NCBI RefSeq assembly: GCF_010119205.1
Contig: NZ_WRXM01000001.1
Coordinates: forward strand, 1,054,001-1,118,000
Reading direction: 5' to 3'
Source: Haloarcula limicola
GTDB taxonomy: Archaea; Halobacteriota; Halobacteria; Halobacteriales; Haloarculaceae
DNA length: 64,000 nucleotides
Shown here: positions 1 to 64,000 of the stretch, one piece after another
How positions within the stretch are numbered: position 1 is the first letter of the stretch
Layout of the letters: each line of letters starts with the position of its first letter
Made by a program: the position numbers and the translations under genes
Notes under the pieces: generated by a model
What the model saw: only the letters and a program-made list of their open reading frames with translations
What the model was told of the DNA's origin: nothing
Databases searched by the model: none

Positions 1-329
1 ACGTCTCTAATGACGACCTGGAACCCGTCGAGGGGGAGTCGCCGCTCGCGACGGCCGCGAGCGCGGTCCCCGACGCCGTCCGCGTCGTCGTCACGGCCGC
101 CCACGACGACCGAGCGCTCGGCCTCCTCGTCGAGGTGGACGCGCGCGGCCCGCTCTCGGTCCAGCAACTGCTCGATAGCTACGACCTCTGTGAGAGCGAT
201 CTCCACGGACTGCTCGGCGAGTTCCGCGCGGCCGGACTGCTGGAAGAGGCGACCGTCGCCGGCCAGCGGGGCTACGACGCGACGGAGACGGCGAGCGAAG
301 CCGTCGCGTTCCTCACCGCGACCGAGTGA
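1..329 (+). CDS. C-terminal part of a winged-helix-type hypothetical protein (5' end outside window)
   Basis: The reading frame is already open at position 3 and ends with TGA at 327-329, so only about 108 C-terminal residues are visible. The last 65 residues look like a winged-helix DNA-binding module: a helix starting at PLSVQQLLDSYD, a second helix in ESDLHGLLGEFRAAGLL, and a short beta wing before the end. It converges on rad50, leaving 21 bp between stop codons. I do not recognise the family. A transcriptional regulator or DNA-binding accessory protein is an inference from the fold only, since the N-terminal part is missing. Confidence 0.55.
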   Translation, partial: VSNDDLEPVEGESPLATAASAVPDAVRVVVTAAHDDRALGLLVEVDARGPLSVQQLLDSYDLCESDLHGLLGEFRAAGLLEEATVAGQRGYDATETASEAVAFLTATE

Positions 330-350
330 ACCGAACCGAGTCGACCCGTC

Positions 351-3029
351 TCAAGCCAGTTCCGCGACTTTCTCCTCGATTCGCTCGACGCGGTCGACCC
401 GCGAGCGGTTCGAGGTGACGTTCTTCTCGACGCGCACGAGGTCGTCGGCCGCGCCGACGAGTTCCTCGTCGTGGCTGACGACCAGAATCTGCTCGACGCC
501 GACGTCGTCGCGCATGTACTCGACCAGATCGAGCAGTTGCGTGACGTGGCCGGAGTCGAGGAAGACGGTGGGTTCGTCGAGGATGAGCGGCGGCATCGGC
601 GCGGACCCCTCGATGCCCTCCGCGAGCAGCCGGTAGATGGCACAGCGCAGGCTGAGGTTGAACAGCGCGCGCTCGCCGCCGGAGAGCTGCTCGGGCTCCA
701 GCGGCTCGCCGTCCTTCTGGAACACGGTCAGCTGGTACTCCCCGTCGAGTTCGATTCGGGCGTAGGAGTCGTTCTGATAGACCAGCGAGAACGTCTCGTT
801 CAACATCCGTTCGAGCGTCTCGACGTTGCGCTGGCGCAGCTCCGCCCGGAGCGTCCCGTACATCTCCTGTAGCTGTTCGGCCTCGTCGTACAGCGATTCG
901 AGCTTCTCGACCTCCCCGGCCAGCTCCTCGCGGCGCTCCCTGAGCGATTCCAGTTCGTCGAGTTCGTTCTCGACGGCACCGACGGCGCTCTGGAGGTCGT
1001 CGCGCTCCTCGCGCAGCTCCTCTAACTTCGCGTCGGCCTTCTCGACGTAGTTCTCGGCGCGCTGTCGCTCCGAGCGCGCCTCCTCGATGCGGGACTCGTC
1101 TACCTGCTCGGTCAGCTCCCGCTTTCGCTCGCGCTTCTCCGTGAGGCGTTCCCGGCGCTGGTCGTTCGTCTCGGCCAGTCGCGTGCGCGTCTCGCGGCGC
1201 TGTTCGATCTCGCGCTCGCACTCCTCTACGTCGGAAAGCAGTGTCTCGATCCGTTCCAGCCGCTCGATAGCGGTCTTGACCCGCTGGCGCTCCTGGTTAC
1301 ACTCGGCGATGACCGACCGGCAGTCGTCGGCCGCCTCGCGCTGCTCGGTGGCATCTTCGCGCTTTTCCTCGGCCCGTGAGTCGAGGTCCGCGGCGTCCTC
1401 GCGCAGTTGCTCGGCCCGCTCTTCGTCGGCTTCCAGTCCCGACTCCTTCTCCTCGACCAGTTGGACGACGTTCGAGCGGTTGTCTTCGAGCGTCGCCAGT
1501 CGGTCGGCGGCGTCGGCGAGCGACTCCGCGCGTTCGAGCTTCGATTCGAGCGTCTCGACCGTCTCGCGGGCGGATTCGAGGTCACCCTCCAGTTCGGCGA
1601 CGCGCTCCCGGTCGTCCTCGATGGACTCGACGTGGGGCGACTCCTCGACGCTCTGCCCGCACTCGGGGCACTTGCCCGCTTCGAGGAGAGTCTCGGCCTC
1701 GCGGAGCGACTCGCGCTCGCTCCGCAGTTTCGTCTCCAGTTGGGTCACTCGCTGTCGGGACTCGTCGAGTTCGGCGGCCACCTCCTCGCGGTGGGCCTCG
1801 GCGGACTCGCGGTCCACCGCTGCGTCGGCGAACCGGGCTTCGAGCGTCTCGATTTTCCCGTCGATCTCGTCGAGTCGGTCCCGGCGGTCAGCGATGGTCT
1901 CGCGGGCGTCTTCGAGGGCCGATTCGACCTCGTCGGCCTCCCCTCGCTTCGCCTCGGCGCGCGATTCGAGGTCCTCGGCCTGCTCCTCCAACGAGTCGGC
2001 GGTGCTGTTGTGCTCTTTCGCCTCGACGCTCTGTTCGGTGATGCGCTCCTGAATCTCCTCGTCGCGGTCCTGTAAGTCGTCGAGACGGGCATCGACCGCC
2101 TCCGAGTCGGCCTCGTCCAGTTCGCTCTCCGCGACCGCCTCGTCCAGCTCCTCCGAGAGCGAGTCGCGCCGCTCTCTCAGCTCCGAGATGCGCGTCTCGA
2201 GGTCGTTCCGTTCGCTCTCCGCCTCGGTGATCTCGGTCTCCAGTTCCGATATCTCCTCGCTCAGCCCGTCCAGCTCGGTCCGGCGCTCCTCGTACTCCTC
2301 CAGGACTGCGCTGGCTTGCTCCAGCGTGTCCGTCGCCGTCTCCCGTTGCTCCTCGATGCGCTCGATTTCGCTCTGCGTGTCGTTCAGTTCGCTCTCCAGT
2401 CCGTTCAGACGCTCGTGGAGGTCGCGGTCCTCCTTCGCCTCGATCTGCTCGTCCAGTTGCGAGAGGCGGCTCTGCTTGTCCTCTCGGACGCGCTTGACTC
2501 CGACGCGGGCGTCGCTCGCTCGCTCTCGATAGGTCTCCAGTTTCCCGAGCTGCAACAGGTCGTCGAGCATATCCTGTCGCTCGCCCGGCGAGGCGTTGAT
2601 GAGCTTGTTGACCTCGCCCTGCCGGACGTACGCGCAGTTGACGAACGCCTCGCTGTCCATCCGCAGGAGCTCGGTGACTCGTCGGCGGACGGCGCGAGCG
2701 CCCTCGTACGTCTCCTCGGGCGTTTCGAGGACGCACTTGGCGGTCGTCGCTCGCTCGCCGGTGTTACGCACGCGGCGCGTGAGGTGGTAGTCGCCGCCGG
2801 CGTGAGAGAACCACAGGTCGACGGTGCAGTCGTCCGCGCCGATGGTGACCACCTCGTCTAAGTTCTCGTCGATGGCCTTCGACCCGTAGAGGGCGAAGAA
2901 GCACGCTTCGAGCAGCGAGGACTTCCCGCTGCCGTTCAGCCCGTGGATGACCGTGACGCCGGGCGAGAGCGCGAGATCGGCGTCGTCGTAACACTTGAAG
3001 TTCTCCAGTGCGACGCGCTGGAATCGCAT
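351..3029 (-). CDS. rad50: DNA double-strand break repair ATPase Rad50
   Basis: SMC-like ATPase of the Mre11-Rad50 complex, which tethers and processes DNA ends. The 892-residue length is normal. The Walker A motif GLNGSGKSS is at residues 30-38. Long heptad-rich coiled coils flank the zinc hook CPEC (Cys454 and Cys457), where two Rad50 molecules dimerise. The ABC signature [10 protein letters not shown] lies near residue 780 and Walker [12 protein letters not shown] near 813. It is the downstream gene of an mre11-rad50 operon; its ATG overlaps the mre11 TGA by one base, implying translational coupling. All diagnostic motifs are intact, so I expect a functional protein. Confidence 0.97.
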
Positions 3030-4348
3030 CAGTCGTCACCACCGAGGAACTGGTCCATGCTCGATTGGTCCTCGCCCTCGTCGGCGCTCTGCTCGGGCCG
3101 CTCGTCGCTCCCGGTCGTTCCCGTCGGCTGTCCGCCGTCGGCTTCCGCCGCCGTCGGGCCGCCACCGGACGGGTCGGAATCGGACGCCTCGTCGTCTCTC
3201 AGTCCCCCGTCTACCGATTCGTCGCCGGCTGAATCAGCGGCGGTCAGCGAGTCGGGGTCCTCCTCGACGAGTTCCTGCACGCGCTGCTCGACCGTGTCCG
3301 CGACGTTGGCGTCCGCGACTTTCGAGGCGCGAACGGTCTCGTCGATATCCTGTGCGGCTCCGCTGAGACCGAGTTCGCGGACGCGCTCGGCGACGGCGTC
3401 GTCGGGGTCGGCGAAACTGACGCTCGTCTCTCGCTCGTCGGCGGCGAGTTCGCGGTGATCGGTGACGCGGGCGACGAGCGCGCCGGCGTCCAAGGCGTAC
3501 TCCTCGACGCTCGCGGGAGCGATCGGATCGCCGTCGCCGTCGATGCCGACGATGACGACGGCGTCTTCCACGTCGTGTTCGCCGACGCGGCTCCGGACCC
3601 GTTCGACGCCCTCCTCGGGGCCGAGTTCCACGTCGACGAAGACGAACTCGCGGGTGTCGACGCCGCGGCGGGTGATGCGCGTCTCGCCGTCGAACGCGAC
3701 GATGTTGTAGCCGCGGTCCTCGCGCTCGCTGGCGCTCGCCCGCTCGGTCGACCCGCAGTAGGTGACCCACGTCTCGTCGATCCGTTGCTTGCCGGGGTCG
3801 TGATTGTCGCCCAGCAGCAGAGCGTCAAAGGCCACGGACGACTGATCGAGTATCTCGCCGGCGTCCCAGTCGCCGTAGTCGAACGGTTGGAAGAGGCCGT
3901 GCGTGACCAGCGCGGCGTGGTCGACGTCGTGAGCGGCGAAGTCGTATTCCAAGTCCTCGCGCTGGGAGCGAGGGACGAAGTCGAGTCCGTAGAATGCGGT
4001 ATTGCCCACGACGGTCGGTTCCGCGTCGAGGCGCGTCGCCAGTCCCAGCGACTCGTAGAGGTCGAGCCACTGGGCGTCGCGCTTCGCCTCGTGGTTGCCC
4101 ACGACGGCTAGAAATGGAATGTCGGCCTCTGCGAGCTCTTCCAAGACGGAGAGCGTCCCCATGATATCCGAGAGCGTCGGCCGTCGGTCGTGAAAGAGGT
4201 CCCCCGCGTGGACGACGGCGGCGACGTCGCCCTCGATCGCGTCACGGACGACCCGACGGAAGGCGTCGAGGAAGTCCTGCCGGCGTTCGGGTACGTGGTA
4301 CTGCTGGTACCCGACGTGCGTGTCGCCGGTGTGTATCACCCGTGTCAT
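3029..4348 (-). CDS. mre11: DNA double-strand break repair nuclease Mre11
   Basis: Manganese-dependent metallophosphoesterase nuclease partnering Rad50 in DNA end processing. The phosphodiesterase motifs appear in order: HTGDTHVG at the N terminus, [21 protein letters not shown] and LLGDNHDPG. The last has Asp where many homologues have the first His of GHIH. The final 90 or so residues are a low-complexity acidic tail rich in Asp, Ser and Gly, which may be a flexible Rad50-binding or halophilic extension. It is 439 aa long. It is the first gene of the operon and is divergent from the M24 gene, with about 120 bp between the two starts for both promoters. Confidence 0.96.
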
Positions 4349-4441
4349 CTGTCAGGTCGTATGCCAGCGGTTCCTAAAGAGGTGTCGTGACCGCGGTGAA
4401 AGTAGTTCGGCGACCGCGCGGCTGCGGGACCGCCGCCGCGC

Positions 4442-4449
4442 CTATAACG
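4442..4449 (+). promoter_or_regulatory. TATA element of the M24 peptidase-like gene
   Basis: CTATAACG lies 22-29 bases before the ATG at 4471. This is the spacing expected for a leaderless haloarchaeal transcript, and it supports 4471 over the upstream in-frame GTG at 4387. Confidence 0.55.
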
Positions 4450-4470
4450 CCCTCCGTCGAAGGCGAGGAC

Positions 4471-5658
4471 ATGGCGACACAGCTCCCGGCGTCGGAGTAC
4501 CGCGGCCGAATCGAGATCTGCCGGCAGTACCTGGCCGAGACGGCCGCCGACGCCGCCGTCTGGTTCGACGCGACGGCCATCGAGTACGTCACGGGGTTCG
4601 CACACATCCAGACCGAACGGCCCGTCGCGCTCGCGCTCACGCAGGACCGCATCGAGATCACGGTGCCGCGACTGGAGGTCGAACGCGTCGAGCCCAACGA
4701 GCGCATCGACGCCGTCCACCACTACTTCGACTATCCGGGGGGACGACCCGTCGAGACGGCCGCCGAGATGCTCGATACCCTCGGCGTCGAAGGCGTCGTC
4801 GCCGATTCGGACGGCGCGCCGGGCGTGATGGGCTACGACGGGCCCGCCCTCTCAGAGTTTGTCGACGTGGAGACCCAGTCGTGGGTCGACCGGATGCGCT
4901 GGGAGAAGACCGACGCCGAGATCGACTGCATCCGCGAGTCCGCGCGCTGGGCCAACCTCGGCCACCGCTACCTCGCTGACTACACCGAGGTCGGCGCGCA
5001 TCCGGCGACGGTCTCTCAGCGGGCCTCCACGGACGCATCTCGGGCGATGCTGGACACGCTCGGCGACAACTACGTCGAGCGAGTCCGTGGGAGCGGCCCG
5101 GTCCACGCCGGCTACATCTCCGGCGAGGAGACGGCGCTCCCGCACGGCCACACGCCCAACGAACGGCTCTCGGCGGGCGACGTGCTCGTCACCGGCGCGT
5201 CGGCCAACGTCGACGGCTACCATTCGGAACTGGAACGGACGATGTTCGTCGGCGAACCCGACGACGAACAGGTCCACTACTTCGAGTTGATGAAGGAGGC
5301 ACAGGATGTCGCTATCGACGCACTCGGCCCTGGCGTCGAGATCGCGTACGTGGACGAGCAGGTGCAAGATTTCTTCCGCGAGCAGGGCATCGCTGACCTC
5401 GCGCGGCATCACGTCGGACACAACATCGGACTGGACGGACACGAACCGCCGTACATCGACCGCGGCTGGACCGACGCCGACCGCGTCACCGACGAGGACG
5501 CGGAGATGCAACCGGGGCAGGTCTACACCATCGAACCGGGCGTCTACACGGAGGACGCCGGCTACCGCCACTCGGACACGATCGCCATCACCGAGGACGG
5601 CGTCGAGTGGCTGACGTTCTTCCCCCGCGACATCGAGGGCAACACTATCCGAGCGTAG
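4471..5658 (+). CDS. M24 (Xaa-Pro dipeptidase/creatinase-like) pita-bread protein with altered metal site
   Basis: This 395-residue protein has the creatinase N-terminal domain followed by the pita-bread catalytic fold of M24 peptidases. The His motif HHVGHNIGLDGHE (His317) and the TIEPGVY motif (Glu355) are present. Three of the usual five metal ligands (Asp, Asp, His, Glu, Glu) are changed: Thr241 stands at the first Asp in GDVLVTGAS, Glu253 at the second in YHSELERT, and Ser368 at the last Glu in YRHSDT. It may therefore be a metal-independent hydrolase of the creatinase type, or bind metal differently. Calling it a prolidase would be unsafe. The chosen ATG has a TATA element 22-29 bases upstream. 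Confidence 0.8.
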   Translation: MATQLPASEYRGRIEICRQYLAETAADAAVWFDATAIEYVTGFAHIQTERPVALALTQDRIEITVPRLEVERVEPNERIDAVHHYFDYPGGRPVETAAEMLDTLGVEGVVADSDGAPGVMGYDGPALSEFVDVETQSWVDRMRWEKTDAEIDCIRESARWANLGHRYLADYTEVGAHPATVSQRASTDASRAMLDTLGDNYVERVRGSGPVHAGYISGEETALPHGHTPNERLSAGDVLVTGASANVDGYHSELERTMFVGEPDDEQVHYFELMKEAQDVAIDALGPGVEIAYVDEQVQDFFREQGIADLARHHVGHNIGLDGHEPPYIDRGWTDADRVTDEDAEMQPGQVYTIEPGVYTEDAGYRHSDTIAITEDGVEWLTFFPRDIEGNTIRA

Positions 5659-5687
5659 GCCGAGTCATCGGCCTCCGGCGGTTCCGC

Positions 5688-6053
5688 TCAACGTTCCTCG
5701 GGCCGGTCGTCGGCGACCGACCGAAACCGCTCGAACGCCGTCAGCGCCGCTCGGCCCTCGGTCGCCAGTCCGCTCACCTCGCGTTCGGCCTGTTCGACGG
5801 CCGATTCGAGCGCGTCGAGGCCACCGTTCTCCACGAACCGTGCGGCTGCCTCGACATCTTTCGTCGCCGTCACTGCCCGCTCGATGACCGTGCGATAGTC
5901 TCGAAACCCCTCCCCACCGTTCGCTCCCACCTCTCGCTCGGAAGTCGCCCGGGCGAGCGAGCGTCGGTCTCCCGCGTCCGACTCGGCCGCCGTCTCACCC
6001 TCGCCGTCGGCGAGCGCAGCGAGCGCCGCTTTCACCTGTTCGTCGTCGGTCAC
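5688..6053 (-). CDS. Conserved-looking haloarchaeal hypothetical protein
   Basis: A 121-residue acidic, mostly helical protein with no membrane segment or cysteine motif. Codon usage and Asp/Glu richness fit a real gene. No ATG is available; the GTG at 6053 gives the N terminus VTDDEQVKAALAALADGEG, followed by helices that could form a short coiled coil (VERAVTATKDVEAAARFVENGG). It is divergent from the filament locus that starts at 6142, with 88 bp between them, so it may share a control region with that locus. The function is not recognised. Confidence 0.6.
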   Translation of the reverse strand: MTDDEQVKAALAALADGEGETAAESDAGDRRSLARATSEREVGANGGEGFRDYRTVIERAVTATKDVEAAARFVENGGLDALESAVEQAEREVSGLATEGRAALTAFERFRSVADDRPEER

Positions 6054-6110
6054 GGGCCGTCTGGGTCCGTCATCAGGTAAGAAGGCTCGCACCGCGGCCC
6101 GAGGCGAGAG

Positions 6111-6118
6111 TTCAAATA
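6111..6118 (+). promoter_or_regulatory. TATA element of the filament locus
   Basis: TTCAAATA ends 23 bases before the ATG at 6142. It is the only AT-rich element in the 88-bp divergent gap and would give a leaderless transcript. Confidence 0.5.
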
Positions 6119-6141
6119 CCAGCGCCGGACCACGCACGGCT

Positions 6142-6726
6142 ATGACCGACGCAGAGACCCTCGAAGAGCGCGTTCGGACCGTCGAGCGCGCCGTCACCGA
6201 CGGCGACCACGAATTCCCCGAAGCGACCGAGCTCGCCGACCTGCGAGCGCGGGTCGAAGCCCTCGAACAGCGATTCGCGGAACTGGACGACCGAACGAGC
6301 GAGCTCGAAGCGGCGACGCAGGCTCTCCGCGGATACGTGGGAAACGTCCGCTCGGTCAACCAGGACGTCGAACGGCGCGCCGACGCCGCGCTCGCTGCCG
6401 TCGAAGAGATGGAGCGGCGACTCGATGACCGACAGCCGTCCGCCACCGACAGCGACACCGGGACGGCCGAACAGGGTTCGGTCGCAACCGCGGTTGAGAA
6501 GTCAGCCCGAGCCGAGACAGTCGCACCGGCCGACGCGACGCCGCCGACGGAGACTCCAAGGGCAGCCTACAGCGCGGATGGCGCTTCATCAGTTGAGGCC
6601 GACGCGCAACGGCGGCGCTCGTCCGGCACCGACGCGGCCGACCTCGCCGCCTCGACCTGCACCGACGATCACGCCGACTCCGAGCGGGACCCCGGCGTCG
6701 TCGAACGGATTCGGTCGGTACTGTGA
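6142..6726 (+). CDS. Coiled-coil protein, first gene of type IV filament locus (DUF7310-like)
   Basis: A 194-residue soluble protein. Residues 5-110 are dense in heptads (ETLEERVRTVERAV, LRARVEALEQRFAELDD, ELEAATQALRGYV), predicting a long coiled coil. Residues 110-180 are disordered and Thr/Ser/Ala/Asp-rich, and the C-terminal stretch VVERIRSVL is a short amphipathic helix. From memory, haloarchaeal genomes place a small coiled-coil family (annotated DUF7310) directly before a secretion ATPase, which matches this context. The stop overlaps the next gene's GTG by four bases. A role as cytoplasmic scaffold for the ATPase is an inference. Confidence 0.75.
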   Translation: MTDAETLEERVRTVERAVTDGDHEFPEATELADLRARVEALEQRFAELDDRTSELEAATQALRGYVGNVRSVNQDVERRADAALAAVEEMERRLDDRQPSATDSDTGTAEQGSVATAVEKSARAETVAPADATPPTETPRAAYSADGASSVEADAQRRRSSGTDAADLAASTCTDDHADSERDPGVVERIRSVL

Positions 6727-7220
6727 TACTCCGGTTCGCTCTCGGCGTCGCGCTCACCGCGGCGCTGCTGACGGTCAGCGCCCCGGCCGTCTCGACGGCG
6801 CGGGCCGACGCGGCCGACGCCGCCGTCGAGCGGCAACTGTCGACCCTCGCGGAACGCCTCCGGACGATGGTCGCGACCGACTCCGCGACGCGTGGCCCCG
6901 GCGCGCGCCGGGTCGTGACCGTGAACCTTCCCGAGGAGAATCCGACGAGCGCCGCCGTCGCCGGACTCCGCTTTCACACTCGCCGGGGTATCGGCTTCGC
7001 CAGTTGGCGAGTCCACGATGCGATGCACACGCGACGCCTCGTCGACGTTCCGATTCGATCCGCCGGCGGACCGCTCTGGCTCGGTGACCCGGGAGACCAC
7101 CGCCTCGTGTTCGCGCTGGAACTGCGGGACGGACGGCGCGTCGTGACGGTCCGCCGACTGAGCGCCTCGGAAGGCGCAGGCGGTACGGAGAGAAGTGCGG
7201 GAGGGCCCGTCGATGCGTAG
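6723..7220 (+). CDS. Membrane-anchored/exported hypothetical protein of filament locus (DUF7311-like)
   Basis: 165 residues from a GTG that overlaps the previous stop (GTGA). The N terminus MILRFALGVALTAALLTVSA is a single membrane anchor or signal sequence ending near an Ala-rich stretch. A helix follows (AVERQLSTLAERLRTMV), then an Arg-rich beta-type domain with alternating hydrophobics (RRVVTVNLPEENP, LVFALELRDGRRVVTV). This organisation resembles a minor pseudopilin, with an anchored helix followed by a beta domain. I see no class III prepilin cleavage motif. It overlaps the ATPase start by eight bases. Confidence 0.72.
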   Translation: MILRFALGVALTAALLTVSAPAVSTARADAADAAVERQLSTLAERLRTMVATDSATRGPGARRVVTVNLPEENPTSAAVAGLRFHTRRGIGFASWRVHDAMHTRRLVDVPIRSAGGPLWLGDPGDHRLVFALELRDGRRVVTVRRLSASEGAGGTERSAGGPVDA

Positions 7221-9087
7221 CTGGTTCACGGCCGATAGTGGCGGCGAAGGTCGCGACTGTCGCTGCTCGGCCGCGTTCGAGGGGGACCGGCTCGCCGTCG
7301 CTGCCGACGACTGTTCGGGGAGCGGGCGTCTCGGCGAATCACCTGACTGTCGAGCGACGGTGATAGCGGCGCTCCGCGACGCCGACGTGGACGCCGTCGT
7401 CACGACCAGCGACGGCGTGGCACGCGCGTATCTCGACGACTCGGCCGCGCTCCTCGTCGCCGCCGGTCGGTTCGCGGCCCGCGTCGAGCCGATCGACGGC
7501 CGGCTGGCGGCGCGGACTCGCCGCGAACCGCTGGCCGCCGCGACGGAAGCGGTCGGTCGCGCCGGCCCGGTCGCGGACCTCGCGGCGGAGACCGGCCTCG
7601 CGCTACTCGCCGAGCGAGCGGCGACCGAGAGCGGGCTCGACCCGTACGTCGGACCGACGGTGAGCGACGCCCGCGTCGCCACCGCGCCGCCGGCGAACGC
7701 CTCCCTCCGCGACCGGAGAACGGTCGAGACGGGCGCGGTCGTCCGTCGATACGCGTCCCAGAGCGCACTCGACACCTATCACGTCCGACCGCGGGAGCAC
7801 GAGTTCGACCCCGAAACGACGCGACTGCTCGCCGCCGCCACGGATCGGCTCGCGGCCGCTGCCGGCGAGCGCGTGACGGCGCAGGAAGCGGCCGAGACCG
7901 TCGCCGACAGCGGGGCGACGACAGCGGCGGTCGCGGCGGTCCTCCGAAAGCACACTCGGGGACTCGGTATCCTCGAAGACCTGTTCGCCGATCCCCGCGT
8001 CTCGGACGTGTTCGTCACCGCGCCCGTCGCCGACACGCGACTGCGCGTCGAAGTCGAGGGCGAGACGATGCGGACGAACGTGCGGCTGACGAACGAAGGG
8101 GCGCGGGCGCTCGCGTCGACTTTCCGGCGGACGAGCGGCCGGGCGTTCTCGCGGGCGAGTCCGACGCTGGACGCGACCGCCACCGTCGCCGGGCGACAGG
8201 TCCGCGTCGCGGGCGTCGGCGAACCGGTCAGCGACGGGCTGGCGTTCGCCTTCCGCGCACACGACGGGGCTCGCTGGCGGCTGTCGGAGTTCGTCGAGAA
8301 CGGCACCCTTTCGCCGGGGGTCGCCGGGTTGCTCTCAGTGGCCGTCGAGCGCGGTGCCGCCTGCTTGGTCGCCGGGCCGCGCGGGGCGGGGAAGACGACG
8401 ACGCTCGGCGCGCTCCTCTGGGAGCTCCCGTCGGCTGTCAGGAGCGTCGTCATCGAGGACACGCCGGAACTCCCGGTCGCCGACTTGCAGAGCGAGGGCC
8501 GGGACGTCCAGCCGCTGCGAACCGCGAGCGGCGACGGGCCGTCTATCGACGCCGCCGAGGCGCTTCGGACCGCGCTCCGATTGGGCGACGGCGCGCTCGT
8601 CGTCGGCGAAGTGCGCGGCGAGGAAGCGAGCGTCCTCTACGAGGCGATGCGTGTTGGTAGCGGGGACAGCGCGGTGTTGGGAACGATTCACGGTTCCGGG
8701 GGTTCGGCCGTCCGCGAGCGCCTCGTCGCGGACCTCGGCGTCCCCGAGAGCGCGTTCGCCGCGACCGACCTCGTCGTGACGCTCGCGCCGCCGACGGCCG
8801 AGGCCGGGCGCGGCGTCGCGGCCGTCGAAGAAGTAATCGACCGCGGCGACGGCGTCGGCTTCGAGTCGCTGTTCGAACGCGACGGCGCGGCGGCGACGGC
8901 GACCGGCCGACTCGACCGGGGGACGAGCCGTCTCGTCGAATCGCTCTCCCACGCCGGCGAGTCCTACGAGTGCGTACTGGAGACGATTCGGGCGCGAACA
9001 GCCCGGTTCGCCGACGGCGTGCCGACACAGACCGACCAGTCGGCAGCGACAGTCGACGCAATCGACACGACCGAGGCTGGACGATGA
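7213..9087 (+). CDS. Type II/IV secretion system ATPase (PilB/GspE/TadA family)
   Basis: A 624-residue hexameric motor predicted to power filament assembly. Walker A is GPRGAGKTT (388-396), followed by the Asp box VIEDTPELP, Walker B LVVGEVRGEE (about 463-472) and the His box LGTIHGSG. The N-terminal 50 residues carry Cys16, Cys18, Cys34 and Cys46, a CxC...C...C arrangement that could bind zinc. The ATG at 7213 is chosen over the GTG at 7195 because it gives a normal overlap with the preceding gene. The stop overlaps the start of the platform gene by four bases (ATGA). Archaeal family members drive pili, archaella or Tad-like systems; which applies here is not shown. Confidence 0.92.
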   Translation: MRSWFTADSGGEGRDCRCSAAFEGDRLAVAADDCSGSGRLGESPDCRATVIAALRDADVDAVVTTSDGVARAYLDDSAALLVAAGRFAARVEPIDGRLAARTRREPLAAATEAVGRAGPVADLAAETGLALLAERAATESGLDPYVGPTVSDARVATAPPANASLRDRRTVETGAVVRRYASQSALDTYHVRPREHEFDPETTRLLAAATDRLAAAAGERVTAQEAAETVADSGATTAAVAAVLRKHTRGLGILEDLFADPRVSDVFVTAPVADTRLRVEVEGETMRTNVRLTNEGARALASTFRRTSGRAFSRASPTLDATATVAGRQVRVAGVGEPVSDGLAFAFRAHDGARWRLSEFVENGTLSPGVAGLLSVAVERGAACLVAGPRGAGKTTTLGALLWELPSAVRSVVIEDTPELPVADLQSEGRDVQPLRTASGDGPSIDAAEALRTALRLGDGALVVGEVRGEEASVLYEAMRVGSGDSAVLGTIHGSGGSAVRERLVADLGVPESAFAATDLVVTLAPPTAEAGRGVAAVEEVIDRGDGVGFESLFERDGAAATATGRLDRGTSRLVESLSHAGESYECVLETIRARTARFADGVPTQTDQSAATVDAIDTTEAGR

Positions 9088-10781
9088 CGGTGCGAGCCAC
9101 GTTCGAGCGACTGCGACCAGCGTGGGACGACTTTCTCACCGTTCCGACGGAGTACGAGCAAGCGTGCCGATTCCTCGGCGTCGACCGCGACCCGGCACGG
9201 CTCCTCGGCGCGAGCTACGCGCTCGCGGGCGGGTTCTGGCTGACTGGACTCGTCGCCCTGTCGGTCGGGACCGGCGGTTTCGCGGTGCTGGGGGGCGGCA
9301 TGTCCCTCCTCGCGGCGGTCGGCGTCGCGCTCGCGGGGCGCTACGGGGTTCCGCTGGCCGCACGGGCGCGACGCGTCCGAGCGCTCGGGACCGCCCCCTC
9401 GCTGGTCGTCACGCTCGTCCTCGGCGTGACGCTGTGGCCCAGCGCGGAGCGGGCGACGGCCTTCGCCACGGCAGCGAGCGACGGATTGCTGGCCGAGCGG
9501 CTACAGCGACAGCGGCTTCGGGCGCGCGGGACGCCACGGAGCGGCCTTCGGGCCTTCGCCGAAGCGTGGAGCGACCAGTTTTCGGCGCTCGGGCGAGCGG
9601 TGGAGTGCGTCGAACGGGCGGCCGTCGTCCCCGCGGCCGAGCGCGCCGCGGTGCGTTCGACGGCTCGGCGGCACGTCCTCGACGGGACACGCGAGGAGAT
9701 GGCACGTTTCGCCGCCGACCTCCGCGCGCCGGCGACCGGGCTGTACGCCTTCGGCGTCCTCCTCCCGCTGGCGTTCGTCTCGCTCCTCCCGGCGGCCGCC
9801 GCGGCGGGCGTCGCCGTCACGCCGTCGCTGCTCGCCCTGACGTACGGCGTCGGGCTCCCGGGGGGACTGGTCGTCGCCAGCGCGTGGCTACTGGCCCGGC
9901 GTCCGGTCGCCTTTCCACCGGCGACCGTGCCCCGGACTCACCCGGACGTCCCGTCGACGCCGACGCCGGCGCTCATCGGCGGCGGCCTCGCGGCCGTCTT
10001 CAGCTGGCTGGTCGGGAGTAGCGTCGTTCCGGGATGGGGGCCGCCGATCGCCGCGCTCGGCGCGGGTGCGGGAACGGCGCTCGTCGTCCATTACCGTCCG
10101 GTGAGCGCGGTTCGCGAGCGCGTGACGGCCGTCGAGGGGGCCCTGCCGGACGCGCTGTCAGCCATCGGTCGGCGCGTCGACCGCGGGCTGTCCGTGGAGG
10201 CGGCGATCGCCGAGACGGCCGACGTGACGGCCGATCCGCTGTCGTCCCTGCTCGATGCGACGCTCGCCCGCCAGCAGCGACTCGGCTGTAGCATCGAGTC
10301 GGCGTTCGCCGGGGAGCACGGCACCCTTGACGAGTTGCCGAGTCCGCGACTCCGACAGGCGGCGACGCTGCTGGACGCGGCGGCGGCCGTCGGACCACCG
10401 GCGGGCGACAGCATCGCCACGATGGGCGACCACCTCGACGAACTCGCGGCGGTCGAACGGGAGACGCGCCGGGACCTCGCGCAGATCACCGGGACGCTCT
10501 CGAACACCGGCGCGCTGTTCGGGCCGCTGATCGGCGGCGCGACGGTGGCGTTGGCGGAGTCGATGCGGAGCGGCGGTCCGATCGAAGCCGTCTCGACCGG
10601 GCTGCTCGGCCCGGTCGTCGGCTGGTACTGCCTCGTTCTCGCGGCCGTCCTGACCGCGCTCTCGACGGGACTCCACCGGGGACTGGACCGCGCGCTCGTC
10701 GGCTACCGCGTCGGACTGGCGCTCTGTTCGGCGACAGCGGTGTACCTCGTCGCCGTCGTCGCTACCCGCCTACTCGTCTGA
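9084..10781 (+). CDS. Type II secretion F/TadC-like membrane platform protein
   Basis: 565 residues with clustered hydrophobic segments around residues 45-100, 225-290, 310-345 and 480-565. Two cytoplasmic helical stretches hold the T2SSF-type repeats: one around residues 140-215 (RGTPRSGLRAFAEAW) and one around 355-470 (LPDALSAIGRRVDRGLSVEA, then LGCSIESAFAG). This tandem arrangement is typical of archaeal platform proteins pairing with a PilB-type ATPase. Its ATG is embedded in the ATPase stop (ATGA), so the two are probably made in fixed ratio. It ends the first transcription unit of the locus. Confidence 0.9.
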   Translation: MTVRATFERLRPAWDDFLTVPTEYEQACRFLGVDRDPARLLGASYALAGGFWLTGLVALSVGTGGFAVLGGGMSLLAAVGVALAGRYGVPLAARARRVRALGTAPSLVVTLVLGVTLWPSAERATAFATAASDGLLAERLQRQRLRARGTPRSGLRAFAEAWSDQFSALGRAVECVERAAVVPAAERAAVRSTARRHVLDGTREEMARFAADLRAPATGLYAFGVLLPLAFVSLLPAAAAAGVAVTPSLLALTYGVGLPGGLVVASAWLLARRPVAFPPATVPRTHPDVPSTPTPALIGGGLAAVFSWLVGSSVVPGWGPPIAALGAGAGTALVVHYRPVSAVRERVTAVEGALPDALSAIGRRVDRGLSVEAAIAETADVTADPLSSLLDATLARQQRLGCSIESAFAGEHGTLDELPSPRLRQAATLLDAAAAVGPPAGDSIATMGDHLDELAAVERETRRDLAQITGTLSNTGALFGPLIGGATVALAESMRSGGPIEAVSTGLLGPVVGWYCLVLAAVLTALSTGLHRGLDRALVGYRVGLALCSATAVYLVAVVATRLLV

Positions 10782-10788
10782 CCTCGAC

Positions 10789-10796
10789 TTTAAATC
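10789..10796 (+). promoter_or_regulatory. Internal TATA element before the exported-subunit genes
   Basis: TTTAAATC lies 24-31 bases before the ATG at 10820, in the only non-overlapping gap of the locus (38 bp). It suggests that the four exported proteins form a separately controlled unit from the ATPase and platform genes. Confidence 0.6.
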
Positions 10797-10819
10797 GGAG
10801 AACGGGACCACCCGGTCAC

Positions 10820-11287
10820 ATGTTCGAGACACACGCGGAGACGCTGTTCGTCTGGGTGGCGCTGGCCGCGGTCAGCGTCGCCGTCCTCGGCGTCGTCGTC
10901 GGCTTGCCTTCGACGGCACCACCGGACGCCGCCGCGATCGCGGCGACGGTCGACGAGGTCGCGACCAGTCCACCGGGCTCTGTCGCCACTCGGGGCCTGA
11001 CTGCTACCGAATGGAGGCTGACGAGGCGACAGGTCGGCCTCCGAACGGACGGCGGTACCGCTCACGCGACGTTTCTCAGGCACGCGGTGCCGGCCACCGA
11101 AGGGCGGCTCGCGGCCGCGCTCGACGGTCATCGTCCGTCACGGCTGTTCGGGTCACCAGCGAGTTTCCAGCGAGCGATTGAGCGTGCCGAAACCGGGACG
11201 GCCGCCGGGGAGTGGCGACCGGCACCCGAGCGAGTGACTGTCAGGCGAGTCGCCTGGGGAGGCGTCGATGTCACGCTCGTCGGCTAG
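10820..11287 (+). CDS. Membrane-anchored filament-locus protein (DUF7283-like)
   Basis: 155 residues. A short acidic N terminus (MFETHAETLF) leads into one transmembrane helix (about residues 10-30, VWVALAAVSVAVLGVVVGL), followed by a soluble domain of mixed helix and strand. There is no prepilin peptidase motif before the helix. It is the first gene after the internal promoter and overlaps the next gene by 20 bases. From memory, a set of families DUF7283-DUF7286 occurs in this order behind haloarchaeal PilB/PilC pairs; this assignment rests on gene order and size. A minor pseudopilin-like role is inferred. Confidence 0.72.
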   Translation: MFETHAETLFVWVALAAVSVAVLGVVVGLPSTAPPDAAAIAATVDEVATSPPGSVATRGLTATEWRLTRRQVGLRTDGGTAHATFLRHAVPATEGRLAAALDGHRPSRLFGSPASFQRAIERAETGTAAGEWRPAPERVTVRRVAWGGVDVTLVG

Positions 11288-11657
11288 GGGCGCGACCGAA
11301 CCGCTCGCGGCGCTGATGGCGGTCTTCGCCGTCTCGGCGGGACTGGCGCTGTACGCGGGCGTCCTCGACGACGCGCTGGCGACGACGGGCGGCGAGCGGG
11401 ACGTCGCGGCCCCGACCGCCGACGCCGTCGAGCGTCGGCTGACGACCGCCGGCGTCGTGGACCCGGCGCGGATCGACGGGGCGCTCGCAGCGGTTCCGAC
11501 CGGTTACGAGGCAAACGTCACGCTGCGGGCCGAGCGTCGCTGGAGCGTCGGTCCCGCGCCGCCGGCCGACGCCGCCAGCGACTACCGGACGGTGAGCGTC
11601 GCTCTCGGCCCGGCGACCGTCCGCCGCGGCACGCTCAGGGTGCGTGTCTGGCGATGA
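11268..11657 (+). CDS. TadE/pseudopilin-like small protein of filament locus (DUF7285-like)
   Basis: 129 residues. The N terminus SSARGATEPLAALMAVFAV places a charged RG pair immediately before an EP-containing hydrophobic helix. This resembles the archaeal prepilin/TadE arrangement, with cleavage possible after the Gly and Glu near +3/+4. The rest is a small domain with conserved-looking strands (YEANVTLRAERRW, YRTVSVALGPA). The ORF overlaps both neighbours (20 bp upstream, 4 bp downstream), pointing to coupled translation. It is the best pseudopilin candidate in the locus. No prepilin peptidase gene is in this window. Confidence 0.72.
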   Translation: MSRSSARGATEPLAALMAVFAVSAGLALYAGVLDDALATTGGERDVAAPTADAVERRLTTAGVVDPARIDGALAAVPTGYEANVTLRAERRWSVGPAPPADAASDYRTVSVALGPATVRRGTLRVRVWR

Positions 11658-12535
11658 GTCGCGCGACCAGCACCGTCCTCGACGTGACGCTGTTCCTGCT
11701 GTTGCTCGGTGCTGCCGCGGCGGCCGTGCTCGGCGGAGCCGCGGACGCCCCGGCGTCGGGGGGCAATCCGGCCGCCGAACAGATCGAGCTGCTCGGCACC
11801 AGCACCGCTCACGTCAGCTACGCGTTGGAGCCGCCCGGGTCGCCGCCGGACTGGACGGCGAACGCGACGGCGCGCCACCGGCGAACCGCTCACGGCACCG
11901 TCGCACAGCTGCTCGCCGACGCTGCGATGAGCGGCGTCACGGTCGAGGGGAGACGGCTATCGACGGCCGGAACCGACTTCGAGCGGGCGGTCGCCGAGAC
12001 GACGCGGTCACGCCTCAGCGAACGACGCGAGCCGGGCCGAATCAGCGCGGTCCGCGTCCGCTGGGAACCGTACCGCGGCGCGCCAGTTTCCGCGGCGACG
12101 CGGATCGGCGAGCGGCCGCCCCCTGCAGCCGACGTGCGAGCCGCGACGCTGACAGTATCGAGTCCGATGCCCGATGTGCGCGAGCGTGCGACCCGCGCCG
12201 CCCGGACGCGAGGGTTTCGCGGGACCGCCGCCGTCGTCGCCCGCGCCGTCGTCGACGGCCTGTTTCCGCCATCGCAGGCCCAACTGGCGCTGCGCGGCGA
12301 CTATCCCGCCGATACGCTGATGGCGACTCGATATCGACGGACGGCCGCGCTCGCTGACGGCGGACGGCTGCCCGTGCGGACGGAGAACACGACGCGACTC
12401 AACGACCGGCTGACGGTGTCGCTCACCGATACGTTCGAACGGGACATGCGCGCCCGGTTCGATTCACCGCGGACCGCGGCCGGGACCGTCGAGACCGGCA
12501 CCGTCCGAATCACGGTCAGGACGTGGTCGCCGTGA
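11654..12535 (+). CDS. Membrane-anchored exported protein of filament locus (DUF7284-like)
   Basis: 293 residues. The N-terminal membrane helix (residues 8-28, VLDVTLFLLLLGAAAAAVLG) is followed by a long extracytoplasmic domain. Several N-glycosylation sequons (NAT, NTT) occur, as expected for a surface-exposed haloarchaeal protein. An Arg-rich central part includes RAARTRGFRGTAAVVARAVV. Both ends overlap the neighbouring genes by four bases. I do not recognise the fold. Its place in the operon points to a structural or priming subunit of the filament or secretion machine. Confidence 0.72.
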   Translation: MSRATSTVLDVTLFLLLLGAAAAAVLGGAADAPASGGNPAAEQIELLGTSTAHVSYALEPPGSPPDWTANATARHRRTAHGTVAQLLADAAMSGVTVEGRRLSTAGTDFERAVAETTRSRLSERREPGRISAVRVRWEPYRGAPVSAATRIGERPPPAADVRAATLTVSSPMPDVRERATRAARTRGFRGTAAVVARAVVDGLFPPSQAQLALRGDYPADTLMATRYRRTAALADGGRLPVRTENTTRLNDRLTVSLTDTFERDMRARFDSPRTAAGTVETGTVRITVRTWSP

Positions 12536-15500
12536 GAGACGACACGCGAGGCCGCGTTCCCTTCGCGCTCCTGGGCGTCCTCCTGCTCGTGAGCAGCCTC
12601 ACGCTCGCGCCGACGCTCACCCCCGACCCGGTGCCGAGCGACACCGCCGTCGAGCGCACGCTCGACCGGGCGTCCGCGGGGACGCAGACGGCGATGCGGG
12701 ACGGCGTGGCGACCGCCGGTCGCCGAGCGGCCGCGAGTCCGGTACTCGAACCGGCCGACACGCCCGCCGGCCGAGCGCTGAACGACAGTCAGCCGTTCCG
12801 TGACGCGTTGCGGCTGAGAGTGTATCTGCGGGTCCGCGACCACCTCCGGCGCGTCGAGGCGAGGAGCGAGGGCGTCGAAGCCACGGCGAGCCTCCCGGCC
12901 ATCGAGACGACCGAGGGCTATCGAAACGCTATCGACCGGGTCACCGTCGAGCGCGCGGGGGAGAACGGGACGGCGCTGCGAGCGACCGTCGAGAACGTCA
13001 CGCTGACCGCCCGGCGCGGCGACCGAGTCCTGACGCGTCGGGACATCTCTCCGACGGTGACGGTCGCGACGCCGGTGTTGCTGCTCCACGACCAAATGGC
13101 GACCTACGAGACGCGACTGCACGCGCCGATAGAGCAGCCGGGGCTGAGTCAGCGTCTGACCGCGCGGCTGTACCCGATGGTGTGGGCGCGCGGCTACGCC
13201 CAGTTCGGCGGCGTGCCGATCGAGAACGTCCTCGCCAACCGGCACGTCAGCCTCGCGGCCAACGGCGCGCTGCTGGGCGTCCAGCGGTCGACGTTCGGCC
13301 GGAGCGACCCGAACGGCCGCCAGGCGCTCACCGAGGCGACGGCGATGACCGGCGTCGAGGATCTGGTCACGGGGAGCAACGACACCGCCTTCGCGAGCGA
13401 ACTGCTCGGGCGGGCGTCCTATCGGCCAGTCGGCGAGGATATCAGCACCGGTGGGGTCGCCGACGAGTATCCGCGAGCCAACGAGACGATGCGAGTCGGT
13501 GTCAACGAAACCGCCGACGCCGCCTTCCGAACGGTCGCCGCACCGAACGCGCTCGACGAGACGACGGCCGACGCCTACACCGTCGAGGTCCGACTGGTCG
13601 CCGACAGTCGCCACGTCAGCGGCGGCCGACCCGACCGACCCGACCCGCCGGGGGAGAACTGGACGCTCGTCGCCGAGGAGACGAGCGAGACGACCCGGGC
13701 GATTGACGAGGCAGAAGCGACTCCCGGTGTGCCCGACGGCTGGCACGAACTGCGTAGTTTCGGCCGCATCGTCGCCGTCGAGTACACCCGCGTCGCGGTC
13801 TGGGAGTCCGTGGACGGGAACGAGAGCCGCCGAAGGCAGACGATAGCGAGCCGAACGGAGCGACGACGCGTGAGCGTCACCATCGTCGGCCGTCACGAGG
13901 GCGAGTCGGCCGCGCCGGACCGCCCGATCACGACGGCCCACGATTCCGACGGAAGCCCGGTCGACGGTCCGAATCTGGCCGACGTCGCGGGACGAGCGGA
14001 GCGGGGACTCGTCGACCGGGCCGGCGGTCGCGACGCCGTCACCGAGCGCGCCGCGGACGGTCGCCTCCGGACGCGAGTCGTCCCCGTGACGGCCGAACGA
14101 CCCGCCGAACTGCGAGCGTGGGTGTACCGCGACCTGCGGCGACTCCGCGAGCGAGTTCGGGCGATAAACGCGAGCGTCGAGCGCGGGGCCGTCGGCACCT
14201 TCGAGACGAACCCGGCGCGCCGCCTACAACGGCGTCTCGCCGAGCGACGCGCGGCCCTGGTGGACGCCCCGGCCACCTACGACAGCGCCGCCCAGAAGGC
14301 CCGCGTCGCGGCCCGCATCGCGTATCTCGACGCCGTCGAGGAGCGGCTCGCGGCCCGAGCGAACGGGCGAGCGACGGCCGGGTCGAGGGTCGAGTCCCAG
14401 TTGCAGGAACGCACCGGCGGCTCGCTGCGCGATCTCCGTCGGAGCCTGACCGCCCGCGAGACGCAGGTGCCGCGGGCGCGGCCCGTCCCCACAGGTCCCG
14501 CCGGCCCGGTTCGGACGCGGGTCGACGCGCGCCCGCAGTATCTCACGCTGGCGTCGCTCGACGAGTCGCGACACCCGGCGGTAGACGGGAGCGAACACCC
14601 CCTCGTGGCCCGCAACGTCAACGTCTTCACCGTGCCCTACGGCGACGCCGCCGACGCCGTGACGACGGGCGCGACGGCGTCCGCGGACCGGACGCGGCTC
14701 TCGACGGCGGCGACGGCGCTGGCGGCGGCGAACGCGACGGCCGCGAACGTGACCACGGAGGCCGCCGAAAACGAGAGCCTAAACGAGCACCGAGCGTCCC
14801 TGAACGACCGCGTTCGGGACGCGAACGACGGCGTGGCCGCCGAGCTCCGGGCGACGGTGCGCGAGGAGACGGGCGCAGACGCCCGGACGAGTCGGCGGAT
14901 CGTGACGGCGGGACTGCACCGCTGGAACTCCGCCCACGCGCGCGGGCTGGCGCTGGCGGACGGTCGGGCGGCGAAGCGCGTCGCCGCGGTCGCCGCCGAG
15001 CGGCGGGACCTCTCGGCGGTCGAGCGCGACTGGCTCCGGGTTCGGTTGTCGGGGACGGTGAACGACGCGCTGAAACGGCCCATCGCGCGACCCCGAGAGC
15101 CGGTGGTGAACCGGACCGCCGCAGCCACGAGAACGGTGGCGCGCGAAGCGCTTCACGCCGCCGTCGCCAACGCGACTGAACACCGGGCGAAGCAACTGGC
15201 GAAGAAACGGTTCGGCAGGCGGGTCCTGCCCGCGGGACTACCGATCGCACCGTGGCTCGGTCCCGTCTCGTGGTACGCGACGACGAACCTCTGGTGGGTC
15301 ACCGTCGAGGGCGAGTACGCCCGCTTCGCGGTCACCGCGAACCACGGGACACCGACGACGCCGGGCGCGACCACGACCTACGTCCGCGACGACGCGACCG
15401 CCCGGCTCGACGTGGACGACGACGGCGAGGACGAGGTGCTCGGACACAACGAGCGGCTCCGGTTCCGCGTGGAGACGGGCGTCGTAGTCGTCGTCGGCCC

Positions 15501-15576
15501 GAAACCGCGCGGCGTCGGCGACAGGGACGGGCAGACCGTCGAGACGTCGGCCGGGTGGCCGAACGCCGGAAAGTGA
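12532..15576 (+). CDS. Large exported Tad-like surface protein of filament locus (DUF7286-like)
   Basis: About 1014 residues from a GTG that overlaps the previous TGA (GTGA); a GTG three codons upstream at 12523 is an alternative. A single N-terminal membrane helix (FALLGVLLLVSSLTL) lies just behind charged residues, then nearly 1000 residues of extracytoplasmic sequence. This is rich in Arg, Ala, Thr and Asp, with many sequons (NGT, NVT, NET, NRT, NAT). Around residues 470-880 it is mostly helical with repeated RR/ER pairs, and near 905-930 is a hydrophobic aromatic patch (WLGPVSWYATTNLWWVTV). It is much larger than a pilin, so an adhesin, tip or scaffold role is possible. No enzyme motif was seen. 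Confidence 0.75.
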   Translation: MRDDTRGRVPFALLGVLLLVSSLTLAPTLTPDPVPSDTAVERTLDRASAGTQTAMRDGVATAGRRAAASPVLEPADTPAGRALNDSQPFRDALRLRVYLRVRDHLRRVEARSEGVEATASLPAIETTEGYRNAIDRVTVERAGENGTALRATVENVTLTARRGDRVLTRRDISPTVTVATPVLLLHDQMATYETRLHAPIEQPGLSQRLTARLYPMVWARGYAQFGGVPIENVLANRHVSLAANGALLGVQRSTFGRSDPNGRQALTEATAMTGVEDLVTGSNDTAFASELLGRASYRPVGEDISTGGVADEYPRANETMRVGVNETADAAFRTVAAPNALDETTADAYTVEVRLVADSRHVSGGRPDRPDPPGENWTLVAEETSETTRAIDEAEATPGVPDGWHELRSFGRIVAVEYTRVAVWESVDGNESRRRQTIASRTERRRVSVTIVGRHEGESAAPDRPITTAHDSDGSPVDGPNLADVAGRAERGLVDRAGGRDAVTERAADGRLRTRVVPVTAERPAELRAWVYRDLRRLRERVRAINASVERGAVGTFETNPARRLQRRLAERRAALVDAPATYDSAAQKARVAARIAYLDAVEERLAARANGRATAGSRVESQLQERTGGSLRDLRRSLTARETQVPRARPVPTGPAGPVRTRVDARPQYLTLASLDESRHPAVDGSEHPLVARNVNVFTVPYGDAADAVTTGATASADRTRLSTAATALAAANATAANVTTEAAENESLNEHRASLNDRVRDANDGVAAELRATVREETGADARTSRRIVTAGLHRWNSAHARGLALADGRAAKRVAAVAAERRDLSAVERDWLRVRLSGTVNDALKRPIARPREPVVNRTAAATRTVAREALHAAVANATEHRAKQLAKKRFGRRVLPAGLPIAPWLGPVSWYATTNLWWVTVEGEYARFAVTANHGTPTTPGATTTYVRDDATARLDVDDDGEDEVLGHNERLRFRVETGVVVVVGPKPRGVGDRDGQTVETSAGWPNAGK

Positions 15577-15636
15577 AGCGACCGGTGGTATTCGGAGAGT
15601 GACACCGACAAGTACCCCCCGGCCGTACCGACGCCC

Positions 15637-16065
15637 ATGCTCAGAGCGGAGTTCCCCGATGCCGGCGAGCGGTCGCCCGAGGAATTACTCGCGGCCTACG
15701 AGTCGATGCTCGCGGCCACGGTCGAATCGGTCGGCGTCGAGAGAGTCGCCGAAGAGACTGACCTGGACGAGACGACGGTGCAACGCGTCGCGGACGGCGA
15801 CGCCGCCGACCTCCCCCTAGAGGAGGCCGCCGCGATCCTCGGGACCGACCCCGAGTATCCCGACGCCGACGCCGTGCAGGCGGAGGCACAGGACATCCTC
15901 CTCATGGGGATGACGACGGCCGTGATGGACGTCGAATCGCTGGCCTCGGGCATCGACGACGAGATGGAACCCAAGGAGATCCAACAGAAGATAGAGGGTC
16001 GGTACCCGATGACGCTCGCCGAGTACGCCGTGCTTCACAGCTACATCGAGGGCGAACAGCGGTAA
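15637..16065 (+). CDS. Small acidic helical protein (DUF5791-like)
   Basis: 142 residues, acidic and almost wholly helical. The middle section VERVAEETDLDETTVQRVADGD reads like a helix-turn-helix, followed by LPLEEAAAILG. The C-terminal half contains DDEMEPKEIQQKIEGRYPM, which I associate with the haloarchaeal DUF5791 family. The stop is two bases from the start of the SDR gene, so the two are probably co-transcribed. A DNA-binding role is possible but unproven. Confidence 0.7.
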   Translation: MLRAEFPDAGERSPEELLAAYESMLAATVESVGVERVAEETDLDETTVQRVADGDAADLPLEEAAAILGTDPEYPDADAVQAEAQDILLMGMTTAVMDVESLASGIDDEMEPKEIQQKIEGRYPMTLAEYAVLHSYIEGEQR

Positions 16066-16067
16066 CC

Positions 16068-16952
16068 ATGCGGGTCGCCATCCTCGGCTGTGGCTACGTC
16101 GGGCTGGAACTGGGCAGACAGCTGCGGGCCGACCACGACGTCGTCGGCGTCCGGCGCTCGGAGGACGGCGTCGCGGCGATCGAGGACGCCGGCTTCGACG
16201 CGGTGCAGGCCGACGTGACCGACGCCGACGCGCTGTCGGCCGTCCCGGACGCCGACTGGGTGGTCTTCGCGGCCAGTTCCGGCGGCCGTGGTGCCGAGGC
16301 CGCCCGCGAGGTGTACGTCGAGGGCCTGCGGACGGCCGTCGACCACTTCTGGTCGCGCGACGACCCACCTGAGCGGCTCGTCTACACCTCCAGTACGGGC
16401 GTCTACGGCGACCACGGCGGCGACTGGGTGGACGAGGAGACGCCGCTTGCCCCGCAGACCGAGAAGACCGAGGTGCTGGCCGAGGCCGAGCGAATCGCCC
16501 GCGAACGCCTCGTCGAACGTGGCGGCCACGGCACCGTTGCCCGTTTCGCGGGGCTGTACGGCCCCGACCGGTACCGACTGGACCGATATCTGGAGGGACC
16601 GGTCACCGCGGGCTATCTCAATATGGTTCACCGGGACGACGCCGCCGGCGCGGTGCGGTTCCTGCTGGAAGGGGACCACCGAGAGGAAGTCGTGCTGGTC
16701 GTGGACGACGAACCGGTCGAGAAGTGGGCCTTCGCCGACTGGCTCGCGGAGCAGTGTGACGTGGCGTTCCCGGAGAAACGGACCAAAGACGAGCGGCTGG
16801 CCGAGGGCGACCTCTCGGAGACGGCGAGTCGGCGCGTCCGGACGAGCAAGCGCTGTTCGAACGAACTCCTCCGCTCGCTCGGCTACGACTTCCGCTATCC
16901 GACGTTTCGAGAGGGTTACTGGCCCGCGATCGAGGCGTATCTGGCAGCCTAA
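16068..16952 (+). CDS. NAD(P)-dependent SDR/epimerase (YeeZ-like)
   Basis: 294-residue atypical short-chain dehydrogenase. The nucleotide-binding motif GCGYVGLELG occupies residues 8-17, and a second Rossmann signature appears at ADWVVFAASSGG. The sugar-epimerase-like active-site region reads YTSSTGVYGDHGGDWVDEE. The canonical YxxxK pair is not clear, as in many YeeZ-type proteins. The substrate cannot be assigned; nucleotide-sugar or small carbonyl chemistry is plausible. It is cotranscribed with the DUF5791-like gene and lies 43 bp before the DHH gene. Confidence 0.82.
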   Translation: MRVAILGCGYVGLELGRQLRADHDVVGVRRSEDGVAAIEDAGFDAVQADVTDADALSAVPDADWVVFAASSGGRGAEAAREVYVEGLRTAVDHFWSRDDPPERLVYTSSTGVYGDHGGDWVDEETPLAPQTEKTEVLAEAERIARERLVERGGHGTVARFAGLYGPDRYRLDRYLEGPVTAGYLNMVHRDDAAGAVRFLLEGDHREEVVLVVDDEPVEKWAFADWLAEQCDVAFPEKRTKDERLAEGDLSETASRRVRTSKRCSNELLRSLGYDFRYPTFREGYWPAIEAYLAA

Positions 16953-16965
16953 AGCCGGGGGAACC

Positions 16966-16974
16966 TTCTTATCG
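16966..16974 (+). promoter_or_regulatory. TATA-like element of the DHH phosphoesterase gene
   Basis: TTCTTATCG lies 22-30 bases before the ATG at 16996. It supports that internal methionine rather than any of the far upstream starts in the same frame. Confidence 0.45.
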
Positions 16975-16995
16975 CATCCGGAACCATCTACCTAC

Positions 16996-18195
16996 ATGTT
17001 ACTGGTGGCCGCCGGAGACCTGGCCGCGCTGGCGGAGGGGGCAGCCGCGTACGCCAGCGACAATCCGTTACAGGTCGCCGGGATCGTCGTCGCGCTCCTC
17101 GTCGTCGTCGGCGCGGTGGCGTTCGGGTACCGGTATCTCACGCGGACACCGGCCGAGCGACTCCAGTCGGTCCTGTCGGGATACGAGGAGATCGCGGTTC
17201 TGATGCATCCGAATCCCGACCCGGACGCGATGTCGTCGGCGCTGGCGGTCCGACAGCTCGCGTCGGCGGTGGACACGAACGCGGCGCTCTACTACCCCGG
17301 CGAGATCCGGCGACCGGAGAACCGCGCGTTCGAGACGGTACTCGACCTCGATTTCGACCGGGTCGAGACGGTCGAAGACATCGACCAACACGACGTCGTG
17401 CTGGTCGATCACAACGAACCGCGGGGGTTCCCGGGGGCCGGCGACGTCGATCCGGTCGCCGTCGTCGATCACCATCCCGGCGGCGGGACAGGCGAGCGGT
17501 TCACCGACGTTCGAACCGACGCCGGGGCCTGTGCGACTATTTTCGCGGACTACTTCGAATCGCTGAGCTGGACCTTCTACGACGTCGACACGGCGCTCAC
17601 CGACGGCGGCGTCGACACGGCCGGCGTGCCGGACCACGCCGTCCCGAGCCACGTCGCGACCGGGATGGTGTACGGCATCCAGTCGGACACCCGGTCGCTG
17701 ACGAACGGCTGTTCCGCCTCGGATTTCGCCGCCGCGGCGTACCTCTACGAGGGGATGGACGGCGACCTGCTGAACCGCATCGCCAACCCGCAGATAGACG
17801 CCGAAGTGTTGGACGTGAAGGCCCGAGCGATCACCTCCCGCGTGGTCCGAGCGCCGTTCGCGTACAGCGACGTCGGCGAGGTGTCGAACACCGACGCCAT
17901 TCCGCAGGCCGCCGACGAACTGGAGCGGTTAGAGGGCGTCTCGGCCGTCGTGGTCGTCGGCGAGAGCAAGGGAACGCTCCGCATCGCCGGCCGCTCGCGC
18001 GACGACCGGGTCCACATCGGGCGGGCCATCGAGGCCGCCGTCGAGAACATCCCGATGGCCGAGGGCGGCGGCCACGCGCGGATGGGCGGCGGACAGATCC
18101 CAGTCGAGTATCTGGAGGGACTCGGCCCGAGCGACGGCGTCTCTCGGAGCGAGCTACAGAAGCGCGTCTTCGACTCGATGTCCGGCGAGCGCTGA
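16996..18195 (+). CDS. Membrane-anchored DHH/DHHA1 phosphoesterase
   Basis: 399 residues. One N-terminal transmembrane helix (about residues 29-49, AGIVVALLVVVGAVAFGYRY) is followed by a DHH domain. This contains the metal motifs MHPNPDPDAMSSA, VLVDHNEP, VVDHHPGGG and YGIQSDTRS. A DHHA1 domain ends in EGGGHARMGGGQIP. Soluble relatives act on nanoRNA, c-di-AMP or pyrophosphate. The membrane anchor recalls GdpP-type c-di-AMP phosphodiesterases, though no GGDEF or PAS domain is present. Haloarchaea make c-di-AMP, so degradation of that messenger is a reasonable but untested guess. Confidence 0.88.
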   Translation: MLLVAAGDLAALAEGAAAYASDNPLQVAGIVVALLVVVGAVAFGYRYLTRTPAERLQSVLSGYEEIAVLMHPNPDPDAMSSALAVRQLASAVDTNAALYYPGEIRRPENRAFETVLDLDFDRVETVEDIDQHDVVLVDHNEPRGFPGAGDVDPVAVVDHHPGGGTGERFTDVRTDAGACATIFADYFESLSWTFYDVDTALTDGGVDTAGVPDHAVPSHVATGMVYGIQSDTRSLTNGCSASDFAAAAYLYEGMDGDLLNRIANPQIDAEVLDVKARAITSRVVRAPFAYSDVGEVSNTDAIPQAADELERLEGVSAVVVVGESKGTLRIAGRSRDDRVHIGRAIEAAVENIPMAEGGGHARMGGGQIPVEYLEGLGPSDGVSRSELQKRVFDSMSGER

Positions 18196-18273
18196 GCGCG
18201 GTGAGCTAAGTCCGGCGGTCGGTCGTCCCGTCTGAATCTCGCTCCTTTTGTCTCGTCGTCTCGAAACGGTGGT

Positions 18274-19359
18274 ATGGCAACACGCGAGGGGACCTGGGCG
18301 TACCGGGACGACCACGACGAGTTCGCCCGCACCTTCTATCGGCGCTTCGGGGACGGAGTCGTCTCCAGCATCGGCGTCGGCACGTATCTGGGCGACCCGA
18401 CCGACGAGCGAGACGACGCCTATCACGACGCCATCGTGACCGCGCTGGAGTCAGGGGTCAACGTCGTCGACACCGCGATCAACTACCGCCACCAGCGCTC
18501 CGAACGCGTCGTCGGTCGAGCGCTCTCCGACGCCGACGTGGACCGGGAGAGCGTCGTCGTCGCCACCAAGGGCGGGTTCGTCCCGTTCGACGGCGAGCGG
18601 CCCGACGACCCCGGCGCGTTCGTCGGGTCGGAGTATCTCGACACTGGAATCGTCGAGCGCGAGGACCTCGTCAGCGGACAGCACTGCATCGCGCCGGACT
18701 TCATCGACGACCAACTGGACCGCTCGCTGGACAACCTCGGCGTGGATACCGTCGACCTCTACTACGTCCACAACCCCGAGACGCAACTGGCCGAGAACAG
18801 CCGCGAGGACGTGTACGATCAGTTAGAAGCGGCGTTCGAACGGCTGGAGGAGCGGGCGGCCGAGGGCGACTTGAACCACTACGGCGTGGCGACGTGGGAG
18901 GCCTTCCGCGTCCCGCAGTCCCACGACAGCTACCTCTCGCTGCCCGAAATCGCCGAGCGCGCCAGAGCGGCGGCGAAGACGGTCGGCAACACGGCGACGC
19001 ACTTCCGGGCGATCCAGTGCCCGTTCAACGTGTTCATGGCCGACGCCTTCAGCGTCGAGGCACACGAGGGGGCCGACGGTGCCCAATCGGCGCTGTGGTT
19101 CGCACAGGACGCCGGCCTGAACGTGTTCACGAGCGCCTCGATCATGCAGGGCCGACTCGCGAAGGAGATGCCGGAGAACGTCGAGGCGAGACTCGACGGC
19201 GAGTCCCGCGCCCAGCGTGCACTCAACTTCGCGCGGAGCGCCCCCGGCGTGACCTGCTCGCTGGTCGGGACGAGCAGCGTCGAACACGCGAGAGAGAACG
19301 TCGACGCCGGCCGGTACGAACCGCTCGGCGCGGACGCCTTCGACGCCGTCTTCGAGTGA
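18274..19359 (+). CDS. Aldo/keto reductase
   Basis: 361-residue NAD(P)H-dependent oxidoreductase of the AKR superfamily. The catalytic tetrad is visible: Asp and Tyr in VVDTAINYRHQRSERVVG, Lys in VVATKGGFV and His in YYVHNPETQ. The C-terminal cofactor site is GVTCSLVGTSSVEHARENV. It has an N-terminal extension of about 30 residues before the usual first strand (SSIGVGTYLG). The gene stands alone between a DHH gene and a converging zinc microprotein gene. The substrate is unknown. Confidence 0.9.
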   Translation: MATREGTWAYRDDHDEFARTFYRRFGDGVVSSIGVGTYLGDPTDERDDAYHDAIVTALESGVNVVDTAINYRHQRSERVVGRALSDADVDRESVVVATKGGFVPFDGERPDDPGAFVGSEYLDTGIVEREDLVSGQHCIAPDFIDDQLDRSLDNLGVDTVDLYYVHNPETQLAENSREDVYDQLEAAFERLEERAAEGDLNHYGVATWEAFRVPQSHDSYLSLPEIAERARAAAKTVGNTATHFRAIQCPFNVFMADAFSVEAHEGADGAQSALWFAQDAGLNVFTSASIMQGRLAKEMPENVEARLDGESRAQRALNFARSAPGVTCSLVGTSSVEHARENVDAGRYEPLGADAFDAVFE

Positions 19360-19384
19360 AGATCGCCGCTCGTAGAGCCAACTC

Positions 19385-19555
19385 TTAGCCCAGCTCCTTC
19401 CACTCGGAACCGCAGTCGGGACAGACGCGCACCTTGCCAACCTCCGCGGGGTCGTTGTCCGTCGCCAGCGACTCCTCGCAGGTGGTACAGGAGAGTCGCC
19501 CGTAGCTGTCTTTCTCGATGTCGCCGGCCCGCAGTCCCTTCCTGACCGAGTCCAT
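19385..19555 (-). CDS. HVO_0758-like zinc finger microprotein
   Basis: 56 residues read directly from the minus strand, beginning MDSVRKGLRAGDIEKDSYG. Two CxxC knuckles (Cys23/Cys26 in SCTTCEES and Cys45/Cys48 in RVCPDCGSEW) should bind one zinc. Size, N terminus and C terminus (WKELG) match the haloarchaeal HVO_0758-type zinc finger family as I remember it. It is convergent with the aldo/keto reductase (25 bp between stops) and divergent from the MFS gene. Such haloarchaeal zinc microproteins have been linked to regulation, but no function is shown here. Confidence 0.85.
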   Translation of the reverse strand: MDSVRKGLRAGDIEKDSYGRLSCTTCEESLATDNDPAEVGKVRVCPDCGSEWKELG

Positions 19556-19635
19556 GTCCCCCTCTGTGACACCCGCGGGTAAAAAGACCGCGACGTTTCG
19601 GAACCTTGTTCGGGGCTTAGCGACGAACCGCGTAC

Positions 19636-20808
19636 GTGTCTCGGCGAACAGTGTTCGGCTCGCTGCTCGGGTTCGTCTTCCTCATGAACCTCTCCCGGGT
19701 GGTGTTCGCGCCGCTCATCGAGCCCATCCGAGCGGCGACCGGTGCCAGCGACGCCACGCTGGGGCTGCTGGCGACGCTCGTCTGGGCCGGCAGCGCGGTC
19801 CCGCGGCTCCCGACGGGGTACCTGCTGACGCGGCTGACGCGAGCGCAGGTCATCTTCGGGTCCGGCGTCCTGCTGACCGGGGGGACGGCGTTCGTCGCGC
19901 TGAACACCGACCCGACGCTGCTGCTCGTCGGCGGGTTCGTGATGGGGGCCGCCAGCGGCGTCTACCTCATCGCGGCCAACACGCTCGTCAGCGAACTCTT
20001 CCCCGCCGCGCCGGGGCGGGCGCTCGGCGGCCACGGCGTCGCCAGCCAGATCGCCGCCGTTGCCGCCCCCACGCTGGTCTCGGCTGCGCTCGTCGTCGGC
20101 GACTGGCAGACCACCTTGCGGGCGATCGCCGTCGCCGCCGCGGTGACGACCGTCGTCTTCACGCTCGTGGCCCGACGGACCGACTTCCCCGAGGCCGGAA
20201 CCGCCGACCGCGACCTCCTCGCGGCGGTGCGCTCGCAGTGGCGCATCGTCCTCACCGCCGTCGTCACCGTCGGCCTGACCTCGATGGTGTGGAACGGCCT
20301 GTTCAACTTCTACGTCACATACCTCACGACCGTCGGTTTCACCGAGGCGACGGGCCGGACGCTGTTGCAGGTCACCTTCGGCGCGGGCGTCCCGGCCTTC
20401 TACGTCAGCGGCCGCCTCTCGGACCGCCTGCCCGCGGTCCCGTACATGCTCGTCATCCTCGGGATCTTCGCCGGCTGCGTCCTCCTCCTGCCGACGCTCG
20501 GCGGCTTCTGGCCGCTCGCGGCGCTCGGCGCGGTCATGGGGTACACCATCCACAGCATCTTCCCCGCGGTCGACACCTACCTGCTCGGGTCCCTCCCCGA
20601 CCGTCACCGAGCCAGCGCCTACGCCGCCTACGGGGCCGGGATGATGCTGCTACAGGCCCCCGGGAGCGTCGTCGTCGGCGGTCTGCGCGGCATGCAGGTC
20701 CCCTTCCCGGCTATCTTCGAGGGGCTCGGTGCCGGGCTGGTCGCGCTCCTGTTCGTCTTGCTGATGCTCCACCTCGACGGCCGACTGCCCGAGACCGCCG
20801 AAGCGTGA
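19636..20808 (+). CDS. Major facilitator superfamily transporter
   Basis: 390 residues with about 12 hydrophobic helices in two six-helix halves joined by a loop near residue 190 (VARRTDFPEAGTADRD). The family loop motif between helices 2 and 3 appears as RLPTGYLLTRLTRAQ. The translation start is GTG at 19636, as no suitable ATG exists before the first helix. The C-terminal helix is followed only by GRLPETAEA. Substrate and direction of transport cannot be told from the sequence. It is transcribed alone. Confidence 0.88.
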   Translation: MSRRTVFGSLLGFVFLMNLSRVVFAPLIEPIRAATGASDATLGLLATLVWAGSAVPRLPTGYLLTRLTRAQVIFGSGVLLTGGTAFVALNTDPTLLLVGGFVMGAASGVYLIAANTLVSELFPAAPGRALGGHGVASQIAAVAAPTLVSAALVVGDWQTTLRAIAVAAAVTTVVFTLVARRTDFPEAGTADRDLLAAVRSQWRIVLTAVVTVGLTSMVWNGLFNFYVTYLTTVGFTEATGRTLLQVTFGAGVPAFYVSGRLSDRLPAVPYMLVILGIFAGCVLLLPTLGGFWPLAALGAVMGYTIHSIFPAVDTYLLGSLPDRHRASAYAAYGAGMMLLQAPGSVVVGGLRGMQVPFPAIFEGLGAGLVALLFVLLMLHLDGRLPETAEA

Positions 20809-20912
20809 CTAGAGACCGGTGAAAAGGGGCTGAGTACGACGATAACGGCCGGAACGCCCCGCTAAGATCAGTCGATCGTGTGTTATTGCAGGAAGAACGT
20901 GGATTCAGAACA

Positions 20913-20940
20913 GCCAGAAAGCCCCCGGCCCCTTTCTGGC
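20913..20940. repeat. Perfect 9-bp hairpin, possible short mobile or REP-like element
   Basis: GCCAGAAAG and CTTTCTGGC are perfect inverted copies flanking a ten-base C-rich loop. The hairpin sits in the 211-bp gap after the MFS gene. It has no T-run behind it, so it is not an obvious terminator. It could be a terminus of a small PATE/MITE-like element; only one copy is visible in this window. Confidence 0.5.
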
Positions 20941-21019
20941 TCTTCAGAGATCAACCTGCTACTCCGGCGACCAGTCCTAGTCCGGAAACGCTGAAGCACC
21001 TCCGGACCGCCCGTCCGAT

Positions 21020-21493
21020 ATGGACCTGACAGGAGACGACTTCGCCGGCGTCGTCGACGTCTTCGGCGCGCTCACCCGAGCGGAACTCGGGGAGGCCTGC
21101 GTCGAACTCGCGTTCAAGCGCGGCGAGGACGCCGAGGCGGCGGCGTTCGACGACGGCATCGACGACGCGCTGGCGGGCTACCACCTCGTTCGCGTCGCCG
21201 ACCACGGCGCGGACGCCGACGACCCGCTCTTGGTCGTCGGACCGGCGGCGTTCCCGCGGCTACCCGAGGGCGCGGAGGACCTCCCGCACATCATGGACGT
21301 GCCCGACCGGATCATCTCGGACGAGGCGGTCGCGAGGGCCGCCGAGGAGCGCTTCCGCGAGGACGCGGTCGTCGCGGTCGAAGCCGGCGACGACGACCGC
21401 ATCGCCGACCTGCTGGACGTGAGCTACGACCTCGAAGCGTGGGGGCCGGTCGAGCTGGGCGAGGCCCGCACCCGTCTCGACGACGCCGGATAG
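21020..21493 (+). CDS. Conserved-looking haloarchaeal hypothetical protein
   Basis: 157 residues, soluble and acidic. An N-terminal helical segment (GVVDVFGALTRAELGEACVELAFKR) resembles a winged-helix first half. A strand-rich central part follows (YHLVRVADHG, PLLVVGPAAFPRLP), then a C-terminal helical part. No cysteine or catalytic motif stands out. It lies 98 bp before the CoA pyrophosphatase gene in the same direction, and the two may be cotranscribed. Family not recognised with confidence. Confidence 0.7.
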   Translation: MDLTGDDFAGVVDVFGALTRAELGEACVELAFKRGEDAEAAAFDDGIDDALAGYHLVRVADHGADADDPLLVVGPAAFPRLPEGAEDLPHIMDVPDRIISDEAVARAAEERFREDAVVAVEAGDDDRIADLLDVSYDLEAWGPVELGEARTRLDDAG

Positions 21494-21591
21494 GTGACAG
21501 ACGGCACCGCGAGGGCCGTTCGGCCAGCCGGCTGACCGCCGGAGGGCGGCGAACCCACCCGAGTTAAGGACGTCGGTCCCGTGGCTCCCGT

Positions 21592-22212
21592 ATGGACTTC
21601 GACCGGCTGGCCGCCCACGACCCCGTCGAGGTTACCGACGAGCAGCGCGAGGCGGCCGTCGTCGTCCCGGTCGTCAGCCGGTCGGACGGCGAGGGGATCC
21701 TCTTCACCAAGCGCGCCGATCACCTGCAGGACCATCCCGGTCAGATGTCGTTTCCCGGCGGCGGATGGGAACCCGAAGACGACGACCTGCTGGACACCGC
21801 GCTGCGGGAGGCCAACGAGGAGATCGGCTTAGACCCGCAGGCGGCCCACGTCGTCGGCCGCTTGGACGACATCCGGACGATAACGCACTACTCCGTCCGG
21901 CCGTTCGTCGCGCGCATCCCCGACCGGGAGTACCTCCCCGGCGACGGGGAAGTCGCGGAGATCGTCGTGCTCCCGCTCTCGGAACTGACGGACCTGGACA
22001 ACTACGAGTCCGAACACCGCGACCACCCCCACTACGGCGAGATCCGGCTCCACTTCTTCTACGTGAACGGCTACACGGTCTGGGGAGCGACGGCGCGGAT
22101 GTTCGTCCAGTTGCTCGAACTGGCGACCGACTGGGAGATGCCGCCGGAGCCCGACCGCTACGCCGGTCCCGACGACGACCTCCCGGAGAGCGTCCGCGAC
22201 GAAGTGAGCTGA
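21592..22212 (+). CDS. Nudix hydrolase, CoA pyrophosphatase type
   Basis: 206-residue Nudix protein that should hydrolyse CoA or related dinucleotides to 4'-phosphopantetheine and 3',5'-ADP. The CoA-specific motif preceding the Nudix box is present (LFTKRADHLQDHPGQMSFPGG, residues 37-57 with gaps of no concern). The Nudix box runs from Gly58 to Leu80, ending REANEEIGL, with Asp64 at the first acidic position as in other CoA pyrophosphatases. The C-terminal third includes HFFYVNGYTVWGATARM, typical of the family. It may share a transcript with the 21020 gene. Confidence 0.9.
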   Translation: MDFDRLAAHDPVEVTDEQREAAVVVPVVSRSDGEGILFTKRADHLQDHPGQMSFPGGGWEPEDDDLLDTALREANEEIGLDPQAAHVVGRLDDIRTITHYSVRPFVARIPDREYLPGDGEVAEIVVLPLSELTDLDNYESEHRDHPHYGEIRLHFFYVNGYTVWGATARMFVQLLELATDWEMPPEPDRYAGPDDDLPESVRDEVS

Positions 22213-22287
22213 GCGCGGGCCGAGAACGAGACGGGAGCGAACCGAGAACGACAGGGCTTTGCGCTCCGAGACGAAGGCACACAACCG

Positions 22288-23073
22288 ATGACAGCGCTCT
22301 CGACCGTGACGCTCGCCGACGCGGGGATCGACGCAGTCGCGCTCAAGCCCGCCGAGGTCGACCCGCGAGCGGCCGCCGACCTCGCCGTCGAGACGCTGGC
22401 CGTGGACTACGAGGGTCGGGCGCACGTCCCCGACCGAGAGACCCTCTCGGCGCTCGCCGAGGACGCGACGGTTCGCGTGACGACGCCGGTCCGGGCCGAC
22501 GGCTACGACCCGCTGGGCGACGACAGCGCGCTCGCCGCGCTGCCGGACGCCGTCGAGCGAATTCTGGTGGCCGGCCACAGCGCCTATCTCACCGACGCGG
22601 AGGCCGAGCGAGCGGTCGCGCCGCGACTCCGGGCGGCCGCGGCCGACGCCGCCGATCCGTGGGTCGGCACCGAGGGCGTCGAGCGCCTCGCGCTGGCCGT
22701 CGGCGGCACGCAGTACGAACTGCTCTCGCGCTCGACCGAACGCGACGTTCGGGCGCTCCGGGCGGCCGGGTTCGACGGCGGCGTCGCGGTGTACGCGCCG
22801 TTCGTCCTCGCCGGCGACCCCGACGTCGTCCTCGACGCCGCGGGAGCCTACGCCGCCCGCCGCCGTCCCGTCCGTCGGGCGCTGCCGGACGGCGCGCCGA
22901 CCGACAGCGCCGCGACCGGCCGAGCGCGCGAGGTGCTCGAAGCGGGGGTCCGGGACTACGCGCTGGTCGGCGCGCCCGAGGCCGTCGCCGACCGGACCGA
23001 CCGACTCCGCGAGGCCGGAGTCGACACCGTCGTCGGCTACCCGGCCCGCGGGCTGGGGCCGCTGCTCGGGTAG
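22288..23073 (+). CDS. Luciferase-like (LLM/F420-type) domain hypothetical protein
   Basis: 261 residues. The C-terminal section VLEAGVRDYALVGAPEAVAD, followed by RLREAGVDTVVGYPARG, strongly recalls the end of luciferase-like, F420-dependent reductases. These close the TIM barrel with a GTPEEVADRL-like phosphate loop. The N-terminal part is less typical and the usual substrate-loop motifs are not evident. The stop codon abuts the ATG of the FAD oxidoreductase gene (TAGATG), so the two proteins are almost certainly co-expressed. A redox partnership is inferred. Confidence 0.7.
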   Translation: MTALSTVTLADAGIDAVALKPAEVDPRAAADLAVETLAVDYEGRAHVPDRETLSALAEDATVRVTTPVRADGYDPLGDDSALAALPDAVERILVAGHSAYLTDAEAERAVAPRLRAAAADAADPWVGTEGVERLALAVGGTQYELLSRSTERDVRALRAAGFDGGVAVYAPFVLAGDPDVVLDAAGAYAARRRPVRRALPDGAPTDSAATGRAREVLEAGVRDYALVGAPEAVADRTDRLREAGVDTVVGYPARGLGPLLG

Positions 23074-24171
23074 ATGCGCGTCGCCGTCGCCGGGGGAGGC
23101 GCGGTCGGACTCGTCGCCGCCGGCGACCTCGCGGACCGAGGCGTCGATGTGACGCTCTACGAACGCGACGAACTGGGCAGCGGCGCGACCGGTCGAGCCG
23201 CGGGCATCTGCTACGACGCCTTCGCCGGGAAACTGGACGCCGCAGTCGCCGACCGCGCGCTCGCCCGGTATCGCGAGTGGGGACTGCTGGAGCCGTGTCC
23301 ATACGTCTGGGCGGCCCGCGAGCGCGGCGACGAGACGGCCATCCGGGGGCAGGTCGAAGAGATGCGGGCGCACGGCAGAGCGGTCGAGCGAATTTCCCCG
23401 GCGGAACTCGGCGATCGGTATCCGACGTTGCGAACCGAGGGCATCGAGGCGGCCGGCATCGCCACCGCCGCCGGAGTGCTCGACCCCGACGCCGTCGTTA
23501 CCCGACTGGTCGAGCGCGCGAGAGCGCGCGGCGTCACGGTCGAGATGACCGCGCCCGTCTCGTTAGCCGAACCCACCACCGTCGAGACATCGTCCGGTAA
23601 GCGGGACTTCGACGCCGTCGTCGCGGCCGCCGGGCCGGCGACGAAACCGCTGGTCGCCGACGCGGGCGTCTCGCTCGCGCTGAAAGCCTACCGGACGCAG
23701 GCGCTCGTCACCGACCCCTTCGAGGGGGCGCTGCCCTCGTTCTACGACGCGACCGCGGAGTTCTACTGGCGGCCGCACGGTGACGCCCTGCTCGTCGGCG
23801 GCGGGGCGCACGCGGCCGACCCGGCCGACTGGGATGCCGAGGCTGACCCGGCGTTCGTCGAATCCATCCTCGAAGACGTGCGAGCGGCGACGACGCTCGA
23901 TCCGACTGCCGACCGGGCGTGGGCGGGCCTGTGTACGGCGACGCCGGACCGCGACCCGCTGGTCGGCCGCGTCGCCGACGGCCTCTGGGTGGCGACCGGC
24001 TGGCAGGGCCACGGGCTGATGCGGGCACCGGCGATGGGGGAGTTCGTCGCCGAGCGAGTCTGCGGAACGTCACCCCGGATAGACGCGGCGCTCTCCGACC
24101 GCTTCGATCCGACGCGCTTCGACGGCGACGAGCAGTTCGACCCGCTCGGCGACCCGACCGCCGACTGGTGA
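23074..24171 (+). CDS. FAD-dependent oxidoreductase (DAO/glycine oxidase family)
   Basis: 365 residues. The dinucleotide-binding motif VAGGGAVGLVAAGDL is at residues 4-18 and ends at the acidic ribose-binding Glu of LYERD. The second FAD motif is VVAAAGPATKPLV, and the C-terminal FAD contact region reads TPDRDPLVGRVADGLWVATGWQGHGLMRAP. This layout is that of D-amino-acid oxidase, glycine oxidase or sarcosine oxidase relatives. The covalent-flavin cysteine of some family members is not apparent. It abuts the LLM-like gene. The substrate is unknown; an amine or amino acid is likely. Confidence 0.87.
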   Translation: MRVAVAGGGAVGLVAAGDLADRGVDVTLYERDELGSGATGRAAGICYDAFAGKLDAAVADRALARYREWGLLEPCPYVWAARERGDETAIRGQVEEMRAHGRAVERISPAELGDRYPTLRTEGIEAAGIATAAGVLDPDAVVTRLVERARARGVTVEMTAPVSLAEPTTVETSSGKRDFDAVVAAAGPATKPLVADAGVSLALKAYRTQALVTDPFEGALPSFYDATAEFYWRPHGDALLVGGGAHAADPADWDAEADPAFVESILEDVRAATTLDPTADRAWAGLCTATPDRDPLVGRVADGLWVATGWQGHGLMRAPAMGEFVAERVCGTSPRIDAALSDRFDPTRFDGDEQFDPLGDPTADW

Positions 24172-24212
24172 CGTGTGCGTCGTAAAACAGCGTAGACACA
24201 ACGGGAACCCGG

Positions 24213-24749
24213 CTACCGTTCGGTGTCGTCGGCGTCGGGGTCGCGTTCCTCGAAGTCGTCGGTCTCCGCATCGTAGTCGGAGACGTCGTACTCCTCGGTC
24301 TCCGCGTCCGGTTCGTCCGCGTCGGCGGCGTCGCCGACGGTCGATTCCACGTCGATCTCCTCGCCCGCATCGGTCCCCGCGACCTTGGGGATGCGGACCT
24401 GTAGCGTGCCGTTGTCCTTGAGCGTCGCCGACGCTTCGGCGGCGTCGACCGCGGCGTCCGCCGGCAGCGTCACGGAGCCGTCGAGCGCCAGGCCGCGGCC
24501 GGGATAGCGCATCTCGAAGCCCTCGTGGAAGTCCCGGAAGCGGTCCACGCGGACCTCGACGCGGTCCTCGACGTAGCGGACCTGCAGGTCGCTGGCGGTC
24601 GCCCCGGGCGCGTCGAAGACGACGAGGTAGGCGTCGTCGGACTCCAAGAGGTCCGCCGGCAGCGGTTTCTTCTCCTGGACGCGACCCGCCGCCCGACCGA
24701 GGTTCTCGAAGATCTTGTTGCTGACCGACTCGCCGACGTCCCGGATCAT
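24213..24749 (-). CDS. Hsp20/alpha-crystallin small heat-shock protein
   Basis: 178 residues. After MIRDVGESVSNKIFENLGRA, the alpha-crystallin domain spans roughly residues 35-125, with strands in YLVVFDAPGATASDLQVRYV and GSVTLPADAAVD and the characteristic NGTLQVRIPKV near 118. The last 45 residues are almost entirely Asp, Glu, Ala and Tyr, and the usual C-terminal IxI anchor is not seen beyond IPKV. Its ATG overlaps the TGA of the upstream zinc microprotein (ATGA), so the two form an operon. It is convergent with the FAD oxidoreductase. Confidence 0.88.
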   Translation of the reverse strand: MIRDVGESVSNKIFENLGRAAGRVQEKKPLPADLLESDDAYLVVFDAPGATASDLQVRYVEDRVEVRVDRFRDFHEGFEMRYPGRGLALDGSVTLPADAAVDAAEASATLKDNGTLQVRIPKVAGTDAGEEIDVESTVGDAADADEPDAETEEYDVSDYDAETDDFEERDPDADDTER

Positions 24750-24904
24750 AGCTCGACGGCCTCCAGACAGTCGGTGCCGCCGCAGTACGGACAGGAGAAG
24801 TCGGCGACGCCGACGTCCTCGGGCATGTCGTACGTGTAGTGTAGCTCGAACATATCGAGCGTACAGTCGTCGTCGGTGCAGACGACCTCCAGGGTGGCTG
24901 GCAT
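24746..24904 (-). CDS. Small zinc-ribbon protein, operon with Hsp20
   Basis: 52 residues starting MPATLEVVCTDDDCTLDMFE and ending CLEAVEL. Cys9 and Cys14 (CTDDDC) pair with the C-terminal FSCPYCGGTDC cluster, a likely single zinc site. The ATG at 24904 is the only good start, and the stop overlaps the Hsp20 start by four bases. Translational coupling to a heat-shock chaperone suggests a role in stress or protein quality control. The family is not recognised. Confidence 0.78.
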   Translation of the reverse strand: MPATLEVVCTDDDCTLDMFELHYTYDMPEDVGVADFSCPYCGGTDCLEAVEL

Positions 24905-25023
24905 ACCCTCTCGTTGGCCCGTGAGAGACAAACCGCTTTCGGAGACGGTACTGCTCCGAGGCGGGTCGCGGCCGCGCGTAGTTCGAGCCCGGCATATTTC
25001 AGTACAGAGCCGATAGACGGTCC

Positions 25024-26925
25024 ATGACCGACGAGCACGGCGGGTTCGAGGGGGTACGTGAGAACGTCGACGGCCACCCGATGGTGAACCTCGTCTCCTA
25101 TGCGACGCCGTACTGGGTCCGTCTCCTCGTCGGGATCCTCGCGGCCTTCCTGACACGCTTCGCGCGACTCGTCCCGCCCATCGTCGTCGCCGCCGCCATC
25201 GACCGTGTCGTCCTCAACAGCGGCGAGCCGGGGCTGCTCTCGGCCGCGGGACTGCTCCCGACGACCGCCATCGCCGGCGAGGCGGCGAAACTCGCCTTCC
25301 TCCGCCGACTGGTCGTCATCGCCGCTCTCGCGTACCTGCTCCGCTCGGTGACCCGGTTCGTCTCGCGCTACCTGCTCCAGTCGAGCGCGCAGAAGATACA
25401 GCGCGACCTCCGGAACGACACCTACGACCACCTCCAGCACCTCTCGATGGACTTCTTCACGAACCACCAGACCGGCGGGATGATGTCCATCCTCAACAGC
25501 GACATCAACCGGCTGGAGTCGTTTCTCAACACCGAGTTCCGCCAGTTGATCCGCGTGGTCGCCACCGTCGGCGGCATCGCCGCCGTCCTGTACTGGCACT
25601 CGCCGACGCTGGCGCTCATCGCGCTCGCACCGGTCCCGATAATCGGGATCGCCAGCGGCTACTTCCTCTCGTGGATAGAGCCCCGTTACCGCTCGATCCG
25701 ACGAACCGTCTCGCGGCTCAACACCCGGCTGGAGAACAACCTGAGCGGCGCACCGGTCATCAAGGCCTTCGACCGCTACGAGTTCGAGAACGAGCGCGTG
25801 ACGGCCCAGAGCCAGACCTACCACGACGAGAAGGTGGCGGCGCTCCGCATCCGTCGGGCCTTCTTCGCCGGGTTGCGGCTCCTGACCGGGGTCGTCTTCG
25901 TCGCGATCCTCTACGTCGCCGGGCGGGACTTCGTCACCAGCCCCGACGGCGCGGCGGCGCTGCAGACGGGGACGTTCGCGCTCTTCTTCCTCTACCTGCG
26001 CCGCCTCTACTCGCCGATGCGCCGGGTCGGGAAGTCCGCGAACAAGTACCAGCTCGCCAAGTCCAGCGCCGAGCGCGTCTTCGGCCTGCTGGGACGGGAG
26101 CCGACGATCACCGATTCGGCGGACCCGTACGCGCCCGACGACGTGGACGGGTCGGTCTCCTTCGAGGACGTGACCTTCGGATACGAGGCGGACCGCCCGG
26201 TCCTGCGGGACGTCTCGCTGGACGTGCCCGCCGGGGCCACGGTGGGACTCGCCGGACCGACCGGCGCGGGGAAGTCCACGCTGCTGAAACTCGTCCCAAG
26301 ATTCCACGACGTCGACTCGGGCGCGGTTCGCGTGGACGGCGTCGACGTCCGCGAGTACGGATTACAGGCGCTCCGAGAGGAGGTCGCCGTCGTCGAGCAA
26401 CAGCCCTACCTCTTCTCGGGGACCGTCGCCGAGAACGTGGCCTACGGCGACCGGGATGTGCTCGACGGGGAACGCGAGGGGAGCGAGGCGGCCCGCGAAC
26501 GGGTCCTCGAGGCCGCCCGCGCCGCACAGGCCGACGAGTTCATCGCGGCGCTGCCCGAGGGCTACGACACGCAGATCGGCGAACGCGGCGTCAAGCTCTC
26601 GGGCGGGCAGCGCCAGCGCGTCGCCATCGCCCGAGCGTTGCTGAACGACCCCGAGGTGATCATCTTCGACGAGGCGACCAGCGACGTGGACACGGAGACC
26701 GAAGAGCGCATCCAGGCGAGCATCGAGCGCCTGGTCGAGGACCGAACGGCCTTCGTCATCGCCCATCGCCTGTCGACGATCCAAGACGCCGACCGCATCG
26801 TCGTCATGGACGACGGCGAGGTCGTCGAGCGCGGGAGCCACGACGACCTGCTCGCATCGGAGGGCGACTACGCCGACCTCTGGCGGGCCCAGGCCGACGA
26901 GGGGCCGCTCGAAGCGGACGACTAG
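25024..26925 (+). CDS. ABC transporter, fused membrane and ATP-binding domains (MsbA/MDR-like)
   Basis: 633-residue half-transporter expected to work as a homodimeric exporter. The membrane domain spans about residues 30-345 with six helices and a typical intracellular loop (RDLRNDTYDHLQHLSMDFF). The nucleotide-binding domain carries Walker A GPTGAGKST, Q-loop VVEQQPYLFSG, signature KLSGGQRQRVAIARAL, Walker B VIIFDEATSDVD and switch His in IAHRLST. All catalytic residues are intact. Transcribed alone after a 119-bp gap that also contains the start of the zinc-ribbon/Hsp20 operon. The substrate is unknown (lipid, drug or peptide). Confidence 0.93.
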   Translation: MTDEHGGFEGVRENVDGHPMVNLVSYATPYWVRLLVGILAAFLTRFARLVPPIVVAAAIDRVVLNSGEPGLLSAAGLLPTTAIAGEAAKLAFLRRLVVIAALAYLLRSVTRFVSRYLLQSSAQKIQRDLRNDTYDHLQHLSMDFFTNHQTGGMMSILNSDINRLESFLNTEFRQLIRVVATVGGIAAVLYWHSPTLALIALAPVPIIGIASGYFLSWIEPRYRSIRRTVSRLNTRLENNLSGAPVIKAFDRYEFENERVTAQSQTYHDEKVAALRIRRAFFAGLRLLTGVVFVAILYVAGRDFVTSPDGAAALQTGTFALFFLYLRRLYSPMRRVGKSANKYQLAKSSAERVFGLLGREPTITDSADPYAPDDVDGSVSFEDVTFGYEADRPVLRDVSLDVPAGATVGLAGPTGAGKSTLLKLVPRFHDVDSGAVRVDGVDVREYGLQALREEVAVVEQQPYLFSGTVAENVAYGDRDVLDGEREGSEAARERVLEAARAAQADEFIAALPEGYDTQIGERGVKLSGGQRQRVAIARALLNDPEVIIFDEATSDVDTETEERIQASIERLVEDRTAFVIAHRLSTIQDADRIVVMDDGEVVERGSHDDLLASEGDYADLWRAQADEGPLEADD

Positions 26926-26962
26926 GGAGTGCTGTTCCCTGCCGGCCCGCGAACTGGCTCGC

Positions 26963-28183
26963 TCACTCGGCCAGCGCACTGGTGGCGCTGTCCAGAAGCA
27001 CCCGGTCCCTGTCGCCGTTGAAGTCCCACATAGTCATTCCGCCGAACCCCTCGTCGGCCACGTAGCGGGCCTTCTCGGCGACGGAGCGCTCGTCGTCGTA
27101 GGTGAGGAACACGCCGTCGACCGCCGAGTAGCGGAACGGCGCGGCCGCGTCGCCGTGCCAGTGGGACTCGTAGCCCTCTTCGGGGGTGAAGTTCGCTTCG
27201 ATGTCCCAGTAGTCGTAGGCCCCCTCACCTTCCCCGGGATAGGTTCCCGGCGGCGTCCCCTCGAACGGCTGGTCGAACCCCTGGTTTTGGGCACTGACGC
27301 CGCTGAACGCGCGACCGTAGGCGGCGAATCCGAGGCTCAGCTTGCTCGAGTCGATGGGCTGTCGCTTCCAGGTAGTCATGGCGTTGGCGACGTAGAACGG
27401 ATTGTCCGGCACTGAGTCCGGAAACGGGTTGTAGAGCGGCGCGGTGAACCCGGTCAGTTCGTCCCACGGGCCGGCGTAGTCGTAGGCCATCACGTTGACC
27501 CGGTCGACGAGGTCCGCGAACTCGCCGACGTCCAAGTTCTCGGTGAACTGGGGGTTGATAGACGCCGAGATGCTGAGCTCGTACTCCTTGTCGTCCTCGC
27601 CGCCGGCGGCGTCGAGCTGCCGGCGCACCTCCGACAGGAGGAGCGTAAAGCGGCTCACATCGCCCTCTCGGGTGAAGGCGTTCGGGTTCCCGCCGCTCGG
27701 GTACTGCCAGTCGAGGTCCAGCCCGTCGAAGTCGTACTCCCGGAGGAATGCGACGGCGGTGCGGGCGAAGCGGGCGCGTCGCGTCCCGTCGAGCGCCGCG
27801 TTCGAGTAGTACTCCGAAGCGAAGAACCCGCCGACAGAGAGGAGCATCTTCGTGTCGGGATGGGCCCGCTTTCGCTCTCGAAACGCCGTCAGGTTCCGCG
27901 TGTCGCCGTAGCGGTCGGCGTAGTCGACGCTTCCGTCTTCGGTGATCGTCAGGTAGGCGTACTGCAGGTGGGTGATCCGGTCGAGCGGGACGTCGCCCGG
28001 TAGATATCCGCGCTCGTAGCGGGACCACGACGGGTAGATACCGACCATCGTCTTGGGTTCGGGCGACGCGTTCGCGCCGTCGGACGGCCCGCGGAGCCAC
28101 CCGGTCGCCCAACCGAGCGCCCCCGCCGCAGTCGTCACCCCGAGCAACCCCAAGAAGCCCCTTCGAGAGAGTGTCTTATTCAT
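26963..28183 (-). CDS. Tat-exported GH18 chitinase-like protein, catalytic Glu replaced by Gln
   Basis: 406 residues. The N terminus NKTLSRRGFLGLLG is a Tat signal (SRRGFLG) followed by a hydrophobic stretch. A GH18 barrel follows: start strand MVGIYPSW, SVGGF loop, DGLDLDWQYP (residues 153-162) and MAYDYAGPWD. The proton-donor Glu of the DxxDxDxE motif is Gln160 (codon CAG on the coding strand). The protein may therefore bind chitin or GlcNAc glycans without cleaving them, as chi-lectins do. The start at 28183 gives a standard Tat leader; an ATG three codons upstream is an alternative. Divergent from the radical SAM gene. Confidence 0.88.
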   Translation of the reverse strand: MNKTLSRRGFLGLLGVTTAAGALGWATGWLRGPSDGANASPEPKTMVGIYPSWSRYERGYLPGDVPLDRITHLQYAYLTITEDGSVDYADRYGDTRNLTAFRERKRAHPDTKMLLSVGGFFASEYYSNAALDGTRRARFARTAVAFLREYDFDGLDLDWQYPSGGNPNAFTREGDVSRFTLLLSEVRRQLDAAGGEDDKEYELSISASINPQFTENLDVGEFADLVDRVNVMAYDYAGPWDELTGFTAPLYNPFPDSVPDNPFYVANAMTTWKRQPIDSSKLSLGFAAYGRAFSGVSAQNQGFDQPFEGTPPGTYPGEGEGAYDYWDIEANFTPEEGYESHWHGDAAAPFRYSAVDGVFLTYDDERSVAEKARYVADEGFGGMTMWDFNGDRDRVLLDSATSALAE

Positions 28184-28187
28184 AAGA

Positions 28188-28200
28188 TACATAATATGTA
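28188..28200. promoter_or_regulatory. Perfect palindrome at the 5' end of the GH18 gene
   Basis: TACATA-A-TATGTA is a 13-base perfect inverted repeat five bases upstream of the ATG at 28183. It sits in an unusually AT-rich patch and could be an operator or part of the core promoter. No regulator is identified. Confidence 0.4.
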
Positions 28201-28313
28201 CGCAAATCTAGGACATATCTGTTTTGTCTGGTGTGGTAACCGTACGCAACTTCGGCGGGAGTCCGCCCGACCGACCAGACACCGTTTTACGCCTCGGCCG
28301 ACAACTCGCGGCC

Positions 28314-30032
28314 ATGACCGCAGACCCCGAGACGCTCGACGTGACCATCGTGGACGGCTACGTCGACGAACCGGCGCACTTCGGGGTTCCGCCGTACATC
28401 TCGACGTACCCGCGCTACGCCGCCGGCGCGATGGTCGAGGCGGGCGTGCCCCGAGAGCGAATCACCTACCACACGATCGACGAACTCCGCGAGGAGCGCC
28501 GCCTGTGGCGCGACGTGGAGGAGGCCGACCTGCTGCTGTACGTCGGCGGGATGACCGTCCCCGGGAAATACGTCGGCGGGACGCCGGCCGAACCCGACGA
28601 GGTGCGCGAACTGGCCTGGACCGCCGACGGCACCTCGGTGATGGGCGGTCCCGTCCGCTTCGGCGTCGGCGAGGCGAACGAGGGAGCGAGCGAGACGGCC
28701 CGTGACGACCTCGACTTCGACTTCCTGGCGATGGCCGACGTGGAGGCGGCCGTCCACGACCTCGTCGAGTCCGGCCTCGAAGGGTTCGAGGACCGCTATC
28801 GCTCGGTCGAGGAGGAGACCCGCTGGGCGCGAGCGGGCGCGTTCGTCGTCGAGCAGCACCCCAACCACCCGGAGTACCTCATCTGCGAGATGGAGACCTC
28901 CCGCGGCTGTCCGTACCGCTGTTCGTTCTGCACGGAGCCGATGTACGGCGACCCGGACTTCCGGCCGCCCGAGAGCGTCGTAGACGAAGTCGACGCCCTC
29001 TCGGACCGCGGCGTCGCCCACTTCCGCCTGGGCCGCCAGGCCGACATCCTCGCCTACGGCGGCGACGGCGAGGCCCCGAACCCGGACGCCCTCCGCCGCC
29101 TCTACGGCGGTATCCGCGAGGTGGCTCCCGACTTAGAGACGCTCCACCTCGACAACATGAACCCCATCACCGTCGTCGAGTGGCCCGAGAAGGCCCGGGA
29201 GGGGATCCGCGTCATCGCCGAGCACAACACGCCCGGCGACACCGCCGCGTTCGGTCTGGAGTCCGCCGACCCGCTCGTGCAGGAGGAGAACGACCTCAAC
29301 GTCACCGCCGAGGAGTGTTTCGAGGCCGTGAAGATCGTGAACGAGGAAGCGGGATGGCGTCCCGGCGGCGACAGGGAGAGCGCGCCCAACTTCGGCGAGG
29401 GCGCGCCGCGCCGCCTCCCGAAGCTCCTGCCCGGAATCAACCTCCTGCACGGCTTGAAAGGCGAGCGCCGCGAGACGTTCGACCACAACAAGGAGTTCCT
29501 CCAGCGCGTCTACGACGAGGGGTACATGCTCCGCCGGGTGAACATCCGGCAGGTGATGGCCTTCGAGGGGACCGACATGGCCGACACCGGCGCGCAGATC
29601 GCCAAGGACCACAAGCAACTGTTCAAGCGGTACAAGCAGGAGGTCCGCGAGGAGATCGACAACCCGATGCTCAAGCGGGTCGCCCCGCCCGGCACGGTGC
29701 TTCCCGACGTGCATCTGGAGTACCACCAGGACGGCAAGACCTTCGGCCGACAGCTCGGCACGTATCCGCTGCTAGTCGGGCTCCCGGGCGAACGCGAACT
29801 CGGGCGGACCCTCGACGTGGCAGTCACCGGCCACGGCTACCGCTCGGTGACGGGCGTGCCCCACCCGCTGGACGTCAACAGCGCTTCGATGGACGAACTG
29901 ACGACGATCCCCGGCATCGGCAAGAGCCGCGCCGGCGACATCGTCGTCGGGCGGCCCTACGAGTCGGCCGCCGAGGTCGGCGAGGACCTGACGGAGTTCG
30001 TCACCGTACGCTCACCCGAGCGGGCGGACTGA
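28314..30032 (+). CDS. Radical SAM protein with B12-binding-like N terminus and C-terminal HhH
   Basis: 572 residues. The iron-sulfur motif CPYRCSFC gives Cys199, Cys203 and Cys206, preceded by EMETSRG. The first 190 residues resemble a cobalamin-binding Rossmann domain (TIVDGYVDEPAHFGVPPYIS). The C-terminal 55 residues form a helix-hairpin-helix (LDVNSASMDELTTIPGIGKS, about 518-537) that usually contacts nucleic acid. A TTTTACG element lies about 25 bases before the ATG at 28314, so upstream starts in frame were rejected. Substrate unknown; the HhH points to RNA or DNA modification. Confidence 0.87.
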   Translation: MTADPETLDVTIVDGYVDEPAHFGVPPYISTYPRYAAGAMVEAGVPRERITYHTIDELREERRLWRDVEEADLLLYVGGMTVPGKYVGGTPAEPDEVRELAWTADGTSVMGGPVRFGVGEANEGASETARDDLDFDFLAMADVEAAVHDLVESGLEGFEDRYRSVEEETRWARAGAFVVEQHPNHPEYLICEMETSRGCPYRCSFCTEPMYGDPDFRPPESVVDEVDALSDRGVAHFRLGRQADILAYGGDGEAPNPDALRRLYGGIREVAPDLETLHLDNMNPITVVEWPEKAREGIRVIAEHNTPGDTAAFGLESADPLVQEENDLNVTAEECFEAVKIVNEEAGWRPGGDRESAPNFGEGAPRRLPKLLPGINLLHGLKGERRETFDHNKEFLQRVYDEGYMLRRVNIRQVMAFEGTDMADTGAQIAKDHKQLFKRYKQEVREEIDNPMLKRVAPPGTVLPDVHLEYHQDGKTFGRQLGTYPLLVGLPGERELGRTLDVAVTGHGYRSVTGVPHPLDVNSASMDELTTIPGIGKSRAGDIVVGRPYESAAEVGEDLTEFVTVRSPERAD

Positions 30033-30089
30033 CGGGGCGCTAGGAATGGGCCAGAAGGTACTTCCGATTCGGTACCCCACTCGGAACCA

Positions 30090-31910
30090 ATGACTGCTGT
30101 AGAGGTGAGCGTCGTCCTTCCGGCGTACAACGAGGAGGACACCATCGAGGAGACCGTCTCGGTGACGCTGGAGACGCTCGCCTCCTTCCTACCGGGAGAT
30201 TCGTTCGAAGTCATCGTCGCCGAAGACGGCTGCGCCGACCGGACGCCGGAGATAGCCACCCGCCTCGCGAACGAGGACGACCGCGTGCGTCACATCCACT
30301 CGGAGACGCGCCTCGGCCGCGGCGGCGCACTGGAGTACGCCTTCGAGCGGGCCGAGGGCGAGACGCTGGTGTATTTCGACACCGACCTCGCCACGGACAT
30401 GCGCCACCTGGAGGAACTCGTCGAGAGCGTCCGATCGGACGAGTACGACGTGGCGACGGGCTCGCGCTGGATGGCCGAGAACCGCGCCGACCGCCCGGCC
30501 AAGCGGGGCATCCCGAGTTTCGGCTACAACACGCTGGTCCGGGGCGTCCTGCGCTCCGACCTCAAGGACCACCAGTGCGGCTTCAAGGCGTTCGACCGGC
30601 GGGCCTTCGAGGCGCTCGCGCCGACCGTCCAGGACGAACACTGGTTCTGGGACACGGAGATGCTCGTCAAGGCCCAGCGACGCGGCTTCCGCGTCAAGGA
30701 GTTCCCCGTCGACTGGACGCCGAAGGGCGACTCGAAGGTCGATATCGTCCGGGACGTCTTCGGCATGGGGAGTCAGATCCTCCGGACCGGCTGGGAGCTA
30801 TCTGTCAGCCCCCGCATCACGCCCCGCGTCTCGCTGGGCGCGGGGACGATGCTCGTCGTCGTCGCGCTCCTGCTGATGACGCAGTACCTGAACCCGGCGC
30901 GGGTCCTGGACGTGATGGCCGGCGCAGACCCGGCGCTGATCGCCGTCAGCGCCGCCATCTACGCCGCCTCGTGGCCGCTTCGGGGCGCTCGCTATCGCGA
31001 TATCCTCGATACGATGGGGTATCACGAGCGCTGGGACTTCCTCACCGGCGCGGTGTTCATCAGCCAGACCGGCAACCTCGTGTTCCCGGCCCGGCTCGGC
31101 GACGGCGTGCGCGCCTACGTCGTGAAGGCGCGCCGCGCCATCCCGTATCCCACCGGGTTCGCGTCGCTGGCCGTCGAGCGCGTCTTCGACCTGCTCACGA
31201 TCACGGTGCTGGCCGGCACCGTCATGCTGGGGCTGGCCGCCACCGGATCGGCCGGCGAACTACTGGCCGCCCTGACCGGCGGAGCCAGCGGCGATACCGC
31301 ACGGAGCGGCCAGACCGCCGTCGTCGTCGCCGCCGCCGTGGGCGTCGCGGCCATCGGGGCCGTCGGCGTCATCGTCGCCAGCGCCCGCACCGACCGCAAC
31401 TTCGTCCGGTCGGCAGTCGGCCGGCTGAGCGACGACTCCTACGCCGACTACGTCGCCGGCGTCGTCGAGACGTTCGTCGCCGACATCCAGACGGTGACCG
31501 CCGACGGCTCGGCCTTCGCTCGCGTGGGCCTCAGCAGCCTCCTCATCTGGACGCTGGACGTGGTGACCGCGCTGGTCGTCTTCGCGGCCTTCGGCTATCC
31601 GCTCGACCCCTCGCTCGTCGCCGTCGGCTTCTTCGCGGTCAGCGTCGGGAACCTCGCGAAGGTGCTCCCGCTGACTCCCGGCGGCGTGGGGCTGTACGAG
31701 GGAGCGTTCACGATCATCGTCGCGCCGCTGACCCCCGCCGCCATCGGCGTGACGGTCGCTCTCAGCGTCGCGATCGTCGACCACGCGGTGAAAAACGCCG
31801 TCACCATCCTCGGGGGCGTCAGCTCGATGGCGTGGCTCAACGTCTCGCTGACGACCGCCGTCGAGGAGTCCCGGAGCGCGGGCGACATCGAACCCGAGAC
31901 GACGGACTGA
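30090..31910 (+). CDS. aglD: AglD-like glycosyltransferase fused to a flippase-like membrane domain
   Basis: 606 residues. The N-terminal GT2 domain (about 1-235) starts VSVVLPAYNEEDTIEETVS. It has the metal/nucleotide motif VYFDTDLATDM (Asp97, Asp99), GSRWM and an acceptor region HQCGFKAFDRRAFE. Residues 250-590 hold about eight transmembrane helices of the UPF0104/lysylphosphatidylglycerol-synthase-like type, with PLTPGGVGLYEGAF as signature. Haloferax AglD has this fusion and supplies the dolichol-phosphate-linked terminal mannose of the S-layer glycan. The gene neighbourhood also fits. Assignment is by architecture, so a paralogue with another sugar is possible. Confidence 0.85.
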   Translation: MTAVEVSVVLPAYNEEDTIEETVSVTLETLASFLPGDSFEVIVAEDGCADRTPEIATRLANEDDRVRHIHSETRLGRGGALEYAFERAEGETLVYFDTDLATDMRHLEELVESVRSDEYDVATGSRWMAENRADRPAKRGIPSFGYNTLVRGVLRSDLKDHQCGFKAFDRRAFEALAPTVQDEHWFWDTEMLVKAQRRGFRVKEFPVDWTPKGDSKVDIVRDVFGMGSQILRTGWELSVSPRITPRVSLGAGTMLVVVALLLMTQYLNPARVLDVMAGADPALIAVSAAIYAASWPLRGARYRDILDTMGYHERWDFLTGAVFISQTGNLVFPARLGDGVRAYVVKARRAIPYPTGFASLAVERVFDLLTITVLAGTVMLGLAATGSAGELLAALTGGASGDTARSGQTAVVVAAAVGVAAIGAVGVIVASARTDRNFVRSAVGRLSDDSYADYVAGVVETFVADIQTVTADGSAFARVGLSSLLIWTLDVVTALVVFAAFGYPLDPSLVAVGFFAVSVGNLAKVLPLTPGGVGLYEGAFTIIVAPLTPAAIGVTVALSVAIVDHAVKNAVTILGGVSSMAWLNVSLTTAVEESRSAGDIEPETTD

Positions 31911-31990
31911 GCGTCGCCGACCCGAACCCGTTTTCCGATTTACTCGCCGATCAGACCGCCGTTTGCGGACGAAATACACCGATACTTTAT

Positions 31991-32003
31991 GTTGATTGTC
32001 AAC
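31991..32003. promoter_or_regulatory. Inverted repeat GTTGA-N3-TCAAC before DUF2892 gene
   Basis: Five-base arms separated by TTG lie immediately after a TTTAT TATA-like element and 25 bases before the ATG at 32028. The position suits an operator that blocks transcription start. Short arms make chance occurrence possible. Confidence 0.35.
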
Positions 32004-32027
32004 GTATCACAATGTGGTGTCTCGACA

Positions 32028-32312
32028 ATGTACCGAAACGTCGGCGGCTACGACCGCATCGGCCGGGCCGTCTTCGGGCCGCTCCTCCTCGTCGTCGGCG
32101 CGGCGATACTGCTGGGGAGTGTGAGCCTCGATCCGGGACCGCCCGGCACCGCAGTCGGCGTCCTCGCGCTCGCTGTCGGCGTCGCGTTCCTGCTGACCGC
32201 GGCGGCGCGGTGGTGCCCGCTCAACGCGCTCACCGACATCGACACGACTGAGGGCAAGCGGACGATCGGCCGTCCGGGAGACGAGGTCGAACCCGGAAGC
32301 CGAACGGAATAA
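32028..32312 (+). CDS. DUF2892 (YgaP-type) inner membrane protein
   Basis: 94 residues beginning MYRNVGGYDRIGR. Two transmembrane helices (about 18-35 and 42-60) surround GSVSLDPGPPG, and the signature RWCPLNALTDIDT ends the domain, as in the YgaP C-terminal domain. Many relatives sit beside rhodanese or sulfide-responsive genes; none is adjacent here. The ATG at 32028 was preferred over one at 31989 because the family starts at MxRNVG and a TATA-like element plus inverted repeat lie between. Confidence 0.82.
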   Translation: MYRNVGGYDRIGRAVFGPLLLVVGAAILLGSVSLDPGPPGTAVGVLALAVGVAFLLTAAARWCPLNALTDIDTTEGKRTIGRPGDEVEPGSRTE

Positions 32313-32632
32313 CGCGCGACGCACCGAGGCCGTCAGCCTCGAACGCGGTCAGTCGCTCGCCGCGTCCGGGACGACGCGCTCGGCGGGGCGGCCTTTACCG
32401 GGTTCCGGCCCCGGTGACGCACGCCGTGGCTCGAACTCCCGGATGAATCATTACGGATGTTATTTGAATGGTTGTGCGTTGCTCATACAGACGCGCGTCT
32501 CGTGGCGTGAGCCGTCCATCCGCGGATCGATACCACAAACACTAAATGACTTTCGAACGGATTCGTTCTTACCGATTGCCGCCGGGTTCTACGGTTGGCC
32601 CCATCGCCCGGTGAGCCCCGCCTTCGCAACCA
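32313..32632. other. 320-bp gap before TFB: GC-rich half then AT-rich promoter half
   Basis: The first part (to about 32440) is very GC-rich. On the minus strand it keeps an open frame of 32 codons ending at 32349 whose composition (GPEPGKGRPAERVV) looks protein-like but has no start, perhaps a gene remnant. The second part (32441-32580) is AT-rich and contains the likely TFB promoter (ACACTAAATGAC near 32540) with a long 5' leader. No RNA gene was recognised. Confidence 0.4.
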
Positions 32633-33595
32633 ATGAGCGAACACACACGAACGCGACGACGAACCGACGAAGAGGAACAGACCGAGGAATCGACGGCGAC
32701 CGCCTGCCCGGAGTGCTCCGGATCGCTCGTCATGGACGACGAACACGGCGAGACGGTCTGTGAGGACTGCGGCCTGGTCGTCGAGTCCGACGAGATCGAC
32801 CGCGGCCCGGAGTGGCGGGCGTTCGACTCCAGCGAGAAGGACGAGAAGTCCCGCGTGGGCGCGCCGACGACGAACATGATGCACGACAAGGGCCTCTCGA
32901 CCAACATCGACTGGCGCGATAAGGACGCCTACGGCAACTCGCTGTCGGGCAAGCAGCGCCAGAAGATGCAGCGCCTGCGCAAGTGGAACGAGCGCTTCCG
33001 CACCCGCGACTCCAAGGAGCGCAACCTCAAGCAGGCGCTGGGCGAGATCGACCGCATGGCGAGCGCGCTCGGCCTCCCCGAGAACGTCCGCGAGACCGCC
33101 TCGGTCATCTACCGCCGAGCGCTGGACGAGAACCTGCTCCCCGGCCGCTCCATCGAGGGCGTCTCGACGGCGTCGGTGTACGCCGCCGCCCGGCAGGCAG
33201 GTGTCCCCCGCTCTCTCGACGAGATCACCGAGGTCTCCCGCGTCGAGAAGAGCGAGATAGCCCGGACCTACCGCTACGTCGTGCGCGAACTCGGGCTGGA
33301 AGTCAAGCCCGCGGACCCCGAGAGCTACGTCCCCCGGTTCGCCTCCTCGCTCGAACTCTCCGACGAGGCCGAACACCGGGCCCGCCAACTCCTCCAGAAC
33401 GCCAAGGAGCAGGGCGTCCACTCCGGGAAGTCGCCGGTCGGCCTCGCCGCCGCCGCGGTGTACGCCGCCGCGCTCCTGACCAACGAGAAGACGACGCAGG
33501 CGGCCGTCAGCGAAGTCGCCGACATCTCCGAGGTCACCATCCGCAACCGATACCACGAACTGCTCGAAGCCGAGCAGGGACTGACCGTCGCGTAG
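32633..33595 (+). CDS. tfb: Transcription initiation factor TFB
   Basis: 320 residues. The zinc ribbon binds through Cys25, Cys28, Cys43 and Cys46 (CPEC, CEDC). The B-finger/linker includes GPEWRAFDSSEKDEKSRVG, and two cyclin-like repeats follow (ALGEIDRMASALGLP from about 142, and ALELSDEAEHRARQLLQ-like from about 240) with the YAAARQAGVPRSLDEI signature. TFB recruits RNA polymerase to TBP-bound promoters. Haloarchaea carry several TFBs, so this is one member of an expanded set and its promoter specificity is unknown. A 320-bp upstream gap suggests elaborate control. Confidence 0.95.
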   Translation: MSEHTRTRRRTDEEEQTEESTATACPECSGSLVMDDEHGETVCEDCGLVVESDEIDRGPEWRAFDSSEKDEKSRVGAPTTNMMHDKGLSTNIDWRDKDAYGNSLSGKQRQKMQRLRKWNERFRTRDSKERNLKQALGEIDRMASALGLPENVRETASVIYRRALDENLLPGRSIEGVSTASVYAAARQAGVPRSLDEITEVSRVEKSEIARTYRYVVRELGLEVKPADPESYVPRFASSLELSDEAEHRARQLLQNAKEQGVHSGKSPVGLAAAAVYAAALLTNEKTTQAAVSEVADISEVTIRNRYHELLEAEQGLTVA

Positions 33596-33644
33596 CCGCT
33601 CTCAGTCCTCGAACTGCGGGAGGCCGCCGTCGGTCAGCGTATCG

Positions 33645-33649
33645 TTTTT
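33645..33649 (+). terminator. Probable TFB terminator T-run
   Basis: A five-T run about 50 bases after the tfb stop codon, in a short gap before the next gene's promoter. Haloarchaeal terminators are often simple T-runs. Confidence 0.4.
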
Positions 33650-33730
33650 ACACACCCCGACGGCCGTCGAAGAATCACGCCTGATAACCGCGGAGGTACG
33701 CTTAATCCGCTGGGCTGTCGGATTGCGTAC

Positions 33731-34618
33731 ATGGCTTCAGAAATCGGTCAGACCGACCAACGCCCGGTCGGTTCGGGCGGGACGGCGGACGAACTCGGCA
33801 GCGCCATCGACGAGCTGCTCCGCGCGTCCGAGAACGTCTCCGGGAGTTCCCAGGAGATCAGCGACCTCGCGAACGAGCAGTCCGACAACATGCGGGAGGT
33901 CGCCGGCGAGGTGTCGAACCTCTCCGCGACCGTCGAGGAGGTGGCCTCCAGCGCCAGCCAGGTGCGACAGGTGAGCGAACGCGCTCGCAGCCTCGCCGAC
34001 GAGGGCCGGGACGTGGCCGACGACGCCATCGACGCGATGGAGTCCGTCGACGAGGCCAACGAGAACGTCTCCGAGGACGTCGAGCAGCTGCGCGACCGCA
34101 TCGACGAGATCGACGCCATCGTCGACGTCATCAACGACATCGCCGACCAGACGAACATGCTGGCGCTGAACGCCTCCATCGAGGCCGCCCGCGCCGGGGA
34201 AGCCGGCGAGGGCTTCGCCGTCGTCGCCGACGAGGTGAAGTCCCTGGCCGAGGAGTCCCAGCAGAACGCGACCGAGATCGAGCAGCTCGTCTCGAACATC
34301 AAGGCCGACACCGAGGACACCGTCGGCAGCATCGACGACGCCAACGAACAGGTCGAGGAGGGCATCGAGCAGGTGAGCCGGACCGTCGAGATCCTCCGCG
34401 ACATCGACGAGGCCGTCGAGGAGGCCGCCCGCGGTGCCGAAGAGGTCGCCTCGGCGACCGACGAACAGGCCGCCTCGACCGAGGAGGTCGCCAGCATGGT
34501 CGACATGACCGCCGAGAACGCCGAGGAGGTCGCGACCGAGATCGAGCAGATAGCCGCCGCCAACGAACAGCAGACCGCGAAGATAAACGAGATTCAGAGC
34601 CTCGTCGAGCGGAACTGA
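33731..34618 (+). CDS. Soluble methyl-accepting transducer signalling protein without sensor domain
   Basis: 295 residues, all helical, with no transmembrane segment. The conserved MCP hairpin tip is complete: DIADQTNMLALNASIEAARA followed by GEAGEGFAVVADEVKSLAEES. On either side are heptad repeats with Glu/Gln pairs suited to methylation (NATEIEQLV, TDEQAASTEEVASM). The protein ends with EIQSLVERN. Apart from about 35 N-terminal residues there is no room for a ligand-binding domain, so input must come from a partner or a very short N-terminal segment. A TATA-like TTAATCC lies about 28 bases before the ATG. Confidence 0.88.
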   Translation: MASEIGQTDQRPVGSGGTADELGSAIDELLRASENVSGSSQEISDLANEQSDNMREVAGEVSNLSATVEEVASSASQVRQVSERARSLADEGRDVADDAIDAMESVDEANENVSEDVEQLRDRIDEIDAIVDVINDIADQTNMLALNASIEAARAGEAGEGFAVVADEVKSLAEESQQNATEIEQLVSNIKADTEDTVGSIDDANEQVEEGIEQVSRTVEILRDIDEAVEEAARGAEEVASATDEQAASTEEVASMVDMTAENAEEVATEIEQIAAANEQQTAKINEIQSLVERN

Positions 34619-34712
34619 GGACCGCTCTCGCTCGCGGGCGCCGAGTATCGTTTCGGTCGGCGGCGCGACGGAACCAAAACACACCTAACCGGGTCGCTTC
34701 TACCGCCGGCAC

Positions 34713-35726
34713 ATGGAGACGAGACACCGGGTCGTCACCGGGGACGTCCGCGAGTTGCCCCTCGAAGCCGACAGCGTCGAACTCGTCGTCACCTCGCCGC
34801 CGTACCCGATGATCGAGATGTGGGACGGCATCTTCGCGTCGCTCGACCCCGCCATCGGCGAGGCGCTGGACGACGGCGACGGCGACGAGGCCTTCCGGCT
34901 GATGCACGACGTGCTCGATACGGTCTGGGCCGAACTCGAACGCGTCCTCGTCCCGGGCGGCATCGCCTGCATCAACGTCGGCGACGCCACCCGATCGCTG
35001 GCCGACGGCTTTCGCTCGTACCCGAACCACGCCGAGATAACCGACCGGCTGACCGACCGCGGCCTGAGAGCGCTTCCGGACATCCTCTGGCGGAAGCCGA
35101 CCAACAGCGGCGCGAAGTTCATGGGGTCGGGGATGGTCCCGCCCAACGCCTACCCGACGCTCGAACACGAGCACATCCTCGTCTTCCGCAACGGCGAGCG
35201 CCGACGGCTCGAACCCGGCGCGGACCGCCGCTATCGGAGCGCGTACTTCTGGGAGGAGCGAAACGAGTGGTTCTCGGACCTCTGGGAGCTCCCCGGCGAG
35301 AGCCAGGCGCTCGACGACGGCCTGCGAAACCGCTCGGGCGCGTTCCCGCTGACCGTCCCGCACCGGCTTATCTCGATGTTCTCGGTGTACGGCGACACCG
35401 TCCTCGACCCCTTCCTCGGCACCGGAACGACGACGCTCGCCGCGATGGTCGACGCCCGCAACTCCGTCGGCGTCGAGCGCGACCCGGAGCTCGTAGCGGC
35501 GCTCGACGACCGCGTGGCGAGTGTAACGGGACACTCAGAGCGGATAGCCCGCGATCGACTCGCCGCCCACCGCGAGTGGGCCGCCGAGAACGACCCGAGC
35601 TACGACGCCGAGCACTACGACTTCGCGGTCAACACCAAACAGGAGCGCCGCGTCCGCCTCTACGCCGTCGACTCGGTCGAGCGGACCGACGACGGCTACC
35701 GCGTCTCGCACGTGCCGGTCGAGTGA
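34713..35726 (+). CDS. Orphan DNA methyltransferase, m4C type (CTAG-type candidate)
   Basis: 337 residues with permuted beta-class order. Catalytic motif IV TSPPYP is at residues 27-32, and the AdoMet motif DPFLGTGTTTLAAMVDARNS is near 232-251, followed by VGVERD. A TSPPY motif usually marks N4-cytosine methylation. No restriction nuclease or specificity subunit is nearby. In Haloferax volcanii an orphan methyltransferase at the equivalent place (HVO_0794, as I recall) modifies CTAG, a strongly under-represented tetranucleotide. The CTAG assignment is by synteny and motif class only. Confidence 0.85.
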   Translation: METRHRVVTGDVRELPLEADSVELVVTSPPYPMIEMWDGIFASLDPAIGEALDDGDGDEAFRLMHDVLDTVWAELERVLVPGGIACINVGDATRSLADGFRSYPNHAEITDRLTDRGLRALPDILWRKPTNSGAKFMGSGMVPPNAYPTLEHEHILVFRNGERRRLEPGADRRYRSAYFWEERNEWFSDLWELPGESQALDDGLRNRSGAFPLTVPHRLISMFSVYGDTVLDPFLGTGTTTLAAMVDARNSVGVERDPELVAALDDRVASVTGHSERIARDRLAAHREWAAENDPSYDAEHYDFAVNTKQERRVRLYAVDSVERTDDGYRVSHVPVE

Positions 35727-35765
35727 GACGGAGACGTTTTTGTGCGGTTCAGCCGAAGCGCCGCC

Positions 35766-36455
35766 ATGGACTTCAGTTCGTTCACGCTGCTCGCGGCCGG
35801 GTCGGACCTCGGGATCGAACCGGCGGCCCGGGGGGACGCCGACGGCGTCGAACTGCGGATGGACCTCGCCGACGCGCCGCTCTCACAGCTCGATGCCTAC
35901 GACGGCGACCTCCCGGTACTCGTGACCAACCGCGCCGAGTGGGAGGGCGGCGAGGCCGCCGACACCGCCGAGCGACTCGACGCGCTGGAACGGGCCGTCG
36001 AGCACGACGCCGTGACCGCCGTCGACCTCGAACTCGCCGCGCTCTCCGGGGCGGGCGACCACGACGCCGGTCGAGTCGCCGACCGCGCCCGAGACAACGG
36101 CGCATCGGTCGTCGTCTCGACGCACGACTTCGAGGCGACGCCCGACCGGGACGCCATCGCCGACCGACTGGAAGACGCGTGTGCCTACGGCGACGTGGGC
36201 AAGATGGCCTCCACCGCCCGCTCGCCCGATGACGTGCTGGCGATGCTCGGCGCGACCCGCGAGCTATCGGCCGCCGGCGAGCGGGTGGCGACGATGTGCA
36301 TGGGCGAGGCCGGGCGGCACTCCCGGGCCGTCGCACCGCTGTACGGCTCCCGAATCGGCTACGCGCCGGTCGACCCCGCCGAGGCGACCGCGCCGGGTCA
36401 GTACGACCTCGCGACGCTCCGGTCGCTGGTCGAGCGGTTGTCGAGCGAATCTTGA
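35766..36455 (+). CDS. aroD: 3-dehydroquinate dehydratase, type I
   Basis: 229 residues. Converts 3-dehydroquinate to 3-dehydroshikimate in the shikimate pathway. The Schiff-base Lys146 lies in GDVGKMASTARS, the general base His120 in STHDFEATP, and the substrate-binding motifs in GVELRMDLAD and TMCMGEAGRHSR. An Arg-to-Leu type difference is not seen; the active site looks complete. A TTTTTG run at 35735-35742 sits at TATA distance and also ends the methyltransferase transcript. Together with the DHQ synthase II and ADH synthase genes at 45763-49061 it gives three early shikimate steps in this window. Confidence 0.93.
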   Translation: MDFSSFTLLAAGSDLGIEPAARGDADGVELRMDLADAPLSQLDAYDGDLPVLVTNRAEWEGGEAADTAERLDALERAVEHDAVTAVDLELAALSGAGDHDAGRVADRARDNGASVVVSTHDFEATPDRDAIADRLEDACAYGDVGKMASTARSPDDVLAMLGATRELSAAGERVATMCMGEAGRHSRAVAPLYGSRIGYAPVDPAEATAPGQYDLATLRSLVERLSSES

Positions 36456-36461
36456 TTCGGT

Positions 36462-37409
36462 CTACTGCGCCAGATTTCGGAGTTCCTCGCCCGACTCCAG
36501 TCGCTCGACGTTCTCGGCGATGATGTCGGCCATCCGATCCCAGTACTCCGGCGTGTGGCCGGCGTTGTGCGGCGTGACCAGACAGTTGTCGAGGTTCCAC
36601 AGCGGGTGGCCGTCCGGCAGCGGTTCGGGGTCGGTGACGTCAAGCGCCGCCCCGCGGAGCTCGTTGGTCTTCAGCGCCGAGACCAGCGCGTCCGTCTCCA
36701 CGACCTCGCCGCGGGCGATGTTGACGAGGACGCTGCTCGGGTCCAGTAAGTCGAACGCCGACTCGTCGACGAGCCCCTCTGTCTTCTCCGTGAGCGGACA
36801 GGCCAACGCGAGGTAGTCCGTCTCCGGCAGTCGCTCCTCGAACTCGTCGAAGCCGATGATCTCGTCCGCGGGGCCGCCCTTCGAGGGGGTGTTTCGAACG
36901 CCGATAGTGTCGACGCCGAAGGGGGCCAGCCGATCGAGGATGGCACCGCCGATGGCACCGGTCCCGACGACGGTGACCGTCGAGCCCTGCAGTTCGTCGG
37001 CGCGGTAGTGACTCCACGTCCCGTCGCGGCTCCGGTCCCAGCCCGTATCGAGGTGGCGCGCGAAGGAGAGGACGTACGCCATCACCTGCTCGGCGGCGGG
37101 CGGACCGTGGACGCCCGAGGCGTTGGTGACGCGGACGTCGTTGGCCTGGAAGGCGTCGGTCGGGAGGTGGTCCGTCCCGGCGAAGGTGCAGGCGAACAGT
37201 TCGAGATCGTCGGCCGACTCGACGGCGTCCGCGCCGATCTCGAACCCCGTGACGATGCGCGACTGAGCCACGAGCTCGTCGTATTCGCTGGGTTTCGAGG
37301 CGAGTTCGACCCGTCGCTCGGGGAGCCGATCCGCGAGAATCGAGCGGTACTCCCGGGGCGACATCCCGTGGATCGGTTGGTTCAACACGAGAACGTCTAT
37401 CTCTGACAT
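36462..37409 (-). CDS. D-isomer-specific 2-hydroxyacid dehydrogenase
   Basis: 315 residues. The NAD-binding motif VGTGAIGGAILDRL lies mid-protein. The catalytic Arg is in VNIARGEVVETDAL, Glu in LDVTDPEPLP and His in VTPHNAGHTPEYWD. The N terminus is LVLNQPIHG and the substrate loop TNASGVHG. This matches phosphoglycerate/glyoxylate/hydroxypyruvate reductase relatives lacking the ACT domain of SerA. Start at 37409 fits the family better than the ATG nine codons upstream. Convergent with aroD with a six-base gap. The physiological 2-oxoacid is not identifiable. Confidence 0.9.
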   Translation of the reverse strand: MSEIDVLVLNQPIHGMSPREYRSILADRLPERRVELASKPSEYDELVAQSRIVTGFEIGADAVESADDLELFACTFAGTDHLPTDAFQANDVRVTNASGVHGPPAAEQVMAYVLSFARHLDTGWDRSRDGTWSHYRADELQGSTVTVVGTGAIGGAILDRLAPFGVDTIGVRNTPSKGGPADEIIGFDEFEERLPETDYLALACPLTEKTEGLVDESAFDLLDPSSVLVNIARGEVVETDALVSALKTNELRGAALDVTDPEPLPDGHPLWNLDNCLVTPHNAGHTPEYWDRMADIIAENVERLESGEELRNLAQ

Positions 37410-37452
37410 TAGGCTGAACTCATCCAGACGGGACAAAAAGGTAGCGTCCGCC

Positions 37453-37656
37453 CTATCGACCGTAGGTCAGCCGCGTCGCCGCGTCGTCGAGGCGGTCCTT
37501 GAGGCCCGCGAGCCACGCGGCGGGCGAGACAGTCCGCGCCTCCTCGTCGTCCACCTCGATACGCGCGGTCCCGAACGGGTCCGACTCGTCCCCGTCCGCC
37601 GTGTCTACGACGGTGCTCATGCCACACCGACCGCAGGACTCGGTCTCTTTGCTCAT
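37453..37656 (-). CDS. Small CxxC protein
   Basis: 67 residues. Cys8 and Cys11 (SCGRCGMS) form one knuckle near the N terminus, followed by an acidic middle (TADGDESDPFGTARIEVDDEE) and a C-terminal amphipathic helix (LAGLKDRLDDAATRL). With only two cysteines, metal binding would need a dimer or partner. A CTTTTATTC element about 30 bases upstream on the coding strand supports the ATG at 37656. Family not recognised. Confidence 0.68.
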   Translation of the reverse strand: MSKETESCGRCGMSTVVDTADGDESDPFGTARIEVDDEEARTVSPAAWLAGLKDRLDDAATRLTYGR

Positions 37657-37748
37657 GCTCTACCGCGACGGTTCGGTCTCTCGCCGAATAAAAGTTCCCT
37701 CGGCGAGTCACGACCGGTAATGTGAGCGGTCGCGGCCGAGACCGACCG

Positions 37749-38867
37749 TTACGCGACCGGGTAGCGAAGGAGGGCGCCGACGCCCTCGAACCCTTCGTCG
37801 AAGCGTTCGCCGCGGTCGTAACCGGTCGGGACGGTGATGGTGTCGGCACCCGTCTCCGAGGCCCGCTTCGAGAGCTCCTGTGCCTCGGCCGGGTCGAGGG
37901 AGTCGGAGACCAGCAGCGTCTCGACGGCCCCCTCTTCGAGCGCTTCCTCGGTATCGTTCGGCCCGTAGACGGCCTCGTCGCCGTCGTCCAGTTCGCCGAA
38001 GAACCGGTCCATCGTATCCCGGGCGTCGGTCACGTCGAGCGCCTCCGCGTTCTCCGCGGCGTCGACGAGCTCTCGGAGGCCCTGTTCGGAGGCGTAGGAC
38101 ACCTCGAACGGGCCGACGACGCGCTCTTCGAGCCGCTCGTGGAGGTGGTCGCCGTCGTGGAACTGCTCGGCCATGACCTCGCTCCCGCCGACGACGAGCC
38201 GGTCGATGTCGGGGTCGGGCGTCTCGCCGGCGACGTCGGCCTCGGGCAGGAACACCCGCTGGGCGGCGTCGCCGACGGCGTCGAAGAACTCGCCGGCGCG
38301 CTCCTCGCTGCGGTCCTGGAAGCTCTCCTCCGACCGGCCGGTGGCGGACTGCTTGCTCGGGACGTCGCTCTCGATCTCGTCGACGAGTTCGACCGACTCG
38401 GCGTCGTACCGGCCGAAGACGGCCGACTCCCGCGCGACGACGAGGAGGCCGTGCGTGCCGGCGTCGGCGGCCTCGGCGACCGTCGCGTCGAGCGGCGACG
38501 CGTCGAACTCGTTCGAGCGCTCGTACACCGACTCGGTCACCGACTCCGGCGGGTCGTCGAAGACGTACGTCCGTAGGTCGCCGTCGACGACGCCGGCGTA
38601 GACGACGAGGCCGTTCGCCGGCGTCTCGTCGTAGTCGTTGAGGAGCCGCTTGACCTCGTCTAAGGCCTCGCGGACGTGCGTCTGCGTCGTCTCGTCGGTG
38701 TCGAGATACGACGCCTCCGCGTGGTCTTCCTCGATCGCTTCCAGGGTCTCGCCGATCGGCTCCGTCGCGGGAACGGCGACCGACAGGAGCCGGTCCGTAT
38801 CCGCCGACGCTGTCTCGACTGCTTCGATTCGGTTCCGCAGGTCGTCTGCATGGGTGCTCTCAGTCAT
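37749..38867 (-). CDS. Vms1/aRF1-like peptidyl-tRNA hydrolase-family protein
   Basis: 372 residues with the three-part layout of archaeal/eukaryotic release factor relatives. The N-terminal helical region includes EALDEVKRLLNDYDET. The central domain includes VPSKQSATGRSEESFQDRSEERAGEFF, and an L7Ae-like C-terminal domain includes LEEGAVETLLVSDSLD. The catalytic GGQ loop of aRF1 is replaced by ATGRSEESFQ (Gly177, Arg178), as in VLRF1/baeRF-type proteins that rescue stalled ribosomes. A role in releasing peptidyl-tRNA from stalled 50S subunits is inferred. Divergent from a cupin gene. Confidence 0.78.
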   Translation of the reverse strand: MTESTHADDLRNRIEAVETASADTDRLLSVAVPATEPIGETLEAIEEDHAEASYLDTDETTQTHVREALDEVKRLLNDYDETPANGLVVYAGVVDGDLRTYVFDDPPESVTESVYERSNEFDASPLDATVAEAADAGTHGLLVVARESAVFGRYDAESVELVDEIESDVPSKQSATGRSEESFQDRSEERAGEFFDAVGDAAQRVFLPEADVAGETPDPDIDRLVVGGSEVMAEQFHDGDHLHERLEERVVGPFEVSYASEQGLRELVDAAENAEALDVTDARDTMDRFFGELDDGDEAVYGPNDTEEALEEGAVETLLVSDSLDPAEAQELSKRASETGADTITVPTGYDRGERFDEGFEGVGALLRYPVA

Positions 38868-39017
38868 CGAATGCGATATGAATTCACGGTCAGTTCAGTG
38901 GCCCTGTACGCCGCGGTAACGCGGTGGGCTGTCGCGGTCGTACTCGATACGTAGCCGTCGCTCTCCGGTAAAATCGGTGCTTGCAAACGCAACCCCCGCC
39001 CGCGATTCGGGCCGAAG

Positions 39018-39024
39018 TTTTAGA
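39018..39024 (+). promoter_or_regulatory. TATA element of cupin gene
   Basis: TTTTAGA lies 24-30 bases before the ATG at 39048 and overlaps the earlier in-frame ATG at 39024, which it therefore argues against. Confidence 0.55.
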
Positions 39025-39047
39025 TGGGCGACCGCCAGTGTACTGGT

Positions 39048-39422
39048 ATGGGATATCACCACATCTCGATCGCCGACGTCTCGCCGACGCCCGACCGGCC
39101 GAGCACGCAGCGGTCCATCGACGCCGCCGCCTCGCTCGAACAGTTGGGAGCGAACGTCTACGAGGCCGACCCCGGCGAGCCGCTCCCGCTGGCCTATCAC
39201 GTCCACGACGAACAAGAGGAGGTGTTCTACGTGCTCTCGGGGACGCTCCACGTCGAGACGCCCGAACGGACCTACGAGGTCGAGGCCGACGAGGTGTTCG
39301 TCGTCGAACCGGGCAGTCCACAGCGGGCCTACAACCCCGAATCGGCGACGGAGCCCGTCCGCGTCTTCGCCGTCGGCGCGCCCGCCGGTGACGACGTCCA
39401 CGCCTACGACCCGGACGCATGA
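39048..39422 (+). CDS. Cupin-domain protein
   Basis: 124-residue single-domain cupin. Motif 1 reads PLAYHVHDEQEEVFYVLSGTLHVE and motif 2 DEVFVVEPGSPQRAYNP. Metal ligands can be two His and one Glu from motif 1, but the fourth ligand His of motif 2 is replaced by Gln/Arg. The enzyme or sensor activity is unknown. Its stop overlaps the next ATG by four bases (ATGA), making a two-gene operon. The TATA position supports a leaderless mRNA starting at this ATG. Confidence 0.82.
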   Translation: MGYHHISIADVSPTPDRPSTQRSIDAAASLEQLGANVYEADPGEPLPLAYHVHDEQEEVFYVLSGTLHVETPERTYEVEADEVFVVEPGSPQRAYNPESATEPVRVFAVGAPAGDDVHAYDPDA

Positions 39423-40033
39423 GCGAGCGAGAGGACACCGAACGCGCGGTCGAGTCGGCCGAGCCGCCCGAACAGGACCTGCCCACGTGGGACGATGACT
39501 ACCTCCAGCGGGTCGCTGACCGCCTCCAGTACAACTACGACCTCGAACGGGACTACGCCGCCGACGGCGAGCGCTTCGACCTGTACGGCCGCCTGTTCGT
39601 CGAGAGCCAGAAGCAGTTCCTCCATCGCTCGATCAACTGGGCGAACTACGAGACGAGCGAACACCTCTTCGCCCGACGCGCCGACGGCGTCTCCACCGCC
39701 GACCTCGACGCGCTGGTGGCGCTCGGCCACGACCTCGCCGACGAGTGGATAGACGCGAGCGAGGAACACCACGGGACGGAGTTCACGTTCGTCCTCGTCG
39801 TCCCCGACGTCCCCGAGGACGTGCGCTCGCACGTCTCGGGGTTCCGCGACCGGACGCTGCTGAAGTACGGCTACTACGGGAGCTACGAGGTGAACCTCGC
39901 CGTCGTCGCCCCCGAGCGGGAGGACGCCGTCGCCAGCAGCGAGGCGGACGTGGCGGCCGCGTTCGAACTGTGGCGGGACTTAGACGCCGAACCGTCGGGA
40001 CTGCTGGGACGGCTGCGAGCGTTGCTCGGATGA
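39419..40033 (+). CDS. Conserved-looking haloarchaeal hypothetical protein, cupin operon
   Basis: 204 residues, soluble and acidic. An N-terminal helical part (YLQRVADRLQYNYDLERDYA) is followed by an alpha/beta part with strands FTFVLVVPDVP and YEVNLAVVAPE. The C-terminal helix LLGRLRALLG is amphipathic and could touch a membrane. The ATG overlaps the cupin stop, so coordinated expression is likely. I do not recognise the family and see no catalytic motif. Convergent with cstA. Confidence 0.72.
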   Translation: MSEREDTERAVESAEPPEQDLPTWDDDYLQRVADRLQYNYDLERDYAADGERFDLYGRLFVESQKQFLHRSINWANYETSEHLFARRADGVSTADLDALVALGHDLADEWIDASEEHHGTEFTFVLVVPDVPEDVRSHVSGFRDRTLLKYGYYGSYEVNLAVVAPEREDAVASSEADVAAAFELWRDLDAEPSGLLGRLRALLG

Positions 40034-40112
40034 GCGCCTTCGGCGTCGCCACCGCGGGGACGCTCGAACGCGGAAAACGCAGAAAAGTAGGGAGGGCTCG
40101 TCGCGTCGCCGT

Positions 40113-41942
40113 TCAGTCGTCGGCCGGGGCCGCGCCGGGCCGTTCGCGCACCGACCGAATGTTCTTGTAGCCGATCCAGACCAGCGAGATTGCCAGTCCC
40201 ACGAGCACCAGCGCGAGGATTATCTGCGCGGCGACGGAGATGCGAGCGACGATGCCCGCCTCCGGCGCGAAGCCGCCCAGAACGAACTGCTGGTAGAAGT
40301 TCTGATAGAGCGCGAGGTACAGCAGCGCGATGACCGTGATGAGCGTCATCAGCGCCATCGGCACGCCGGTACTGATGAGCTGCTTGTCGTCGTCCCAGTT
40401 CGCCAGCCACACCGTCGCGGTCAGCAGCGCGAGCGCGGCCAGCAGCTGGTTCGCGCCGCCGAACAGCGGCCAGAGGCTCGCCCACGACCCGCTGGCGACC
40501 AGCGCATACGCGATGAGACACTGGATGGCGGCGTTCGAGTAGCGGTTGGTCCCGGTCTCCTGTATCTGTCGCATGTAGACGGTGTCGGCGTCGGGCGTGC
40601 CGACGATCTCCTCGGCCATGTAGCGACCGAGGCGGACCGCCGTGTCGGTCGAGGTCAACAGGAAGCTCACGAGCACGAGCGCCATGAACACCGCGCCGAC
40701 CTCCAGCGGGATGCCGAAGCTCGACAGCATGACGGACCCGCCGCTGGCGAAGTTCGGCAGGGCGCGGCCGATGCCGCCGCCGGCCGTGACGCCCGCGATG
40801 GCGACCGTCCCGAGCGCGACCGTCGCCAGTAGACCCTCACCGAGCATCCCGCCGTAGCCGATGGGGCGGGCGTCGGACTCCTTGTTGAGTTGCTTCGCGG
40901 TCGTCCCCGAGGAGACCAGCGAGTGGAAGCCGCTGATGGTTCCGCAGGCGATGGTCACGAACAGCAGCGGGAACAGCGGCAGCCCCGCGGTCCCCATGAA
41001 GCCGTAGTACGGTTCGAGTTCGATCACCAGCGGCTGCGAGGACGTTCCGAGCAGGGTGCCGACGACGACCGCCAGCAGCGCCCCGCCGACGCCCGCGTAG
41101 AGCAGGAACGACGAGAGGAAGTCCCGCGGCTGGAGCAGCATCCACACCGGGAGCACCGACGCGATGGCGGCGTACAGCAGGATGACCGGTATCCAGCCGG
41201 CGGTGTTCGCGCCGAGCGTGCCCGCCGCGGGCACCAGCGAGGCCAGTCCGGAGCCGAACAGGACGATGGTCTCGGGCGCGTAGGGCGACCCCTCGGGGGC
41301 CGGGAACAGCGCGATAGGGAAGTTGAGGCCGACCCAGACGCCGCCGAACACCGCGGCGACGAAGACGGCCGTCCCGGGGATGAACGGGAGGTCCAACTGA
41401 TAGAGGTACACGCCGAATATCAGCGCCAGCGCGATGTAGACGAAACTCGCCGTCGCCGCCTGCGGGTAGGCGTTGAACACGATGGCGACGACGAGCGCGA
41501 ACACCGCCACGACGAGGATGATCGTCAGGAACGCGAACCACAGCAGCATCTTCTTCCCCCGTTCGCCGACGTACTCGCCGATGATGTAGCCAATGGACTT
41601 CCCCTCGTGTCGCAGGCTGCCCGACAGCGAGACGAAGTCGTGGACGCTCCCCATCAGCGGGTTCCCGATGGCGATCCACAGCAGGGCCGGCACCCACCCC
41701 CAGACCACGCCGGCGGTGATGGGCCCGACGATGGGCGCGCCCCCGGCGATGCTAGAGTAGTGATGCCCCAGCAACACCGGTTTCTTCGAGGGGACGTACT
41801 CCTGTCCGTCCTCGTACTTGTGCGCCGGTGTCTCGTTCGAATCGTCCAGTTCCACGAACTGCGCGAGATACCTCGAATAGCCGAGGTACCCGATGCTGAA
41901 CGTGAGCAGCGTGGCGACGACGAGCCAGATAACTTGTACCAT
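40113..41942 (-). CDS. cstA: Carbon starvation protein CstA family, pyruvate/peptide transporter
   Basis: 609 residues with around 15 hydrophobic segments. Family signatures are present: KYEDGQEYVPSKKPVLLGHH, FSSIAGGAPIVGP-like AGGAPIVGPI, and a long SVHDFVSLSGSLRHEGKS loop. Bacterial CstA/BtsT proteins take up pyruvate or peptides on carbon limitation. The length is slightly below that of the E. coli protein because the C-terminal extension is absent. The upstream region is markedly AT-rich, with a TATA element at 41978-41985 and a GAGGG purine stretch before the ATG. No LytS-type regulator is nearby. Confidence 0.92.
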   Translation of the reverse strand: MVQVIWLVVATLLTFSIGYLGYSRYLAQFVELDDSNETPAHKYEDGQEYVPSKKPVLLGHHYSSIAGGAPIVGPITAGVVWGWVPALLWIAIGNPLMGSVHDFVSLSGSLRHEGKSIGYIIGEYVGERGKKMLLWFAFLTIILVVAVFALVVAIVFNAYPQAATASFVYIALALIFGVYLYQLDLPFIPGTAVFVAAVFGGVWVGLNFPIALFPAPEGSPYAPETIVLFGSGLASLVPAAGTLGANTAGWIPVILLYAAIASVLPVWMLLQPRDFLSSFLLYAGVGGALLAVVVGTLLGTSSQPLVIELEPYYGFMGTAGLPLFPLLFVTIACGTISGFHSLVSSGTTAKQLNKESDARPIGYGGMLGEGLLATVALGTVAIAGVTAGGGIGRALPNFASGGSVMLSSFGIPLEVGAVFMALVLVSFLLTSTDTAVRLGRYMAEEIVGTPDADTVYMRQIQETGTNRYSNAAIQCLIAYALVASGSWASLWPLFGGANQLLAALALLTATVWLANWDDDKQLISTGVPMALMTLITVIALLYLALYQNFYQQFVLGGFAPEAGIVARISVAAQIILALVLVGLAISLVWIGYKNIRSVRERPGAAPADD

Positions 41943-41977
41943 GATGACTAACCCTCATCCATATCTGTGCCCAAAAA

Positions 41978-41985
41978 GTATTTAA
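41978..41985 (-). promoter_or_regulatory. TATA element of cstA
   Basis: TTAAATAC on the minus strand lies 36-43 bases before the ATG, implying a short leader of about 10-15 bases that includes a purine-rich ribosome-binding candidate. Confidence 0.5.
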
Positions 41986-42073
41986 TAATTGTGGAGATAT
42001 CGGACAGCTCAGTCACATTTCGAGCCCAGCAGCGGCTACGCCGCCTGCCGATTTCCGCCCCCGCGGCCGCTGT

Positions 42074-43045
42074 TTAGGGCCCCGCCGGGGACGCCTCGAC
42101 GTCGATGTCGAGTTCGGCCGTGACCTCGTCCAAGAGGCTCCCCTTTATCTCCGAGACGCGCTGTTCGACGACCGCGAGGACCGGCTGGTCGAACTCCTCG
42201 CGGATGCGGTCGAGTCGCGCCCGCTCGGTGCGGTGGCGCTCCCGCAGGTACGTCGCTCCCTTCCCCGTCTCGTCGTCGTCCGGGGCCGGCGCGACCTTGT
42301 TGACGACCAGTCCGCCGATGGTCAGGCCCGCGTCGGTCAGGTCGGTGACGGCGCGGTGGGACTCCTCGATGGAGAGTTCGTCGGGGTTGAGAACGAGATA
42401 GAAGACGGCGTCCTCGCGGAGCGTCCGCCCGGCGAACTCGAAGTTCTCCTTGCGTTCCGTGAGCCGGCGGATGATCGGGTCGTCCCGCAGACGCTCCCGA
42501 GCCTCCTCGTCGCCGATGGCCGCCTTCTCGAAGAGGTCCACGCTCTCCTTTCGCTTGGCCGTGAGCCGCTCGATCCACGATTCGAGGAACTCCGGGAGCG
42601 CGAGCAGGCGCAGCGTGCCGCCGGTGGGCGACGTGTCGAAGACGACGCGGTCGTAGTCGTCGCTCTCGCGCATCACGTCGATGAACCGGTCGAACAGCGC
42701 CGCCTCGTAGGCTCCCGGCGTCCGGTGGGCGAGCTCTATCTGCCGGTCGATCTCGTTGACGATGGCCGGACTCACCTGGTCGGTCATCGAGCCCTTGATC
42801 TCCCGCATGTGCCGTTCGACCTCCTCCTCCGGGTCCAGTTCCATCGCCCAGAGGTTCTCGTGGCCCTCGACGGCCGTCGGGTCGTCGTCGAACTGCTGGT
42901 CGAACACGTCCGAGGTGCTGTGTGCCGGGTCCGTCGAGACGAGCAGCGTCCGCAGGCCGTCGCGGGCGCACTTCAGTCCGTAGGCGCTCGATACCGTGGT
43001 CTTGCCGACCCCGCCCTTCCCCCCGAAGAAGACGAACTTGTTCAT
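42074..43045 (-). CDS. ArsA/Get3-family ATPase
   Basis: 323 residues, single-domain. The deviant Walker A GGKGGVGKTT occupies residues 8-17, Switch I is DPAHSTSDVF, Switch II DTSPTGGTLRLLALP (with Gly where Get3 and ArsA have His), and the A-loop region LVVNKVAP. The CxxC of eukaryotic Get3 and the arsenite-binding cysteines of ArsA are missing. It may be a tail-anchored-protein targeting factor or a generic switch ATPase. It is encoded one base downstream of the 98-residue helical protein gene, which is probably its operon partner. Confidence 0.85.
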   Translation of the reverse strand: MNKFVFFGGKGGVGKTTVSSAYGLKCARDGLRTLLVSTDPAHSTSDVFDQQFDDDPTAVEGHENLWAMELDPEEEVERHMREIKGSMTDQVSPAIVNEIDRQIELAHRTPGAYEAALFDRFIDVMRESDDYDRVVFDTSPTGGTLRLLALPEFLESWIERLTAKRKESVDLFEKAAIGDEEARERLRDDPIIRRLTERKENFEFAGRTLREDAVFYLVLNPDELSIEESHRAVTDLTDAGLTIGGLVVNKVAPAPDDDETGKGATYLRERHRTERARLDRIREEFDQPVLAVVEQRVSEIKGSLLDEVTAELDIDVEASPAGP

Positions 43046-43046
43046 C

Positions 43047-43343
43047 TCAGAAGTGATACTGTTGGCCCTTGCGCTCGATGAGCGACTCTCGGTCCCACAT
43101 CCGGCGCTCCCACTGGACGAACTCCTCGGAGAGGTACGGGAGCAGTTCCGCCGTGTAGTACGAGATGGGGCTCGGGATGCCGAAGGCGTCGGCGAAACAG
43201 GCGAACATGAACACGTCCGCGGTGTCCTCCGCCTCCTTCTCTATCTTCTCGAAGGACGGGTGTTCGATCATCCCGTGGTAGAGACCGTGCAACCACTCTT
43301 CGAGCGTGTCGAGGTACGCGTCGATTCGGTCGGCCGCTGTCAT
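43047..43343 (-). CDS. Conserved-looking helical protein, operon with ArsA-like ATPase
   Basis: 98 residues starting MTAADRIDAYLDTLEEWLHG. It is wholly helical, with aromatic-rich helices (GLYHGMIEHPSFEKI, DVFMFACFADAFGIP, ISYYTAELLPYLSEEF) and a charged C terminus. The start at 43343 is chosen because residues encoded upstream have non-haloarchaeal, Arg/Pro-rich composition. It ends one base before the ATPase start and probably shares its transcript. The function is unknown; a client or adaptor of the ATPase is conceivable. Confidence 0.75.
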   Translation of the reverse strand: MTAADRIDAYLDTLEEWLHGLYHGMIEHPSFEKIEKEAEDTADVFMFACFADAFGIPSPISYYTAELLPYLSEEFVQWERRMWDRESLIERKGQQYHF

Positions 43344-43386
43344 GTGTGTCGATAACAGGTCTCGGAGATATACGTGTTCTGGCGAG

Positions 43387-43611
43387 TCAGCACGCACAGC
43401 CGGTGGCGGCGGCCGAGCGTTCGAACCGCATCTCTTCGCCGCAGTCCGGGCAGTTCGGCGGCTCTGTGCCGGTCGCGTCGACGTCTCGGATTCGTTCGGC
43501 GCAGTCGTCACACCAGTACGCCCCCGCCGACGTCTCCCCGGCGCTGTCGCCCCGGTTCGCCGACTGCGTCGAGGCCCGCAGTATCTCGCCGACCGCGCTC
43601 AAAATACCCAT
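43387..43611 (-). CDS. Zinc-ribbon microprotein with C-terminal CxC
   Basis: 74 residues. A short N-terminal amphipathic helix (ILSAVGEILRAS) precedes a rubredoxin-like zinc ribbon: YWCDDCAERI and NCPDCGEEMRF. The chain ends ATGCAC, leaving two extra cysteines spaced CxC at the extreme C terminus. The ribbon should bind zinc; the tail could be a redox or second metal site. It lies 43 bp upstream of the ArsA-like operon on the same strand and could be cotranscribed. Family not recognised. Confidence 0.72.
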   Translation of the reverse strand: MGILSAVGEILRASTQSANRGDSAGETSAGAYWCDDCAERIRDVDATGTEPPNCPDCGEEMRFERSAAATGCAC

Positions 43612-43716
43612 ATGTCACCGTTCCGTCCAAAACGGCATAAACGTTCGTGAGACTCTGCGCGGCCCGCACACATCCGGCGGAGTGACCGGACGGCGTCGAT
43701 GCAGAACGACAGCGCG

Positions 43717-44154
43717 CTATCGGTGTTCGTCGGTCAGTCCGTCGAGCAGTCGGTCGAGTTCGCCGCCTCGCTTCCACGCGGCGATGCGGTCGGTCAACGA
43801 CGAGAGCGGGAGGCCGAGACTGACCACCGAGTGCGCCGTCACCTCGCTCCCGTGGTCGCTCGACCGGTAGGTGAGCGTCGTCTCCATCGACTCGAAGGGG
43901 CCCTGCTCGCCGACCTGCCGATAGGAGAGTCCGTTCTCGCGTTCCTGAAAGGAAAAGACGGCCTCGACGCCGCCGCCGCGGGCCGTGACTCGCTGACCGG
44001 CGTCGGTCTCTTCGTTCGTCACGACGCTGAACGTCCCCTCGTGTTCGATGACGGCGACCGGCGACAGCGAGCGAGCGAGTTCGGCGGGCGTCGCCGCCAC
44101 GAACCGCGTGCGTTCCACCTCGCGCATGAACCCGCAGTCGCGCTCCTCGGCCAT
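43717..44154 (-). CDS. SRPBCC/START-like domain protein
   Basis: 145 residues with a lipid or polyketide-cyclase-like cavity fold. The N-terminal strand-helix is EVERTRFVAATPAELARSLS, then curved-sheet strands (GTFSVVTNEETD, GVEAVFSFQERE, METTLTYRSSDHGSEVTAHSVV) lead to a long C-terminal helix (LTDRIAAWKRGGELDRLLDG). The family usually starts at the methionine of MREVERTRF (44127), so that ATG is a good alternative start. The ligand is unknown. It is transcribed alone. Confidence 0.78.
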   Translation of the reverse strand: MAEERDCGFMREVERTRFVAATPAELARSLSPVAVIEHEGTFSVVTNEETDAGQRVTARGGGVEAVFSFQERENGLSYRQVGEQGPFESMETTLTYRSSDHGSEVTAHSVVSLGLPLSSLTDRIAAWKRGGELDRLLDGLTDEHR

Positions 44155-44218
44155 AGTTCCACAGGCTTGCGACGTCAGAGAGCGACATCCGGCGACAGAG
44201 TGCGGAATTCGAGGGAGG

Positions 44219-44542
44219 TCACAGGCCGCCGGCGACGAGCGGGAGCGCGAGCGCGACGACGACGAAGAAACCGACGACCATGCCGTACAGCAGCCGTCCG
44301 AGTCGAACGTCGGCCGGCACCTCGCCGCGCAGTTCGGGCCGTGCCATCCAGACGTAGCGGTGGTAGGCCGCGGCTGCCGTCCCCAGCGCGACGAGCCCGG
44401 CGACCGACAGCGAGAACGGCAGCGACGCGCCGAACTCCATGACGTAGATGGGGCCGAAGGAGAAGCTTACCGCGACGCCCAACCCGCTGACGACCAGAAA
44501 GGGGACGGGGTCGACGGGCGTCCCGTTACGGTTCTCTATCAT
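44219..44542 (-). CDS. Small integral membrane protein
   Basis: 107 residues with three hydrophobic helices at about 13-32, 39-59 and 85-105, joined by a basic loop (YHRYVWMARPELRGEVPADVRLGRL). There are no cysteines, histidine clusters or transport signatures. The loop between helices 2 and 3 carries most of the positive charge and is probably cytoplasmic. Divergent from the 61-residue membrane protein gene. Function not recognised. Confidence 0.7.
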   Translation of the reverse strand: MIENRNGTPVDPVPFLVVSGLGVAVSFSFGPIYVMEFGASLPFSLSVAGLVALGTAAAAYHRYVWMARPELRGEVPADVRLGRLLYGMVVGFFVVVALALPLVAGGL

Positions 44543-44641
44543 CGTCTGTCAATCCATCTGAACGATAATCAGCGCTCTCATTCGGGTAGATATCGCGTGA
44601 CCTCCCCGTACGTATATGGAGGTGGACGCGACAGTAGCGCC

Positions 44642-44827
44642 ATGGCCGCAGACGGCGACGGGGACATCCGGGTCCTGCTGGTGCTCGACCTCCTGCTATC
44701 GCTCGCGTTCAGTACCGTCCTCGTCTGGGGGCTGAGCTTCTTCGAGTTGGCCGCGTTCACGCCGCGAACCGTCCTCCTCACGGCGGTGTTTCTCGCGGTC
44801 CTGACCTATCTCCTCGTGTTGCGGTGA
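44642..44827 (+). CDS. Very small two-helix membrane protein
   Basis: 61 residues read from the plus strand: an acidic start MAADGDGDIR, then two helices (LLVLDLLLSLAFSTVLVWGL and TVLLTAVFLAVLTYLLVL) around FFELAAFTPR. A TATATG element lies about 27 bases before the ATG, which supports a real leaderless gene. It is convergent with the cupin at 44849, 21 bp between stops. Function unknown. Confidence 0.7.
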   Translation: MAADGDGDIRVLLVLDLLLSLAFSTVLVWGLSFFELAAFTPRTVLLTAVFLAVLTYLLVLR

Positions 44828-44848
44828 CGGGGTCGGTCGGCTGCGCCG

Positions 44849-45190
44849 CTACTCCAGCCAGTCGGGATTCGGCCGCGGCGGGCTGAACACGTCGATCGCC
44901 AGCAGCACCTCGTCGCCGCGGTTCTCGGCGGCGTGGACTTCGTGACTCTTCAAGTGGTAGGACTCGCCGGGTCCGACGGTCACCGCCTCGCCGCCCTCGA
45001 GGACGAAGGTCTGTTCGCCCTGATAGACGAATCCCACCTGCTCGTGGTGGTGGCTGTGTTCGGGCACGCGCCCGCCCGGTTCGATGCGGAGATGCTGGAT
45101 GCTCATCTCCGCGCCCGCGGCCAGCTGCGTGAGGAAGACGCCCGGTTCGACTTCGACGGCGTTCGAGCTGTCGTCTGCTACGACGTCCAT
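44849..45190 (-). CDS. Cupin-domain protein with His-rich metal site
   Basis: 113 residues. Motif 1 GGRVPEHSHHHEQVGFVYQGEQTF provides a HxHHHE cluster and motif 2 GPGESYHLKSHEVHAAENRG supplies the final His, so a metal site is complete. It resembles small cupins related to pectin-degradation protein KdgF or ectoine-synthase-like regulators, but the substrate is not evident. The start at 45190 precedes an acidic segment (MDVVADDSSNAVEVEPG). Divergent from the membrane zinc-ribbon gene at 45304. Confidence 0.83.
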   Translation of the reverse strand: MDVVADDSSNAVEVEPGVFLTQLAAGAEMSIQHLRIEPGGRVPEHSHHHEQVGFVYQGEQTFVLEGGEAVTVGPGESYHLKSHEVHAAENRGDEVLLAIDVFSPPRPNPDWLE

Positions 45191-45303
45191 GGGCGGAACT
45201 GATGGCGAGCGGTAAAAACGATACCCGCCGTCGAAGGCAGTTGGGACGGGGTGAATCCCGCGGTTCGGAAGATATAGGAGCGTGGGCCCCTGAATCGGGG
45301 AGT

Positions 45304-45738
45304 ATGGCTGAGACCGGGCGAAAGCGGCCGTGGCTCGCCGCCGTACTCGCCTTTCTCTACCCCGGGCTGGGGCACGTCTACCTCCGGGAGTGGTTACGCG
45401 CGGTGCTCTGGTTCGGCCTCGTCTACAGCACGACGGCGCTGCTCATCGACGGGAACGCGATGGCACCGCTACAGAACGGCTTTACGCTCGACAACCTGCT
45501 GGCCGCCGCACAGAACGTCCCCCTCGAAGCCTCGGTCGCCGTGCTGGCGATCACCGCTCTGAACATGGTCGACGCCTACTGGATGGCGACCCGCGGGAAC
45601 GTGACCACCGAGGTCCTCGAAGGGACGAAGTGTCCCAACTGCGGGAAGGAACTCGACGACGACATCGAGTTCTGTCACTGGTGTACGACCGAGCTCGACC
45701 AGTACCGGACCGAGGCGGACGCCGAAGCCGAACAGTAG
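45304..45738 (+). CDS. Membrane protein with C-terminal zinc ribbon
   Basis: 144 residues. The N-terminal half has TM2-like hairpins (WLAAVLAFLYPGLGHVYLRE, then AVLWFGLVYSTTALLI) and a third hydrophobic stretch (ASVAVLAITALNMVDAYWM). It is followed by a cytoplasmic zinc ribbon, KCPNCGKELDDDIEFCHWC. A GATATA element about 30 bases before the ATG supports the start. YPGLGHVYLR is the TM2-family signature. It is one of several membrane or zinc microproteins in this part of the window; partner unknown. Confidence 0.8.
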   Translation: MAETGRKRPWLAAVLAFLYPGLGHVYLREWLRAVLWFGLVYSTTALLIDGNAMAPLQNGFTLDNLLAAAQNVPLEASVAVLAITALNMVDAYWMATRGNVTTEVLEGTKCPNCGKELDDDIEFCHWCTTELDQYRTEADAEAEQ

Positions 45739-45762
45739 GAAAAGAGCCCCGCTGCGTGCCGT

Positions 45763-46929
45763 CTACTTCTCGATGATGCTCTCTTCGATCTTCTCGCCGA
45801 AGTGCGTCGCCGTGTCCTCGTGGTAGACGAGGATCTCGTCGCCCGGTTCGAGGTCGGTGACCGCGATGCGACCGTCGCGCGCGTGTACCTTGATGGTCTC
45901 CGCGTTCTGGAGCAGCGTCTCGATGCGGTCGCCCTCCTCGGTCTCTGCCTGCACGCGGAACATCGGCCGCTTCTCGATCTTCGCGCGGCCGACGATGGCC
46001 TCGCGGGTGCGACCGTTCGAATCGACGATCTGGACCTCGTCGCCCGACTGGAGCTCCGAGAGGTACTTCGTCCCGCCGTCGGGCGTGCGGACGTAGGCGT
46101 GGACCGCGCCGGCGTTGACCCGGAACGGCCGCGAGGCGACGTACGGCGACTCGGCGGTCTCCGCGTGGACGAAGAAGAGGCCGCGGGCCATCGACCCGAC
46201 GAGCATCCCCTCGTCGTGGTCCATCAGGTTGCCCGTGTCGATGCAGACCCGGTCGGCCGACCCCGTCTGCTCGACGGCGGTCACTTCGGCGTACTCCAGG
46301 TCGAGTTGCTCGCGGCCCATCTCGTCGCGCACGTCGACGGTCTTTCTGATCTCGTCGATGTCGTCCGTGTCGAGTAAGACGCCGTCGACGCCGTGCTCCA
46401 GCGTCTCGTAGGCCGTGCGGGCGTCCTCGGCGGAGGTGACGCCGGTGATGAGGTCCGTCTCGTCGCCGACGCGAGCGATGAGATTTTCGAGGGGGATGAT
46501 CTGCCAGTCCTCGCCGATGACGATCGTGAAGTCGGCTTCGGTCGCCACCTCCTCGGCGAAGGCCTCGTAGTCCTCGTCGAAGATGCGGACGTAGCCGCCC
46601 TCGGGGGCCGCGCCGTTCTGCCGGAGCGAGGAGAGGTCCGCAGAGCCGGAGAAATCGGAGGGCAGATCGACGGTGCCGTCGCCCTCGCCGTCCTTGCCGA
46701 CGACGGTCGCGTCGGCGTCGGAGTCGTCGGCCTCGGCCTCCATGACGTGGACGTCGCCGTTCGTGAACGCGGCGACGTTGACCGAGCCGAGGTCGCGGAC
46801 GCGCTCTACGTCCGCTTCGTCGACCAGCACCCAGTCTACGCCCGCTTCGAGTCCGGCGGTGATGCGACGCTTTCGCGCCTCCCAGTCGCCGACCTCGTCG
46901 TCGGCTTTGAGCCACACGCTTCGTGTCAT
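45763..46929 (-). CDS. 3-dehydroquinate synthase II (archaeal type)
   Basis: 388 residues. Oxidative deamination and cyclisation of ADH (2-amino-3,7-dideoxy-hept-6-ulosonate) to 3-dehydroquinate, the archaeal alternative to AroB. Family features: N-terminal SVWLKADDEVGDWEARK with a DVERVRDLG segment, ENLIARVGDETDLI, RVCIDTGNLMDHDEGMLVGS, RPFRVNAGAVHAYV and C-terminal GDEILVYHEDTATHFGEKI. The central section (residues 65-115) has an acidic, low-complexity insertion. The partner enzyme ADH synthase is encoded at 48258 on the same strand, separated by a plus-strand MinD-like gene. Confidence 0.93.
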   Translation of the reverse strand: MTRSVWLKADDEVGDWEARKRRITAGLEAGVDWVLVDEADVERVRDLGSVNVAAFTNGDVHVMEAEADDSDADATVVGKDGEGDGTVDLPSDFSGSADLSSLRQNGAAPEGGYVRIFDEDYEAFAEEVATEADFTIVIGEDWQIIPLENLIARVGDETDLITGVTSAEDARTAYETLEHGVDGVLLDTDDIDEIRKTVDVRDEMGREQLDLEYAEVTAVEQTGSADRVCIDTGNLMDHDEGMLVGSMARGLFFVHAETAESPYVASRPFRVNAGAVHAYVRTPDGGTKYLSELQSGDEVQIVDSNGRTREAIVGRAKIEKRPMFRVQAETEEGDRIETLLQNAETIKVHARDGRIAVTDLEPGDEILVYHEDTATHFGEKIEESIIEK

Positions 46930-47023
46930 AGAGCCACGTCCGCGACGGCGGGGCTTGAACGTGGCGGACTCAGCGCCGTGACTCCCCGTCGGTTTTCAAC
47001 GCTGAGAACGTGAGCGATAGTGT

Positions 47024-47040
47024 TATCAGTTTCTCTGATA
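47024..47040. promoter_or_regulatory. Inverted repeat TATCAG-N5-CTGATA between DHQ synthase II and MinD-like gene
   Basis: Perfect six-base arms with a five-base spacer lie 49 bases before the MinD-like ATG and 95 bases before the divergent DHQ synthase ATG. A dimeric regulator could act on either gene. Confidence 0.42.
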
Positions 47041-47088
47041 GATTGAGATTGTAACAGGATTCGGGCGAGAGTCAGGTAGTTGTTACGC

Positions 47089-48261
47089 ATGGTCACGAAT
47101 CACGTCTACACGGTCGCTGGTGCAAAGGGCGGCGTCGGGAAGACGACGACGAGTATCAACCTCGGGGCGTCGCTGGCGGCGGCCGGCCGTTCGACGGTCG
47201 CAGTGGAACTGGACCTGGCGATGGCGAACCTCGTCGACTTTCTTGAACTGGACATCGACGTTCGGACGGCGACGACGCTCCACGACGTGCTCGCCGGCGA
47301 AGCCGAAGTGAAGTCCGCTATCTACGAGACCGAGGCGGGACTCGCCGTCGTCCCGAGCGGGACGGACCTCGACGGGTACGCGGAGACGGACTTGGACCGA
47401 CTGTCCGAAGTGGTCGAGACGCTCCGCTGGCACTACGACGCGGTGATACTCGATACGCCCGCCGGCCTGAGCGAGGAGACCGTTCGGCCGATGCAGTTGG
47501 CCGACGAGACGCTGCTCGTCTCGACGCCCCGAGTCGCCTCGATCCGGAACGCCCGGAACACGAAGGAACTGGCGGAGCGCGTCGACACCGACGTCCGCGG
47601 CCTCGTCCTGACGAAGTCCGGGACCGGTGCCTCGCCCGGCGCGGATCGGATCTCGGAGTTCCTCGACGTCGAGTTGCTCGGCCACGTCCCCGAGGACGAC
47701 GCCGTTCCCCACTCCCAGGACGCGGGCCGACCCGTCGCGGTGAACGCGCCCCAGAGCGGTGCCGCCATCGCCTACCGCAGGATAGCCCGACAACTTGTCG
47801 AGGGATCGACAGCAATCGGTTCGGAGACGACGGCCGATTCGGAGGCGACGGCCGCGACGGTGAGCCCCGAGACCGGCTCCGAGGAACGATCTGCCACCCC
47901 CATGACCGACGTACCGGCCGCAGACGGACAGTGCGACGGGGAATCGAGGCCCCCCGAGGAGTACGGGCGAGCGATGGCCGTCGAACCCGCCACGAGGGAC
48001 GGCGACGACGGAGCGGCCGGCGACGATACAGGGGCGGTGTCGGAATCGGACTCCGCCGACGCCGTCTCCGACGTCGACTTACTCGGCGACGAGTCGGCGA
48101 CTCACTCGTCGGCGGTCGAGGGCCCACGCGCCGAGGCGGACTCCGAAGCGAACGGCGAGGAACCGGACGACGAGGCCACTCCGGGAGAGGACCCCTCGAA
48201 AACGGCAGAGAGCGACACCGCGTCGCTCGGGTCGCAGATACGGTCGCTGTTCGGGTTCTAG
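47089..48261 (+). CDS. MinD/ParA-like ATPase with acidic linker and membrane-targeting-like tail
   Basis: 390 residues. The P-loop KGGVGKTT with signature Lys13 starts the ATPase domain (about 4-240), with VELDLAMANLVDFL, LDTPAGLSEETV and LLVSTPRVASIRN as switch and base motifs. Residues 245-375 are an Asp/Glu/Ala/Ser-rich disordered linker. The last residues SLGSQIRSLFGF form a short amphipathic helix like MinD membrane-targeting sequences. Haloarchaeal MinD paralogues position motility and chemotaxis arrays rather than FtsZ; which applies here is not shown. ATG at 47089 is preferred to a TTG nine bases earlier. The stop overlaps the converging ADH synthase stop by four bases. Confidence 0.88.
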   Translation: MVTNHVYTVAGAKGGVGKTTTSINLGASLAAAGRSTVAVELDLAMANLVDFLELDIDVRTATTLHDVLAGEAEVKSAIYETEAGLAVVPSGTDLDGYAETDLDRLSEVVETLRWHYDAVILDTPAGLSEETVRPMQLADETLLVSTPRVASIRNARNTKELAERVDTDVRGLVLTKSGTGASPGADRISEFLDVELLGHVPEDDAVPHSQDAGRPVAVNAPQSGAAIAYRRIARQLVEGSTAIGSETTADSEATAATVSPETGSEERSATPMTDVPAADGQCDGESRPPEEYGRAMAVEPATRDGDDGAAGDDTGAVSESDSADAVSDVDLLGDESATHSSAVEGPRAEADSEANGEEPDDEATPGEDPSKTAESDTASLGSQIRSLFGF

Positions 48262-49061
48262 GCTTCGACGGCCAACCCGGCGTCCCGGAGCGCGTCGGCG
48301 GCCTCGCTGTCGTCGTGGACGACGTTCGCGACGGCTCGGGTTATCTTCTCGGGGTCCTCGTGCTGGAAGATCGAGCGCCCCATCGAGACGCCGGCGGCAC
48401 CGGCGTCCATCGCGCCGCGGACCATCTGCAGAGTCTCCTGGTCCGTGCCGCGCGACCCGCCGGCGATGACCACCGGCAGCGACGTGGACTCGACGACGTG
48501 CTGGAAGGTCTCCGCGTCGCCGGTGTAGGCGGTCTTGACGACGTCCGCGCCGAGTTCCTCGCCGAGACGGACGGCGTGGCCGACCGCCTGGTTGAACTCC
48601 GCCGCCTCGGGATCGATCTCCGGTCCGCGGGCGTAGGTCATCGCCAGCACCGGCAGCCCGTAGCGCTCGGCTTCGCCGGTCAGTTCGGCGAGTCCGGCGA
48701 TCTGTTCGCGCTCGTACTCGCTGCCGACGTTGATGTGGAAGGAGACGGCGTCGGCCCCCGCGCGGATGGCGTCCTCGACGGTGCCGGTCCGGCGCTTGTC
48801 GTCCTCGTCGGGGCCGATGGAGGTCGAGCCGTTGAGGTGGGCGATATACCCCGCGTCGTTCTTGTTCGGATGGACGCGGCCGGCGATGCCCCGCTGGGTG
48901 AGGACGGCGTCGGCTCCGCCGCGCGTGACCGCGTCGATCGTCGATTCGATGTCTTTGAGTCCCGTTACGGCACCCATCGTGATACCGTGGTCCATCGGGA
49001 CGACGACGTAGCGGCCGTCTGTCCCGATGCGGTCGAGTCGTGTTCGTTTCCCTGCGTTCAT
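48258..49061 (-). CDS. 2-amino-3,7-dideoxy-D-threo-hept-6-ulosonate (ADH) synthase
   Basis: 267-residue class I aldolase-fold enzyme making ADH from aspartate semialdehyde and a 6-deoxy-5-ketofructose phosphate, the first archaeal shikimate step. The Schiff-base Lys176 lies in ADVVKTAYTGD, the phosphate-binding motifs in VIAGGSRGTDQ and GVSMGRSIFQ, and the family N-terminal segment is VVPMDHGITMGAV. A true fructose-bisphosphate aldolase is the alternative, but the proximity of DHQ synthase II and trp genes favours ADH synthase. It lies 26 bases after trpA and may share the trpCBA transcript. Confidence 0.9.
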   Translation of the reverse strand: MNAGKRTRLDRIGTDGRYVVVPMDHGITMGAVTGLKDIESTIDAVTRGGADAVLTQRGIAGRVHPNKNDAGYIAHLNGSTSIGPDEDDKRRTGTVEDAIRAGADAVSFHINVGSEYEREQIAGLAELTGEAERYGLPVLAMTYARGPEIDPEAAEFNQAVGHAVRLGEELGADVVKTAYTGDAETFQHVVESTSLPVVIAGGSRGTDQETLQMVRGAMDAGAAGVSMGRSIFQHEDPEKITRAVANVVHDDSEAADALRDAGLAVEA

Positions 49062-49087
49062 GTTATGCGAGACTGTGGCAAGAGCGA

Positions 49088-49966
49088 TTATGTGCGTTCC
49101 GGTTGCGGCCGTTCCTGTGCTCCTCGGAGGGCCCCCTGTTTGAGTTCCCGGGCGAGCGATTCGAGGTCGTCGGCGACCGCCTCGGTCGGCCTGCCGTTCT
49201 CGTGGCCCTCGGCGACGATGTCGACGAGCGCGGACCCGACGATGACGCCGTCTGCCCCCGCGGCGACGATCTCCTCGGCGTGGTCGCCGGTCTTGATGCC
49301 GAACCCGACGGCCTTGGGGACGTCCCAGTCCGAGAGGCGGGCGAGCGACGCGCCCGTCGCATCGTCCACGTCGTCGCGCGCGCCGGTGACGCCCATCCGG
49401 GCCTGCACGTAGACGTACCCCGAGACCTGCTCGCGCATCCGGTCGAGTCGGTCGCCCTCGGTCGTCGGCGCGACGATGAATATCAGGTCGAGGCCGAACT
49501 CGTCACAGGCGTCTCGGAGCGGCCTCGCTTCCTCAGCCGGGAGGTCGGGGACGACGAACCCCTCGATGCCCACGTCGGCGGCCTTCTCGACGAAGGGGCG
49601 CGGGCCTTCTTGGCTCGCGGTTTCACCGCTCGCGTTCTCCGAGGCGCGCTTCGCCTCGCTGTTCCCGTACTGGTAGATGAGGTTGTAGTACGTCATACAG
49701 ACCAGCGGCACGTCCACGTCGAGGTCGGCGACGAACTCGAAGAACCGCCCGGGGGTCATCCCGGCGTCGAGCGAGCGAACGATGGCGTTCTGGATGGTCT
49801 TGCCCTCCGCGATGGGCTCCGAGAACGGCAGGCCGAGTTCGATGACGTCCGCGCCGCCCTCGGCGAGCGCTTCGACGTAGGCGAGCGACTCCTCGTAGCT
49901 CGGGTCGCCCGCGGCGAGGTAGGGGACGAACGCGGGTTCGTCCGCGAAGGCGCGTTCGAGACCCAT
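49088..49966 (-). CDS. trpA: Tryptophan synthase alpha subunit
   Basis: 292 residues. Cleaves indole-3-glycerol phosphate to indole, which channels to TrpB. The general acid/base Glu43 (equivalent of Glu49) is in [10 protein letters not shown]. The second catalytic carboxylate, normally Asp60, is Glu54 in EPIAEGKT. The phosphate loop includes [11 protein letters not shown] and VIVGSALVD. Residues 105-125 contain an extra Ala/Ser/Glu-rich insertion. The start ATG shares its first base with the trpB stop, giving tight coupling. Order trpC-trpB-trpA. Confidence 0.95.
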
Positions 49967-51228
49967 CAGAGGCCACCTCCGCCCACGCGGTTGAGAACGG
50001 ACATATCGGGCGCGACGTCGAGGTCGCGCTTGCTCGTCTCCTCGACGACCGTCTCCAGGTCCTTGTCCCCGCGACCGGAGACGTTGACGACGACGGTGTC
50101 GCCCAGTTCGTCGTGGTGCTCCTCCAGATAGCCGAAGGCGTGGGCGGTCTCCAGCGCCGGGATGACGCCCTCGTCCTGCGACAGTCGATGGAACGCCTCC
50201 AGCGCGGCGTCGTCGTCGACGTTGGCCGGAATCACGCGCCCCTCGTCGACGAGGTGGGCGAGCTCCGGGCCGACGCCGGCGTAGTCTAGCCCGGCCGAGA
50301 CGGAGTGTGACTCCATGATCTGCCCGTCCGAGTCCTGAAGCAGTTTCGTCCGCGCGCCGTGGAGGACGCCCTCGCCGCCCGTCGAGAGCGTCGCGGAGTT
50401 GGGCGCGACGCCCTCCTCCTCGTCGACTTCCAGCGAGGAGCCGCCGGCCTCGACGGCGTGGAGTTCGACCCCCGTGTCGTCGACGAACTCCGCGAACGCG
50501 CCCATCGTGTTCGACCCGCCGCCGGCGCAGGCGACGACCGAATCCGGCAGACCGCCGGTCTTCTCGATGGCCTGCTCGCGGGCCTCCTCGGAGATGACCG
50601 ACTGAAAGTCCCGGACCATCTTCGGGAACGGGTGCGGGCCGACGACGCTTCCGATGACGTAGTGGGTCTCCTCGACGGTGGTCGCCCAGTCCCGCATCGT
50701 CTCCGAGATTGCCTCCTTCAGCGTGCCCCGGCCCACCGTGACCGGGTTGACCTCCGCGCCGTTGATGCGCATGCGGAAGACGTTGGGCCGCTGGCGGGCG
50801 ATGTCCGTCTCGCCCATGTAGATCTCACACGGCATGTCGAGGTGCGCGGCGGCCATCGCCGTTGCGGTGCCGTGCTGGCCCGCGCCCGTCTCGGCGATGA
50901 TGCGCTCCTTGCCCATGTACTTCGCCAGCAGGACCTGTCCGAGCGCGTTGTTGAGCTTGTGCGCGCCGCCGTGGACGAGGTCCTCGCGCTTGAGGTACAC
51001 CTCGGTGTCGTAGCGGGCCGAGAGCTGCTCGGCGCGCTGCAGCGGCGTCGGCCGACCGCCGAAGTCCGCCAGTCGCCGCCGGAACTCGTCCATGAAGCCG
51101 TCCTCGTTCTCCAGCACGTACCGCTCGTAGGCGTCGGCCAACTCCTCGATGGCCGGCATCAGCGCCTCGGGCACGTACTGTCCGCCGTACTCGCCGAACT
51201 TGGGGTCGTGTGCGTCGTCCGTACTCAT
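49966..51228 (-). CDS. trpB: Tryptophan synthase beta subunit
   Basis: 420 residues. PLP enzyme condensing indole with serine. The PLP Lys91 is in [12 protein letters not shown], the phosphate-binding [10 protein letters not shown] is intact, and the N-terminal [20 protein letters not shown] is diagnostic of the TrpB1 (not TrpB2) class that pairs with TrpA. The acidic N and C termini are typical haloarchaeal. The start overlaps the trpC stop by four bases and the stop overlaps trpA, so all three are translated together. Confidence 0.97.
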
Positions 51229-52016
51229 GTGTCAGTCTCCGCCTGTGTCAGTCGCCGCGTGTTCGCCGCCACGTCGGAGTCCCCGCCGTGGTCCATGATG
51301 GCCGAGCCGACGAGCAACGCGTCGGCTCCGGCCTCGCGCATCCGCGCGACGTCGTCCGGTGTCCCTATGCCGCTTTCCGCAATGAGCGTGACGTTCTCGG
51401 GGGCCGCGTCCGCCGCCGCCGGGAACGTCCCAAGGTCGACCTCCAGTTTCGCCAGGTCGCGGTTGTTCACGCCGATGATATCCGCGCCCGCCGCGACGGC
51501 CCGTTCGACCTCCGCTGCGGTGTGGGCCTCGACGAGCACCTGGAAGCCGCGGTCGCGGGCCGCCGCGAGCAGGTCCTCTAAATCGTCGGTGCCGTCCTCG
51601 TCCAGAAACCGGACGATGAGGAGCACTACGTCGGCCGCGACGACGTCCAGTTGCGCCTCGTGGAGGACGAAGTCCTTCCGGAGGACGGGCACGTCCACCG
51701 CCTCGCGAACTCGCTCCAGCGTCTCGGCGGAGCCGCCGAAGTGCTCGGGTTCGGTCAGCACCGACAGCGCCGCCGCGCCGCCCTCGACCATCCGTTCGGC
51801 GAGTTCGATCGGGTCGTCCGTTCGCTCGCCGTCTGCGGTCGGGCTGGTCGGCTTGACTTCCGCGATTATCGGGACGCGTTCGTCATCCTCGGCCGCCTCG
51901 AACGCGTCGGTGAGCGACCGGGCGTCGACAGCCACTCGCTCGCCCCCGCCGCCCCGGTCGCGCGCCGCCGCGAGTATCGACTCGACTTCCGGTGCCAATC
52001 CCGCATCGGATTCCAT
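51225..52016 (-). CDS. trpC: Indole-3-glycerol phosphate synthase
   Basis: 263 residues. TIM-barrel enzyme making indole-3-glycerol phosphate, the TrpA substrate. Catalytic motifs: [11 protein letters not shown] (Lys), [14 protein letters not shown] (Lys), [10 protein letters not shown] (Glu), [14 protein letters not shown] (Asn, Arg) and [11 protein letters not shown]. First gene of trpCBA. Immediately upstream are a TATA element and a TGTACA-containing inverted repeat, suggesting repression by a TrpY-like regulator. The remaining trp genes (EGDF) are not in this window. Confidence 0.96.
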
Positions 52017-52030
52017 TACTGGACACTAAC

Positions 52031-52044
52031 GTACAGAAGTGTAC
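52031..52044. promoter_or_regulatory. TRP-box-like operator GTACA-N4-TGTAC at the trpC promoter
   Basis: Perfect five-base arms, with a full TGTACA hexamer at 52040-52045. In Methanothermobacter the TrpY repressor binds TGTACA boxes. The repeat overlaps the trpC TATA element (TTTATGTA, complement of 52042-52049), which lies 26-33 bases before the trpC ATG, so occupancy would block TBP. Confidence 0.6.
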
Positions 52045-52049
52045 ATAAA
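52042..52049 (-). promoter_or_regulatory. TATA element of trpCBA
   Basis: TTTATGTA on the minus strand, 26-33 bases upstream of the trpC start at 52016; it shares three bases with the proposed operator. Confidence 0.6.
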
Positions 52050-52105
52050 CGTTGTTGTCTGCCGCGTGGGAATCTTGAAGGCCCGACCGGCCCTGCCTCT
52101 ACGGT

Positions 52106-52576
52106 ATGGACGCACCCACGACGGACGCAGGCATCTACGCCCGCGAGTCGGCGTATCTCGACTGCTTCGTCCAGTTCGGCGAGGCCGGCGACCGGGTCAT
52201 CTCGCTGTCGTTTCCGGACCAACCGGACGAGGACAGCGCCGAGGACCACCCGCTGTTGGACCGCATCGAGGACTACCTCAACGGGACCGAGGACGACTTC
52301 GCGGACGTGACCGTCGGCCTGACGGTCCCGACGGCTCAGCGAAAGGTTCTGGAGGCCGTTCGCGAGATCCCCTACGGCGAGGACGCCACCGTCGAGCAGG
52401 TCGCCCGGATGACGCCCGACCTGAGCGCCGGCGAGCAGGAGGACCTGACGCAGGTCCGGGAGGCGCTGGCGGCGAACCCCGTTCCGCTACTGATCCCGGA
52501 CCACCGCGTGCGCGACGGTCCCAGCGCCGCGCCACCGCCGGTCGAACAGAAGTTGCGGGCCGTCGAGGGACTGTAG
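52106..52576 (+). CDS. MGMT/alkyltransferase-like protein lacking the acceptor cysteine
   Basis: 156 residues. The C-terminal half has the O6-alkylguanine-DNA alkyltransferase winged-helix fold (VPTAQRKVLEAVREIPYGEDATVEQVAR, then ALAANPVPLLIPDHRVRDG). The acceptor motif is usually PCHRV; here the Cys is Asp132 (PDHRV). It cannot transfer an alkyl group the usual way and may act like an alkyltransferase-like (ATL) protein that flags lesions. The N-terminal 70 residues are an acidic domain. Divergent from trpC. Confidence 0.82.
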   Translation: MDAPTTDAGIYARESAYLDCFVQFGEAGDRVISLSFPDQPDEDSAEDHPLLDRIEDYLNGTEDDFADVTVGLTVPTAQRKVLEAVREIPYGEDATVEQVARMTPDLSAGEQEDLTQVREALAANPVPLLIPDHRVRDGPSAAPPPVEQKLRAVEGL

Positions 52577-52585
52577 TTCTGCGGT

Positions 52586-53425
52586 TCAGGCGAGCGAGTC
52601 GAGCCGGTCGACGCCCAGCCCCTCGTGGACGGTGAGTTCCAGCGCGTTCACGAGGTAGTGGGCGACGACGACGGCGAGCAGGCTGTTCGTGAGCACGAAC
52701 AGCACTGCGAGCCCCGCGCCGAGGACGCCGGTGACGACTATCCCGATCCGGCCCTGCGCGCCGTGACCCAGCGCGAACGCCGCCGAGGAGACGACGACCA
52801 TGAGCGCCGGCGGCGCGCCGAGCCCCGCGACCGTGACGCCGATGGCCGCCGCCCGAAAGAGCAGTTCCTCGACGAACGCGATCGTGGGCAGGACGCCGCC
52901 GAGCAGGACCGCCCACCCGGCCCGCGAGTCCGGCGCGAGCAACTCACGGAGCGACTCATCGAAGGCGACGCCGAACCCGTCGGCGAGCGCGGCCGCGAGT
53001 TCGTTGCCGACCCAGAAGCCGACGCCGGCCGCGACGCCCAGCGCGAGCGCCGGGAGGCCCGTCGAGAGCGGGTCGCCGGTGACGCCGAACGCCGACAGCG
53101 GGATCTGGAAGTAAAAGCCTCCGGCGACCGCCAGAACGCCGAACAGCCCCTGCGTGAGCGCGACGTTGACGAGCAGCGCGCCCGTCGAGAGCTCGTCGTA
53201 TTCGAGGGTTCGTTCGAGACGCCGGCGCTGGCGGGCGGCCTCGGCGGTCTCGAAACGCGGGAAGGTCGGGTCGGAGGCGTCGAGCGCCCCCATCTGCCGC
53301 CCACCTGACCCGGCCGGAGCACCGCTCCCGTCGGTCGAGAGCGCGTCCTGTGAGAGCCGTGCGAGCGCGAGTAGCGCGAATAGAAGAAGTGCCGTCAGGC
53401 CGACGAAACCGGCCCACTCGGGCAT
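52586..53425 (-). CDS. CPBP family intramembrane glutamic metalloprotease
   Basis: 279 residues with about seven or eight transmembrane helices. The Rce1/CPBP motifs are VEELLFRAAAIG (EExxxR), FALGHGAQG (His) and VVAHYLVNALE (HxxxN). After the first helix comes a cytoplasmic loop rich in Ser/Gly/Arg (residues 25-75). Its ATG abuts the lonB stop codon, so it is cotranscribed with the membrane-bound LonB protease, suggesting joint membrane protein turnover. Substrates are unknown. Convergent with the MGMT-like gene. Confidence 0.88.
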   Translation of the reverse strand: MPEWAGFVGLTALLLFALLALARLSQDALSTDGSGAPAGSGGRQMGALDASDPTFPRFETAEAARQRRRLERTLEYDELSTGALLVNVALTQGLFGVLAVAGGFYFQIPLSAFGVTGDPLSTGLPALALGVAAGVGFWVGNELAAALADGFGVAFDESLRELLAPDSRAGWAVLLGGVLPTIAFVEELLFRAAAIGVTVAGLGAPPALMVVVSSAAFALGHGAQGRIGIVVTGVLGAGLAVLFVLTNSLLAVVVAHYLVNALELTVHEGLGVDRLDSLA

Positions 53426-55516
53426 CTACTGCGGACTGGGACTGCTGCTTCCCTGTCGGCCGACCTCGTGGTCGAGCGCCTTGCCCGTGATGGACTTCAG
53501 GCGGTCGACCAGCGAGTCCTTCTCGGGCTCGCCCGACAGCGCGACTTCCAGCACTTCGGAGATGTGCGAGACGGGGACGATCTCGATCATGTCCTCGTAC
53601 TCCTCCTCGATCATCACGTCCTGCGTGTTGGCTTCCGGGATGATGACCGTGTCGAGACCGGACTTCGCGGCGGCCTCGATCTTGTGGGTGACGCCGCCGA
53701 CCGGGAGCACGTCTCCGCGCACGGAGAGCGAGCCGGTCATGGCGATGTTCTGCTCGACGGGGACGTTCTCCAGCGCCGAGATGACGGCGGTCGCGACGGT
53801 GATCGAGGCGGAGTCGCCGTCGACGCCGCCCTCGCCGGCCTGGACGAACTGGATGTGGACGTCCTTCTCGGAGATGTCCTCGTCGCTGAACTTCTTGATG
53901 ATGGCCGAGACGTTCTGGACCGCCTCTTCGGCCATCTCCTGGAGCTGCCCGGTGGCGATGACCTGTCCGGGCCCCTGCGAGGGCGCGACTTCCGCCATCA
54001 CCGGGAGGACGATCCCGCTGTCCTCGCCCATGACCGCCAGGCCGTTGACGCGGCCGATCACGTCGCCGGCGTTGACGGTGAGCTCGTAGTCCTTGCGCCG
54101 TTCGATGTAGTTGTCCGCGAGCTGTTGCTCGATGGAGCGCGAGCGCCGCTTTGCCTGCAACACGTCGGCGCGTTCGGTGAACTCGCTGTCCTCGGCGCGG
54201 GCGATGTCCCCCGCGACGCGAACGAGCCCGCCGAGGTCACGGAGCTTCAGGGTGAGGTGGCCCTTCCGGCCCGCGCGGCGGCGGGCTTCGAGGATGATCT
54301 CCTCGATGGCCCCCTCGGTGAAGTGGGGCAGTCGGCCGTCGTTCTCGACCTCCTGTGCGATGAACCGGGTGTACTTCCGGCGCATCTCGGGGTCGTCCTC
54401 GATGGTGTCGTCCATGTACACCTCGTAGCCGTACCCCTTGATACGGGAGCGCAGCGCGGGGTGCATGTTCTCCATCGCGTCTAAGTTCCCCGCCGCGATC
54501 ATGATGAAGTCCGTCGGGACGGGCTCGGTCTGGACCATCGCGCCCGAGGAGCGCTCGGACTGGCCCGTGATGGAGAACTCGCCCTCCTGGATGGCCGTCA
54601 TCAGCTTCTGCTGGCTGCGGATGTCGAGCGTGTTGATCTCGTCGACGAACAGCACGCCCTTGTTGGCCTTGTGGATCGCGCCGGGTTCGACGCGGTCGTG
54701 GCTGGGCGTCTCCATGCCGCCGGACTGGAACGGGTCGTGGCGGACGTCGCCCAGCAGCGCACCGGCGTGGGCACCGGTCGCGTCCTCGAACGGCGCGGTC
54801 TTCTGGCTGGCGTTGTTGACCAGCAGGTTCGGGATCATCGCGTCGCTGCCGCGAGAGCCGTAGCGGAAGGCGAGATAGATGACACCGGCCGCGAGGATAC
54901 CGAGCAGGACCGATCCCTGGATGATCAGCGCGTAGCCGATGACGATGGCGATGATGATCCACATCAGGAAGGTCCGCATCTGGTTTCGCTTCCGGGCCTC
55001 CTCCTTGTGGGCCTCGACGATCTGTTCGCCCTTCCCGCCGGGAACGGTGCGAACCTTCGGTTCGTTACCGTCGTCGGGGTTGTGATAGACGAGGACGTCC
55101 TGCAGTTCCTCGCGCGGGAGCAGCTGACTCATCGCTTTCGCCAGCATCGACTTCCCCGTCCCGGGGGAACCGATCATCATCACGTGGCGGCGCTGTTTGG
55201 CCGCCTTCTTGATGACGTCGCGGGCGTGGTCCTGCCCGATGACCTGATCGACGAGGCGTTCGGGCACCTCTATCTCCGCGGTCGAATCGATGTCGAGACC
55301 GCCGAGGAGGGTCTCCTCCTCCTCCTCGACGAACTCGCCCTCGACTTCGACGTCGCTGCCGAGTGTCGTATCCGACGAAGCTTCGTCACCGGCCGCCGGC
55401 GCGTCGCCGTTCGTTGGCTCGTCGACCGTCGGGTCCGATGCCTGTTCCTGCTCGTCGGCGTCGGCACCCCCGCGGTCGGGGTCTGAAGCCGCGTCTGTGT
55501 CGGTGTTGTCGCTCAT
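53426..55516 (-). CDS. lonB: ATP-dependent membrane protease LonB
   Basis: 696 residues. The first 80 are acidic and disordered. The AAA+ domain has Walker A GSPGTGKS (116-123) and Walker B GVLFVDEINTLD. Between them, residues about 181-222 hold two transmembrane helices (FLMWIIIAIVIGYALI, GSVLLGILAAGVIYLAF) that anchor archaeal LonB. The C-terminal protease domain has the Ser-Lys dyad Ser569 (GDSAS) and Lys612 (THKIEAAAK). In Haloferax LonB is essential and controls carotenoid synthesis and membrane protein levels. Start at 55516 (MSDNTDTDAAS). Followed directly by the CPBP gene. Confidence 0.96.
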   Translation of the reverse strand: MSDNTDTDAASDPDRGGADADEQEQASDPTVDEPTNGDAPAAGDEASSDTTLGSDVEVEGEFVEEEEETLLGGLDIDSTAEIEVPERLVDQVIGQDHARDVIKKAAKQRRHVMMIGSPGTGKSMLAKAMSQLLPREELQDVLVYHNPDDGNEPKVRTVPGGKGEQIVEAHKEEARKRNQMRTFLMWIIIAIVIGYALIIQGSVLLGILAAGVIYLAFRYGSRGSDAMIPNLLVNNASQKTAPFEDATGAHAGALLGDVRHDPFQSGGMETPSHDRVEPGAIHKANKGVLFVDEINTLDIRSQQKLMTAIQEGEFSITGQSERSSGAMVQTEPVPTDFIMIAAGNLDAMENMHPALRSRIKGYGYEVYMDDTIEDDPEMRRKYTRFIAQEVENDGRLPHFTEGAIEEIILEARRRAGRKGHLTLKLRDLGGLVRVAGDIARAEDSEFTERADVLQAKRRSRSIEQQLADNYIERRKDYELTVNAGDVIGRVNGLAVMGEDSGIVLPVMAEVAPSQGPGQVIATGQLQEMAEEAVQNVSAIIKKFSDEDISEKDVHIQFVQAGEGGVDGDSASITVATAVISALENVPVEQNIAMTGSLSVRGDVLPVGGVTHKIEAAAKSGLDTVIIPEANTQDVMIEEEYEDMIEIVPVSHISEVLEVALSGEPEKDSLVDRLKSITGKALDHEVGRQGSSSPSPQ

Positions 55517-55657
55517 ACAAACGTTGCTAACACTCGTTTGGAAGGACTCTCGACTGATATACTTTCTCCCCGCGTCCGCCCTTGCCACACCGGTAAAACC
55601 GCAGTACGGCGGCAGGATGATTGACGCCGAACTCGCGGCGACATCGCCGCCGTCGGG

Positions 55658-55665
55658 TTTATGAA
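55658..55665 (+). promoter_or_regulatory. TATA element of nadM
   Basis: TTTATGAA lies 23-30 bases before the ATG at 55688; the in-frame ATG at 55661 falls inside it, so it is not the start. Confidence 0.58.
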
Positions 55666-55687
55666 AGCACCCGACGCACACTCGGGC

Positions 55688-56254
55688 ATGCGCGGGTTCT
55701 ACATCGGCCGGTTCCAGCCCTATCACGAGGGACACCACGCGATGGTCGAACGCATCGCCGAGGAAGTCGACGAGCTGGTGCTCGGGATCGGCAGCGCCGA
55801 CGACTCACACACGACTCACGACCCCTTCACCGCGGGCGAACGCATCATGATGTTGACCAAGGCCGTCGACGAGTTCGATCTGCGGACCTACGTCGTTCCG
55901 CTGGAAGACATCAACCGCAACGCCGTCTGGGTGAGCCACGTCGAGAGCATGTGCCCGGATTTCGGCGTGGCGTACTCGAACAATCCGCTCGTCGTTCGCC
56001 TCTTCGAGGAGAGCGGCATCGAAGTCCGGCAGTCGCCGATGTTCGAACGGGACCGACTGGAGGGCAGCGAGATACGCGAGCGGATGATACGCGACGAGTC
56101 CTGGCGCGACCGCGTCCCCGACCCCGTCGTGGAGACGATCGAGGAGATAAACGGCGTCAAGCGATTGCAACACGTCTCCGACTCGGACTCGCTGGAACGG
56201 TACACGGCCGAAGACGAGTCGGTGGACGACCCCTCCATCGGCGACGAGAGATGA
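55688..56254 (+). CDS. nadM: Nicotinamide-nucleotide adenylyltransferase
   Basis: 188 residues. Makes NAD from NMN and ATP. The nucleotidyltransferase signature GRFQPYHEGHH is at residues 6-16, and the second motif is EGSEIRERMIRDE. FGVAYSNNPLVVRLF, GIGSADDSHTTHDPFTAGER and LEDINRNAVWVSHV are typical of archaeal NadM. The C-terminal 25 residues are an acidic extension. First gene of a two-gene operon with the SAM hydrolase; stop and start overlap as ATGA. Confidence 0.95.
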   Translation: MRGFYIGRFQPYHEGHHAMVERIAEEVDELVLGIGSADDSHTTHDPFTAGERIMMLTKAVDEFDLRTYVVPLEDINRNAVWVSHVESMCPDFGVAYSNNPLVVRLFEESGIEVRQSPMFERDRLEGSEIRERMIRDESWRDRVPDPVVETIEEINGVKRLQHVSDSDSLERYTAEDESVDDPSIGDER

Positions 56255-57012
56255 TAACGCTCAGCTCCGACTTCGGGTCGCCCTACCCCGCGGCGATGAA
56301 GGGGGTCATCTGCCGGGAGAGCGACGCGCGAATCGAGGACGTCGCCCACGACTTCCCGCGACAGGACGTCCGCGCGGCGGCGTTCTGGCTGACCCAGACG
56401 CTTCCGCACTTTCCCCCGGCGGTCCACTGCGTGGTCGTGGACCCCGGCGTCGGCACCGACCGCGCCGCGCTGGTCGTCCGGGCGGGCGACCACGCGCTCG
56501 TCGGCCCGGACAACGGCGTTCTCGCGCCGGTCGCCCGCCAACTGGCCGACGGCGACGGCTTCGAGGCGTTCGAGTGGATCTACGACGACCCGGCGAGTAC
56601 GACGTTTCACGGCCGTGACGTGTTCGCGCCCGCCGCTGCGACCGTCCACGATGCCGGCGTCGATTCGGTCGAGGGGCTCTCTCAGACTGTCCCTGCCGAC
56701 GAGTGGGTGGACCTCCGATTCCCGGACCCGACGCTCCGAGCGGACGGCGCGACGGGCGAAGTGCTCGTCGTCGACGGTTTCGGGAACGTCATCACGAACG
56801 TTCCGGGCGAGACGCTCGACGGGGCGTTCGGAGAGACGGTCGCCGTCGGCGGCGAGCGGGTCCCGGTTCGGCGGGCCTACGCCGCCGTGGACCCGGGCGA
56901 CCGACTCGTCACCGTCGGCAGTCACGGCAACGTCGAACTCGCGGTGAATCAGGGCCGGGGTGACGAGGCGTTCGGCCTCGAAACGGGCGCGACGGTCGAG
57001 CTGACGCGATAA
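56251..57012 (+). CDS. SAM hydrolase (DUF62/S-adenosyl-L-methionine hydroxide adenosyltransferase)
   Basis: 253 residues. The family hydrolyses S-adenosylmethionine to adenosine and methionine, and is related to fluorinase/chlorinase. The N-terminal signature ITLSSDFGSPYPAAMKG, VVDPGVGTDRAALVV, GPDNGVLAP, FHGRDVFAPAAA and VVDGFGNVITNV are all present. The long loop of true halogenases is missing. Coupled to nadM by a four-base overlap, tying it to adenylate/NAD metabolism. The 3' end is 23 bp before the first iron-box-like repeat. Confidence 0.9.
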   Translation: MITLSSDFGSPYPAAMKGVICRESDARIEDVAHDFPRQDVRAAAFWLTQTLPHFPPAVHCVVVDPGVGTDRAALVVRAGDHALVGPDNGVLAPVARQLADGDGFEAFEWIYDDPASTTFHGRDVFAPAAATVHDAGVDSVEGLSQTVPADEWVDLRFPDPTLRADGATGEVLVVDGFGNVITNVPGETLDGAFGETVAVGGERVPVRRAYAAVDPGDRLVTVGSHGNVELAVNQGRGDEAFGLETGATVELTR

Positions 57013-57035
57013 GCGCGTCCGCTCGCCGACCGATA

Positions 57036-57051
57036 TTTAGGCCGGCCGAAA
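57036..57051. promoter_or_regulatory. DtxR/IdeR-like box 1 (one mismatch)
   Basis: TTTAGG-CCGG-CCGAAA matches the perfect second box except for one base in the right arm. The start lies 33 bases (about three helical turns) before the start of box 2. Confidence 0.5.
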
Positions 57052-57068
57052 CCGATACGCTTTTGTGT

Positions 57069-57084
57069 TTTAGGCCCACCTAAA
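57069..57084. promoter_or_regulatory. DtxR/IdeR-like box 2 (perfect inverted repeat)
   Basis: TTTAGG-CCCA-CCTAAA has perfect six-base arms. DtxR-family iron or manganese repressors recognise TTAGG...CCTAA repeats. It sits just behind the TATA-like element, where binding would block initiation. Confidence 0.6.
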
Positions 57085-57091
57085 CAATCGT

Positions 57092-57211
57092 ATGCCGGAA
57101 CGACAGGTGCCGTGGCCGAACCGTGGCCGCCGACGCGACGAGACGGGTCTCAGCAGGCCTGCCGTCCGGACCACCGCCGACCGACGGGTCACCGGAGGTG
57201 AGCGCAGGTAA
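57092..57211 (+). CDS. Doubtful 39-residue Arg-rich ORF behind the iron-box promoter
   Basis: Starts MPERQVPWPNRGRRRDE and ends TGGERR. The ATG is 31 bases after a TATA-like element, as expected for a leaderless gene. The composition is basic (about one third Arg), opposite to the acidic proteome of this organism. It could be a small basic regulator, a leader peptide or simply a chance frame within a non-coding RNA. Confidence 0.25.
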   Translation: MPERQVPWPNRGRRRDETGLSRPAVRTTADRRVTGGERR

Positions 57212-57456
57212 CGTCGGACACCTCGATCCTCGACCATGCGCGGCGACGACTACCGTGGGCACGGTCGTCGGGCGAAGGCCCGACGCTGTCGCCGCACCAC
57301 GAGTCCCAGCTCGTGTCTGTCCCATTTTCCGTCGACAGCCGTTCCAGGTTCGGCTGTCACCGGTTTTCGCGTTTTCGACCGTCCCGCTTCTCCAGCGACG
57401 GCAACGGACCGGCCGCGACGGCCGCCGTTGCGCTCGGCTTTCGGCGACCGCGCGGG

Positions 57457-58797
57457 TCACCGGTTCGCGCTCCGCTCTATCTGCTCGATTTCGCGTTCCA
57501 GATACCCCCGCTCGAAGTAGAGCAGTTCGACGGCGACGACCGCGGCGGCGACGACCAGCACCGTGTAGAACGTGTTCGGCTCCCGCTCGTAGAGGTTGAA
57601 CAGCATCAGCGGGAAGAACAGCGCCGAGCCCGCGGCGCCGACCGCCGGCGGGAGCGGGGACACCTCGCCCGCGTCCCGCTGACGGAAGGCGAGATAGCTC
57701 ATCGCGCCGAAGACGACGATGAACGAGAGCGAGGCGAAAGACGTGATCGCGCCGAGGCTGCCCACGGCCGAGAAGGCCGCGGTGACGACGCCGAGGAGGA
57801 GGACGGTCCGCCCCGGCGCGCCGTCGGCGTCGGCGTCGCCGATGTCGTCGGGAAGCAGATCGTCGGTGAGCATCCCCTTGGCGAAGTGGGCCGCGGAGAA
57901 CAGCGTCGCGTTGATGGCGCTCCCCGTGGAGAACAGCGCCGACACCGAGAGCGCGACCGCGCCCGCCGACGCCAGTCCGTACGGCGACATCATCGTCGAG
58001 GCGGCGTCTTTCAGCGCGACGTGCGGGTGGCTCTCGAGCGCCTCCGGCGCGAGGTTGACCGTGACGACGCCGACGAGGACGTAGACGAGTACGGCCACCG
58101 GGATGGAGATGTACACCGCCGTCCGGATGGTCTCGACCGGGTCCTCGATGCTCGCCTGGTCGTAGAACAGCAGCTGCCAGCCCTGGAACGCGACGAAGGA
58201 GACGGCCGCCGCGACGATCGGGCCGACCGTCGCGAGCCGTCCGACCCCGAACTCCAGCGGCGCGCCGCCGTACTCGAGGGCGTACACCAGCCCGAGGACG
58301 CCGAACGCGAGGAGAATGGCGAGTTTCAGGCCGACGAGGACGTTCTCGGCGACACCGGTCGTCCGCGCCCCGAGCAGGTTCAGCGCGACGAACGCGGCGA
58401 CGGCGAGGACGGAGACCGCCGGCCGCGTCGGGAGTCCGGCGACCGACCCCGGCAGCCCGAGCGCGACGGAGAACTCGGCGAACGCGAAGGCGTACATCGC
58501 CATCGACCCGACGTAGCCGAAGAGCAGCGTCCACCCGACCATCCCCGCCAGCGTCGAGTTGCCGACGTAACACTGGACGAACGTCACCGATCCCCCGCGC
58601 TGGTCGCTCAGCGCGTTGAGGGCGTTGTACGAGTAGCCGGCGCAGACGGCGACGACGCCGGCCAACAGGAACGCGGCCCACGTCGCCGCCATCGTGATGC
58701 CGGCGACGACGCCAAGCACCGCGTAGATACCGCCGCCGATCATCCCGCCGAGCGCTATCGCGACCGACGCTGAGAGACCCAGATCGCCGTCGCTCAT
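57457..58797 (-). CDS. APC-superfamily amino acid permease
   Basis: 446 residues, about 12 transmembrane helices. The consensus IALGGMIGGGIYAVLG in helix 1 is the substrate-binding glycine loop of amino acid/polyamine/cation symporters, and FVAFQGWQLLFYDQ matches the helix 6 region. SINATLFSAAHFAKGM is another signature. The C terminus is cytoplasmic and charged (ERGYLEREIEQIERS). The start at 58797 fits the family and has a TTTGAAATC TATA-like element about 30 bases upstream. Substrate unknown. Confidence 0.9.
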   Translation of the reverse strand: MSDGDLGLSASVAIALGGMIGGGIYAVLGVVAGITMAATWAAFLLAGVVAVCAGYSYNALNALSDQRGGSVTFVQCYVGNSTLAGMVGWTLLFGYVGSMAMYAFAFAEFSVALGLPGSVAGLPTRPAVSVLAVAAFVALNLLGARTTGVAENVLVGLKLAILLAFGVLGLVYALEYGGAPLEFGVGRLATVGPIVAAAVSFVAFQGWQLLFYDQASIEDPVETIRTAVYISIPVAVLVYVLVGVVTVNLAPEALESHPHVALKDAASTMMSPYGLASAGAVALSVSALFSTGSAINATLFSAAHFAKGMLTDDLLPDDIGDADADGAPGRTVLLLGVVTAAFSAVGSLGAITSFASLSFIVVFGAMSYLAFRQRDAGEVSPLPPAVGAAGSALFFPLMLFNLYEREPNTFYTVLVVAAAVVAVELLYFERGYLEREIEQIERSANR

Positions 58798-58930
58798 GCT
58801 ATCGTGTCCTTCTCGAAGCGACGATTTCAAACTGCCGCTGCGTTGCCGGAGCGTGCGGTTCGAAAAAATGCAGTTCGGCTGAAGTGGTCCGCGCGACGCC
58901 GCCGCGTTCCGAAGCGGCGAGCGACCTCGC

Positions 58931-60511
58931 TTACGACGAGGAGATGACGTCGTCGATGCGGACGATCATCGTCGCCGCCTCCGTCGCCGAGTCGATGGCC
59001 TCGCGCTTGACCGCCTTGGGGTCGAGGATGCCGTACTCGACGGGGTCGCCGACGACGCCCGTCTGGCCCTCGCTGATGACGCCGGCGATGCCCTCGCTCT
59101 CGTGTTCGGCTCGCAGGTCGACCAGCGCGTCGATGGCGTCCAGTCCCGTGTTCTCCGCGAGCGTGCGAGGCAGGACGTCGACGGCGTCGGCGAACGCCTC
59201 GACGGCGAGCTGCTTGCGGCCCTCGATGGACGCCGCCTGCGAGCGGATGTGGTCCGCGATGGCGATCTCGGTCGCGCCGGCACCGGGGACGACGCCGCCC
59301 GCGTCGAGCGCGGCGACGACGACGTCGAGCGCGTCGTTGAGCGCGCGCTCGATCTCGTCGACGACGTGGTCGGTCGAGCCGCGGGCGAAGACGGTGACGG
59401 CCTCGGCGGCCTCGCCGCCCTGGATGAAGGTGACCTCGTCGTCGCCGTGCTTCTCGACGCCGATGCTGTCGGCGTGTCCGAGTGCGTCCTCCGAGAGGGC
59501 CTCGACGGAGCCGAGGCGCTTCGCGCCGGTCGTCTCGACGATGTCCTTCGCGGTCGAGGAGCTGACGCTCTCGACGGCGAGGACGCCCGCCTTGGCGAGC
59601 TGGGAGGCGACGCGGTCCGCGATGTCTTCGGTCACGAACACCACGTCGGCTCCGGAGTCGACGACCGCCTGTGCGTAGCCCTGAAGCTCCTCCTCCTCGG
59701 CGTCGAGCGCGGCGTTGAGCTGGTCGACGTTGGTGACGTTGTACTCGGCGTCGACGTTGCTCTCGCGGACGTCGAGCTCGGCGTCGAGGACGGCGATGGA
59801 CGCGTCCTCGACCGATCGGGCCATGTTGTCGTGAACGGGCGTGTCGTCGATGATGACGCCCTCGACAAGTTCCGTCGCGGAGGTCGCCGCGCCGGTCTGG
59901 GTGTGGACCTCGATGTTGTCCCGGATCACGCCGTCGTCGGTCCGGGCGTGGCGGACCGCCTCGACGACGACCTCGGCGAGTCGCTCGGCGTCCACGTCGC
60001 CGGTTCCCTTCCCGGTCATCGCGGACTCGGCGACCTCGACGAGCGTGTCGTCGGAGAGGTCTACGTCCAGACCGGAGTCCTCGATGGACTCCTGGGCGAG
60101 CTGGGAGGCCGTGTGGTACCCCTCGACGATGGTCGTCGGGTGGACGTCGTCATCGAGGAGGTCCTCGGCCTTCGCGAGCAGTTCGCCGGCCAGGACGGAC
60201 GCGGTCGTGGTCCCGTCGCCGACCTCGTCCTCCTGCGTCTGCGCGACTTCGACGATCATCTGCGCCGCCGGGTGCTCGATGTCCATCTCCGAGAGGATGG
60301 TCGCGCCGTCGTTCGTGATGACGACGTCGCCGTCGTCGGAGACGAGCATCTTGTCCATGCCGCGCGGACCGAGCGTGGTGCGTACGGACTCGCTGACGGC
60401 CTTCCCGGCGGAGATGTTCGACGACTGTGCGTCCTTCCCTTGTGTGCGCTGGGCGTCCTCGTCGAGAATGAAGAGGGGCTGGCCGCCCATGCGTCGCTGG
60501 CCAGATGACAT
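58931..60511 (-). CDS. cct3: Thermosome (group II chaperonin) subunit
   Basis: 526 residues. ATP-dependent folding chamber subunit. Motifs: [43 protein letters not shown] (nucleotide site) and [16 protein letters not shown]. The C terminus ends [11 protein letters not shown] without the Gly/Met-rich tail found in other haloarchaeal subunits, and the equivalent of VPGGGAPE is changed to VPGAGATE, so this looks like the divergent CCT3-type paralogue. A strong TATA box (TTTATATAG) lies at 60548-60556 with a GGTGAGG ribosome-binding candidate before the ATG. Symbol by resemblance and gene order. Confidence 0.93.
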
Positions 60512-60547
60512 AGTTCTGTAACCTCACCTTATCCATCGTAAGCGGTT

Positions 60548-60556
60548 CTATATAAA
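60548..60556 (-). promoter_or_regulatory. Strong TATA box of the thermosome gene
   Basis: TTTATATAG on the minus strand, 37-45 bases before the ATG. This implies a leader of about 12 bases, which contains the purine-rich AGGTGAGG. It is the closest match to the archaeal consensus in this window. Confidence 0.7.
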
Positions 60557-60657
60557 CCTTGCTAACGGAACGGCCGTTTGAGACCCGGTCGATCGACGGA
60601 CGCGACTCCGATGGTGGCCGTGGCTCCCGCATCGGCGCGCTCGGGACGGCCCGGTAA

Positions 60658-60665
60658 TTTAATAT
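60658..60665 (+). promoter_or_regulatory. TATA element of the amidohydrolase-like gene
   Basis: TTTAATAT lies 25-32 bases before the ATG at 60690, giving a leaderless or near-leaderless transcript. Confidence 0.6.
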
Positions 60666-60689
60666 CGGATTCCGCTCACTGTGGCGTAG

Positions 60690-61499
60690 ATGCTGGAGTT
60701 GGAACACGGGTTCCGGATCGTCGACGTGCACACCCGGATCGAACCGGACGAACAGCGCCGGGCCCGCCCGGGACTCGGCGATCCGGAGCAGCTCGAACGG
60801 GAGATGCATCAGGCCGGAGTCGTCCGCGCCGTCGCGTATCCCGGTTCGCGCGAGGGGTCGTATCTGAAGGCCAACAACGCCGTGGCCCGGATGTCCGTCG
60901 GTCGACCGCTGGTCGCCTTCGCCCGGATCAACGGCGCGCGCGACGCCGGGAGCGGGGCGGGGTCGAAGCTCCGAAACCTCCGGAGCCAGCGCGGTGACGA
61001 CCACGCCTCGCCCGACGACGTCGAGCAGTACGCCTACGACGACCGCTTCTTCGGCTTCAAGCTCCACCCGCCGAAAGACGGTCTCCCCGACGAGGAGGTG
61101 CTCTCTCGGCTGGCCGACGTCGGCTTGCCGGTCCTCGTCCACGGCGGCGAGTCGTTCGCGCCCGAGGCCGTCGCGAGGGAGCTGCTCGGCTACGAGTTCC
61201 CCGTCGTTCTCGCTCACTTCGGCGCACACCCCCTCCGCGCGGACCTGATGAACGAGGCGATCGACCTCCTCGGGAGCCACGACGGCCTCTATCTGGACAC
61301 GAGCGTCGTCCGCTACCGCGAACCGCTCGAACGGGCAATCATGGAACACCCCGACCGCGTCCTCTTCGGCAGCGGCGCACCGCACGCCCACCCGAACGTC
61401 GCGGTGATGGAGATTCTCACCCTCGACGTCCCCGAGGACGCGATGAAGAAAGTGTTCTCGAACAACCCCGTCCGCGTCGTCGAGGGGCTCGCACCCTGA
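60690..61499 (+). CDS. Amidohydrolase-2-like TIM-barrel protein with incomplete metal site
   Basis: 269 residues. The barrel order of the amidohydrolase family is visible: RIVDVHTRIEP at strand 1, FGFKLHPPKDG, VLVHGGESFAP, VVLAHFGAHP, LYLDTSV and VLFGSGAPHAHP at strand 8. The HxH pair is broken (His14 followed by Arg16) and the strand-8 Asp, normally in FGSD, is Gly. With these ligands lost the usual hydrolytic chemistry is doubtful. The C-terminal VFSNNPVRVVEGL is standard. Divergent from the thermosome gene with separate promoters. Confidence 0.8.
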   Translation: MLELEHGFRIVDVHTRIEPDEQRRARPGLGDPEQLEREMHQAGVVRAVAYPGSREGSYLKANNAVARMSVGRPLVAFARINGARDAGSGAGSKLRNLRSQRGDDHASPDDVEQYAYDDRFFGFKLHPPKDGLPDEEVLSRLADVGLPVLVHGGESFAPEAVARELLGYEFPVVLAHFGAHPLRADLMNEAIDLLGSHDGLYLDTSVVRYREPLERAIMEHPDRVLFGSGAPHAHPNVAVMEILTLDVPEDAMKKVFSNNPVRVVEGLAP

Positions 61500-61514
61500 C
61501 CCGCCGAATCGGGG

Positions 61515-62417
61515 TCAGCGCCGGTCGTAGACCGTCACCGCGCGGTCCGCCCGCATCGACCGACCGTTGGGGTTGCGCCGCTCGCTCCGGTCGCGATAGC
61601 GAGCGAGCAGTCCGTCTTTAGTCCCGAGACTCAGCCCGCCGAGAACGTCCCGGCCCGTCCCGAGCCACTGCGAGGGGGCCGTCTCGCCGCGGACGACGTC
61701 TTTCAGCGCGTCGACGGAGTCCCGGCTCGCGTGACTGGAGAGGCGGCGCAGGACGGTCGGTCGCGCGCCGTAGTTCTTCACCAGTCGGTAGGAGAGCGAG
61801 CGGTACTTCCACGACCAGTCGGTCTCGCGGATACCGCCGTCGGCCTCGAACTTCCGGCTGACGCACATCCCCGTGTTCCAGTCGACGGCGAAGTCCTGCG
61901 CCGCGAGGCGGTGCGCAACGTCGCGGGAGCCGCCGATGTCCAGGTACTCGTCGAAGCCGTCCAGCGCGTCGAGCACGGACTTCCGGAAGGCGACGTTGCC
62001 GGGGTTGAAGTACGTCACGTCGCGCCCGGCGATGGTCCTCGACTCCTCGGGTTCGGTCGTCATCCCGGCGGTCAACTGCTCGTGAGTCGGTCCGGAGACG
62101 ACGTCGCCGGCCGCCAGTCCCTCTCGGACCGCCGCCGCCCAGCCCGATTCGACCGAGAGCCCCTGGCTCACCAGCGCTACCAGTTCGCCGGTCGCCCGGT
62201 CCAGCCCCGCGTTGCGGGCGACGTTGACCGAGCGGTCGGCGATCTCGACCAGGACGTCGACGTCTTCTCGGTCCCGGACCATCCCGGTCGTCCCGTCGGC
62301 CGACGGGCCGTTGACCACGATGGTCTCCGCGTCGGGCACCTCCTCGGCGAGTGCGTCCAGACAGGCCGATAGCTCCTCGCGGCCGTTCAGCGTCGGGACC
62401 ACCACCGATAGCTCCAT
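61515..62417 (-). CDS. Glycosyltransferase family 2
   Basis: 300 residues. The N-terminal GT-A domain starts LSVVVPTLNGREELSACLDALAEE. The donor-site region is ETIVVNGPSADGTTGMV, the DxD position reads ALVSQGLSVESGW (no clear Asp pair), and RKSVLDALDGFDEYLDIGGS is the acceptor/EDxD-like region. No membrane segment. No other sugar gene is adjacent, so the role (surface glycan or glycolipid) is open. The missing DxD may mean metal-independent or altered activity. Same strand as the methyltransferase gene 115 bp upstream. Confidence 0.83.
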   Translation of the reverse strand: MELSVVVPTLNGREELSACLDALAEEVPDAETIVVNGPSADGTTGMVRDREDVDVLVEIADRSVNVARNAGLDRATGELVALVSQGLSVESGWAAAVREGLAAGDVVSGPTHEQLTAGMTTEPEESRTIAGRDVTYFNPGNVAFRKSVLDALDGFDEYLDIGGSRDVAHRLAAQDFAVDWNTGMCVSRKFEADGGIRETDWSWKYRSLSYRLVKNYGARPTVLRRLSSHASRDSVDALKDVVRGETAPSQWLGTGRDVLGGLSLGTKDGLLARYRDRSERRNPNGRSMRADRAVTVYDRR

Positions 62418-62532
62418 ACCTCTCGGTTCCTCTCCGGAACCGCTTAAAAGTCGCGGGCCGAGCGTTCCGAGAGTGGGAACGTCTCGCAGGAGCCGGGACG
62501 GCGACGAGGGAGGCCGGCCGCCGTGAAACCGC

Positions 62533-63237
62533 TCAAACGTGCGTGTTCCAGTAGGAGACGGAGGCCAGTTTGTCGCCGAGCGGCGTCCCGCCGATGGCCG
62601 TGTCGATCGAGCGGATGGAAGCGGCCAGTTCGTTGGGCATCTTCCGGTAGAAGCCGTAGGGGAGTACCCAGTCGTGGTCCTCCTCGGCGAGTTCGAGCCC
62701 TGCGCCGTCCAGCAGCCGGTCGATCTCCCACCGGGAGTAGAGCCGAGAGCCCATCGGGAGCGCCCAGTTGTACAGCGAGCGCGTCGAGAACCGGTTGAAC
62801 GTATCGAAGAAGACCTGCTCCTTGGCGACCCGGCGCATCTCCGCTAAGAAGGCGGCGGGCGTGTCGGCGAGGTGGAAGAACCGCATCGCCAACACGGTAT
62901 CGAAGTGATTGTCGGGGAACGGGAGTCGCGCGGCGTCGCCGCGCATGAACTCGACGTGGTCGTCGACGTCGGCGGCCCGGGCCTTCTCGCGGCCCTGCTG
63001 GAGCATCGGCCCGGAGATGTCCAGCCCGGTGATGTCGGCCCCGCGCTCGGCGAGCATCACGGTGAACCGGCCGGTCCCGCAGGCGACTTCGAGGACCTTC
63101 TTCTCGTCGACCGGTCCGATGGCATCGAGCACCGCCTGCTTCTCCCGGCGGTCGATGAGCCGCCCGCCGCGGGAGAAGCGCTTGGACTCGTACTCTTCGG
63201 CCACCGTGTCGGCCTGGTACCACTCCTGCCCTTTCAC
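62533..63237 (-). CDS. Class I SAM-dependent methyltransferase (UbiE/MenG-like)
   Basis: 234 residues. AdoMet motif I VLEVACGTGRFTVMLAERG, motif II ITGLDISGPMLQQGREKA, DAARLPFPDNHFDTVLAM and post-motif region ERRVAKEQVFFDTFNRF-type sequence are as in UbiE-like enzymes. The C-terminal half includes WVLPYGFYRKMPNELA, which resembles haloarchaeal quinone or lipid methyltransferases. The small-molecule substrate is not identified. The gene has its own 127-bp upstream gap shared with the divergent 81-residue gene. Confidence 0.85.
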   Translation of the reverse strand: MKGQEWYQADTVAEEYESKRFSRGGRLIDRREKQAVLDAIGPVDEKKVLEVACGTGRFTVMLAERGADITGLDISGPMLQQGREKARAADVDDHVEFMRGDAARLPFPDNHFDTVLAMRFFHLADTPAAFLAEMRRVAKEQVFFDTFNRFSTRSLYNWALPMGSRLYSRWEIDRLLDGAGLELAEEDHDWVLPYGFYRKMPNELAASIRSIDTAIGGTPLGDKLASVSYWNTHV

Positions 63238-63329
63238 GCTACAATCGTCGCCACCCAGGGGATAAAACGATACTGGAATCCAGGTTCCGAGCCCCCGGCC
63301 AGACGGTGCCTCGGTGGCCGGGTCCCAAG

Positions 63330-63337
63330 TTTATTTC
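63330..63337 (+). promoter_or_regulatory. TATA element of the 81-residue protein gene
   Basis: TTTATTTC lies 28-35 bases before the ATG at 63365, supporting that start rather than an upstream GTG-like frame. Confidence 0.5.
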
Positions 63338-63364
63338 AACGAGGAACGCGCGCTTTCGGACGCG

Positions 63365-63610
63365 ATGACAGTCCTCTCCACGACTGACGAAGGAAAGTAC
63401 CTCATGGACGTCGAGGGCGAACAGATCGGCATCGTCACCGAAGTCGACGCCGACGCGCAGGTCGCGTTCGTCGAACCCGAACCCGGTCTCGCCGAGGCGT
63501 GGGTCCAGAGTTTCGGCTACGGTGACGCCGACGAGGACGACATCAAGGTCCCCGCGGACGCCGTCGAGACGGTGACGGACTCGGAGCTTCGCGTCGCGAA
63601 GGACCTCTGA
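63365..63610 (+). CDS. Small PRC-barrel-like protein
   Basis: 81 residues. Alternating strands (KYLMDVEGEQIGIVTEVDADAQ, QVAFVEPEPG) suggest a PRC-barrel-like beta domain. It is followed by a charged segment and DIKVPADAVETVTDSELRV, where PRC-barrels end with a similar residue-binding strand. Acidic, no cysteine. Such small PRC proteins often bind RNA or ribosome-associated factors, but nothing here fixes the function. Divergent from the methyltransferase gene. Confidence 0.72.
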   Translation: MTVLSTTDEGKYLMDVEGEQIGIVTEVDADAQVAFVEPEPGLAEAWVQSFGYGDADEDDIKVPADAVETVTDSELRVAKDL

Positions 63611-63691
63611 CGGATCGACTCGTCCCCTCGTTTCGACTGCCGACGAGCCGGCAAAAACCGCGGCGACGAGGTGTGGTCGAACGAATATAAG

Positions 63692-63707
63692 GTGTGTTTA
63701 TACACAC
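63692..63707. promoter_or_regulatory. Inverted repeat GTGTGT-N4-ACACAC
   Basis: Perfect six-base arms with a TTAT spacer, 70-85 bases before the ATG of the terminal winged-helix gene and in a locally AT-rich region. It could be an operator for that gene, possibly autoregulatory. Confidence 0.4.
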
Positions 63708-63776
63708 TAGAGTATCGATGTTGTATGGTCACACATATAGCCAAGTTTTACCAAGAGGGTTGGACCATCGTCCAGT

Positions 63777-64000
63777 ATGAGCACGACGACGACCGAAGAT
63801 GTGACCCTGACGCCCTTCTCGGAGAACGAAGAGTTCCGCGAGCGCCTCCGCGAGCTCCCGCCGAGCGCGAAGCTCGTGGCGAAGGTACTGGAGGACGACG
63901 CGCCCCTCTCGCAGGGCCAGCTCGCGGAGTCCTCGCTCCTGCCCGACCGCACGGTGCGCTACGCGCTGAACAGGCTAGAGGAGTCGGAGCTCGTCGAGTC
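63777..64000 (+). CDS. Winged-helix transcriptional regulator (3' end outside window)
   Basis: The visible 74 residues begin MSTTTTEDVTLTPFSENEEF. A helix-turn-helix follows: PPSAKLVAKVLEDDAPLSQGQLAE and SSLLPDRTVRYALNRLEESELVES, which is a MarR/ArsR-type wHTH with recognition helix RTVRYALNRL. A TATA-like TTTTACC lies 25-31 bases upstream. The rest of the gene, and so any sensor domain, is cut off. The GTGTGT inverted repeat upstream may be its own binding site. Confidence 0.75.
   Translation, partial: MSTTTTEDVTLTPFSENEEFRERLRELPPSAKLVAKVLEDDAPLSQGQLAESSLLPDRTVRYALNRLEESELVE

Follow-up and report, generated by a model that had tools for sequence, protein, structure and literature searches.

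The predicted PilB2/PilC2 type IV pilus operon of Haloarcula limicola and its candidate partners encoded in trans

Type IV pilus loci resembling the one analysed here have been catalogued in two surveys. The haloarchaeal pilB2/C2 type IV regulon adjoins cetZ2 and, in the available text of its description (Brown & Duggin 2023, PMC9856176), comprises an arCOG01818-type ATPase, PilC2, a number of predicted pilins and a single surface protein, and has DUF5791-like and epimerase genes alongside; the same portions of that paper name no pilin in trans, HerA-like partner or promoter box, and lean to a recent acquisition. Subclade 4F (Makarova et al. 2016, PMC4858521), as far as the available part of its description goes, combines a coiled-coil protein, an FtsZ-family neighbour, an ATPase with a cysteine-rich N-terminus, an S-layer-like protein and a major pilin of the PilA family (arCOG02981) that is encoded by itself and was linked to the subclade via a Methanocella locus. 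A hybrid crenarchaeal/euryarchaeal origin was inferred for 4F, and HerA appears in that part of the survey as a superfamily name only. The literature searched contained no experimental or functional study of the PilB2 locus. The PilB1/PilB3 adhesion pili of H. volcanii and pil-1/pil-2 of Hbt. salinarum use the same kind of motor and platform and an unlinked prepilin peptidase, and PilB3 of H. volcanii likewise takes pilins encoded in trans. H. volcanii cells deleted for pilB3 were reported to be without pili (PMC11588486), and PilB2 pili were therefore not seen under those conditions, which counts against the pilus reading proposed below.

The window analysed is a stretch of 64,000 nucleotides from Haloarcula limicola (NZ_WRXM01000001.1, positions 1,054,001 to 1,118,000). 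Eight ORFs at 6142-15576, all on the forward (+) strand, overlapped their neighbours by 4-26 bases, the sole non-overlap being a 38-base gap between the TadC and DUF7283 genes. An earlier note on this DNA had described eight tightly overlapping genes, and this was borne out. The set is far from chance, its full eight-gene order being kept in 67/80 named loci. All eight proteins had Pfam family matches, one of them (T2SSF) below the Pfam cut-off, and since six of the eight families are domains of unknown function, it was fair to say that the exported proteins match no known function. The leading gene, as in those 67 loci, encoded DUF7310 (6142..6726; E=2e-31), a cytoplasmic coiled-coil protein that is probably arCOG07564 of Makarova et al. 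(2016). It was followed by DUF7311 (6723..7220; E=3e-35), with one N-terminal membrane helix, and by the PilB2-type assembly ATPase (7195..9087; T2SSE E=9e-17, over cut-off), for which homologues favour ATG 7213 over GTG 7195 as the probable start. Inspection of the ATPase sequence revealed Walker A (GPRGAGKT), Walker B and His-type motifs. Its N-terminal cysteine cluster (C-x-C..C..C) recurred in 81/86 haloarchaeal relatives, and cysteines were visible in the methanogen orthologues too. The TadC/PilC-type platform (9084..10781; T2SSF E=0.001, under cut-off) had about eight membrane helices, kept its place after the ATPase in relatives and, by homologues, probably does start at 9084. The remaining four genes encoded the membrane-anchored exported protein DUF7283 (10820..11287; E=2e-44), the pilin-like exported proteins DUF7285 (11268..11657; E=9e-35) and DUF7284 (11654..12535; E=2e-86), and DUF7286 (12523..15576; E=0), an exported protein of 1017 aa and a candidate tip or adhesin subunit, whose closest named relative was that of Haloarcula amylovorans (87%).

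Downstream, DUF5791 (15637..16065, +; E=1e-49), a neighbour common to cetZ2 loci and probably arCOG04674, a number assigned by description, followed DUF7286 directly in 73/80 named loci, with an NAD-epimerase gene next; it was not clearly a member of the machine. In the sample of the class, a CetZ-family gene usually stood upstream in divergent orientation. With the H. volcanii CetZ2 sequence as query, taken from a PDB alignment, cetZ2 was found no more than 12 kb from DUF7286, always divergent, in 77 of the 99 genomes with both, and in a Haloferax-like genome (G112) the CetZ2 beside the operon shared 94% identity with its H. volcanii counterpart. Because cetZ2 adjoins and the downstream neighbours agree, the operon matches the catalogued pilB2/C2 regulon (PMC9856176; PMC4858521), although in Haloarcula limicola and the examined members of its genus it does not lie by cetZ2 (about 149 kb away here). 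At this non-cetZ2 location, genes that by eye look like rad50 and mre11 occupied 351-4348 (-), leaving about 1.8 kb between them and the operon downstream. The operon also fits subclade 4F, a placement made by shared gene features, with the difference that one 4F component was called S-layer-like and the large protein here has a pilin-like N-terminus. 'Uncharacterised', the word the earlier note had used, thus applies to the function of the locus and not to its existence. PilB1 and PilB3 represent other ATPase paralogues, with 24-29% identity to the operon ATPase in this genome, and have other pilin sets. Identity with pil-2 of Hbt. salinarum was rejected on transcript size and gene count, as that 6.9-kb, seven-gene locus fits a PilB1-type locus (L061) despite the gene name pilB2. 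The bacterial Tad pilus shares a TadA/CpaF-family ATPase, a TadC-type platform and pilin-like minor subunits, and its MinD-like TadZ/CpaE has a counterpart in the MinD-like gene with a promoter box described below. The best NCBIfam match of the ATPase was indeed to TadA/CpaF (TIGR03819, E=6e-35), but at 121 bits it fell far short of the cut-off of 373. No secretin or Flp pilin match was found among the operon proteins, and DUF7283-7286 had no sequence match to Tad proteins.

The set had been described as lacking ordinary pilins and a prepilin peptidase. This was true locally, with neither found in the operon region of the window, but not genome-wide. At haloarchaeal second-type loci (L047, L053, L057 and L163) and at a methanogen-type locus (L216), a pilin starting DER[AG]-x-EGLP-x-RL adjoined the motor, as did a gene for a HerA-like ATPase. 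A profile built from six such pilins had matches in 152 genomes, including all 145 Halobacteria with the ATPase among the 194 sampled. The start of the EGLP-type pilin is of class III type (DERA/IEGLPIRL, also given as DERA/IEGLPIRLVIALVVGV, the slash marking the predicted cleavage). In Haloarcula limicola this pilin is encoded at G000:C1:1712987-1713430 and contains a DUF7382 domain that passes the Pfam cut-off. Divergent beside it lay the gene for the HerA-like ATPase (342 aa; G000:C1:1711886-1712911), with HerA/DUF87 matches over cut-off and intact Walker A, Walker B and ATQRP motifs; the same adjacent, divergent arrangement was found in 80/93 genomes checked. A prepilin-peptidase-family gene (G000:C2:1025028; Peptidase_A24 over cut-off) was located at another place in the genome. 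With a cognate class-III-type pilin encoded in trans, the suggestion of a secretion or adhesion machine rather than a classical pilus was unsupported.

These dispersed genes were connected by a rare 24-bp promoter box with the consensus nGTTTAAATACGAAnnCGCGGCCA, also given as GTTTAAATACGAANNCGCGGCCA, that stops 8-10 bases short of the start codon. In the window the box occurred as AGTTCAAATACCAGCGCCGGACCA (6109..6132, +), 9 bases 5' of the DUF7310 start, with a PWM score of 15.8, low within the range of the training sites, and as ACTTTAAATCGGAGAACGGGACCA (10787..10810, +), 9 bases 5' of the DUF7283 start, with a score of 29.1. The internal TATA reported earlier proved real and conserved, as TTTAAAT at 10789-10795, and is part of this second box. 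A/T runs of at least 6 preceded DUF7283 in 55/99 loci and the ATPase start in 41/95; at most other internal junctions their frequency was 0-2%. The matrix was trained on the DUF7310, ATPase and DUF7283 sites across genomes, leaving out the pilin and the HerA-like gene, and the box nevertheless recurred at both of these. When about 1.71 Mb of the 3.9-Mb Haloarcula limicola genome was scanned, the two top sites were those of DUF7283 and the HerA-like gene (26.7), and the boxes of the pilin (16.6) and DUF7310 fell within the top seven. In the 3.15 Mb of sequence examined, nearly every site with a score over 18 lay at a gene of the PilB2 system; of the 52 such sites outside labelled genes, about six had, by our reading, no obvious connection with it. 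A looser pattern gave 3-5 matches per Mb in random sequence, so single weak matches mean little and it is the recurrence across genomes that carries the claim. The CsmR motif (TATCA-N4-TGATA) was considered as the identity of the box and is not the same motif. A box scoring 21.6 also stood 9 bases before the ATG of a MinD-type ATPase gene (L298:11843-12607, -; G000:C1:1305743-1306507; TIGR01969 E=5e-56, just under cut-off), a candidate positioning factor of the pilus, and a second MinD-like gene (L276) had a weak box score of 12.4.

Across the 194 Halobacteria genomes, the PilB2-type ATPase was present in 145 and DUF7286 in 151, including all 145 with the ATPase; the HerA-like ATPase was found in 141 of the 145. 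Among 295 genomes of the phylum, 72 had both ATPase and DUF7286, four DUF7286 only and three the ATPase only. Outside the Halobacteria, 33 genomes held both, with same-contig pairs at least 20 kb apart. The methanogen ATPases, taken as orthologues from a gap in scores, showed 41-47% identity, against 25-30% for others, and their loci consisted of ATPase and TadC alone (L216-L220 and L222) or of the exported module alone (L152, L155 and L215). Motor and exported genes were also split in genomes G033/G141 (L157 versus L052 and L051), G124 (L159 versus L158) and G046. Loss of synteny, which the earlier note would have held against its reading, was thus found in a few lineages, yet these have kept both the motor and the exported genes. 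That the two are retained together without linkage argues for a functional connection and is the best evidence that they work jointly. Fisher tests within the Halobacteria gave p-values of 1e-33 to 1e-37, figures that ignore shared ancestry. In 12 genera of mixed presence, however, ATPase, DUF7286, EGLP pilin and HerA-like gene vary together, with few exceptions, mostly remnants, and shared ancestry alone is therefore no sufficient explanation. This co-occurrence, seen even where the genes are unlinked, gives strong support to the type IV filament machine proposed in the earlier note, one that has a motor, a platform and exported subunits of its own. Gene order was rearranged in Halorussus ruber (L096), where the exported genes were followed by DUF5791 and ATPase-TadC, with DUF7310-7311 inverted. 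Second, diverged DUF7284/DUF7286-type modules without an adjoining motor were seen at L051, L052, L054, L056, L066 and L067, and some of the genomes with such modules hold a complete set elsewhere.

The same distribution bears on the age of the system. A mobile pilus island, recently acquired and inserted by cetZ2, was suggested in PMC9856176, in which cetZ2 loci that lack the pilus are described as retaining the flanking genes, and the position of the operon away from cetZ2 in the genus of Haloarcula limicola is compatible with such movement. This history nevertheless appears very unlikely given the traces of loss. In genome G012, between cetZ2 and DUF5791, the start of DUF7310 is fused to the end of DUF7286 in a 261-aa in-frame ORF (L160:8536-9321) with the promoter box kept, the scar of an internal operon deletion, and in G067 a DUF7286 remnant directly adjoins cetZ2. 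Methanogens moreover hold both the orthologous ATPases and exported modules. The deletion scar and the methanogen orthologues therefore favour, on the comparison of genomes, an old euryarchaeal system that would have been repeatedly lost and not recently acquired.

Taken with the N-terminal motifs described below, the gene families, conserved order, co-occurrence and common promoter box lead us to read the operon as the motor and minor-subunit module of a type IV pilus of the haloarchaeal PilB2 kind (subclade 4F), a reading to which we assign a probability of about 0.72. The EGLP-type, DUF7382 pilin encoded in trans would be processed by the unlinked prepilin peptidase and then polymerised by the PilB2 ATPase and TadC platform. 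DUF7285, DUF7284 and DUF7286 would insert in the membrane by their pilin-like N-terminal helices and form a priming or tip complex, which would display the very large head of DUF7286 at the surface, where it could serve in adhesion or recognition. For DUF7283 and DUF7311 a role in membrane anchoring or in alignment is proposed, and DUF7310 would be a coiled-coil partner in the cytoplasm. The HerA-like ATPase would support or position the machine, and CetZ2 and the MinD-like ATPase probably would too.

The N-termini of the exported proteins are consistent with this arrangement, within limits. R[GA]R[VI]PFA opened the hydrophobic stretch of DUF7286 in 99/107 relatives, close variants counted, and starts of R[GA]-x-ST in DUF7284 (52/105 relatives) and R[GA]Q-x-E-P in DUF7285 (52/103) had near variants in other relatives. 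All three resemble class III signal peptides, so that the earlier view that only the protein encoded at 11268 has a pseudopilin-like start was too narrow. Among relatives of DUF7283 there was no class III-type motif, and DUF7311 relatives, mostly starting M-I-R, were likewise without one. In DUF7286 an Arg immediately follows the putative cleavage site, and many DUF7284 proteins of the Haloferacaceae begin Met-TSTVLDV with the leader absent; these proteins may therefore escape pilin-type processing. Leaderless DUF7284 proteins, with Met on the would-be mature N-terminus, were seen in Halorubrum (L105, L113, L117, L128 and L132). The AF2 model of DUF7284 (mean pLDDT 89.4) had a sheet with a helical insert (176-277) preceding the last strand, and that of DUF7286 (mean pLDDT 82.8) several domains and a strand-rich C-terminal domain. 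No significant Foldseek (E>0.05) or VIA-align match was found for the former, its best VIA hit having Z 7.4, rmsd 5.1 and 90 aligned residues, with ribosomal proteins all through the list. No convincing solved relative was found for the latter either, the best match being SecB-like (Z 4.6, rmsd 3.1, 93 aligned), and neither model corresponded to a pilin or adhesin fold already known. Resemblance to unrelated enzymes, which would have weakened the filament reading, was thus not seen in these two models, and the lack of a match does not exclude a known fold for either, a GspH/I/J/K-type fold for DUF7284 included. Because the motifs are imperfect and the models have no convincing solved relative, the minor-pilin or tip complex is put forward as a proposal. 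Profile comparison gave no firm ground for homology among the exported families or between these and DUF7266 pilins; a resemblance of DUF7284 and DUF7311 to the latter, with single-sequence probabilities of 61.5% and 32.5%, fell to about 10-14% with a family alignment and was rejected. In a Methanosarcina-type genome (G390, L154:10086-16425), tandem copies of an exported protein of about 200 aa (SSPYGSIDVYYND...) followed a full DUF7286 gene and stood amid DUF7286 fragments.

Several of these features would also suit a short endopilus or secretion machine resembling a T2SS or pseudopilus, in which a membrane-bound piston acts, or DUF7286 is released, and no long pilus is made. Such a machine could combine several pilin-like subunits with one very large one, the operon in the window has no pilin of its own, PilB2 pili are so far unreported, and the sheet of the DUF7284 model, with its helical insert before the last strand, presumably recalls the minor pseudopilin GspK. 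We consider it unlikely nonetheless, as the pilin co-occurs with the motor in 145/145 genomes and has the promoter box in common with it; the loci also contain neither a conserved gene for secreted cargo nor an outer channel, although no such channel is expected in an archaeon with one membrane.

If the PilB2 system is a pilus, the HerA-like ATPase raises the question of DNA uptake or exchange. HerA-type ATPases have non-transport roles as well. By analogy with the Ups pili and Ced DNA importer of the Sulfolobales (PMC9905601), which likewise pair a type IV pilus with a HerA/VirB4-like ATPase (CedB), the protein could be a DNA pump, and its intact motifs, its family matches over cut-off, its presence in nearly all motor genomes and its position divergent from the pilin with the same promoter box agree with this. 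It differs from the Ced case in being small (about 340-370 aa), with no predicted membrane segment in the scored copy (L047_2); no CedA-like channel came to light at these loci, and four genomes, all of genus g3, had the motor without a HerA-like match. A role in DNA transfer is unlikely on present evidence. A mating transcriptome showed cetZ2 mostly down, and nothing was found in it on the pilB2 locus. The broader idea of a euryarchaeal DNA-exchange or uptake pilus with a dedicated HerA-like ATPase, found in haloarchaea and methanogens and with DUF7286 as the partner-recognising tip, is one we hold with equal doubt; if true, it would represent a third archaeal route of DNA transfer besides Ced and Ted.

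New here are the regulon as assembled, its HerA-like partner and promoter box, the co-loss in 12 genera and the deletion scar. Adhesion, aggregation, surface movement and DNA exchange all stand as candidate roles for the PilB2 system. PilB2/C2 is among the most widespread haloarchaeal pilus loci, being present in 145/194 genomes sampled, and the large 'surface protein' of the locus is suggested to be a pilin-like tip subunit. Together with a single pilin, a single HerA-like ATPase and the common box, the operon makes a short, testable list of parts in the genetic model H. volcanii, and a regulon so defined allows a search for its regulator.

Follow-up and report, generated by a model that had tools for sequence, protein, structure and literature searches.

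A pair of tandem iron boxes in Haloarcula limicola probably places a small-RNA gene in the iron regulon; the gene would be repressed by a DtxR/TroR-type regulator and induced by iron shortage, and its RNA would probably act in trans. As judged from genome comparison, the boxes belong to the iron regulon and are followed by a conserved, structured, non-coding RNA; that this RNA is transcribed, responds to metal, and acts in trans on targets is what we infer from this arrangement. That an RNA gene lies under an iron repressor is very likely, and for its role as a trans-acting post-transcriptional regulator the balance tips modestly in favor. Positions refer to the window, which is the whole 64-kb stretch of DNA that was analysed.

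Tandem iron boxes and the iron regulon

The upstream box (box 1; positions 57036..57051, nominally plus strand but palindromic) is TTTAGGCCGGCCGAAA, with one mismatch to TTTAGG-N4-CCTAAA, and the downstream box (box 2; 57069..57084, plus strand) is TTTAGGCCCACCTAAA, an exact match. Between them at 57060..57067 on the plus strand is a putative TATA-like element, a T-rich stretch that nearly all relatives share in this position, and the end of box 1 lies ∼8 bp upstream of it. The first-pass annotation had described two 16-bp boxes at 57036-57084, 33 bases apart and bracketing a TATA-like element, and this description stands, with the 33 bases being the start-to-start distance. At two or fewer mismatches the window has no match besides these two boxes, where shuffled sequences give an expectation of 0.05. 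Among the 31 Haloarcula genomes aligned (the window and 30 genus relatives), box 2 is kept in all and is exact in 29, and box 1 is kept at three or fewer mismatches in 27, at 33 to 35 bp from box 2, and is missing in four. The central N4 of the boxes drifts between species, as expected for an operator.

The same annotation had named absence of the box before iron-uptake genes of this genome as grounds for rejection, and the box does precede such genes. The 3.9-Mb genome has eight exact 16-bp sites, a number that compares with ∼0.019 expected from base composition. Siderophore or iron-uptake genes are downstream of most boxes examined. Peripla_BP_2 binding proteins are coded at three other box loci, one of which adjoins an ABC ATPase, and further box-associated loci code for an SBP, a class III aminotransferase (which in our reading fits siderophore synthesis), and a ferritin-family protein of the Dps type. 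The box–TATA–box–start layout is common to several iron loci, with only a few bases between the second box and the start codon, as in TTTAGGCTCGCCGAAA followed 36 bp further by TTTAGGTGTCCCTAAA, 5 nt, and then ATG. We refer to these sequences as iron boxes because the same box fronts iron-uptake and siderophore genes. DtxR-family regulators are encoded in the genome (PF01325 matches over the cut-off comprise three strong ones, at C1:606731, C5:142705, and C1:1042758, and two weaker ones), and on the combined grounds of over-representation, position before iron genes, and the presence of these regulators, the box is probably a DtxR/TroR-type operator. By the same sequence comparison, the promoter of the RNA is predicted to be under the iron repressor's operator, with box 2 at the start site in 31/31 genomes, as it is in iron genes.

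Several other box loci are worth recording. Tandem iron boxes precede a gene of the RGP (reversibly glycosylated polypeptide) family (L001:1474-2697), an unexpected member of the iron regulon, and this gene adjoins an SBP gene that has an exact box to itself. An exact box at L008:1501-1836 was considered as another orphan and rejected, as it is followed by a gene for a small acidic protein (100 to 104 aa) with a sub-cut-off Amphi-Trp match; roughly one in three genomes of the genus has DNA resembling this stretch. In seventeen sister genomes (L049, L053, L054, L059, L061, L063-L068, and L070-L075), the box pair of the RNA is accompanied by a second tandem pair ∼2.5 kb upstream of it. At L065:657-3183 this second pair fronts a gene for an 822-aa DUF5059 and copper-binding (plastocyanin-like) lipoprotein, which the window's species does not have at this place.

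A conserved RNA with a structured 3′ core

The putative small RNA spans 57090..57331 on the plus strand (∼240 nt), the interval in which conserved islands start and stop. Both ends are predicted, the start being set ∼25 nt past the TATA-like element and the T-rich run that follows the final hairpin being taken as the end. The first-pass annotation had named conservation of 57092-57300 at the RNA level as a check, and the boxes and structured RNA are kept in 31/32 genus genomes. Searched with a covariance model of the 3′ core, each of these 31 yields one copy, and the single genome with no RNA match is a 71% complete draft.

The conserved islands, set amid variable sequence, are GGRGGTG, a stem with ACCGTGGGCA, a CACGA/TCGTG hairpin, and TCTGTCCC. 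The GGRGGTG heptamer (57194..57200, plus strand) is invariant in 31/31 genomes (GGAGGTG, or GGGGGTG in three) and is identical to the Shine-Dalgarno core; no consistent start codon follows it within 20 nt in the 31 genomes. As RNA, the 3′ end is formed by a closed stem with ACCGUGGGCA, the CACGA/UCGUG hairpin, and an invariant UCUGUCCC tail. The DNA of this tail, TCTGTCCC (57316..57323, plus strand), is identical in all relatives, and a short T run follows it in this species.

The proposed structure, all on the plus strand, begins with a closing stem, P1 (57240-57248 with 57287-57295), which folds and has changes on both sides of its pairs. P1 encloses the P2 hairpin (ACCGT-GGGC-ACGGT, 57252-57265) and, in the long form, the P3 hairpin (57266-57285), also with changes on both sides of pairs; the terminal P4 hairpin (CACGAG/CTCGTG, 57298..57315) is paired in every aligned sequence. 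The stem-loops originally placed at 57251-57285 are thus two helices of a larger conserved fold at 57240-57323. Some species have the long form with the extra, variable P3, and others have a short form that omits it and in which P2 pairing is less certain. In the alignment, 95.2% of cells are paired and five pairs are changed on both sides; the covariation score of the structure is reached by 0/500 shuffles and is lost when the partners are slid. The RNAalifold covariation term is small, and covariation is modest because the RNA core is very conserved. Compared with shuffles, four long-form cores and one short-form core are more stably folded (z from −2.2 to −3.1), and two other short-form cores do no better. 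Because the full-length 244 nt likewise folds no better than shuffles and the 5′ half has no consensus structure, we limit the strong claim to the 3′ core.

The RNA tail is found only in Haloarcula/Halomicroarcula genomes and in one Halobacteriales archaeon MAG. Among 391 genomes of the class, no homologue outside the genus scored significantly, with matches at chance level only and stricter filters losing weak ones. Rfam searches matched no family in the window (two sub-threshold matches, both on the minus strand) and none in a second species; membership in the RyhB, FsrA, PrrF, or any other Rfam family was rejected, with no covariance-model match above threshold.

We note that the ACCGTGGGCA hairpin also occurs just 3′ of the superoxide dismutase (sod) stop codon in one other genus (L128, L146, L147, and L148) and, within Haloarcula, after second copies of sod (L196 and L197, with a variant in L198). 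This likeness between the RNA core and the sod hairpin may reflect shared ancestry, a shared binding protein, or coincidence, and we leave it unexplained because the hairpin is absent from 34 other haloarchaeal sod 3′ regions examined.

Coding, antisense, and other readings of the locus

The sole coding content that the first-pass annotation allowed for was a 39-residue Arg-rich frame. This frame exists (57092..57211, plus strand) but has no coding signal, and so we do not consider it to be a gene. Counted from its ATG, differences at the three codon positions number 175/153/188 in one clade and 141/146/158 in another, and species G010 (L051) has ACG for ATG and a deletion that removes the frame, although its boxes and RNA core are retained. 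Equal variation over the codon positions and loss of the frame in one species are the basis for this judgment, and Pfam has no match for the 39-aa frame. A leaderless small protein of 39 Arg-rich residues could nonetheless be made from the promoter, the folded RNA then being merely its 3′ UTR; consistent with this, an ATG is at the predicted transcript start in 30/31 genomes, the frame is open for 36 to 43 codons in most, and nearby iron genes likewise begin just past the box. Set against the even spread of changes in both clades, the lost frame in G010, the missing Pfam match, and a composition that is Arg-rich rather than acidic, we regard this as improbable.

The genes beyond the RNA bear on readings that tie it to a neighbor. 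The RNA of the window is directed toward the 3′ end of a convergent permease gene at 57457, and some other species also have this permease downstream; elsewhere the RNA is followed by a convergent thermosome gene, in a third group by endonuclease III on the same strand, and in one species by a pilin-like gene (names are from Pfam for the window and from reading of translations for the relatives). Because these genes vary between species, the RNA is independent of them, and a conserved role as a 5′ UTR or riboswitch is ruled out for the same reason. With presence in 31/32 genomes, no coding signal, and a variable downstream gene, this is by sequence a non-coding RNA gene that is conserved independently of its neighbors. 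Antisense or read-through RNA acting on the permease gene, which its direction in the window would suggest, is therefore highly improbable, as the RNA persists where the thermosome, endonuclease III, or pilin-like gene replaces the permease and its conserved part stops before the permease gene. An iron-responsive small RNA or an antisense RNA had been offered as the best fit, and it is the small-RNA half that is strongly supported, given the conserved boxes and structured RNA, the compensatory pairs, the lack of coding signal, and the occurrence of the box at iron genes; the antisense half is not supported, as the downstream gene changes. Equally hard to credit is a relic promoter whose iron-regulated protein gene has been lost, the DUF5059/copper-binding gene that sister species have at this spot being an example. 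The second tandem box pair of the 17 genomes, which in the one examined fronts that gene, lends this idea some appeal, but the RNA keeps a separate box pair in those genomes and is itself conserved in all. It is unlikely, too, that the RNA titrates a protein or the ribosome instead of pairing with mRNAs, whether the GUGGGCA hairpin acts as a decoy, drawing off an RNA-binding protein with further sites in some sod 3′ UTRs, or GGRGGUG acts on the 3′ end of 16S rRNA. The heptamer with no start codon after it in 31/31 genomes and the hairpin's recurrence after sod, both in another genus and at second copies in Haloarcula, are in its favor, but the other 34 haloarchaeal sod genes examined do not have the hairpin, wider model matches are at chance level, and GGRGGUG is predicted to be mostly paired. 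The chance that the locus represents a new archaeal class of iron-response RNA, acting as a GUGGGCA-hairpin decoy for a protein shared with some superoxide dismutase 3′ UTRs or through the Shine-Dalgarno-like heptamer on the ribosome instead of by mRNA pairing, is likewise small.

Proposed action and relation to known iron-responsive RNAs

We favor a small-RNA gene under iron repression. When iron is plentiful, a metal-bound DtxR-family repressor (of the Idr, SirR, or TroR type) would occupy the tandem boxes, and with box 2 lying between the TATA-like element and the predicted start, the bound repressor would block initiation. Iron shortage would release the repressor, and the structured ∼240-nt RNA would be made. 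The RNA would most likely act in trans, base pairing via the UCUGUCCC tail, GGRGGUG, or the GUGGGCA hairpin loop and tuning mRNAs when iron is scarce, in the manner of RyhB and IsrR. Base pairing in trans is the common mode of action of bacterial RNAs with iron-repressor promoters, and the invariant tail would suit such pairing. A search of eight genomes for the tail complement GGGACAGACA turned up no target site that is conserved between the loci compared, and the predicted accessibility of the conserved segments is not clearly above that of the rest of the RNA.

Fur-controlled iron sRNAs are present in several bacterial lineages. RyhB, PrrF, FsrA, and IsrR resemble the Haloarcula RNA in being stand-alone non-coding RNA genes whose promoters carry the operator of the iron-uptake repressor; their operators, however, are Fur boxes, whereas the Haloarcula RNA has an archaeal promoter with DtxR-type boxes and is unrelated in sequence to RyhB and IsrR, with no match in Rfam. 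IsrR controls the synthesis of iron-containing proteins (PMC9410917, PMC11257911). Among haloarchaeal iron regulators of the DtxR family, PMC11349517 cites Idr1 and Idr2 in Halobacterium and Idr, SirR, and TroR in Haloferax. The regulon described here is alike in the kind of regulator, the kind of targets, and the boxes before siderophore and iron-uptake genes, and differs in that one putative target is a non-coding RNA gene. To our knowledge, the physiological roles of archaeal sRNAs are mostly unknown. The known haloarchaeal sRNAs (the Haloferax collections and s479) are, like this one, intergenic RNAs of halophilic archaea, and s479 links CRISPR-Cas and zinc transport (PMC8155600). We found no iron-repressor-controlled sRNA of haloarchaea in the open literature searched, the coverage of which is incomplete, including for archaeal DtxR regulons.

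By analogy, the RNA looks like an archaeal counterpart of the bacterial iron-shortage sRNAs, built around another repressor family and an RNA that is not related to theirs. If so, the same circuit logic would have arisen in a second domain from another family of repressors, and research on archaeal sRNAs would gain a gene for which both an inducer and a repressor are predicted and for which the genus Haloarcula offers culturable hosts.
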